A DNA stretch of 29,098 bases, taken from a virus. Each line of letters starts with the position of its first letter. Positions within the stretch are counted from its first letter, which is position 1. The notes under the pieces are model-generated. The model did not search any database and was not told the DNA's origin. It saw only the letters and a list, made by a program, of their open reading frames with translations. A program made the position numbers and the translations under genes. Positions 1-29,098 of the stretch are shown here, piece after piece. The stretch is taken from positions 1-29,098 of IMG/VR virus record IMGVR_UViG_3300005838_000047; one strand, given 5' to 3'.

Positions 1-2094
1 GCTGCCGGATTGCAGCAGACATTCAGCAGAGGCGACGAACATGCCTTTTTCCGCATCGTACATCTGGCGGATTTGCGTGGCGGTTGGGGCGGTTGCGGAC
101 ATGTGGCCTAGAGACAATGTAGAAGATGTAGCAGGGTTAGATGACCCATTACCCAAAGAACCGATAGCGAAAGGTAGGTTTGTGCTGTCTGACAGTGAGC
201 CGGTATCAACTGTGTCACTCGCTATAAGCACACCGTCCACATACAAGTAGCGTTCAGTGGACGATATGTTTACCAAGTCAGCCTTGCGCCAAACACTGTC
301 TTCGTATGTAGCGGCTGAAGCTAGCCCACTTGCCGATGCAGTAGCCCCATTCACTTGGCAATCAAGGACGCCGCTTGTGAGCATACCGATATAGACTTCG
401 ACTGACCTTGCAGCATTGGAGAAGCCTATGAAGCTCTCTGTTGAGGCAGTACCAGAAGACTTAAACCAGATGCTCATGTGGAAAGCACCAGTTCCTAGAA
501 CATCCCAATCAGCATCACTGGCTCTAGTCAGATTATTTGATGAACTAAAACCGCTATACCCCATCAACTCCGCACCGGATGCCACAGCCGCTTCGGTCAC
601 CGTTCCGTTTTCGGTGAGGGTGTTGGCCTTGTAGCTGCGATCAACTGTTTTGCTGTTGGCTAGCCATGCGCCACGGATATCGCCAACCATGTAGCCGGTA
701 TTGTATGTGCGGTTGATTTTGAATGACGGTATCCCTCTGGCCGTTGCTTCGGTTGCGGAAGCATTACTTATAATCCCCGTGAAACCATTGCCTCCACCAC
801 CAACAACCTTGCCACCAGAAGCCGAAATATTTGTCAGATCAAACGCCTCTGGATACCCAGTTTCGCCATTCATTACAGAAGCACCCGCCGAATCATCCGC
901 TGTTATAGCGTCAATTGGAGCAAGTATTTTTGCTAACCGCCCATTACTGTTGTCGATGTGATAAAACTGGCCGTCCATGATTGCCACACCGGCACCCGTG
1001 ACATCACTACCAGCAAAGTCAATTACTGTGCCATTGTCTTTGATGAGGCAACTAACGTCTGCGCTAGTCCCATAGTACGCCCCGAAAGTAGGCATTGGCC
1101 CACCCGTGCGTGGATCATGGGCCGGTTGTTGTGCAAATCCAGCACACACACCATCAATATCATTATCGGTCAGTGCCGGTGTCGTGCTGGTGGACAAGCT
1201 ACGAGGCCAGCCAACCGTCCGCTCTGCCCAGCTACCGGAATGTGGATCAATAATGCTAATGCCGTCTTCAGAGCCTACAATGATGTAGCCCATACATGCT
1301 GCCACTGATGTTGGCGTTGCATCGCCAGATAGCGTGACGGTTCCTAGCGGCGTGGTCGATGGTGCGCTGCTGGAGACTTCAGTTAAATCCCAAATATTGA
1401 CTTGGGTGTCTGCGCCAGCATCTTCGATGGTAACAAGCATCAGGCTGGAATACAGCGATGCGACTGACCATTTGCCATTCCACGCTTGACCGTCCACTGA
1501 TGGACCAAAGATGGCTTGGTCAACGAAATTGGCGTTGGCTTCGAGGACGCCAGCGTAGGCAGATTCGGCACCCGCGCTGATGCCCAAGGCAGTCTGTGCG
1601 TCTGATGTCGAGCCGCCAATGTCGATGGGCACATGACGCCAGTCAGTGCCGTCTATGCCGATATAGGTGCGGCTGGCGTTGGGCGGAATGACGTTTGCAT
1701 CGACAGCGTCGGCGCTGCCGCCGTTGATGGTGTCGGAGGTATTGGGCCAGACCTGCAAGTTTGCGGCCCCCAGGTTCATCACCGTGACGACAACCTCAGC
1801 CGCTGCCGTGGGCAGCTTGACGCCGTCACCGGCATTGGCACAGGTCGTGACCCTGGCAAGGGGGCCGGTGATGGCCGTAGCGCCCGCCTGGGTCTGCGTC
1901 GTACCGGCGGTGATCGAGTTCTGCAAAACGAGCCAGCCGGCGGCGCCGTTGGCAGCGTCGGCGACCTGGGCCAAGAAGGCCCTCAAAAGATTGTTCACGG
2001 TGGCCGGCATCCAACCCTCGGTGAGGGCAATATCCTGGACGTCGACGTTGGAGCCGGCGGTCTGGCTGTAGTCGGTAATCTTCGACATCGTCAT
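1..2094 (-). CDS. Tail fibre / receptor-binding protein with LamG-like domain (3' end beyond window)
   Basis: The frame starts at ATG 2094 and stays open to position 1 (698 codons), so the C-terminus is missing. The start overlaps the upstream stop as ATGA, with GGAG about 9 nt before it; a second in-frame ATG lies two codons in. The N-terminus (about residues 1-35, NNLLRAFLAQ) looks like a virion-anchoring fibre segment. Residues about 55-155 are a beta-rich module seen in many phage fibres (AGTTQTQAGA, DTINGG). The middle is repetitive and beta-rich and could be a propeller. From about residue 510 comes a concanavalin/LamG-like lectin fold: HMSIWFKS, RYLYVDGVL and near the end ATQIRQMYDAEKGMF. 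It probably binds a host surface glycan as the last gene of the virion operon. The distal codons are clearly more AT-rich than the first 150. Fibre role fairly sure; ligand unknown. Confidence 0.78.
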   Translation of the reverse strand, partial: MTMSKITDYSQTAGSNVDVQDIALTEGWMPATVNNLLRAFLAQVADAANGAAGWLVLQNSITAGTTQTQAGATAITGPLARVTTCANAGDGVKLPTAAAEVVVTVMNLGAANLQVWPNTSDTINGGSADAVDANVIPPNASRTYIGIDGTDWRHVPIDIGGSTSDAQTALGISAGAESAYAGVLEANANFVDQAIFGPSVDGQAWNGKWSVASLYSSLMLVTIEDAGADTQVNIWDLTEVSSSAPSTTPLGTVTLSGDATPTSVAACMGYIIVGSEDGISIIDPHSGSWAERTVGWPRSLSTSTTPALTDNDIDGVCAGFAQQPAHDPRTGGPMPTFGAYYGTSADVSCLIKDNGTVIDFAGSDVTGAGVAIMDGQFYHIDNSNGRLAKILAPIDAITADDSAGASVMNGETGYPEAFDLTNISASGGKVVGGGGNGFTGIISNASATEATARGIPSFKINRTYNTGYMVGDIRGAWLANSKTVDRSYKANTLTENGTVTEAAVASGAELMGYSGFSSSNNLTRASDADWDVLGTGAFHMSIWFKSSGTASTESFIGFSNAARSVEVYIGMLTSGVLDCQVNGATASASGLASAATYEDSVWRKADLVNISSTERYLYVDGVLIASDTVDTGSLSDSTNLPFAIGSLGNGSSNPATSSTLSLGHMSATAPTATQIRQMYDAEKGMFVASAECLLQSGS

Positions 2095-4217
2095 CGTGGC
2101 ATCTCCTGCAGATCATCAATCGTCTGGCCCTGCTGCTGGGCAGCGAGGACTTTGAGTAGCAGCTTGTTGTTGGTCGGCGTTGGGCCGGGGCGCACCGCCT
2201 GGTTCTTCAGATAACCCTGGACGATGGGGCTCATGTACGCCTTCTGCGCCATCCGAGGCACGGCAAGGCCCCCAGCTGCCGACACGGCTATTGTACCGGG
2301 ATCCGCGCCTGCGAGGAACGCGCCGCCGCCGAGGACACCCGCCGGCCCCCCGCCGAGCATCTTCATGACGACCGACCGGATGGCAGTGAAGCTATCGGGC
2401 ATGTTCGTAGACGCCAGCAGGTCGCCGATACGGGCCAGGTCGTTCATGTCGCCCTTGCCGCGCGCGTAGCCGATCACGCCGTCGAAACCCTTGACCGTCT
2501 GCATCAAGCCGCCCAGGGGCACCAGGGCGTCGGTGCGGTCGGCCTGCGTGCCTTTAGTCATGGCCGTCGCCAGGATCAGCAGGTTGCGGTACTGCCTGTT
2601 CAGGTCGAGGTAATCCTGGCGCAGCTCCTTGCCCGTCGGGGGCGGCATCAGGTGCGAATTGTTTCCCGGAGAATATGGCACGAGCGACTTGCCGTCGCTG
2701 GGTTGGATCTTGGCAGCCTGGTGCGTGTACTCAGCCGTCCGCTCCATGGCGCCGTCCATCATGGAGGCTAGCCGATTGAAGGCCCGCTTCAGCTCCGGTG
2801 CGGGGCTATCGCGCGCCGTTCGCTTCAGGTTGGAGACGATGTTCTGGTACGTCGCGCCGTCGAGCTCGACCTTGCGGTCGTTCATTGGAATGTGCGGCCC
2901 GACCTCGGTACCCGTGGGTAACGCCCTACCGTCGGCGCCTACGCGGCCAAGGCCGGCGGCTGCCCGCATCGCGTTGATGTCGTCCACCGCCTGCTTGAAC
3001 TGGGCGGCGACATCCTTGGGTAGGCGGTTGCCGGCATAGTCCTTGATAATCTCGTCCAGCTCCTTGAAGGCCGCGCCGTCCATGGTGACCTTGGTCTGCG
3101 CCGCCAGGCCCTCGTAGCGGGCGCCCAGAGCCTCGAAGGCGTCGTCGATGGCCTGGGGTGAGGCGTCGTCGCCAGACATGCCGGCCTTGGCCATGACGGC
3201 CCTGTTGAAGGCCATACGCTGCTCGTGGAACAGCGCCATCTGGTGCCGCGCCGTGATGGGCAGCTGCGCGAAGCTGCTCTCCAAGACCTGCAGAAACTTA
3301 GAGTTGGTGATCTGGCCCGTCGTCATGGGGATCTTATATTCCCCGGCAAGCCCAGTCATCTCCTTGCGCAGCTTGGAGGCATCACTACCGAAGCTGCGCG
3401 CCAGGGGCGACAACGCCTTCCGGCCAGCTCCCTTCACGACGCCGGCGATCGAGGGCGTCACCATGGAGACACCCATGGACGTCAGCGGGCCGTTGCCCAG
3501 CTCCTGAGCCGCGCCGCCCGTACCGCCGGCGATCATCTGCATGCCCTTCTGCTCGTTGAGTACAGTGCCGACGCCTTTGCGCGTCATGGCGCGCTGTACT
3601 GCAGGCGCCGTCCTACCGGCCTGCTTTATTGGCTGGCCAAGCGCCTTGAGAGCGCGTCCAGGCGTGAAGAACACGCCGGTATCAACGGTAGACTTGCCAG
3701 CGCCACGAGCCACTTTGTCCAGTGTGGATCGGTAGTTAGTAGGCCCCATATCACCAAGCAGCTCAGTAGCAATTCCGGTGCCAGCCTCTCCAGCGACACC
3801 CAAGCCCGCATTGATATTCTCCCTGAATTGTCCAGGGCCCGTCAGACCTAGGGCCTCGGTCGCGGCGGCTGACAGATCCATGGCTCCGCCGACGTAGGCG
3901 TTGGCCTGGTCGCCGACGCCGCGCACAAACTCGCCAGCGGCGCGGACGCCTTTGTTGAGGGCCGGCAACTTGCCGTAGGCCTTCTGCGCGGCGTACGGGT
4001 CGACCGGCGTGCCGGTGATCTGGACGTTGGGCGCGCCTGGCGGCGCGGGCTCGACTTTGTTGTCGTTCAGGACGACCTCTGTCAGCTCGCCCTCGACCGA
4101 CATATACGTCTTGCCGGTATGGGCGGAGGATAGGATCTTGACCTCCTGCATGACGCCGCCCTCGGTCTGCAAGTATCGCTTGCCTGTCGAGGGGCTCTGG
4201 AAGATTTCGCCTCCCAT
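2091..4217 (-). CDS. Predicted large internal/ejection virion protein (708 aa)
   Basis: This 708-aa protein starts at an ATG sharing one base with the previous stop (TAATG) and overlaps the fibre gene by ATGA. No catalytic motif is recognised. The N-terminal 60 residues carry two similar short segments (SPSTGKRYLQTEGG and SAHTGKTYMSVEGE), an internal duplication. A long Ala/Gly-rich, amphipathic region follows, then a helical middle (residues about 270-560), then a Gly/Ala-rich hydrophobic stretch near residue 630 (GGGPAGVLGGGAFLAG). Large Ala/Gly-rich proteins at this place, between stabilisation protein and fibre, are usually virion proteins ejected with the DNA (P22 gp7/gp16/gp20 or T7 gp14-16 analogues). 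That role is inferred from position and composition, not from a specific motif. Confidence 0.6.
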   Translation of the reverse strand: MGGEIFQSPSTGKRYLQTEGGVMQEVKILSSAHTGKTYMSVEGELTEVVLNDNKVEPAPPGAPNVQITGTPVDPYAAQKAYGKLPALNKGVRAAGEFVRGVGDQANAYVGGAMDLSAAATEALGLTGPGQFRENINAGLGVAGEAGTGIATELLGDMGPTNYRSTLDKVARGAGKSTVDTGVFFTPGRALKALGQPIKQAGRTAPAVQRAMTRKGVGTVLNEQKGMQMIAGGTGGAAQELGNGPLTSMGVSMVTPSIAGVVKGAGRKALSPLARSFGSDASKLRKEMTGLAGEYKIPMTTGQITNSKFLQVLESSFAQLPITARHQMALFHEQRMAFNRAVMAKAGMSGDDASPQAIDDAFEALGARYEGLAAQTKVTMDGAAFKELDEIIKDYAGNRLPKDVAAQFKQAVDDINAMRAAAGLGRVGADGRALPTGTEVGPHIPMNDRKVELDGATYQNIVSNLKRTARDSPAPELKRAFNRLASMMDGAMERTAEYTHQAAKIQPSDGKSLVPYSPGNNSHLMPPPTGKELRQDYLDLNRQYRNLLILATAMTKGTQADRTDALVPLGGLMQTVKGFDGVIGYARGKGDMNDLARIGDLLASTNMPDSFTAIRSVVMKMLGGGPAGVLGGGAFLAGADPGTIAVSAAGGLAVPRMAQKAYMSPIVQGYLKNQAVRPGPTPTNNKLLLKVLAAQQQGQTIDDLQEMPR

Positions 4218-5764
4218 TAGGGCACCCTCCCAAAGGGCACCAGGTCACCGGGACCGTCTGGATCCTTGATGCCCGTGGCCTGTGCTCGAGCCCTCGGCTC
4301 GACATAGGCATCCGCGCCGTCGTAGACGCCGGCCTCGATCCTGACAAACTCGACGCGATCTTCGATGACGCTGATGAACTGGTTCAGTGCGGCCTTGTAT
4401 TTGTCCAGCGGGATCTGGGTCGCCGACAGCTGCGAGGAGGCGTTCTTGGCGGCGTCGCCTTCCTTCTCGGTGATCTGCCCGCCGCCCTTCAGCTCCTGGA
4501 AGGCCTCCATGAACGCCTTGTCGCCGACGTGCGTGATCAGTGCCTGGGCGTCGGCCATACCGCTGCCGCGTGTCAGGATGTCGGGCGCCAAGCCCTGCAT
4601 GTAAGCCTGCGACGCGATAGTGCCGCCGATGTTGCCTATGTCGAGCGTGCCGCGACCGACAATGCTGGCCAGGTCGGGATGATCCCGTAGTTCCTTCAGC
4701 TTCTGTATCATCACCTCGGCACGAGCGGCTGTCTGAGGCAGATTGCTCCGCGCCTCGATCCGCAGAGCCATCAACTTGTCGTTTGTACGGACGGCGGCGT
4801 CTAGCTCCGCCTGCTGCTGTGCGTTGGGCTTCATCCATACCCTGCGGCCCTTGGTCTTATCCCAGACCATGGTCTGCTCGAAGGCGTTACCCTCCTGGGC
4901 CCGACGCGCGCGGAACTGCGCCAGCTGTGACGCCTTGGTGTTAGGGCCAGGTGTCGGCATCTGATTTGGCCCACCTGTGGCGCTGGGCTTCCTGGGTACG
5001 GTTCCCGGAACCACGGGCGCGCGGCCCGAACCGGCGGCGATGGCCGCGTTCGCAACAGCAACCGGCTGGGGTCGCGGCGCTGGTGCTCGCGCGGCGGTCG
5101 TCGCCAAGGGAGGCGAAGACGCGACGCCCGTCGCGCCCTGCCCGCCGAGGTTTAGCGGCTGGGGCTGCTCGGTGCCCTCCGGGTAGTAGTCACGGTTGCC
5201 TCGATCAATTATGTCGCCGTCTTGAGACGTCACCGTCCTGCCGTTGATGACGCCAAAGCGCATGGCTCCCGGCTTCATCCGCTTCTGCCCCTGCTTAATT
5301 TTATCGATATACAGCTCTTTGGCTATAGTAGGCGGCGGCGCCACGTCGTTGCCCGCCATATCCTTCATACCCATCTGGAAGAACGTCCGCTCTCGCTGGG
5401 CGTCGAGCAGTGCCCGCTTGCGGGCGGCGTCCTCGGCGGGCCACAAATCCTTCTGGCGCTGGTGTAGCTCGGTCGCCTGCTCGGCGGTCGTCTGTTGCCG
5501 TGCAGCGGCATCCTTGGCCTGCTGCATCTGCGCGACCTTCTGCGCCATCTGCAGGCCCTGCAGCTGGCGTAGGCGCGCCGCCTGGGTGCGATCGTTCATG
5601 GCCCCCATGAAGGCGCCGCCGGGGTTGGCGCGGGCCACGCCGCCAGGCTCGTAGGAGGGCGCGCCGCCAGCCGACAGTGCGCCGCCGGCGGCGATCAGGG
5701 CCTGGTAGAAGGCCTGTTGCTTGTCGCCAGCTGTCAGCCCTGGCATGGCGTAGTTCTGGGCCAT
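4217..5764 (-). CDS. Predicted internal/ejection virion protein (515 aa)
   Basis: The gene is 515 codons from ATG 5764, joined by TAATG to the gene before and after. The N-terminus is Ala/Gly-rich (QALIAAGGALSAGG), followed by a Gln/Ala/Arg-rich helical stretch (about residues 80-140, predicted coiled coil). A Pro/Ala-rich linker spans residues about 205-280. The C-terminal half is helical (residues about 310-490) and looks like a folded domain (TNDKLMALRIEARSNLPQTA, then LATSIVGRG-type turns). No enzyme motif is seen. Its location between the 708- and 296-aa genes suggests a virion-internal protein delivered at infection. A tail-assembly role is also possible. Confidence 0.55.
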   Translation of the reverse strand: MAQNYAMPGLTAGDKQQAFYQALIAAGGALSAGGAPSYEPGGVARANPGGAFMGAMNDRTQAARLRQLQGLQMAQKVAQMQQAKDAAARQQTTAEQATELHQRQKDLWPAEDAARKRALLDAQRERTFFQMGMKDMAGNDVAPPPTIAKELYIDKIKQGQKRMKPGAMRFGVINGRTVTSQDGDIIDRGNRDYYPEGTEQPQPLNLGGQGATGVASSPPLATTAARAPAPRPQPVAVANAAIAAGSGRAPVVPGTVPRKPSATGGPNQMPTPGPNTKASQLAQFRARRAQEGNAFEQTMVWDKTKGRRVWMKPNAQQQAELDAAVRTNDKLMALRIEARSNLPQTAARAEVMIQKLKELRDHPDLASIVGRGTLDIGNIGGTIASQAYMQGLAPDILTRGSGMADAQALITHVGDKAFMEAFQELKGGGQITEKEGDAAKNASSQLSATQIPLDKYKAALNQFISVIEDRVEFVRIEAGVYDGADAYVEPRARAQATGIKDPDGPGDLVPFGRVP

Positions 5765-6654
5765 TATGCGAATACTCCATCCTTGCCGAATAGGCTGCCG
5801 GCGATGCCGGCGCCCGAGGCACCATAGCCGAGATACTTGGCAAACGGGTCACTATAAATCGGCCGAGTTGTAGAGCTCGAGCTGCCGTAGGATCCGCCGC
5901 CGACGTTGGCCATAAACTCGCGCAGGGCATCGCGGGGCGCCTGCTGATTGAAGTCGTGGCGCTGGATGCGATCGGCGAGCTCCGCCTGGCCCTGGGCCTC
6001 GAATGCCCCACCAACGGATCCGAGCCGCTCGAAGTCGCTGTAGTCCGAGGCGGCGATGTCCGGGGCGAGCGACGCCGCGTTCATTTGCGTTGCGCGCTCC
6101 GCCTGGCCGAGGCCGGCGAGCTGGCCCTGGGCACCGACCATGCGGCCCCGCTCACTCTCGTAGGCCGGCGCCAGGATCCCGGTCGCGATATGGCCGGCAC
6201 GATCCTCGGCGACGCCCTGGTGCAGACCCGACCCGTAGCGGCCCGAGGTAGTGAACTGGGCGTCGGTCGACGCCCTGGTGCTCTCGATCGCCTGATCGAT
6301 CAGATCCTGTAGGTGCGGGTTACTGCCGAGGAAGTTGCCGCTGGCCGTCTCCTGTAAGAGGCCGGCCCTCGGCGTGTTATCCAGGAAATCGCCGCGAGCG
6401 GCGGCGCCGATCGTCTCCTTGCCCTGGCGCTGCAGGGGAGAGCCCGCCGTCGCCCGATCGCGGATCTTGCCCAGGGCGTCGGTCGTGGCGCCGTGCAGGG
6501 GCACCACGGTCGAGTTGGGGTACGCCTGGCGGGGGTTCGACAGCTGCGTGTCGGCCTGGGCGAAGCCGCGCTTCAAGTACGGTCGCTGCCCCTCCCAGGG
6601 ATCGTTGCTAACGACGGTCGTGCCAGACGAGCTGGGCTTGTCATTGTCGGACAT
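5764..6654 (-). CDS. Predicted small ejection/internal virion protein (296 aa)
   Basis: 296 aa from ATG 6654, TAATG-coupled on both sides. The N-terminus has DPWEGQRPYLKRGFAQA, a segment often seen near the start of small podovirus internal proteins. The middle (about residues 60-215) is Ala/Gln/Gly-rich with few bulky residues. The end is Gly/Ser-rich with a short hydrophobic tail (YLGYGASGAGIAGSLFG). The composition resembles membrane-active ejection proteins such as T7 gp14 or P22 gp7 in kind; I see no sequence-level proof. It is encoded next to the GNAT-like 148-aa protein, as in other podoviral virion clusters. Confidence 0.55.
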   Translation of the reverse strand: MSDNDKPSSSGTTVVSNDPWEGQRPYLKRGFAQADTQLSNPRQAYPNSTVVPLHGATTDALGKIRDRATAGSPLQRQGKETIGAAARGDFLDNTPRAGLLQETASGNFLGSNPHLQDLIDQAIESTRASTDAQFTTSGRYGSGLHQGVAEDRAGHIATGILAPAYESERGRMVGAQGQLAGLGQAERATQMNAASLAPDIAASDYSDFERLGSVGGAFEAQGQAELADRIQRHDFNQQAPRDALREFMANVGGGSYGSSSSTTRPIYSDPFAKYLGYGASGAGIAGSLFGKDGVFA

Positions 6655-7100
6655 TACAAATCCTTCTCGAGAGTGACGTGTGTCTTCTTGTAGTCGGTGA
6701 GCACCTTCTCCCAGCCAGGTCGAACGACCGCGTTGATCTCAACGCAACCCTTCTCCCTGGCCCAGTCCTCGACGTTTTCCAGGTGATGCACCCAACGGGC
6801 GCGCTCCCGGCCAACGCAGAGCCAGATGCGGCAGACCTTCTTCCGAGGGTATTCGACGATGTAGGTAACCATGACGCCCAGGACGCCCTCGTCGTGGGTC
6901 CAGGCAGCCCACAGCTGCCCGCGCCCCTCGATCAGGTCTTCCTTGACCTCGGCGACCGTATGGCTGGCGGAGCGAGCCAGGGCCTGCTCGATCAGCTCCT
7001 CGCAGAGCGGCCACATCTCCTCGATCTCGTCGGCGGGGACGCCCCATAGGCCGACGGCCTTGCCGTCTACCTCATCGATAGTCTGCGCTGCGTCGGTCAT
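6654..7100 (-). CDS. GNAT-like acetyltransferase-fold protein of the virion cluster (148 aa)
   Basis: 148 aa from ATG 7100, overlapping the previous stop by ATGA. The pattern is that of small phage GNAT-like proteins: a helical start (IEEMWPLCEELIEQAL), then GQLWAAWTHDEGVLGVMVT (beta2-beta3), PRKKVCRIWLCVG (beta4), a helix WVHHLENVEDWAREKGC, and VRPGWEKVLTDYKKTHVTLEKDL at the end. Such proteins occur in podovirus internal-protein clusters near the T7 gp13 position. The usual acetyl-CoA loop (Q/RxxGxG/A) is not obvious: the corresponding part reads VGRERARWVHHL. It may therefore be a non-catalytic structural member. Fold call moderately sure, activity unknown. Confidence 0.68.
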   Translation of the reverse strand: MTDAAQTIDEVDGKAVGLWGVPADEIEEMWPLCEELIEQALARSASHTVAEVKEDLIEGRGQLWAAWTHDEGVLGVMVTYIVEYPRKKVCRIWLCVGRERARWVHHLENVEDWAREKGCVEINAVVRPGWEKVLTDYKKTHVTLEKDL

Positions 7101-8272
7101 ACGAACACCCCTGGGTCTATGTAATTAGGATCAAGCCAGGGTACCTCGTAGCCACTTACGGCTACACCCTGATCGTTGATGTATGACGGGCCTGTATCCA
7201 GGCCATACGGACGCGCTCCGGCAGGGTCACTGGCGCCGATATCTTTTAACCACTGCTGCGCCCTGTCGTGGGCCGGTGTACCGCGATTGAGTGCTTTGAC
7301 GAGAACCTGCTCGGGTACACCGTTGCCGCCCGTGTAGCCGTCTGATAAACCGCCGCCCTCTGTCAAAGATAAGGCGTCAGCGATTGATGAGCTGCCGTAC
7401 TTACCTAGGTCGCTGTCAGGGTTCAACAAATCATCTTTGAATTGCTGCATCTGGCGAGCGCCCGCTTGATAGTCGAACGGCGTGGGGTCATCACCAAGAG
7501 TGACGCCCTTGTGCAGTATGTAGGCGGCTAGGGCTGCGGCCGCCGCCGGCCCTGCCGTTGTCATCAGACCCTGGGTTGCCCCAGCGGCAGCTTCCCCGCC
7601 CGCAAGCGTAGCTGCGCTACTGCCGCCAGTGAGGGAGGCAGAACTTAGCGCGGCCCCCGCCTCAGGTGCCCCGCCGAGCAAGTAGGGCGCCAGGGAGGCC
7701 TCTGTGCCTATTGTGCCCATAGCAGGGAAGCTATTCAGCAGCCCCACAGGAATGGCACTGGTCGGTAAAGCGGCGATAGATCCTAGATCGGCAACCGGGG
7801 CGCCATACGGAGTAGGGGTAGGCGGCGCGTATGGGTTGGCGCCGAACACCTCACCCGCCCCGCTCAAGGTGTAGCCGTCAGGGGTCGGTGGGGTCGGCAG
7901 GCTGGAGGGATCGGCACTCGACGCACCGTCGAAGCCCAGCAGCTCTTTACCGTGACCAACAAGCCCCTTGCCGGTGAAGATATCCAGACCCTTATCCAAC
8001 CCCCCTAAAATCGTTGGGCCGAATGCCAGGGCGGCGGAGCCTGCGTCGAAGCCGCCCCCGCTGCCGCCGCCCCCTTCGCCACCGCCGCCAGGCACCTCGT
8101 CCTTGGCGTTGGGGTTACCGAAGAACCCAGTCGAGACCTCGGGCGTAATCGCAGGCGCCTGGGGTACGCCGCTGATCGGGGGGATCCCCAGGACGTCGTC
8201 GTAGGGGTTATGGGCCCCTCTGCCGGTCCAATAGTTGTATGCAGCTGGTTCGCTGCGCCCGAAATAGTTCAT
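7097..8272 (-). CDS. Gly/Ala-rich predicted virion protein (391 aa)
   Basis: 391 aa from ATG 8272, with ATGA overlaps at both ends. No family is recognised. Residues about 60-75 are a glycine run (GGGGEGGGGSGGG). Residues about 120-215 are Pro/Ala/Ser-rich, and residues about 215-250 form an Ala-rich hydrophobic stretch ending in AALAAYILHKG that could span a membrane. The C-terminal 130 residues look folded and carry Trp/Tyr (RAQQWLKDIGASDP). Low complexity plus one hydrophobic segment suits a protein that leaves the virion and contacts the host envelope, as its neighbours may. Base composition is slightly less GC-rich than in flanking genes. Confidence 0.5.
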   Translation of the reverse strand: MNYFGRSEPAAYNYWTGRGAHNPYDDVLGIPPISGVPQAPAITPEVSTGFFGNPNAKDEVPGGGGEGGGGSGGGFDAGSAALAFGPTILGGLDKGLDIFTGKGLVGHGKELLGFDGASSADPSSLPTPPTPDGYTLSGAGEVFGANPYAPPTPTPYGAPVADLGSIAALPTSAIPVGLLNSFPAMGTIGTEASLAPYLLGGAPEAGAALSSASLTGGSSAATLAGGEAAAGATQGLMTTAGPAAAAALAAYILHKGVTLGDDPTPFDYQAGARQMQQFKDDLLNPDSDLGKYGSSSIADALSLTEGGGLSDGYTGGNGVPEQVLVKALNRGTPAHDRAQQWLKDIGASDPAGARPYGLDTGPSYINDQGVAVSGYEVPWLDPNYIDPGVFV

Positions 8273-8580
8273 CCGATCAATACCACCTTGTAGGTCTTCG
8301 TATTGCCATCGTTAGCATGGATTAGGCTCATAGATCCATTGACGGGTGCGCTCATGTCCCGGTAGGGGATCCCGGCACTGAAGGCACCCGCGTTGGCCGG
8401 GGTGCACAGGGCGACGGTATTCACTCCGATACGGGCATCTGTCACGGTCGTGGAGGCGGCGCTCGTGGTGACGGTGACGTCGAGCACGTTGTTAGTCTTG
8501 CCCTCGAAGAGCTGCCGCACGTCGTGCGCCAGGCCATGGCCAAGGCCTTCTGCCGGGATCTGGAAGGTCGTGATGGCCAT
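8269..8580 (-). CDS. Small predicted structural protein (103 aa)
   Basis: 103 aa from ATG 8580 (TGATG junction with the previous gene, ATGA with the next). The sequence is beta-rich and polar, with Thr/Ala/Val repeats (LDVTVTTSAASTTVTD) and a closing strand TKTYKVVLIG. A short helical start includes LGHGLAHDVRQLFEGK. No signal peptide, membrane helix or catalytic motif is seen. Small beta-rich proteins in virion operons are often decoration, head-closure or tail components; which applies here cannot be read from sequence. Confidence 0.55.
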   Translation of the reverse strand: MAITTFQIPAEGLGHGLAHDVRQLFEGKTNNVLDVTVTTSAASTTVTDARIGVNTVALCTPANAGAFSAGIPYRDMSAPVNGSMSLIHANDGNTKTYKVVLIG

Positions 8581-10328
8581 CAGTAGGGCTGCTCCTCACC
8601 AGGCTGCATCAGCCCGCCGGCAGCGGCGGCGCCTGGGACGGCCAGTAGGCCCTTCTCCCGGATCATCCGCTGCAGGACTTGAGGCATGGACAGGCCCTCG
8701 GCCTCGGCCCGCTTGGCTGCCCTGGCACGGATAAGCTCCATGAAGGTGCCTTGGCTGCTGTCGGCAACGCCCGTGCGCTTGGCGGCGCCCATCCAGAGGT
8801 TAGCCTGGACCTGGGCGCCGGTCATGCCCAGCTCGTCGCCGAGCTTCTTGATGTAGTTCTCGAAGGCGGCGTATTCATTCGCGTTGGGCATCTGCTGCCA
8901 GACCGTCGCCTCCTCGGCGAAGTCGGACATATCGGCAGGGCCATCGTCGACCGCTTGCTTGGCGCGCAGACGAGGCCCGCCGCTGTTGCCGCGCAGGATG
9001 TACGGCTCGATGGAGGCGCCGTACTTCTGGCGCAGGGTCGTGGCCAGCTCCTGAGAGATCTCGGCGCTGTTCTCGAGCCATTCCGACTTGCCCGACGCCA
9101 TGCCCATGTAGCGGGTGAAGTGGACGTCTGCGGCGATGTTGGTCGTATTGCCCAGGAGAGATCCCCGGAAGCCTTTCGGCTTGGCGTTCTCGGCATGAGA
9201 TCCTGAGGCCGGCGGCACGCCTGGCTGGGCCAGGCCTTCCCACTCGCCGCCCTTGACGGCGGAGACGTTCTTGGCCTGCCCCTTCTGCATCTTGTGACCG
9301 TAGCCCTCGGCGATGATCTTGGGGTCATCGCCTGGGCGCCACCGCTCCATCTTGCCGAAGTCGGAGGCGTTCTCGCCTAGCATCCGATAGAAGGACGCCA
9401 CGCCGAAGTTGCTGTCGACTTTGTTGCCGGTCGACGTGGCAGCCATCAGGTCAATGAACTCCTTCCACTCGTCGTGGCCGCGCTTCTCGCCGAGCTCGGC
9501 AATGAACCAGTCGCGCAGCTCCTCGGTGTTGTACCAGTCGTTGCCGCCCAGAGCCTCGCCTGCGCGGATGTCGGCGAGGAGCTGATCCTTGGCGCCGTTG
9601 GTGTTGTCTTCAAACCTGTTGATGGCCTCGGTCACTTTGGGGGACGCTCCCGCCTCGGGGACGTAGCGAACATGGCTAAAGCCGGATCGGTCGACGCCTG
9701 TGCCCTGATGGCGCGGGTCGACGTGCGGTTTGGCTTCGTACATCGACAGCGGCTGGGGTGGTAGGTCAGGCTGGTTCATGAGACCTTGCTGCCTGCCCGA
9801 CGCGATCATCTCTTCCGCCTTGAGGGAACGGCCCTCGGCGAAGCGGGGGTCGGCGACGTCGTTGTCAAGGACACCGCCGGCGGGCTGGTTGGCGTAGGGC
9901 CCTGGATCGATCTTGGCCGGCAACTCGGGCACAGCGCCAAACTCCATGCCTTGAGACAACGTCTCGTCACCGTGGAAGGCCTGACGCATCATATCCTGCC
10001 CGCCCTGGGCGACTGACTTGGCGCCTGCCAGGGAGCCTGGCACGGCCAGCATGGCCAGGTTGCCGATCGTGTTGCCGGCCCCCAAGGCAGCTGCCTGGGG
10101 ATCCCCGGTCATGAGGCCGTGCATGGTCTCGCCAGACGACTGCAGGGCGCCTACGAAGTCCTGGGCCGGCGACAGCTCCGCCCCGGCGTTGATTAGGCCG
10201 TATAGGCGGTTGCCGACGTCAGGGCCGAGGCTGTTGAGTAGGCCCTTCAGGCCGGCGGCGCCCTTGTCGATGTAGGGCATCATCGTCCGGTAAGGGGCGG
10301 TCTGCCAGGAAGGTAGCTGCGCGGCCAT
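8580..10328 (-). CDS. Virion-cluster protein with DUF7178-like / polyvalent-protein-type region (582 aa)
   Basis: 582 aa from ATG 10328, joined by TAATG to the stabilisation-protein gene. The N-terminal 120 residues are Ala/Gly-rich and amphipathic, like an ejection protein. Residues about 260-400 hold a domain with RDWFIAELGEKRGHDEWKEFIDLMAATSTGNKVDSNF in split form: a Trp/Phe helix, then AATS and a KV.SN turn. I know this pattern from phage polyvalent-type proteins (DUF7178). It continues through WRPGDDPKI, GHKMQKGQA and GFRGSLLGN. The C-terminus has VQANLWMGAAKRTG and a hydrophobic Gly/Ala tail. It is likely packaged and delivered with DNA; the domain's biochemical role is unknown. Domain name from memory. 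Confidence 0.55.
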   Translation of the reverse strand: MAAQLPSWQTAPYRTMMPYIDKGAAGLKGLLNSLGPDVGNRLYGLINAGAELSPAQDFVGALQSSGETMHGLMTGDPQAAALGAGNTIGNLAMLAVPGSLAGAKSVAQGGQDMMRQAFHGDETLSQGMEFGAVPELPAKIDPGPYANQPAGGVLDNDVADPRFAEGRSLKAEEMIASGRQQGLMNQPDLPPQPLSMYEAKPHVDPRHQGTGVDRSGFSHVRYVPEAGASPKVTEAINRFEDNTNGAKDQLLADIRAGEALGGNDWYNTEELRDWFIAELGEKRGHDEWKEFIDLMAATSTGNKVDSNFGVASFYRMLGENASDFGKMERWRPGDDPKIIAEGYGHKMQKGQAKNVSAVKGGEWEGLAQPGVPPASGSHAENAKPKGFRGSLLGNTTNIAADVHFTRYMGMASGKSEWLENSAEISQELATTLRQKYGASIEPYILRGNSGGPRLRAKQAVDDGPADMSDFAEEATVWQQMPNANEYAAFENYIKKLGDELGMTGAQVQANLWMGAAKRTGVADSSQGTFMELIRARAAKRAEAEGLSMPQVLQRMIREKGLLAVPGAAAAGGLMQPGEEQPY

Positions 10329-11830
10329 TAGACGATCCCCTCTCGAGAGACGTGCGGCATGATGCCTTTGGCGTGGGTCCAGGTGCCGGCGGCTGCGATG
10401 ATGACCTGGGCGCGGGCAAATCTGGCGACCTTGTCGTTGAAGTGCGCCAGGCCGTCGAAGTCGACCGCGTTGGGCCCTGTCAGGACAGCGGTCGCGCCTG
10501 GTAGGTCGCGCGTCTTGATACCGACGGTGACGGTACCGCCGTCGATCATGGGCCTGGCGCCGTGCCAGCGGCTCATATGATCCTCGCCGAACTCGGCGGT
10601 CTCGAGGGTCGCCTCGAGGTTGGACCCTGTGAAGATGGCGCTCTGGTTCGACGTATTAAAGGCCGTCATCTGCTGCAAACCGCCCTTCCAGTAGTCGCTA
10701 TCGAGCGACGCCGGCAGAGTTTCCATCGTATATCCGAGGTTGTCGAGGCCCTCCATGGTGTAGGAGTAGGTCAGATCCCGGAAGAGCATCTCGCAGTCGA
10801 TCACGCCGTAGCTCCAGCGATCGACGCCCCAGTTGTACATGATGATGCTGTCGGGCGTGCCCAGGGCGCTGTCGGTACTCGGGAAGGCCCAGTACGCGAC
10901 CTTGTTGATCGTGTCGGCGGCGCCGTAGATCCGGTGATTGAAGGAGCGGTTCAGCCGGTTATAGAACCAGCTGTCGACGCGGTCGTCTCCGATCTGTCTC
11001 GATGATTGACCGTCGAAAATGTACCACCCATCCTCGCCGAGGTAGAGGACGACGGTGCCTGTATGCAGGATCGCCATTGGCGCGATGGTGCCGTTGTCCT
11101 CCTCGATCGGTAGGATCGAGAAGACGGTCGGTGGGCCCTGGTACATGACGCGGTGGATGGCCGTGTCGGAGAAGATAGCGCCGTCGATGCCGCCAACGGA
11201 TCCGACGATGCCTTGCACCTGACCGCCGACGGCCAGATCCTGGTAGTCGCTCTGCTTGGCTGCCGCGTCGGCACTGCCGATCGTCGGCCAATCTGTGGGA
11301 TCTGCTATGGCCGGGAACCACACCCGATTGGGTTTGTCCCCATCGACACTGTCCCAAGTATCCCCGACCATGACGTGGTCCCGGATCACGCCGATCTGGC
11401 GCGCCCTGGGGCCACTGCCGGCCAGGTCAGAGAAGGCGCTAGCGGTGCCCATGACAAACGTCTGCGGGTGATCTGTGTGCCCGTTGACCGCGATGACCCT
11501 GGTGCCGAATTTAGCAAAGCGCCAGTGATCGGCGGTATTCACGGTATAGGCGGCGGAGCTCTTCGACACCTCGTCGAAAGTGACGTCGTCACTACCGAAC
11601 TTGAACAGATCCTGCAGGTCGCCGGCGAAGGTATATACCGTGCCGTCCTCGTTCTTGAACGAGTGCGCGCCCTGAGGCCGATTAGACATAGCGACGCTGA
11701 CAGCCGAGAGATCAGGCAGCGGCGCGTATGAGCTCGCCGTCCGAGGGACGACGTTCTTGGCGACCGAGGCGCCAGGGTTGTTGTAGACCCCCTGGTCGGG
11801 CAGCCACTGTCCGAAGGGTTGGAAGGCCAT
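10328..11830 (-). CDS. P22 gp10-like tail stabilisation / hub protein (500 aa)
   Basis: 500 aa from ATG 11830, TAATG-linked with the adaptor gene upstream. The start MAFQPFGQWLPDQG followed by NNPGASVAKNVVPRTASSYAPLPDL is typical of the phage stabilisation/hub family (P22 gp10; its length is close to gp10). Propeller-like repeats follow: HSFKNEDGTVYTFAGD, DHWRFAKFGTRVIAVNG, VWFPAIADPTDWPTIG, GGIDGAIFSDTAIHRVMYQGP, YLGEDGWYIFDGQSSRQIG and VAYWAFPSTDS. The C-terminal 130 residues are a beta-rich domain (LETAEFGEDHMSRWHGARPMIDGG). The protein should sit below the portal/adaptor and join the fibres or tail needle to the tail. Order adaptor then stabilisation protein matches P22-like tails. Family call confident by pattern. 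Confidence 0.82.
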   Translation of the reverse strand: MAFQPFGQWLPDQGVYNNPGASVAKNVVPRTASSYAPLPDLSAVSVAMSNRPQGAHSFKNEDGTVYTFAGDLQDLFKFGSDDVTFDEVSKSSAAYTVNTADHWRFAKFGTRVIAVNGHTDHPQTFVMGTASAFSDLAGSGPRARQIGVIRDHVMVGDTWDSVDGDKPNRVWFPAIADPTDWPTIGSADAAAKQSDYQDLAVGGQVQGIVGSVGGIDGAIFSDTAIHRVMYQGPPTVFSILPIEEDNGTIAPMAILHTGTVVLYLGEDGWYIFDGQSSRQIGDDRVDSWFYNRLNRSFNHRIYGAADTINKVAYWAFPSTDSALGTPDSIIMYNWGVDRWSYGVIDCEMLFRDLTYSYTMEGLDNLGYTMETLPASLDSDYWKGGLQQMTAFNTSNQSAIFTGSNLEATLETAEFGEDHMSRWHGARPMIDGGTVTVGIKTRDLPGATAVLTGPNAVDFDGLAHFNDKVARFARAQVIIAAAGTWTHAKGIMPHVSREGIV

Positions 11831-12486
11831 TAGACGTAACCTCCCGAGTTGACGTCGAACCTACCGCCCCTGGTGAGGGCGGGGTCGACCTTGAGCCTGG
11901 CGTTCTTCCTCGAGCGCCTGGCGATCAGGTTAAGGTCGTTGATCGCGGCGTCGAAGGCGTCAGCCCAGACCTGGCCGCGCTCGTGCGGGCCCGTCTTGGT
12001 CAGGGAGGCCAGCAGGCCGGCGTAGAGGTAGACGTCGGGATCCGACGTCAGGAGGGCGTTGGTGCTGTCGCTGGCGATGTCCCACTTCTTCAGGTAGCGC
12101 ATCGTCATCGCCTGGGTCGAGGTCGCGGCGATGTTGAAGTAGATCTTGTCGCCGAGATAGTACAGCGGTGGGTAGTCGGTCGTCGTGCCGGGATACGCCA
12201 GGCGCTCCTCGAAGGCCTCGTAGCCGAGTTGCGTCGGCTTGAAGTTAGTGGCGTTGTATCGGAGACCGAAGTTCTCCAGGTAGCCCGCCGGCAGGGCGAT
12301 GCTGTCGGCAGCCGCCGTCAGGGATAGCGTCGTCAGCCTGGTTTCCATCGCCAAGGAGCGGAGGCGGCGATTGATCACCGCCTCGCCCTTGTTGATGAAG
12401 TTGGGGAGCTCGGCAGTCAGGTCAGACCGCGATAGGTCTGCCGCGATGGCAGTCTGCAGTTCAGCGTAAGTTGTCGGGATCGTCAT
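11830..12486 (-). CDS. Head-tail adaptor protein, P22 gp4 / SU10 gp adaptor-like (218 aa)
   Basis: 218 aa from ATG 12486. The first 30 residues, TTYAELQTAIAADLSRSDLTAELPNFINKGEAVINRRL, are (in parts) the standard start of podovirus adaptor proteins: TYAELQ..IA..L.R.DL...IP.FI..AE..INR.LR. Further family marks are PAGYLENFGLRY, YPPLYYLGDKIYF, MRYLKKWD and DPDVYLYAGLLASL, ending with an Arg/Lys helix (NLIARRSRKNARLKV). It should form the ring under the portal that receives the gp10-like hub encoded next. It is TAATG-coupled to that gene, fitting fixed stoichiometry. Length is slightly above the usual 170-210 aa. Confidence 0.83.
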   Translation of the reverse strand: MTIPTTYAELQTAIAADLSRSDLTAELPNFINKGEAVINRRLRSLAMETRLTTLSLTAAADSIALPAGYLENFGLRYNATNFKPTQLGYEAFEERLAYPGTTTDYPPLYYLGDKIYFNIAATSTQAMTMRYLKKWDIASDSTNALLTSDPDVYLYAGLLASLTKTGPHERGQVWADAFDAAINDLNLIARRSRKNARLKVDPALTRGGRFDVNSGGYV

Positions 12487-12518
12487 GGTCTGCCTTGCTC
12501 CCTAGAATGGGTTGTCGC

Positions 12519-12758
12519 TTATTTTTTCTTGGCGCCGCCCTTCGTGCCGCCTTTGCCGCGAGACGCCTTAGGCTTGGCAGCTGGTGCGGCAGGCTCGGGT
12601 GCCACTGGCGCCGCTGTAGCAGGAGACATATCCTCCGCAGTTGGTTTCGTTTTAGACCAACCATCCGGCATCAGCTCCCCTTCCTCCAGTGTGCGCACGC
12701 GGATCTTCTGCCGCATCGCCTCATCGTGATAGTACGTCTGATAAATCGTAGATCTCAT
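12519..12758 (-). CDS. Small protein with Ala/Pro-rich and Lys-rich tail (79 aa)
   Basis: 79 aa from ATG 12758, overlapping the glycosyltransferase stop as ATGA. The first 40 residues look folded and phage-typical (MRSTIYQTYYHDEAMRQKIRVRTLEEGELMPDGW in parts: a Tyr-rich start, then EGELMPDGW). Residues 45-63 are Ala/Pro-rich; the end is a basic Lys/Gly tail (KGGTKGGAKKK). Small proteins with EGELMPDGW-type motifs often precede adaptor genes in podoviruses, but their role is not known to me. The basic tail could contact DNA or the acidic scaffold; that is inference. Confidence 0.55.
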   Translation of the reverse strand: MRSTIYQTYYHDEAMRQKIRVRTLEEGELMPDGWSKTKPTAEDMSPATAAPVAPEPAAPAAKPKASRGKGGTKGGAKKK

Positions 12759-14068
12759 GCTGTAGCTCCTAGCTGGGTGATGGGCTCCAGAACGAGGATC
12801 CGATCACCTACGACCTTATGGGTCGAGTAACTGTTCACCTCCGCCCAGGTGATGAGCCCTGCATCATACCCAGGATCGTCAGCGTCATCGCAGATGATCG
12901 TGCCGACCATGTCTCCGAAGACGTCGAAAAACTTGTTGCGGTCGCCGGCAGTCCTCGGTGGGCCGTCCACCAGAGCCATATCAAAGTACGACGGGAAAGC
13001 CGCTAGATCGGCGTCGGTGATCTCGTAGAAGTCGTCCTTCAGCGTCGTGCGGATCAGCATCACGTTCCTGAGGCCGGCCTCGACAATCAGCCGCTTGGTC
13101 TGCTCGGCGTGTAGCGGGTCGTGCTCGACGCACCAGACCATGGCGTTGGGGTTGCTGGCAGCCATCAGGACGGTCGAGAGGCCGGATCCCATCTCCAGGA
13201 TGGCGCCGTCCTCCGGTACTTGCCTGGCATGCTTGCAGGCGACCGCCAGGAGCGTCTCAGGGGCGCCCCAGTGGTTGTCGACGTACTGGCGTGCCTCGGT
13301 GAGCATATCCAGCGTAGGGGCGCTGAAGCGCATCTGGTGACAGATCCAGGCCAGGGTGGAACCGCCTTTGCGGCGCAGCGCCGTGCCGAGAGAGCCTCGG
13401 TAGATCTGGGAACCGGCGTGCCCCAGGCGCATCTCGACGTCGGCGTAGCACGAGCCGCCGATCTCTCGCCACTTGCGGCAGAATGACAGGTCACCGCCGT
13501 AGCGTTTGCCATCCTCCAAGGTGCGCTCGAAGAATAGGTGCATCCACTGCTCGTCGAGCTCGGTCTTGAAGTAACCGTTCTCTGGCTCGGCCATCTTCAG
13601 TATGTCGAAGACCTGGCGGTGGATCAGTAGGAAGCCCGTAGGCAGGCCGGCGACCTCTAGGACGCCTCGGCTGTCGGGCTCCGCGCCGTCGAGGGTGACG
13701 ACGGGCGCGTTAGCCTTCTGGCCGACGCCGCGCAACGGGTAGACGCCGCCTACCACAGGCAGCTCAGGCGCCAGCAGACGCTCGATCTGTTTAGGTTCCC
13801 AGGAGACGTCGGCGTCGATGAATAGGAGGTGATCTGCGTCGGACGCCAGGAAGTCAGCGACGGCCTGGTTGCGGGCGTCATCGACGTGGCAGTTGCCGTG
13901 TAGCAGATAATAATCCGAGATGATGCCCCGGTCGCGCAGCGCGAGCCGCGTCTTGGACAGGGCAAAGGTGTATTCGGCGGACGGCTTCTCGTAGCACGTC
14001 GTGGCGATGAAGATATGCTTGTACGGTGCCCCCATCTTTTCGGCGGGGTCGTGCATGATGGTTGTCAT
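12755..14068 (-). CDS. Glycosyltransferase (GT-A) fused to class I SAM methyltransferase (437 aa)
   Basis: 437 aa from ATG 14068 with AGGAGAGATCT just before it. Residues about 17-240 are a GT-A-like glycosyltransferase: KHIFIATTCYEKPS opens the nucleotide-sugar fold, HVDDARNQAV follows, then FIDADVSW with a DxD-type DAD at 85-87, GVYPLRG, and GHAG at 216-219 (candidate metal His 217). Residues about 285-430 are a Rossmann methyltransferase: ILEMGSGLST (motif I, 290-299), VWCVEHDP with acidic E315, and DMALVDGPP (motif IV region, D368). Both halves look intact. It lies between coat-side and tail-adaptor genes, so it may modify virion proteins or a host/own surface sugar. Substrate cannot be deduced. 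An alternative is host surface modification against superinfection. Confidence 0.8.
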   Translation of the reverse strand: MTTIMHDPAEKMGAPYKHIFIATTCYEKPSAEYTFALSKTRLALRDRGIISDYYLLHGNCHVDDARNQAVADFLASDADHLLFIDADVSWEPKQIERLLAPELPVVGGVYPLRGVGQKANAPVVTLDGAEPDSRGVLEVAGLPTGFLLIHRQVFDILKMAEPENGYFKTELDEQWMHLFFERTLEDGKRYGGDLSFCRKWREIGGSCYADVEMRLGHAGSQIYRGSLGTALRRKGGSTLAWICHQMRFSAPTLDMLTEARQYVDNHWGAPETLLAVACKHARQVPEDGAILEMGSGLSTVLMAASNPNAMVWCVEHDPLHAEQTKRLIVEAGLRNVMLIRTTLKDDFYEITDADLAAFPSYFDMALVDGPPRTAGDRNKFFDVFGDMVGTIICDDADDPGYDAGLITWAEVNSYSTHKVVGDRILVLEPITQLGATA

Positions 14069-14092
14069 AGATCTCTCCTACGGAGTGGCAGC

Positions 14093-14116
14093 CAGGCGGC
14101 GCCTAGGCGCCGCCTG
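14093..14116. terminator. 24-nt perfect palindrome between the 72-aa and glycosyltransferase genes
   Basis: The bases read CAGGCGGCGCCT followed by its exact reverse complement AGGCGCCGCCTG, with no spacer. In RNA this would make a very stable GC hairpin. There is no U-run after it on the minus strand (GCTGCCACTCC follows), so it is not a classical intrinsic terminator. It could slow polymerase, protect the 3' end of the coat/72-aa mRNA, or bind a dimeric protein as DNA. Confidence 0.5.
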
Positions 14117-14129
14117 ATCACCCTAGGTC

Positions 14130-14348
14130 TTAGGTTGTGACGATCAAGTTGAGCGCCACGAGGGCTGCTTCCAGGCGCGCGCAGCGCGTCTCGAGCAGGG
14201 TCGTGGTTGCGGTCGTGGTTGCGGTGACGGTCACCGACGGCTGCACGATTGGTGTCGCGAGGCCGTAGAAACCGATCTTCTCGGTGGTGCTCTTTCCGAA
14301 CACCATACCGTCGGGCGCGTTGGCTCCGATATATTCGATGTCTGACAT
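14130..14348 (-). CDS. Small Thr-rich protein after the coat gene (72 aa)
   Basis: 72 aa from ATG 14348, with a GAGGAGATTAAGACACT leader giving a good ribosome site. The start is SDIEYIGANAPDGMVFGKS, then EKIGFYGLATPIVQPS, a Thr-rich strand (VTATTTATTT) and a C-terminal amphipathic helix ARLEAALVALNLIVTT. No family is certain, though GFYG.TPI.QP is a recurrent motif in small phage head proteins. It stands alone between two strong hairpins (14388-14415 and 14093-14116), so it may be expressed at a level tied to the coat protein. A head-decoration role is plausible but unproven. Confidence 0.6.
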   Translation of the reverse strand: MSDIEYIGANAPDGMVFGKSTTEKIGFYGLATPIVQPSVTVTATTTATTTLLETRCARLEAALVALNLIVTT

Positions 14349-14387
14349 AGTGTCTTAATCTCCTCAGAGAAGTTGGGCTAAACCGTC

Positions 14388-14415
14388 GGGGCCGGCGCCT
14401 TGAGATGCCGGCCCC
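14388..14415 (-). terminator. Hairpin just downstream of the coat gene
   Basis: On the minus strand GGGGCCGGC pairs perfectly with GCCGGCCCC across a 10-nt loop, beginning 7 nt after the coat stop codon. What follows is GACGGTTTAGCCC, without a U-tract, so termination would be at most partial. It may stabilise the coat mRNA or set the drop in expression after the most abundant virion gene. Confidence 0.5.
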
Positions 14416-14421
14416 CCAGGA

Positions 14422-15633
14422 TTAGTTCATGCCGATCCGGCAAGCGAGTTGCGGGCGGATAGCCTTATATCCGTACAGGACATCAATACGACAGGGGAAC
14501 TGATCGTTGTTGATGTCGTAGTCCCGGACAATCCGCATGGACAGATTGTCGAGAACCTGGCGGGCGCAGAAATCGACGCCCTCAGGCTTGACCAGATCCG
14601 CCGATGCGAAGGCAAAGGCATCCTTGTGGTACGCCATACCGATCTGGTAGTCGGCGCTGGCGCCGATGGCGGTCGAGTGATCGCCCTCCACCTTGTAGAC
14701 CTTATCGGTATTGGCGATGGCCGCAGAGATGTTCTGCTTCGCGCCAGTCGCGACCGGGGCCGGGGACACCGTCAAGGTCGTGTCGGTCGCCGAATAGGCG
14801 GCTGTCACGACGAACTGCTTACGGTAGCCCAGATCGGCCTTGGTCTCGGGATGCACCGCGTTGACGGTGTCGAACTCGACGATGTCGCCGACCGCCAGGG
14901 TGCCTGCACCCTCGGAGCCGGTTGTCACGTCGTTGCCCGACACGGTGCCGTCGGCCAGATGGTCGCCGGTGCCGTCATCCGAGCCAGTCGTGTGGATCGG
15001 CAGCAGGGTGTTCTCCATGATCGACTGGAAGCCCAGCGAGTTGGAGGCCATCCGGCCTTCGCGGTAGTTCTTGGCCAGCTTGTTCTGATCATTGAAGAGG
15101 CCCGAGACGGCGGTCACAAGATCGACGTTCATCTGGGTGCTCAAGTTCAGGGTCCGCTCGCTGTACGGTGCCAGGTTCTCGGTCAGCCGCTTGGAGGCGT
15201 TGAGAACGTCGGCCAAGGTCAGGGAGGCGCCGACGTCGGACACCTCGTTGTAGACCTCCTGGTACATGCTCATGGCATCGCTTTCCATGTGGGAAGCGAG
15301 CACGCTCATGGCCGGTTCGAGGTAACGCTCGGAGAAGCGGTCGATGGTCATCGTCCGGTCGACCGAGCTGAAGGAGAAGTCCACGCCCTTTTGGGTCGCG
15401 ACCGTCAGGACAACGGAAGGCTCCTCGACGTCCTGGACGTCGATGGTCTTGCCGGTGCGGACGGTGAACTCATTGGGCAGGCGGATGGTCAGGTTCGACC
15501 CGATCTTCGCGCCTTCCTTGGCGAACGATTTATCGTACTGGCGATTAACCGTCCCGATGAAGTTCAACTTCTGGTGGAGGATCCGCAGGCTTTCCCGCGT
15601 GATCTCAGTAGGGGAGAGAAGTGTCTGGGTCAC
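14422..15633 (-). CDS. Major capsid protein, P22 gp5-like coat family (403 aa)
   Basis: 403 aa, starting with GTG at 15633 behind a perfect AGGAGG five bases away; no better ATG lies nearby. The family pattern is strong: PTEITRESLRILHQKLNFIGTVNRQYD, (in parts) KIGSNLTIRLPNEFTVRTG, ATQKGVDFSFSS, ERYLEPAMSVLASH, then a beta-rich insertion (about residues 215-310), and the C-terminal VKPEGVDFCARQVLDNLSM and DQFPCRIDVLYGYKAIRPQL. This is the HK97-fold coat protein of the P22 gp5 type, here a little shorter than the 430-aa P22 protein. It should assemble with the scaffold encoded just before it, around the portal. A 35-nt gap and a strong ribosome site separate it from scaffold, fitting high expression. 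Confidence 0.92.
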   Translation of the reverse strand: MTQTLLSPTEITRESLRILHQKLNFIGTVNRQYDKSFAKEGAKIGSNLTIRLPNEFTVRTGKTIDVQDVEEPSVVLTVATQKGVDFSFSSVDRTMTIDRFSERYLEPAMSVLASHMESDAMSMYQEVYNEVSDVGASLTLADVLNASKRLTENLAPYSERTLNLSTQMNVDLVTAVSGLFNDQNKLAKNYREGRMASNSLGFQSIMENTLLPIHTTGSDDGTGDHLADGTVSGNDVTTGSEGAGTLAVGDIVEFDTVNAVHPETKADLGYRKQFVVTAAYSATDTTLTVSPAPVATGAKQNISAAIANTDKVYKVEGDHSTAIGASADYQIGMAYHKDAFAFASADLVKPEGVDFCARQVLDNLSMRIVRDYDINNDQFPCRIDVLYGYKAIRPQLACRIGMN

Positions 15634-15668
15634 AATGACCTCCTAGATCTTGTTAAAGGATCGGAGGG

Positions 15669-16658
15669 CTACGCATTGGCAGCCTCCCGTTTAGCGATCT
15701 GCTTGTTCCGCCGCGCCACCCACTTCTCGATGGACAGGTCGTCCGGGTTGGTGGGACCGCCCTGCTTGCCGCCCTTGGGGATCCGCCTGGCCGGCTTGGC
15801 TGGCTTCTTCTTACCCTTAGGCGTCTTGCTGGCGGCTGCGATGCGCGCCGTCTCCGACTGCTGCCATTTGTGGGCCATGTACAGGAGATCGAGCGTCGCC
15901 TTGTTCGTAGTGGTACGAAGCTGGCGCTCGGGCACTCCCAGCCCGATAGCAAATTGCGCCATCTCTTCTTCAAGAGCTGGCGACCAATCGGCGTACTTTG
16001 CAGACAGCTCAGATCGGGTTTTCTCCCCCGCCTTGACGCGGATCGCATGCTGCGACTTGGAGACCTCCTCTGACTTGTAGGCAAGGTCTAGGTTGGCCTT
16101 GTTCCGCTGCTCCTGGAGGGTCCGTTTCTCGAAGTCCAGTTGCTGGAACGTAGCCGGGTCTTGCGCCATCAACGCTGGCCAGTCCACCTCGTCGTATTGA
16201 GCGAGTTGGATGTCGATGGCTCGGATCTGAGCGGCCTGCTCAAATTGCTCCGTCTGGAGTTTCAACGAGGCTTCCGCCGCGCCGACCTGCTCCTCGAAGA
16301 CTTTCGCTTGGTCTGCGAGCTGCTGCTTACCTTGCGTGTAATCAGCCTCTTGCATGATGGCCTTTTCCAGGGCCTTGGGGATGGTGTACGCCTTCCCCTC
16401 GTAGGTAACGTCGGCGGTAGCGTCGTCGCCGTCCTCGTCGTCATCGTCGGCGTCGTCGTCGGCATCATCGCCATCGTCATCATCGCTGTCAGCGTCGTCA
16501 TCATCGCTGTCAGCAGGATCGTCGTCGCCGTCCTCGCCCTCACCGTCGTCGTCCTCGCTTTCCTCGAGATCATCGTCTGGGCTCGAGAAGTCGCTGTCCT
16601 TGAACGTGTCCTGGGCGTTGTTGTCGGCGCTGCCGTCGTCGTTATCATCGATTAGCAT
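15669..16658 (-). CDS. Scaffolding protein with Asp-rich N-terminus (329 aa)
   Basis: 329 aa from ATG 16658, preceded by CAGGAGACGACC and overlapping the previous gene by 14 nt. Residues 1-85 are extremely acidic (mostly Asp/Glu with Ala/Ser). Residues about 86-110 form a short folded stretch (YEGKAYTIPKALEKAIMQEADYTQG). Residues about 110-200 are Gln/Glu/Leu-rich coiled coil. The end (about 270-329) is basic (KTPKGKKKPAKPARRIPKGGK, split). This charge layout, length and location directly upstream of the coat gene are those of phage scaffolding proteins, whose basic C-terminus binds coat subunits. It is presumably released or degraded on maturation. No protease gene adjoins it. Confidence 0.78.
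   Translation of the reverse strand: MLIDDNDDGSADNNAQDTFKDSDFSSPDDDLEESEDDDGEGEDGDDDPADSDDDDADSDDDDGDDADDDADDDDEDGDDATADVTYEGKAYTIPKALEKAIMQEADYTQGKQQLADQAKVFEEQVGAAEASLKLQTEQFEQAAQIRAIDIQLAQYDEVDWPALMAQDPATFQQLDFEKRTLQEQRNKANLDLAYKSEEVSKSQHAIRVKAGEKTRSELSAKYADWSPALEEEMAQFAIGLGVPERQLRTTTNKATLDLLYMAHKWQQSETARIAAASKTPKGKKKPAKPARRIPKGGKQGGPTNPDDLSIEKWVARRNKQIAKREAANA
16474..16514 (-). repeat. Tandem 21-nt repeat in the scaffold acidic tract
   Basis: The 20-nt unit tcgtcatcatcgctgtcagc occurs at 16474-16493 and again at 16495-16514, a 21-nt period. On the coding strand each unit gives seven residues, ADSDDDD, so the frame is kept. It sits in a wider GAC/GAT-rich low-complexity region (about 16420-16570), where slippage could change the length of the acidic arm. 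Confidence 0.8.
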
Positions 16659-17088
16659 GGTCGTCTCCTGAAAATGCCCGTAGCAATGCGCTGCCGAAGT
16701 TGCTCTGTGGGCTGTTGGCGAGGAGCATGATCATCATGCCCTCCTCATCGTCTCGCTGGCGCGCTGCCTTGGCGAGACTTGCTGCTGCGATCCGGGCCTG
16801 ATGTCCCAACTGGGTTGCATCAGGGGATGCAGGAGCGGCGGCAGTTTTGGCCGGGGTTGCTTCCTCGATTAGAAGTCCTGGGCCGGATACCTCGGTGCCG
16901 GTCGGCACTTTAGACAAATTTTTGGTGGCGCGTCCAGCGGTCTTTTTTGCCGGCCCCTGGGGAGCCGTACTATCGAGCGTCTCCTGGCGTCGGTTCTCCG
17001 CTGTCTTGAAGGCCGGCGTCTGGGGCCGCTTCACCCGCCCCGCGCCGCCAGATAGCGACATCTCGTATATGATCGAGACTAGGGGCAT
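16645..17088 (-). CDS. Hypothetical Ala/Lys-rich protein between portal and scaffold (147 aa)
   Basis: 147 aa from ATG 17088, whose A is the last base of the portal stop (TGATG). No clear ribosome site precedes it, so it probably depends on re-initiation after portal. A later ATG (codon 10) is possible. The first 90 residues are basic, polar and low-complexity (KRPQTPAFKTAENRRQE, KKTAGRATKNL). The C-terminal part has an Ala-rich helix (ARIAAASLAKAARQRDDEEG) and MMIMLLANSP. No family is recognised. Small disordered proteins at this place may help head assembly. Confidence 0.55.
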   Translation of the reverse strand: MPLVSIIYEMSLSGGAGRVKRPQTPAFKTAENRRQETLDSTAPQGPAKKTAGRATKNLSKVPTGTEVSGPGLLIEEATPAKTAAAPASPDATQLGHQARIAAASLAKAARQRDDEEGMMIMLLANSPQSNFGSALLRAFSGDDHANR

Positions 17089-19247
17089 CAGGCGCTCGCT
17101 GCGGGTGGGGGTTTTCTGGCCGCGTTATCCGCCCCAGGGACACCTGTGTCGTTGTCGCCTAGGAGATCGAGCTGCATCTGCCAGCCAGCGTTCTTAGCTT
17201 CCTGCAGATCCTTGGCTGCCTCGGCCTGGTCGCGGATTGCCTCGGCCTCGGCCTCGATCCGTTCGCTCTGCGCCTTGTACATATCGACCTTGATCTTCTC
17301 GTTACCCTGGTCAATCTTGCGGCCCTCAAGCGCGAGTTTGCCCTGCTCCAGGGTGCGGTCGTTGGCGAATTGCTCCTTCATCTGCTCGATGGTCTCCAGC
17401 GCCTTGCCGTGCTCGTCCTGCAGCTGCTGGAACATCTGGATCCCCTCCTCCAGCTTCTGGCCCAGCGCCTCGGCCTCGGGGTTGCCTTCCTCGCCGTCCT
17501 CGTCCTCTCGGAGCTCGGGCGGCAGCAGCATCTTGAGCCGCTTGGCGATGTCGTCGCTGCGCGGCCAGTCCAGGCTCTCGGCCAGGATGTCGCCGATGTA
17601 CGGCGCCGCGTCGGGGAAGTTGCGCAGGAGCTCGATCATCTGCGTCGAGGCCTCTTCGCGGCGCGTCGTGAAGCTGGGGCCGGCCTTCACCGTGATGTCG
17701 TACCTGCCCGTCGTGATGTCGTAGATCTTGGTGATCGGGTCGCCCTGCTCGTCCTGCTCGTCGCGGTGATCAGGATCCGGGAAGGGCTGGTTGACCTGGA
17801 CAGTGTCCGGGGTAGACATATCCTCCCCCATGATCCGCATCACCCGAGGCTCCGGGTAGACGTGCGGGATCAAATCGAGCACGACCACGCCCGTGTGCCG
17901 GATGCAGCGGGTCATGTTGTCGATGAAGTGGAAGTTGGAGACGTCTGACTGCCTGTCCCTCGCCTTGATGGCCACGCCGCTGGTCTCGTTCGACTTGGCG
18001 CCCAGGGCGGCGTCGAAGATGCCCAGGGTCGCCTTCAGATCGTCGGAGGCCATCATCGCCTCGTTCAGGGCACCGGCAGGCACGCCGGCAAAGGGTTGCC
18101 GCTGTGGCGGCGCCTCGCCAGCGACGGGATCATACTCGAGCGTGGCGTGGCTCTCCGAGTTGGCGGTGTCCCAGTTCTTGTCGGTGTTGAAGGCGCCGAC
18201 GGCGCCGACCCAGGGGGCGCGTGGACTTAGGGCCACGATCTCGGTGGCTGTGGTCCTCCAATAGTTCAGCATGCGCTGGGGATCCTTGGCGAACTTGATC
18301 AGGCTGTGCAGGTACTGCACGCCCTCGACCCAGACCTCGTCGCCGTAGCACGGGATGATCGGGATGTATTTGCCGGCCCACTCGGTTTTCTCCTCCAGGA
18401 TCTCGGTCGCGGACATCAGGTACTGCTCGACCTCCCAGGTCGGCACCTCCCGGTCGGCGACGACGGTGATGCCTCGGGCGTCGAAGATGGCGCGGTTCTG
18501 AGAGTCGGTGAAGAGCTCCTCCATCATGACCGTGCCGTCGGAGAGCTTGAGCAGCGTCTTCATGACCTCGAGCCGGCGCCAGTATTCAGCGACGCGGACA
18601 CCGTCCTCGTCATGCCACAGGCCCATGCGGTTGTCGTTCTCCTCGCCCTCCCAGGACGCCTGCTCGGCGCCGGGGTACTGCTTCTCGAACTCCTTCTCGG
18701 TCAGCAGATCGGTGACGAAGGCCGTGTTCCACTCGGCGCTGTCGGCCCCCTGCGCCAGGGGATCCCCGTAGACGGTGAAAGGGTTGGCGATGCGGTTGAT
18801 CAGGATGTCCTGGTCGAAGGTGTCGTCGCGAGCGTAGTCGACGTCCACCCTGAGGTAGCCGAAGCCGCCACTGACCGCGTCGTCGATGGCCTTGTCGTAG
18901 GCCAGGTCGGCCTTCGACTGGACCTCGATGTTGCGGATGATGCCGTTGAGGATCTCCGCCGTCTCGGGATCCGCCTGGTCGTCGACGGGGTGGCACTTGA
19001 TCGACGGCTTGTTGAGCCTGGCGTCATTGACGATCTGTCGGATGAAGGTTGGGAGCCGGTTGATGACCAGCGTCGGGCGACCATCGATGTCGCGCTGGTT
19101 CGTGTCGACCTGGTCCCACTGGTCGCCCAATCGGCCGAATTTTAGGTCGTCCCTGGCCGTATCGCGATTGACGCTCTCCTTCTCCTCGGCAGCCTCAAAG
19201 GCGTCGAGGGCTTCCTCTACGATCTTCTCGTCAGTGGACATCGCCAT
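17088..19247 (-). CDS. Portal protein, P22 gp1-like (719 aa)
   Basis: 719 aa, close to the 725 aa of P22 portal. ATG 19247 is chosen because AGGAGACGACC stands just before it; MSTDE two codons later is an alternative. Family marks run in order: DLKFGRLGDQWD (about 31-42), RPTLVINRLPTFIRQIVND, RNIEVQSKADLAYDKAIDDA, GFGYLRVDVDYA, RIANPFTVYGDP, EVWVEGVQYLHSLIKFAKDPQRM (split), LNYWRTTATEIVALSPRAPW, LGIFDAALGAKSNETSG, SGVAIKARDRQSDVSNFHFIDN (split), then ITTGRYDITVKAGPSFTTRREEA (split). The C-terminus is a long Glu/Gln-rich helix, like the barrel helices of P22-type portals. It forms the dodecameric head vertex. It follows TerL by 9 nt. Confidence 0.92.
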   Translation of the reverse strand: MAMSTDEKIVEEALDAFEAAEEKESVNRDTARDDLKFGRLGDQWDQVDTNQRDIDGRPTLVINRLPTFIRQIVNDARLNKPSIKCHPVDDQADPETAEILNGIIRNIEVQSKADLAYDKAIDDAVSGGFGYLRVDVDYARDDTFDQDILINRIANPFTVYGDPLAQGADSAEWNTAFVTDLLTEKEFEKQYPGAEQASWEGEENDNRMGLWHDEDGVRVAEYWRRLEVMKTLLKLSDGTVMMEELFTDSQNRAIFDARGITVVADREVPTWEVEQYLMSATEILEEKTEWAGKYIPIIPCYGDEVWVEGVQYLHSLIKFAKDPQRMLNYWRTTATEIVALSPRAPWVGAVGAFNTDKNWDTANSESHATLEYDPVAGEAPPQRQPFAGVPAGALNEAMMASDDLKATLGIFDAALGAKSNETSGVAIKARDRQSDVSNFHFIDNMTRCIRHTGVVVLDLIPHVYPEPRVMRIMGEDMSTPDTVQVNQPFPDPDHRDEQDEQGDPITKIYDITTGRYDITVKAGPSFTTRREEASTQMIELLRNFPDAAPYIGDILAESLDWPRSDDIAKRLKMLLPPELREDEDGEEGNPEAEALGQKLEEGIQMFQQLQDEHGKALETIEQMKEQFANDRTLEQGKLALEGRKIDQGNEKIKVDMYKAQSERIEAEAEAIRDQAEAAKDLQEAKNAGWQMQLDLLGDNDTGVPGADNAARKPPPAASA

Positions 19248-19256
19248 GGTCGTCTC

Positions 19257-20495
19257 CTATCCCATCCAGCCGGCGTGCCGGCGGTTGGTGCGCTTCTTGC
19301 GCGTGGGTCGTTGGGTCATCTTGGGGAACAGCTCGGTGAAGGCCCAGACCATCGCGTCGACGCGGTCGGGGGATCCCTCACCCTCGTAGCCGGCTGCCGT
19401 CATCAGGCACATTTGCGCCTCGAGCTCGGGGAAGCTGCCGGCATGGTGGACGCGGCCCAGGCCGTAGAGGGCGGCGATCGGCTCGGCGCGGACGTGCTTG
19501 CCTCGGGATGCGGTGACTGGGACCAGGGGGATCCCTGGGCGTACTGCCTCGAGCGTCGACCGGACCAAGGCGCCGCCCTGGTTCGTTTCGTAGACGATGG
19601 CGTCGGCCTCCCACTTGTCGTAGGCAGCGACGGCCCTGGAGGCCCACTTCTCGGGCTTGCCTCGGGTCGTCAGGTCTTCGAGGACGTAGCCCTTCTTGGC
19701 GTCGTCGAGGCCGGCGACGATGATGCCGTGCTCGTTGCCGGCATCCGCGTCCTCCCCGACCGCGTGGTCCACGGAGACCACGATACGCTCGAGCGTGTCG
19801 GGCGCTTCTCGGATCCTGCCGTCGTGGATATCTTGCCGCGTCCATATGGCGCCGAGGGCTTGAGGTTCATATGCCCCCTCCCACACAAAACTATATCTAT
19901 CTGGATTATTTATGCGGTCGTACTGCCGCTCCTGCTCCATCTCCTCGGAGAAAAACGGGTTGTCCCAGTAGTTGACCGAGCGGATGATCGCGTCCTCGGG
20001 AGGGTGCAAGCCTCGGAAGCGTTGGTCAACCGGATCACTGGCGTGGCGAGGGTTCCATGACGCCCAGATCTCTGAGCCTGGCGCGCGGATCGTGGGGATC
20101 AGGATCTCGAGTGAGGTCTTCGAGATGACGTGCGCCTCCTCGAGCCAGCAGAGCGTGATGCCCTCGTAGGATTTTATGGTGTCGACCGTGTGCTCGCCCA
20201 GGCCACTGAAGATGAACCTGGTCCCGTTGGCGCCCCGGATCTCGGTCTGGATCGAGCGGTAGAAGCCGGTCAGGCCGAGCTCCTCGATCTGGGTGTCGAG
20301 CAGTAGCTTGACGCTGTCCTTGATGCTCTTCTGCGTCTCACGGGCGCACAGGATGCGCTCCTGCTTCATGCCGCCTCGGAGGAGGAGGGCCTTGGCGAAG
20401 CTATGCGACTTGGCGGCGGCGCGGCCCCCGTAATAGGCCTTATACCGGCTCGGGGTCAGCAGCTCGCCAAAGGCCTCGGGGATCGAGATGTTCAC
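19257..20495 (-). CDS. Terminase large subunit (412 aa)
   Basis: DNA-packaging ATPase/nuclease of 412 aa. GTG 20495 is preferred: it overlaps the previous stop as GTGA and has a GGGGGG stretch 7 nt before it. The alternative ATG 20531 adds 12 Arg/Pro-rich residues and a 40-nt overlap. The ATPase half shows the deviant Walker A GGRAAAKS (23-30, Ala where most P-loops have Gly), CARETQKSIKDS, and Walker B ITLCWLEEA (113-121). Then SWNPRH, the arginine-rich linker and YEPQALGAIWTRQDI. The RNase H-like nuclease half has SVDHAVGEDAD, YETNQGG and RVDAMVWAF supplying the acidic residues. It works with TerS and the portal. Whether packaging is headful cannot be told from the sequence. Confidence 0.92.
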   Translation of the reverse strand: MNISIPEAFGELLTPSRYKAYYGGRAAAKSHSFAKALLLRGGMKQERILCARETQKSIKDSVKLLLDTQIEELGLTGFYRSIQTEIRGANGTRFIFSGLGEHTVDTIKSYEGITLCWLEEAHVISKTSLEILIPTIRAPGSEIWASWNPRHASDPVDQRFRGLHPPEDAIIRSVNYWDNPFFSEEMEQERQYDRINNPDRYSFVWEGAYEPQALGAIWTRQDIHDGRIREAPDTLERIVVSVDHAVGEDADAGNEHGIIVAGLDDAKKGYVLEDLTTRGKPEKWASRAVAAYDKWEADAIVYETNQGGALVRSTLEAVRPGIPLVPVTASRGKHVRAEPIAALYGLGRVHHAGSFPELEAQMCLMTAAGYEGEGSPDRVDAMVWAFTELFPKMTQRPTRKKRTNRRHAGWMG

Positions 20496-20680
20496 TCGCC
20501 GGCCCCCCGGTGCCAGCCGGCGGCGTAGCAAACGGCGGCGGCGAAGTCCTGGATCTCGGAAGGGTCGACCTCGATCACCTCCATCACCGTGCCGTCGCCA
20601 TTGCGGTGATGCTGCACGACGGTCATGTGGTGCTCGGTCAGGGTAACCTTGTAGCGGTCGATGGTGATCTCTTTATTCAT
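20492..20680 (-). CDS. Small hypothetical protein between terminase genes (62 aa)
   Basis: 62 aa from ATG 20680, overlapping the TerS end by 8 nt and joined to TerL by GTGA. It looks like a small beta-hairpin plus helix: EITIDRYKVTLTEHHMTVVQHH, then VIEVDPSEIQDFAAAVCYAAGW. No family is recognised. The tight coupling on both sides suggests it is co-translated with the terminase, perhaps as an accessory, but nothing in the sequence shows binding to either subunit. Confidence 0.6.
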   Translation of the reverse strand: MNKEITIDRYKVTLTEHHMTVVQHHRNGDGTVMEVIEVDPSEIQDFAAAVCYAAGWHRGAGE

Positions 20681-21170
20681 CGCGGGGCTTCCTCCCCGGT
20701 GCGGCGACCAGCGTCACGTTGAACGCTACGGGCCCGCCGCCAGGCGCTGCGACCTCAAGGCTCGAGTTGTCGCGGAAGCGGTCAGGGCGCCGGCCCTTGA
20801 GCATGAACATGAGGAGCGTGTCGGAATACTTGCGGGTCTTGCCGACCAGCTTGCCGCCTTGGTAGACGGGCTGATCGTCGCCGACCATACCCCGGCGCCT
20901 GGCCTCCTCCTCCATCGCATCGACGCCGAGCTCCCAGGCACTGTCCCACTTCGCCTTGAACGCGGGATCCTTGTCGCGCCACTCGTAGACGCTGCGCCTG
21001 GGATAGCCGGCGCTCCTGGCCGAGGCGGAGACGTCAGCCGTCTCCTCGAGCGTGCCGAAGAACTTGCCGTCGCGCGCAGGCGACCGCCGTTTGAAGACGC
21101 CTTTGGTGGACGATGGCTTGCGCGGTTTAGGCGCAGCCTTTTTAGGTGTGCGGATTGTGCGTGTTGCCAT
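20673..21170 (-). CDS. Terminase small subunit (165 aa)
   Basis: 165 aa from ATG 21170. The N-terminal 35 residues are basic (KKAAPKPRKPSSTKG). Residues about 44-64 form a helix-turn-helix: ADVSASARSAGYPRRSVYEWR, split by the turn at AGYPR. It is followed by DPAFKAKWDSAWELGVD and the family-typical RKYSDTLLMFMLKGRRPDRF (about 115-134). This is the DNA-recognition subunit that selects phage DNA for TerL. The start codon directly abuts a 12-bp hairpin (21171-21200), so its translation may be limited. It lies 40 nt after the RuvC-like gene. Confidence 0.87.
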   Translation of the reverse strand: MATRTIRTPKKAAPKPRKPSSTKGVFKRRSPARDGKFFGTLEETADVSASARSAGYPRRSVYEWRDKDPAFKAKWDSAWELGVDAMEEEARRRGMVGDDQPVYQGGKLVGKTRKYSDTLLMFMLKGRRPDRFRDNSSLEVAAPGGGPVAFNVTLVAAPGRKPRDE

Positions 21171-21200
21171 GGGCCAAATCTCGTAGCTGAGATCTGGCCC
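21171..21200 (-). promoter_or_regulatory. 12-bp hairpin flush against the TerS start codon
   Basis: On the minus strand GGGCCAGATCTC pairs with GAGATTTGGCCC around the loop AGCTAC, with a single G-U pair. The last base of the stem is immediately followed by ATG of TerS. The only ribosome-site-like purines (GAGA) are in the 3' arm and would be hidden. No U-tract follows, so translational control or RNA processing is more likely than termination. Confidence 0.6.
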
Positions 21201-21210
21201 ACGGTCAAGC

Positions 21211-21834
21211 CTATTGCTTAGGCCCGTGCTTGGCTGCGCTGTACCTCAGGAGCTCGAACTGCTCCTTCATGGCGACCTTGCGCAGCTGCTGCTGCACCCG
21301 CTGTGAGCCGTTGAGCGGCTTCTTGGCGAGCTGCTCCTCGACGGCCCGCCGCTCGATGTACCAGCGTGCGATCAGTGCCGCCTCGGCGATACCGTCGTTG
21401 GCCAGGACGTTGAAGTCGACAGGTTGGCCGCGCCAGCGGAACAGCGTCTTGGCCAGGTCGAGCGCCTGGCGCTTGTGCTCCTTGCCGCCCGTGAGGTTGA
21501 AGGCCTCCTTCCAGACCGTCGGGCTGACGAGACCGTTGCTCGGCGCGCACAGCTGACTGGCCATGACAGCCGCGCCAGTCGACAGGCCGAAGGCGAACGC
21601 TGACGCAGAGCCGTCGGTAGGCCGAGAGAAGACCATCTCGCAGCAGGCCTCGTCGATCTGCTTCTCGGCCTGCTCCGCTCCCGCCAGGATGTTGCGCACC
21701 AAGGCAGGGCCGTCAGTGACGACCCGCTTGTTGCCATACTTCATCTGAGGCGACCTGCCCCCGGCGAGGATGAGAGATCCCTGGACGATGGCCCAGCCGC
21801 CATCCTTGCCAGGGTCGATGCCCAGGACGATCAT
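21211..21834 (-). CDS. RuvC-like Holliday junction resolvase / endonuclease (207 aa)
   Basis: 207 aa from ATG 21834, overlapping the upstream 37-codon ORF as ATGA, with GGGGGG 7 nt before the start. RNase H-fold resolvase marks are all there: LGIDPGKDG (first Asp at 7), CEMVFSRPTDGSASAFAFG (acidic Glu at 66, matching the E..v..p..G..s.f.fG pattern of phage RuvC-like enzymes), and NDGIAEAALIARW (Asp 147, Glu 151). It should resolve branched replication DNA before packaging, which fits its place just upstream of the terminase. The C-terminus is basic and helical. It is somewhat longer than the 170-aa bacterial enzyme. Confidence 0.86.
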   Translation of the reverse strand: MIVLGIDPGKDGGWAIVQGSLILAGGRSPQMKYGNKRVVTDGPALVRNILAGAEQAEKQIDEACCEMVFSRPTDGSASAFAFGLSTGAAVMASQLCAPSNGLVSPTVWKEAFNLTGGKEHKRQALDLAKTLFRWRGQPVDFNVLANDGIAEAALIARWYIERRAVEEQLAKKPLNGSQRVQQQLRKVAMKEQFELLRYSAAKHGPKQ

Positions 21835-21944
21835 TGCCGGCCCCCCAGGGACTGCTCAGACCTCGGATGGGTGGTCAAAACTGCGTTTTGACACCTCTCG
21901 TAGAGAGGTGGCTTTGCACGATTGATTGAAGTGGTTGATTTCAT
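21831..21944 (-). CDS. Putative 37-aa leader or small protein upstream of the resolvase
   Basis: An ATG at 21944 follows AGAGGA by 9 nt and opens 37 codons that end in TGA overlapping the resolvase ATG (ATGA), the same junction style as most genes here. The product is small and basic (starts MKSTTSINRAKPPLYERC). Two abutting hairpins (21892-21910 and 21875-21891) lie inside it. It could be a real mini-protein or a leader peptide controlling the resolvase and terminase. It has no recognisable family. Confidence 0.45.
   Translation of the reverse strand: MKSTTSINRAKPPLYERCQNAVLTTHPRSEQSLGGRQ
21875..21910 (-). promoter_or_regulatory. Two abutting hairpins inside the small ORF
   Basis: Hairpin one (21892-21910) is CACCTCTC/GAGAGGTG, 8 bp with a 3-nt loop. 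Hairpin two (21875-21891) is TCAAAA/TTTTGA, 6 bp with a 5-nt loop. They touch without a spacer. Neither has a U-tract after it. The pair could act as an attenuator-like or protein-binding RNA element ahead of the resolvase-terminase genes. Confidence 0.45.
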
Positions 21945-22060
21945 TAGATAAAGTCCTCTAACATCCGCAAAACTGCAGGCAAACGTGCATTTTTGCTAAG
22001 TGGTTGAGCCTGCACGGTAATCACCGCACGTTTGCCGGCAAACATTTTTCAAACAACCGG
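21945..22060. promoter_or_regulatory. AT-richer spacer with palindromes and repeats
   Basis: This is the longest minus-strand gap apart from the divergent region. It holds an 11-bp inverted repeat GGCAAACGTGC (21978-21988) / GCACGTTTGCC (22026-22036), and a 14-bp perfect palindrome GTTTGCCGGCAAAC (22030-22043) that shares its core. AAGTGGTTGA at 21998-22007 recurs at 21929-21938. No convincing -35/-10 pair is visible, though weak ones exist. It separates the replication genes from the resolvase/virion block, so a regulator or middle/late promoter could act here. Confidence 0.5.
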
Positions 22061-22375
22061 CTAATAGTTCTGCCCGTGACCGCCCTGGCGCCGCAACTGT
22101 TTGCGGCTGTGATCGGTCGACCGGGGCACCACCTTCTTGACCGGATTGCCGTCGGCCACGCCGGGATCCAGGAACAAACTGTCGCCCATCATGGCCTCCA
22201 TCACGTCCTGGTCCGCACGCCGCTCCTCAGGCTCGTCAGGGCCCTCGATTGTCACGACGTAGTAGAAGGTCTCCGGGTTGGGGAAACGCCGCAGGCGCCC
22301 CTCCCTGGCAGCCTCGGTGAGCACTGTGCGGTCGGATGTCGGCTCGACCGGCTTGGCGTGATTGACGCGGGTCAT
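22061..22375 (-). CDS. Hypothetical protein (104 aa)
   Basis: 104 aa from ATG 22375, overlapping the previous stop as ATGA. It is charged and probably partly disordered: MTRVNHAKPVEPTSDRT start, then REGRLRRFPNPETFYYVVTIEG, an acidic EERRADQDVMEAMMGDS, and a basic end (KKVVPRSTDHSRKQLRRQ, split). The middle FYYVVTIEGPDE could be a strand pair. I recognise no family. It is the last gene of the replication-side block, before the palindromic spacer. Confidence 0.55.
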   Translation of the reverse strand: MTRVNHAKPVEPTSDRTVLTEAAREGRLRRFPNPETFYYVVTIEGPDEPEERRADQDVMEAMMGDSLFLDPGVADGNPVKKVVPRSTDHSRKQLRRQGGHGQNY

Positions 22376-22617
22376 GCGAGTGCTCCTGTGTAGTAGGGCG
22401 CGGTCAATTCGCCGCCCTGGTTGACGTCGATATGCTCCTCGAGATCGATCCAGCTCGTCCGGGGATCCGAGGTTCTGCCGCCGTACATCAGCTTGACGAA
22501 GCCGGTGCCGACACCGACGTACAGGCTCGAGCCGCGATGGAAGACATCCACCTGGCGGTAGACGCCGCCCTTGCAGATGATCGCCTGCTCGTGGGGCACT
22601 TGGTGAAACAGCCTCAT
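22372..22617 (-). CDS. Small conserved-type phage protein (81 aa)
   Basis: 81 aa; ATG 22617 is chosen because it overlaps the primase-helicase stop as ATGA, whereas earlier in-frame starts would lie deep in that gene. The pattern KGGVYRQVDVFHRGSSLYVGVG followed by GFVKLMYGGRTSDP and TSWIDLE (shown in parts) recurs in small phage proteins of unknown function that accompany replication genes. It looks like a compact beta-barrel or beta-sheet protein. No catalytic residues are apparent. Confidence 0.6.
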   Translation of the reverse strand: MRLFHQVPHEQAIICKGGVYRQVDVFHRGSSLYVGVGTGFVKLMYGGRTSDPRTSWIDLEEHIDVNQGGELTAPYYTGALA

Positions 22618-24833
22618 TCGTCTACCTCCTCTATGTTGATAATCCAGCGGCCATGCCGCGCTACCTTGCTCGTCTGCTCCATCCAAACCTGGTGGGCCGG
22701 CAACAATATCGGCGTCTCCAGCTGGGCGTACAGCGCCTCCAGGTGCTTGGACGCCAGGGTCGCGACCTCGGGCCAGCATTGATGGCCCTGCATCTTTTTG
22801 TGTACCGCCTTCATGTTGGAGAAGGTGCCGGCCCCGAGGGTATCTACGAGCGCCTCCGCGAGGGCTGTGGCGCCAAGGACATCGATCGCGCTATCCAGCA
22901 GGGAGTTGATCGCCTCGGCCTGGCTGGTGCGCCTGCAGACGCCTATGGGCCGGCCCTCGCCCTCGTCCATCTCCTGGCCGACCAGCTCGTAGTAGACCGG
23001 ATCGAGCGCCTGGCCCTCCCGGATCTTGCCGGTGTCCAGGACGATCCACCGCGACAGGTTCTGCTCCAGGGCCAGCTTGTTCCACTCGCGCCGCTGCTCC
23101 TGGTTCTTGGGGATGAACTGCGCCAGGGTGAAGCCACAGTCCAGCGCGCTGTAGATGGCGCCAGAGCCTCGCCAGGCGCCGCTGTCGCCCCGATACCAGT
23201 CATGCTGTTTGGTGCGGTCCTTGGGCGTGTGGTGGGCGTACATCACCGCCGCACCGGACAGGTTGGAGATCAGCAGGAAGGCCTTGGTCAACAAGGCGGC
23301 GCTCGCCGCCGAGTTTTCGTCCATCGCGTCGCTCAAGGTGACATACGGGTCGAAGATGATCAGCTTGACCTGGTGCCGCAAAGCCTCGGCGACGACCTTG
23401 GCTATGTTGTCCTCGTCGAGCTCCCCGGTGCCGATCTCGTTCATGGCGACCAGGCGCAGCATGCCGTCGTCCTTGCCGCGCACGACGATGGGGTGCTCGT
23501 TGGAGGTGTCGCCATGCTGCAAGGCCACGGCCTTGACGCGGCGCTGGATGTCCTCGACCCGCTCCTCGTTAGCGATCCACAGGCTACCGGCGCCAGCGTC
23601 GACCTGAGGTAAGCCGAGGCGGGATGTATCGCTCGCCGCCAGGCCCGCGACCAGCGACGCCAGCCACCTGGTCTTGCCGACGTTCGACGTCCCGCCCAGC
23701 GACACCGTCGACCCCTCGGGGATCATGTCCGGGATCACCCAGGTCAGGGGCTCGATGCGGAGGGCGCGCAAATCGGCCAGCGTCGTCGCGATAAACTCCG
23801 ACGTACTGGGCGTCGCCTCGGGCCCACTCCCAGAGCTCGGTGCGTTCTGTAACGCCTCGACCTTGCTCTTGATGTCCCCCAGCGAGGTCTCTCGCTGGGG
23901 CCCGATAGGGCGCGCCAGTGCGTCTTGCATGCCTCCGATGTCTACCAGGCTCTCCGCCGGATCCATGATCGCCGCCAGCTCGGGCGTGATGTCGGTCGGC
24001 ATCAGCTTGACGAAGGCGCTGTCGACCAGCTCGGTGATCTTGGAGTACCGCTCCATCCAGTCGCCGTACCTGGCGTGCTTGTCGCTCGCCGCGTAGCTGT
24101 CCTGCATGATGGTCTGCAGGATCTCGATGATGCCGCCCTTGGTGAACGGCTTGCCGTCGGGCCCCGTGCGCAGGGGCAGGCGCCACGACAGCGTCCGCAA
24201 TGATCCGTAGAAATCCTCGGCCGTTTTGATGCGCCGCACGAGCTCGTCGTCGTCGACGTCGGAGAAGCTCTCGTGAGGCAGGGTGCCCGAGCCGCCCTTG
24301 TCCTTCATGGCGTCTCGCAGGAGCTCCAGGGGGAAGTCCCGAGGCAGGCACGAGACCTCGACCGTGTAGCCGCCGGTCGGGGGCCAGCAGACGTAGCCTG
24401 TGCCGACCGCCTTGATCTCGATACCTTCACGCAGCGTCGCCGGGAACTTGATGCTGTCGCCTGGGTGCTTGAAGAAAATATGCAGCCCGCCCGACCGCGT
24501 CCGGTGCCACAGCGTCTTCCCGAGGTAGTGCATGTTATCCTCGACCCACTGCTTCAGCTCCTCGGGATATTTATAGAGATCGACGTCGAGGCACATGAGC
24601 CCTGACATGGATCCCATAGGCACGGCGATCTCGTTGGCGCGGGGGTGGGAGAACAGATCCTTGACGACCTTGGGCGTCTGGCTGGCCAGCTTGAAGCCGC
24701 CCTCGCCCCGGCCTACCGGCTTGCCGGTCAGCTCGGCCCAGGCCTTGTTGGACCAGGTGGGCCGCTTCTCATCTGTGGGGAACACGGGTAGCTTTTTGGC
24801 TACCTCGAGGGCAGCCTTGACGATGTCTTTCAT
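22614..24833 (-). CDS. Bifunctional prim-pol primase / RepA-like hexameric helicase (739 aa)
   Basis: 739 aa from ATG 24833 with AGGAGG 7 nt upstream. Residues 1-170 are an archaeo-eukaryotic-type prim-pol domain: ALEVAKKLPVFP, VPMGSMSGLMCLDVDLYKYP with the metal pair D83/D85, HRTRSGGLHIFFKHP with H118, and IEIKAVGTGYVCWPP carrying the third acidic residue region. A helical linker follows. Residues about 365-600 are a RecA/RepA-like ATPase: Walker A GGTSNVGKT (380-388), ANEERVEDIQ, Walker B LIIFDPYVTL (491-500), and MYAHHTPKD after it (sensor-like His). The C-terminal part may be a winged-helix region. It should prime and unwind phage DNA at the fork. No separate polymerase gene is in the window. 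Confidence 0.88.
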   Translation of the reverse strand: MKDIVKAALEVAKKLPVFPTDEKRPTWSNKAWAELTGKPVGRGEGGFKLASQTPKVVKDLFSHPRANEIAVPMGSMSGLMCLDVDLYKYPEELKQWVEDNMHYLGKTLWHRTRSGGLHIFFKHPGDSIKFPATLREGIEIKAVGTGYVCWPPTGGYTVEVSCLPRDFPLELLRDAMKDKGGSGTLPHESFSDVDDDELVRRIKTAEDFYGSLRTLSWRLPLRTGPDGKPFTKGGIIEILQTIMQDSYAASDKHARYGDWMERYSKITELVDSAFVKLMPTDITPELAAIMDPAESLVDIGGMQDALARPIGPQRETSLGDIKSKVEALQNAPSSGSGPEATPSTSEFIATTLADLRALRIEPLTWVIPDMIPEGSTVSLGGTSNVGKTRWLASLVAGLAASDTSRLGLPQVDAGAGSLWIANEERVEDIQRRVKAVALQHGDTSNEHPIVVRGKDDGMLRLVAMNEIGTGELDEDNIAKVVAEALRHQVKLIIFDPYVTLSDAMDENSAASAALLTKAFLLISNLSGAAVMYAHHTPKDRTKQHDWYRGDSGAWRGSGAIYSALDCGFTLAQFIPKNQEQRREWNKLALEQNLSRWIVLDTGKIREGQALDPVYYELVGQEMDEGEGRPIGVCRRTSQAEAINSLLDSAIDVLGATALAEALVDTLGAGTFSNMKAVHKKMQGHQCWPEVATLASKHLEALYAQLETPILLPAHQVWMEQTSKVARHGRWIINIEEVDE

Positions 24834-24882
24834 ATCAACCTCCTAGTGAGCCGGCGACGTTACGCCTCGGCCACGGTACTTG

Positions 24883-25167
24883 TCAACGCCGACGCCTTGC
24901 TCGAGCCAGCCCAGGCAGCGTCGTGTGGTGGTAGTCGTAATGCAGCTGTTTGATGTCAGCCTCGGTTTGGGTCAGCCTCTCCTCGATCTTGTCGAGCCGC
25001 TCCAGGATCGCCTGGGTCGCGTCGTGCAGCGCCTGCATGCCCTCGCCGACGGTGACGCGCGGGTCGTTAGTCTCGCCGCAGTCGCACATGAGTGCCTGGT
25101 TGCCGATCTCCTCCGGGGTCGGGTAGTCCAGCTGCTGGCCGCAGCCCGTGCAATATGCCCATGTCAT
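24883..25167 (-). CDS. Small zinc-ribbon-like / coiled-coil protein (94 aa)
   Basis: 94 aa from ATG 25167 (ATGA with the gene before). Residues 6-9 (CTGC) and 28-30 (CDC) give two Cys pairs that could hold a zinc ion. Residues about 45-75 are a heptad-like helix (ILERLDKIEERLTQTEADIKQL, split by heptads), and the end is a cluster of four Arg. It could bind nucleic acid as a dimer. Function unknown. A 49-nt gap and the strong AGGAGG of the primase gene follow. Confidence 0.6.
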   Translation of the reverse strand: MTWAYCTGCGQQLDYPTPEEIGNQALMCDCGETNDPRVTVGEGMQALHDATQAILERLDKIEERLTQTEADIKQLHYDYHHTTLPGLARARRRR

Positions 25168-25394
25168 GGGGTCATCTCCTTTGTCATCAGTTGCTCCATG
25201 GCCAGGGCCATGATCTTGCGTAGGTCGCCGATCGGTACGCCGACGACGATGTCTTCCTCGGGGATCGCCCTGGGCGCCATGGCGATGACCTCGGGGAAGA
25301 TCTTGAACATCTCCTCCATCTTGTCCCGGAGCCCGCGCTCCTCCTTCGATAGCCGCGCCGGATCCTTTGCCGGCATATCGTGAAACGTCGTCAT
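25164..25394 (-). CDS. Hypothetical helical protein (76 aa)
   Basis: 76 aa; ATG 25394 is chosen because it overlaps the previous stop (ATGA) and has AGGAGAGAAG before it. The sequence is mostly helical: SKEERGLRDKMEEMFKIFPEV, then VPIGDLRKIMALAMEQLMT (both shown as parts). Met and Glu are frequent. No motif or family is recognised. Confidence 0.5.
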   Translation of the reverse strand: MTTFHDMPAKDPARLSKEERGLRDKMEEMFKIFPEVIAMAPRAIPEEDIVVGVPIGDLRKIMALAMEQLMTKEMTP

Positions 25395-26104
25395 GTCTTC
25401 TCTCCTGCTAAACTTTTGATGTCGTCGTCGGACCACAGCTCACGGAGCCAGCGGTCCCGGTAGATCAGTGCCGTCGTCTTCTCGACGTACAGCGGGTCGA
25501 GCCGTAGGTTCTCCCAGTGCCGCCGGCGCTGGTTCAGTTTGCGGTCGGGGTGCTCGCGGGCCCTCTTATCCAGCGCGATCGATTGCTCCACGAGGCGCTT
25601 CCGAGCGGCCATCTTGTCGAGGGTCGCCTGCTTGGCGGCACGCCGTTTCTCGTACTCCCGTGCCGCGTTGTCTTCGCGGATCTGCCGCGCCTCCTCCTGC
25701 TCTCGGGCGCGGTCGATGATCGCCTGCTCGTCCCACTTGCGGACGGCCTCCAGGCGGATCGCCTCCCGCTCCTCCCAGTCGATCTGCTGCAACTCGTCGG
25801 CAGCCTTGAGCTCCTCCTGCCAGGTATGCTGGGGGGCCGGCGTCTCGGGAGCGTGCCGCGTGCCTGTATCGAGGGGTTCGTAGTCGTCCTCGTCGACGAT
25901 GGGCTCCGCACGCCACAGGTGCCTGTCATTGTAGACGGCCTTGGGTATATTGGCGGCGCCGGCCATCTCCGCCAGGCGCTCCACGAACTCGTCCTGATCC
26001 TGAATTGTCAGGTCGCAGGTGTCCTCGTCCTCGCCGTAGGTATTGACCCAGTAGGGGACGAAGCGAAAGTAGCCCATGATGTGCGGGTTCTTGCGGGTCA
26101 GCAT
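25391..26104 (-). CDS. Charged coiled-coil protein, unknown function (237 aa)
   Basis: 237 aa; ATG 26104 follows GGGGGGCCGGC directly and overlaps the upstream stop by 7 nt. Residues 1-75 look folded (GYFRFVPYWVNTYGEDED, IQDQDEFVERLAEMAGA). A Pro/Thr linker follows at about 85-100. Residues about 100-200 are a long Glu/Arg/Ala-rich helix, almost certainly coiled coil. The end has RDRWLRELWSDDDIKSLAG. I do not recognise a family. It could be an adaptor for replication proteins, but that is only a guess from its neighbours. Confidence 0.55.
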   Translation of the reverse strand: MLTRKNPHIMGYFRFVPYWVNTYGEDEDTCDLTIQDQDEFVERLAEMAGAANIPKAVYNDRHLWRAEPIVDEDDYEPLDTGTRHAPETPAPQHTWQEELKAADELQQIDWEEREAIRLEAVRKWDEQAIIDRAREQEEARQIREDNAAREYEKRRAAKQATLDKMAARKRLVEQSIALDKRAREHPDRKLNQRRRHWENLRLDPLYVEKTTALIYRDRWLRELWSDDDIKSLAGEKT

Positions 26105-26289
26105 GCCGGCCCCCCGAATAGCTTGCGTATCCGCTGGCGGGTTAGGTGCCGCCGCTCGTCGTCGCGGCCTTGGAACCAGTAGCGCCTCTCGGGCCAGCCG
26201 CCGGGGTAGGGGCACGGGCAGACGGCGCGCCTAGCAGAGAGGCGCCCAGTGACGCGGGCCTCGACAGCCTCGTCCTCGGTGATGCTCAT
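26098..26289 (-). CDS. Small RMF-like (ribosome modulation factor / CrpP-type fold) protein B (63 aa)
   Basis: 63 aa; ATG 26289 is chosen for its ATGA overlap with the gene before. The core CPYPGGWPERRYWFQGRDDE (CPY at 26-28) matches the RMF pattern CPY....R..W..G...A/E that in E. coli RMF reads CPYQTLNQRSQWLGGWREA. An N-terminal acidic helix precedes it and a basic C-terminus follows (RQRIRKLFGG). RMF makes inactive 100S ribosome dimers; CrpP-type relatives have other roles. It is next to a second protein with the same pattern. Similarity rests on a short motif only. Confidence 0.5.
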   Translation of the reverse strand: MSITEDEAVEARVTGRLSARRAVCPCPYPGGWPERRYWFQGRDDERRHLTRQRIRKLFGGPAC

Positions 26290-26498
26290 CCAACGTACCC
26301 CAACGCTTTGTTCTGGCCGCGTTGCCAGTGTTTGGCGGCGTCGCTGCCTGCCTTGTAGGGGCAGGGGGCGCCGAGGGGGGCGATGTAGCCCTCGCGGAAC
26401 CACCGCTGTTGCGCACCGGCGATATGCGCCTGGTTGCGCCGGCCCGCGCGGGAGCGGTTAGTGCGCCTGGTGTGAGGGGCGTTGTGGGTGCGGGTCAT
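26286..26498 (-). CDS. Small RMF-like (ribosome modulation factor / CrpP-type fold) protein A (70 aa)
   Basis: 70 aa from ATG 26498 (ATGA overlap with the peptidase-like gene). The basic N-terminus (RRTNRSRAGRRN) is followed by REGYIAPLGAPCPYKAGSD and AAKHWQRGQNKAL. This matches E. coli RMF block by block: RGYQAGIAG...CPY.......W..GW..A, with CPY at 46-48. The RMF family are 55-aa ribosome-binding proteins that silence 70S ribosomes; phage relatives are often labelled Rmf/CrpP-fold. Being paired with the next gene it may form a heterodimer or be a duplication. Function in this phage is inference. Confidence 0.58.
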   Translation of the reverse strand: MTRTHNAPHTRRTNRSRAGRRNQAHIAGAQQRWFREGYIAPLGAPCPYKAGSDAAKHWQRGQNKALGYVG

Positions 26499-26869
26499 GA
26501 CTTCACCTCCGCCAGGAACCAGACGTCCAGGACGCGGCGCCGCGCCAGCTGCCGGGGATCGCGGACCCCAGACTGATCTTCGATCACGCCGTCGACCAGG
26601 GAGACAAAGTGCCCGCCGATCTGCATGATGTACTTGCGGCCCTCGATAGCGTTGAGCTTGATCCAGGTGCGCAGGGTGCCGCCGGCAGCCTCGGGCTTGA
26701 ACTTGTAGCCCAAGTCGCTGGCCGTGGCGATCAGGCGGTACAGGTGCGACCGCCCTTTCCACTGATGGCCGAGCTCGTAGTCGCTCTTGTACCGGATCTC
26801 AAACTCGGTGACGTGGCAGTCCAGGATCCGCGCCATCGCGGTCGGGCCACAGTTGGGTCGGTAGGTCAT
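26495..26869 (-). CDS. C39-like / papain-fold cysteine peptidase-like protein (124 aa)
   Basis: 124 aa; ATG 26869 is chosen for its ATGA overlap and the AGGAGAAAAGT before it. The layout is that of compact phage papain-fold proteins: NCGPTAMARI with candidate nucleophile Cys 7, a helix SHLYRLIATASDLGY, then GGTLRTWIK and IMQIGGHFVSLVDG with candidate His 87 and IEDQSG with Asp 98. The Cys-His-Asp order matches peptidase C39. It is shorter than secreted C39 peptidases and has no transporter next to it, so it acts in the host cytoplasm. Target unknown. Confidence 0.68.
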   Translation of the reverse strand: MTYRPNCGPTAMARILDCHVTEFEIRYKSDYELGHQWKGRSHLYRLIATASDLGYKFKPEAAGGTLRTWIKLNAIEGRKYIMQIGGHFVSLVDGVIEDQSGVRDPRQLARRRVLDVWFLAEVKS

Positions 26870-27060
26870 ACTTTTCTCCTCCGGTAAACTTCGACGACGT
26901 AGGCATCCCACTCGTCGTACAGCTTAATGACATACGGATCGTCGGGCTCCTTTGTTTTACACAGGGGCCCGTCGAGGGTCGCCTTGATGTCGCGCAGGGC
27001 GTGCTCCATCTCGGCGATGGTCATGCCCCTGGCTTTCTCCTCGTAGGCTACGCGGTTCAT
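26866..27060 (-). CDS. Small charged protein (64 aa)
   Basis: 64 aa from ATG 27060, 3 nt after the stop of the PP-loop gene and overlapping the peptidase-like gene as ATGA. Two likely helices: YEEKARGMTIAEMEHALRDI and DPYVIKLYDEWDAYVVEVYR. No family is recognised. The codon density and coupling on both sides support it as a real gene. Confidence 0.55.
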   Translation of the reverse strand: MNRVAYEEKARGMTIAEMEHALRDIKATLDGPLCKTKEPDDPYVIKLYDEWDAYVVEVYRRRKV

Positions 27061-27063
27061 GCT

Positions 27064-27966
27064 CTACGCCCTCCGCAAGAAGCTGGGGATCGTGAAGGCG
27101 TCCTCGACGACCGTGACGCGGGCACGCCACTCGCCGGTCGACAGCTGCCGGCCTTCGACGCGCTTGGCGAAGAGCCTGGCGCCTGCCGCCCAGCTGTCGA
27201 TCCGCCACATGCCCTTGGGGGCGCGGGGCCGCTTCTCTCCGACCAGCGGCTTGCCGGCGTCCAGCCAGGCCTGGTGCTTGATGGCGGAGGTTGCCTCGAA
27301 GGCGCGCTCGATCTCTTCGACCTGGGCCCAGGCGTCGTCGTCCTGCGCGGCCTGCTCGATCTCACACTGGCTCATGAAGGGGCAGAAGACGCAGCTGGAT
27401 TTTTTGACCGCGTGCGGCCAGACGGCGGCGATGATCTGCTCGCAGGTCTCGCGGGTCCAGCCCAGGTCGACCAGGGGGTGCTTGAACTGATGCTTCGATT
27501 TGGGATCCGCCTGGAAGCGGGCCCGCTGTGTCTCGTTGGCTTCGATGCCGACCAGCCAGGTGATGTCGTCGCCGGCGTACTCTTTAGTCGCCCACTTCTG
27601 CATGGGCTCGCCCTTGAACTTCAGGGAGCAGACGTGCGGCCCGCCAGGCATCACAGGAACGGTGCCGTTGCCCAGCAACCACTGCTGGATCGTCATGGGG
27701 TTGCCGTCCTTGTCCATCTTGCGCACGCGGGAGAAGGGGATGCTGGCGATGCCGCACTGGCGGATCGCGGTGTCGACGTTGGTGTAGGTGTGTGCGAACT
27801 CGGCGCCGGGGTCGGCGAAGACGACGTGATCGATCTGGCCGATCGCGTCGCGGATCTCGTTGGCGCTCGTGCCAGTCAGGTTGGCGACGGTCGCCGTATA
27901 CAGGTGAGCTGCCAGGATTGCGGTGCTATCTACGCCGCCACCGAATGCTAGGATCGTCTTGGTCAT
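27064..27966 (-). CDS. PP-loop ATPase, PAPS-reductase / adenine nucleotide alpha hydrolase type (300 aa)
   Basis: 300 aa; ATG 27966 is chosen since CGGAG stands before it and an earlier ATG would lie inside the promoter. The signature FGGGVDST (8-15) is the SGGxDS PP-loop that binds ATP and adenylates a substrate. HVVFADPGAEFAHTY (47-61) follows, as in phosphoadenosine-phosphosulfate reductase-like proteins. Cys 113 (HVCSLKFK) and the cluster CVFCPFMSQC (192-201) could hold an iron-sulfur or zinc site. It is the first gene of the leftward operon, so expressed early. Such phage enzymes may act in sulfur or base-modification chemistry; no other modification gene is seen, so the role is open. 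Confidence 0.75.
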   Translation of the reverse strand: MTKTILAFGGGVDSTAILAAHLYTATVANLTGTSANEIRDAIGQIDHVVFADPGAEFAHTYTNVDTAIRQCGIASIPFSRVRKMDKDGNPMTIQQWLLGNGTVPVMPGGPHVCSLKFKGEPMQKWATKEYAGDDITWLVGIEANETQRARFQADPKSKHQFKHPLVDLGWTRETCEQIIAAVWPHAVKKSSCVFCPFMSQCEIEQAAQDDDAWAQVEEIERAFEATSAIKHQAWLDAGKPLVGEKRPRAPKGMWRIDSWAAGARLFAKRVEGRQLSTGEWRARVTVVEDAFTIPSFLRRA

Positions 27967-28005
27967 TTTTCTGCTCCGTTGCGTTAAATCAATCGCTCCA
28001 AGGAG

Positions 28006-28032
28006 CGTATAGATCAGTGACTGATCAGTCAA
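28006..28032 (-). promoter_or_regulatory. Leftward sigma70-like promoter for the main operon
   Basis: On the minus strand the -35 box is TTGACT (28027-28032) and the -10 box TATACG (28006-28011), with a 15-bp spacer that is slightly short. The 14-bp palindrome TGACTGATCAGTCA covers the -35/spacer, so a bound dimer would block it. The first gene, the PP-loop ATPase, starts 40 nt downstream with its own CGGAG site. Confidence 0.6.
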
Positions 28033-28056
28033 CCCCCTGTCACTGATAAAAAGCGC

Positions 28057-28086
28057 TTGCGCCTGTCACTGATATGTGACCATAAT
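28057..28086 (+). promoter_or_regulatory. Rightward sigma70-like promoter
   Basis: -35 TTGCGC (28057-28062) and -10 CATAAT (28081-28086) are separated by 18 bp. One copy of CCTGTCACTGATA (28062-28074) sits in the spacer. The ATG at 28128 lies 41 nt after the -10 box and has AGGAG (28116-28120) before it. Confidence 0.6.
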
Positions 28087-28127
28087 TCACCTCGACCAGC
28101 GACAGAACCCTTTAACAGGAGCACAAC

Positions 28128-28583
28128 ATGACCAAGATCAACCTGGACAGCCTGACTACCAAAGAGATGACAGACGCGCAGTACAAGACCTGGACCCACA
28201 CCTGGATCAAAGAGTATGCGGCCAGCATGGTCGCCGAGTGCGGCATGACGAAAAAAGACGCCAAGTTCCACGCCGAGCACGCCTTCGAGAATTTCATTGG
28301 CCAGGCCGGCGACGAGGCCCGCGACGAGCGCATCATGCACGCCCGCAGCTATGAGGGAGACGCCGCATTTGAAGCCCGCCAGGAAATGACCGCCGCCGAG
28401 GAAGACGAAGCCCAGGCGCAACACGCCATCGACGAAGACGCCGCCCTTCAGGCCCAGCGCGAGGCCGCGTACCCCGCCACCGCAGAGGACGTCATGCCCC
28501 GCCAACGCGCAGATAGGTATATTGAAGACGATTACGATCCCGAGCAGGTTCCTGACGGCGGCTGGGACGAGATCCCCTGGTAG
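28128..28583 (+). CDS. Acidic hypothetical protein, first rightward gene (151 aa)
   Basis: 151 aa from ATG 28128 behind CAGGAGCACAAC. The N-terminal half is helical and neutral (YKTWTHTWIKEYAASMVAECG, KKDAKFHAEHAFENFIG, in parts). From about residue 75 it becomes Asp/Glu/Ala/Gln-rich, and it ends ERYIEDDYD-like with GGWDEIPW. No family is recognised. It is the first gene after the rightward promoter, so early expression is likely. Very acidic small early phage proteins can mimic DNA, but nothing here shows that. Confidence 0.6.
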   Translation: MTKINLDSLTTKEMTDAQYKTWTHTWIKEYAASMVAECGMTKKDAKFHAEHAFENFIGQAGDEARDERIMHARSYEGDAAFEARQEMTAAEEDEAQAQHAIDEDAALQAQREAAYPATAEDVMPRQRADRYIEDDYDPEQVPDGGWDEIPW

Positions 28584-28591
28584 AGATCGAA

Positions 28592-28605
28592 ACGCCCTCG
28601 GGCGT
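28592..28605 (+). terminator. Short hairpin between the first two rightward genes
   Basis: ACGCCC and GGGCGT pair around TC just after the stop of the 151-aa gene (6-bp stem; five pairs with a CTCG loop is the likelier form). There is no T-run after it, so it would attenuate weakly or serve as an mRNA end rather than terminate. Confidence 0.3.
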
Positions 28606-28653
28606 CTGCCGGTGGATCCGGTACTGATGAGATCAACAACCAAGGAGAGCACC

Positions 28654-28956
28654 ATGACTTTGCAGCAAGACATCGACACCGCCGCCCATTGGCTGCGCAG
28701 CGACACGCCCGAGGAGGCGTTCGACTTCGAGATGGTCGCGGAGACCGAGATGTATACCGCCAAGCTGGTCGCACGGCGCGGCCAGGCGCGGGTCACTTTT
28801 CTTGTCATCGACAACCAGACGCTCCGCGTCTCGACGTCGCCGGCCCTCTCCAACATCCTGCTCGACTGGCCGCAGATGCCGCGCCTGGCCATGCAGGCTG
28901 CCAAGTGGCGCCGCCGCTACAACGAGCGGGTCAATGGGGAGTACGTCTCATCATGA
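28654..28956 (+). CDS. Small hypothetical protein (100 aa)
   Basis: 100 aa; ATG 28654 is chosen because AAGGAGAGCACC precedes it, whereas the in-frame ATG 28522 lies within the previous gene. The product has a helical start (LQQDIDTAAHWLRSDTPEE), a beta section (FEMVAETEMYTAKLVARRG, RVTFLVIDNQTLRVS) and a helical, basic end (LAMQAAKWRRRYNERVNG). No family is recognised. It overlaps the next gene as ATGA. Confidence 0.55.
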   Translation: MTLQQDIDTAAHWLRSDTPEEAFDFEMVAETEMYTAKLVARRGQARVTFLVIDNQTLRVSTSPALSNILLDWPQMPRLAMQAAKWRRRYNERVNGEYVSS

Positions 28957-29098
28957 CCTCGCATGCAGGCTTCACCGCCCCCGCCGACGCCGCCCAGTTC
29001 ATCCTGGGCGGCAACGCCATCTTCACCATGACCTCGGCCCGCACGGGCGCCCACTTCACCTACAAGGTGCAGCTGCCGCAAAACGCCGACAGTCCCTC
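28953..29098 (+). CDS. Conserved-type phage protein (partial, 3' end beyond window)
   Basis: ATG 28953 overlaps the previous stop as ATGA and the frame stays open to the right edge (48 codons). The part FILGGNAIFTMTSARTG followed by HFTYKVQLP resembles the start of a widespread small phage protein family whose members begin F..GGNA.FT..S..TG..FTYKV. That family is of unknown function. The rest of the protein is outside the window. Confidence 0.55.
   Translation, partial: MTSHAGFTAPADAAQFILGGNAIFTMTSARTGAHFTYKVQLPQNADSP

Follow-up and report, generated by a model that had tools for sequence, protein, structure and literature searches.

Genome context of the strand hinge

The DNA analysed here, referred to as the window at its full length, is a single virus record of 29,098 bp (IMGVR_UViG_3300005838_000047). 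It encodes portal, coat and terminase proteins of the P22 type together with a PrimPol/AAA replication protein, with profile matches for the portal (PF16510, E-value 8e-183) and coat (PF11651, E-value 5e-30) of the virion module, and belongs to an uncultured P22-like podophage. The closest portal relatives in IMG/VR share 50–56% identity, while those found in species genomes (50–55%) lie mostly on Phenylobacterium/Caulobacteraceae and other alphaproteobacterial contigs, which suggests that the host of this phage is probably alphaproteobacterial.

Up to position 27966 the major genes lie on the minus strand; from 28128 to the contig end there are three frames, all on the plus strand, and an intergenic hinge of 161 bp (27967–28127) separates the two groups. 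At this hinge the AT skew changes sign and the GC content is 48% (vs. 63%). The first leftward gene (27064–27966, minus strand) codes for a PAPS-reductase-like PP-loop protein of 300 aa (phrog_424, E-value 1.9e-17). The first rightward gene (28128–28583, plus strand) codes for a predicted helical protein of 151 aa, its coding nature being indicated by codon-position GC and a ribosome-binding site; both genes possess good ribosome-binding sites and coding periodicity. It is followed by a 100-aa gene (28654–28956, plus strand), also with a good ribosome-binding site, and by a third gene (28953–29096, plus strand) which is cut by the contig end and shares 43% identity over 42 aa with the N-terminus of a protein of the P22-like phage MW202483. 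All three rightward frames have GC-rich third codon positions.

A preliminary description of this locus, made from the sequence alone, held that its regulator is not in the window, and this agrees with a search in which no helix-turn-helix (HTH) or other regulator was recognised among the window proteins scanned, neither flanking gene being a regulator. The 151-aa protein has no database relatives and no HTH family match, and a low-confidence single-sequence model of it is nearly all helical, so that its candidacy as the regulator is not supported. Neither flank is a recognisable HTH gene, and the right arm is covered for only 971 bp before the contig ends. No genuine relative of the primase, the PAPS reductase or the 151-aa protein came up in searches of IMG/VR, where the sole match was an unrelated phage with just a short acidic stretch in common. 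In a class-level sample of genomes, one carries a relative of the primase next to an RHH-type gene and an integrase, which is not a P22-like context.

Repeat sites at the hinge

The 13-mer CCTGTCACTGATA is present at the hinge in two exact copies (28036–28048 and 28062–28074), and a scan of the whole contig allowing at most one mismatch located it solely at 28036 and 28062. The sequence ATCAGTGAC (28013–28021) and the palindrome TGACTGATCAGTCA are likewise present where they were first described, and the 9-mer GTCACTGAT occurs three times in the whole 29-kb contig, in all cases at the hinge. The stretch at 28013–28021 had been regarded as a partial inverse of the 13-mer; it is rather a third site in register, which gives sites that are 26 bp apart twice.

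Each of the three sites possesses the gapped dyad TCA-N-TGA, with centres spaced by exactly 26 bp in both intervals. Site 1 (AGTCACTGATC, 28012–28022, minus strand) carries TCA-G-TGA centred at 28017 and matches the other two at 9 of 11 positions. Sites 2 and 3 are both TGTCACTGATA on the plus strand (28038–28048, dyad centre 28043, and 28064–28074, dyad centre 28069), each lying inside one of the two copies of the 13-mer. In 5000 dinucleotide shuffles of 27967–28127, a direct repeat of 13 bp never arose, nor did any 9-mer in three copies when both strands were counted; likewise, 3+1+3 gapped dyads of identical sequence never recurred three times at equal spacing in 5000 shuffles. Stretches of the same length (161 bp) with triple 9-mers also exist elsewhere in the window, near 5.5, 16.4, and 17.1 kb, all of them within genes.

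The perfect palindrome TGACTGATCAGTCA (28018–28031) overlaps site 1 and the proposed leftward −35 element, and neither this 14-mer nor its core CTGATCAG recurs elsewhere in the contig. A second, unrelated perfect palindrome (CGCTCCAAGGAGCG, 27994–28007) overlaps the proposed leftward −10 element and the predicted leftward transcript start, and may possibly form a 5′ hairpin or serve as a site for another regulator. Between the −10 and −35 hexamers proposed for the leftward promoter there are also two GATC motifs (28012–28015 and 28023–28026), 11 bp apart; methylation-sensitive control through these is conceivable, provided that a Dam enzyme is present in the host or the phage.

Putative divergent promoters

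Two opposite sigma70-like promoters had been proposed at the hinge. The hexamers exist, namely TTGACT-N15-TATACG leftward (28006–28032, minus strand; 9/12 matches, with a short spacer) and TTGCGC-N18-CATAAT rightward (28057–28086, plus strand; 8/12), but their scores are at chance level, as a best score of at least 9 arose in ~38% of shuffles and of at least 8 in ~92%, and a promoter scan at the usual settings (at least 9/12 hexamer match, spacer 16–18) found none. The two are separated by 24 bp rather than the 25 bp first given. As the hexamer scores are no better than chance, the case for these weak, putative promoters comes from the divergent genes, their ribosome-binding sites and the A+T-rich DNA. 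Their positions are plausible, since one dyad lies inside each spacer (site 1 in the leftward, site 3 in the rightward, with site 2 between both −35 elements) and the predicted starts (~27999 leftward and ~28093 rightward) lead into the ribosome-binding sites.

Hinges of related phages

The collections searched yielded no close relative; records very near to that of the window may have been left out of these searches. By tblastn, the genes for the primase, the PAPS reductase and the 151-aa protein were found in none of the fetched portal relatives, which lack the sites also. One IMG/VR relative, G009 (IMGVR_UViG_3300020202_000053, 38.8 kb), with a portal of 50% identity, matches the window in overall layout, having a leftward arm of PAPS reductase (a different one), terminase and structural genes, a rightward early arm, and repeated dyads at the hinge. 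Here a CI-like protein with HTH and S24 domains diverges from a small Cro/YdaS-like protein, and the 83-bp hinge between them bears its own operator-like repeats, consisting of two copies of TTGCG-N5-CGCAA with additional half-sites. One 7-mer is found in this hinge three times, which was matched in 10 of 5000 shuffles. Unlike the dyads of the window, these repeats are flanked by CI-like and Cro-like genes, and the sequences of the two sets are unrelated. A CI-like/Cro-like protein pair is also found at the hinge of another relative (L067), and repressor, Cro or regulator genes are annotated at the hinge in the named P22-like phages PAE2, PBR31, VvAW1, and EPV1. The hinge in this lineage is therefore often an early or immunity control region with phage-specific operators.

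Nothing comparable to the three sites was detected in the hinges of these relatives or across fetched loci totalling 3.2 Mb. When viral contigs were scanned for paired TGTCACTGATA, the only matches were a tandem duplication of 22 bp, carried by an unrelated phage, and a region that is repetitive and coding-like, while a scan for three TCANTGA motifs at 26-bp phase gave only an unrelated 26-bp tandem repeat. A survey of triple 9-mers in the divergent gaps of relatives was too crude to be of use, as antisense ORFs confused the gene calls. The sites thus had no match in any relative, nor one in other viral contigs at a position that would be meaningful; their absence from distant relatives says little, since operators evolve with their regulator.

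Repeats of other kinds were seen in two relatives. Upstream of the rightward genes of phage MW202483 (~28200–28640), GTAAAC/GTTTAC palindromic repeats form a dense lattice, possibly of operators or iterons, and the rightward arm also encodes a DnaA-domain-like protein. EBPR podovirus 1, whose hinge runs across the record ends, has ~12 copies of GGCGGATCGCTC, mostly at 60-bp intervals, beside a Cro gene.

A probable bidirectional operator

The region 27967–28127 is probably a bidirectional early control region, in which a CI/Cro-like and likely phage-encoded protein would bind as a dimer to the three dyads and repress both promoters. The assignment to a regulator of the CI/Cro type draws on the related hinge of the same layout, with its divergent cI-like/cro-like pair and its own different repeats. 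Such a dimer would recognise gapped dyads of 11–13 bp (TGTCAcTGATA, half-site approximately TRTCA) phased exactly 26 bp apart. Site 1 lies between the −35 and −10 elements of the leftward promoter and site 3 between those of the rightward one, so that protein bound there would keep RNA polymerase off both, while the middle site may provide for cooperative or graded occupancy. Leftward transcription would then supply the PAPS-reductase/primase/terminase/structural arm and rightward transcription the 151-aa/100-aa arm, with the gene of the regulator presumably lying in the part of the genome that the contig lacks, estimated from relatives of 33–40 kb at perhaps 5–10 kb on the right. We hold with moderate confidence that the function of the hinge sites is most likely that of an on/off control point for both divergent gene sets.

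The preliminary description had suggested a genetic switch in which one protein controls both arms. A shared operator is the best-supported reading of the statistically strong repeats, the single dyad in each promoter spacer, the strand hinge and the cI/cro pairs with repeats in relatives, but the gene of the regulator was not found; a switch in the sense of two alternative states would follow only by analogy.

Like the lambda-type OR, in which three operators lie between divergent PRM and PR, the array has three related and imperfectly dyad-symmetric sites of near-constant spacing which lie between the putative divergent promoters, the outer ones overlapping them. It differs in the length of the sites (11–13 bp vs. 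17 bp) and in their exact spacing of 26 bp, and also in that neither flank is a cI or cro homolog and no repressor was recognised in the contig. It may work like a lambda-type operator triplet, yet it cannot be classed as one, as the flanking cI/cro genes that are a defining feature are absent. The repeated 13-bp site in a region of early control also recalls the operators/stoperators of mycobacteriophage L5, which number more than 20, are asymmetric and are scattered through the genome (PMC9283540). The array is not a system of this type, since the window has three dyad-like sites at one locus only.

Among phage switches the array is ordinary in kind and its general interest is modest. It does add a clearly defined, testable operator array for a P22-like lineage of which the nearest relatives in genome collections are mostly alphaproteobacterial prophages, and the comparison with relatives suggests that the hinge stays in place as its operators and regulators are exchanged. 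More tentatively, and on balance doubtful, the cI/cro pair may have become uncoupled from the hinge in this phage, with an unlinked regulator controlling both arms through the 26-bp-phased array of three dyads and the PAPS-reductase-like gene placed directly under it.

Alternative functions of the sites

The sites could instead bind a host regulator, or a phage regulator not of the CI type (e.g., TetR-like), which would adjust the 151-aa and PAPS-reductase genes to the physiology of the host instead of governing a choice between lysis and lysogeny. This we consider unlikely. The first leftward gene is of an auxiliary-metabolism type and not a regulator, and the immunity region may lie elsewhere, as relatives keep cI/cro directly at the hinge and the phage of the window does not. 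The core TATCAGTGACA also agrees at 10 of 11 positions with TATCAGTGATA, the core of the tet operator, but this is a lead only, having been chosen after the fact among many known operators; furthermore, no TetR-like gene was recognised in the window.

Slightly less probable again is a replication origin of the phage with the sites as its iterons, where an initiator would bind the direct repeats and open the A+T-rich stretch of the hinge. Two perfect 13-bp direct repeats in such DNA, a primase-polymerase/AAA helicase gene in the leftward arm and the precedent of P22-like MW202483, with its repeat lattice and DnaA-domain-like protein, are consistent with an origin. However, there are just three sites, one of which is inverted, each outer site falls inside a promoter-like spacer, no adjacent initiator gene was recognised, and relatives with the same hinge have cI/cro there. 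Chance or neutral duplication without function would fit the lack of demonstrable conservation, but is very improbable given the absence of the repeat and of the equally spaced dyads from all shuffles and the intergenic placement on the hinge.

Depletion of GANTC

It is worth mentioning that GANTC is nearly absent from the whole window, with three copies (890, 1562, and 18502) where ~97 are expected from base composition and 35 from a maximal-order Markov model, while the control words GANTG and CANTG occur at normal frequency. This scarcity suggests avoidance of CcrM-type methylation or of HinfI-type restriction, and a similar depletion is seen in some of the portal relatives (L054, L074, L161, L176, L185, and L186).
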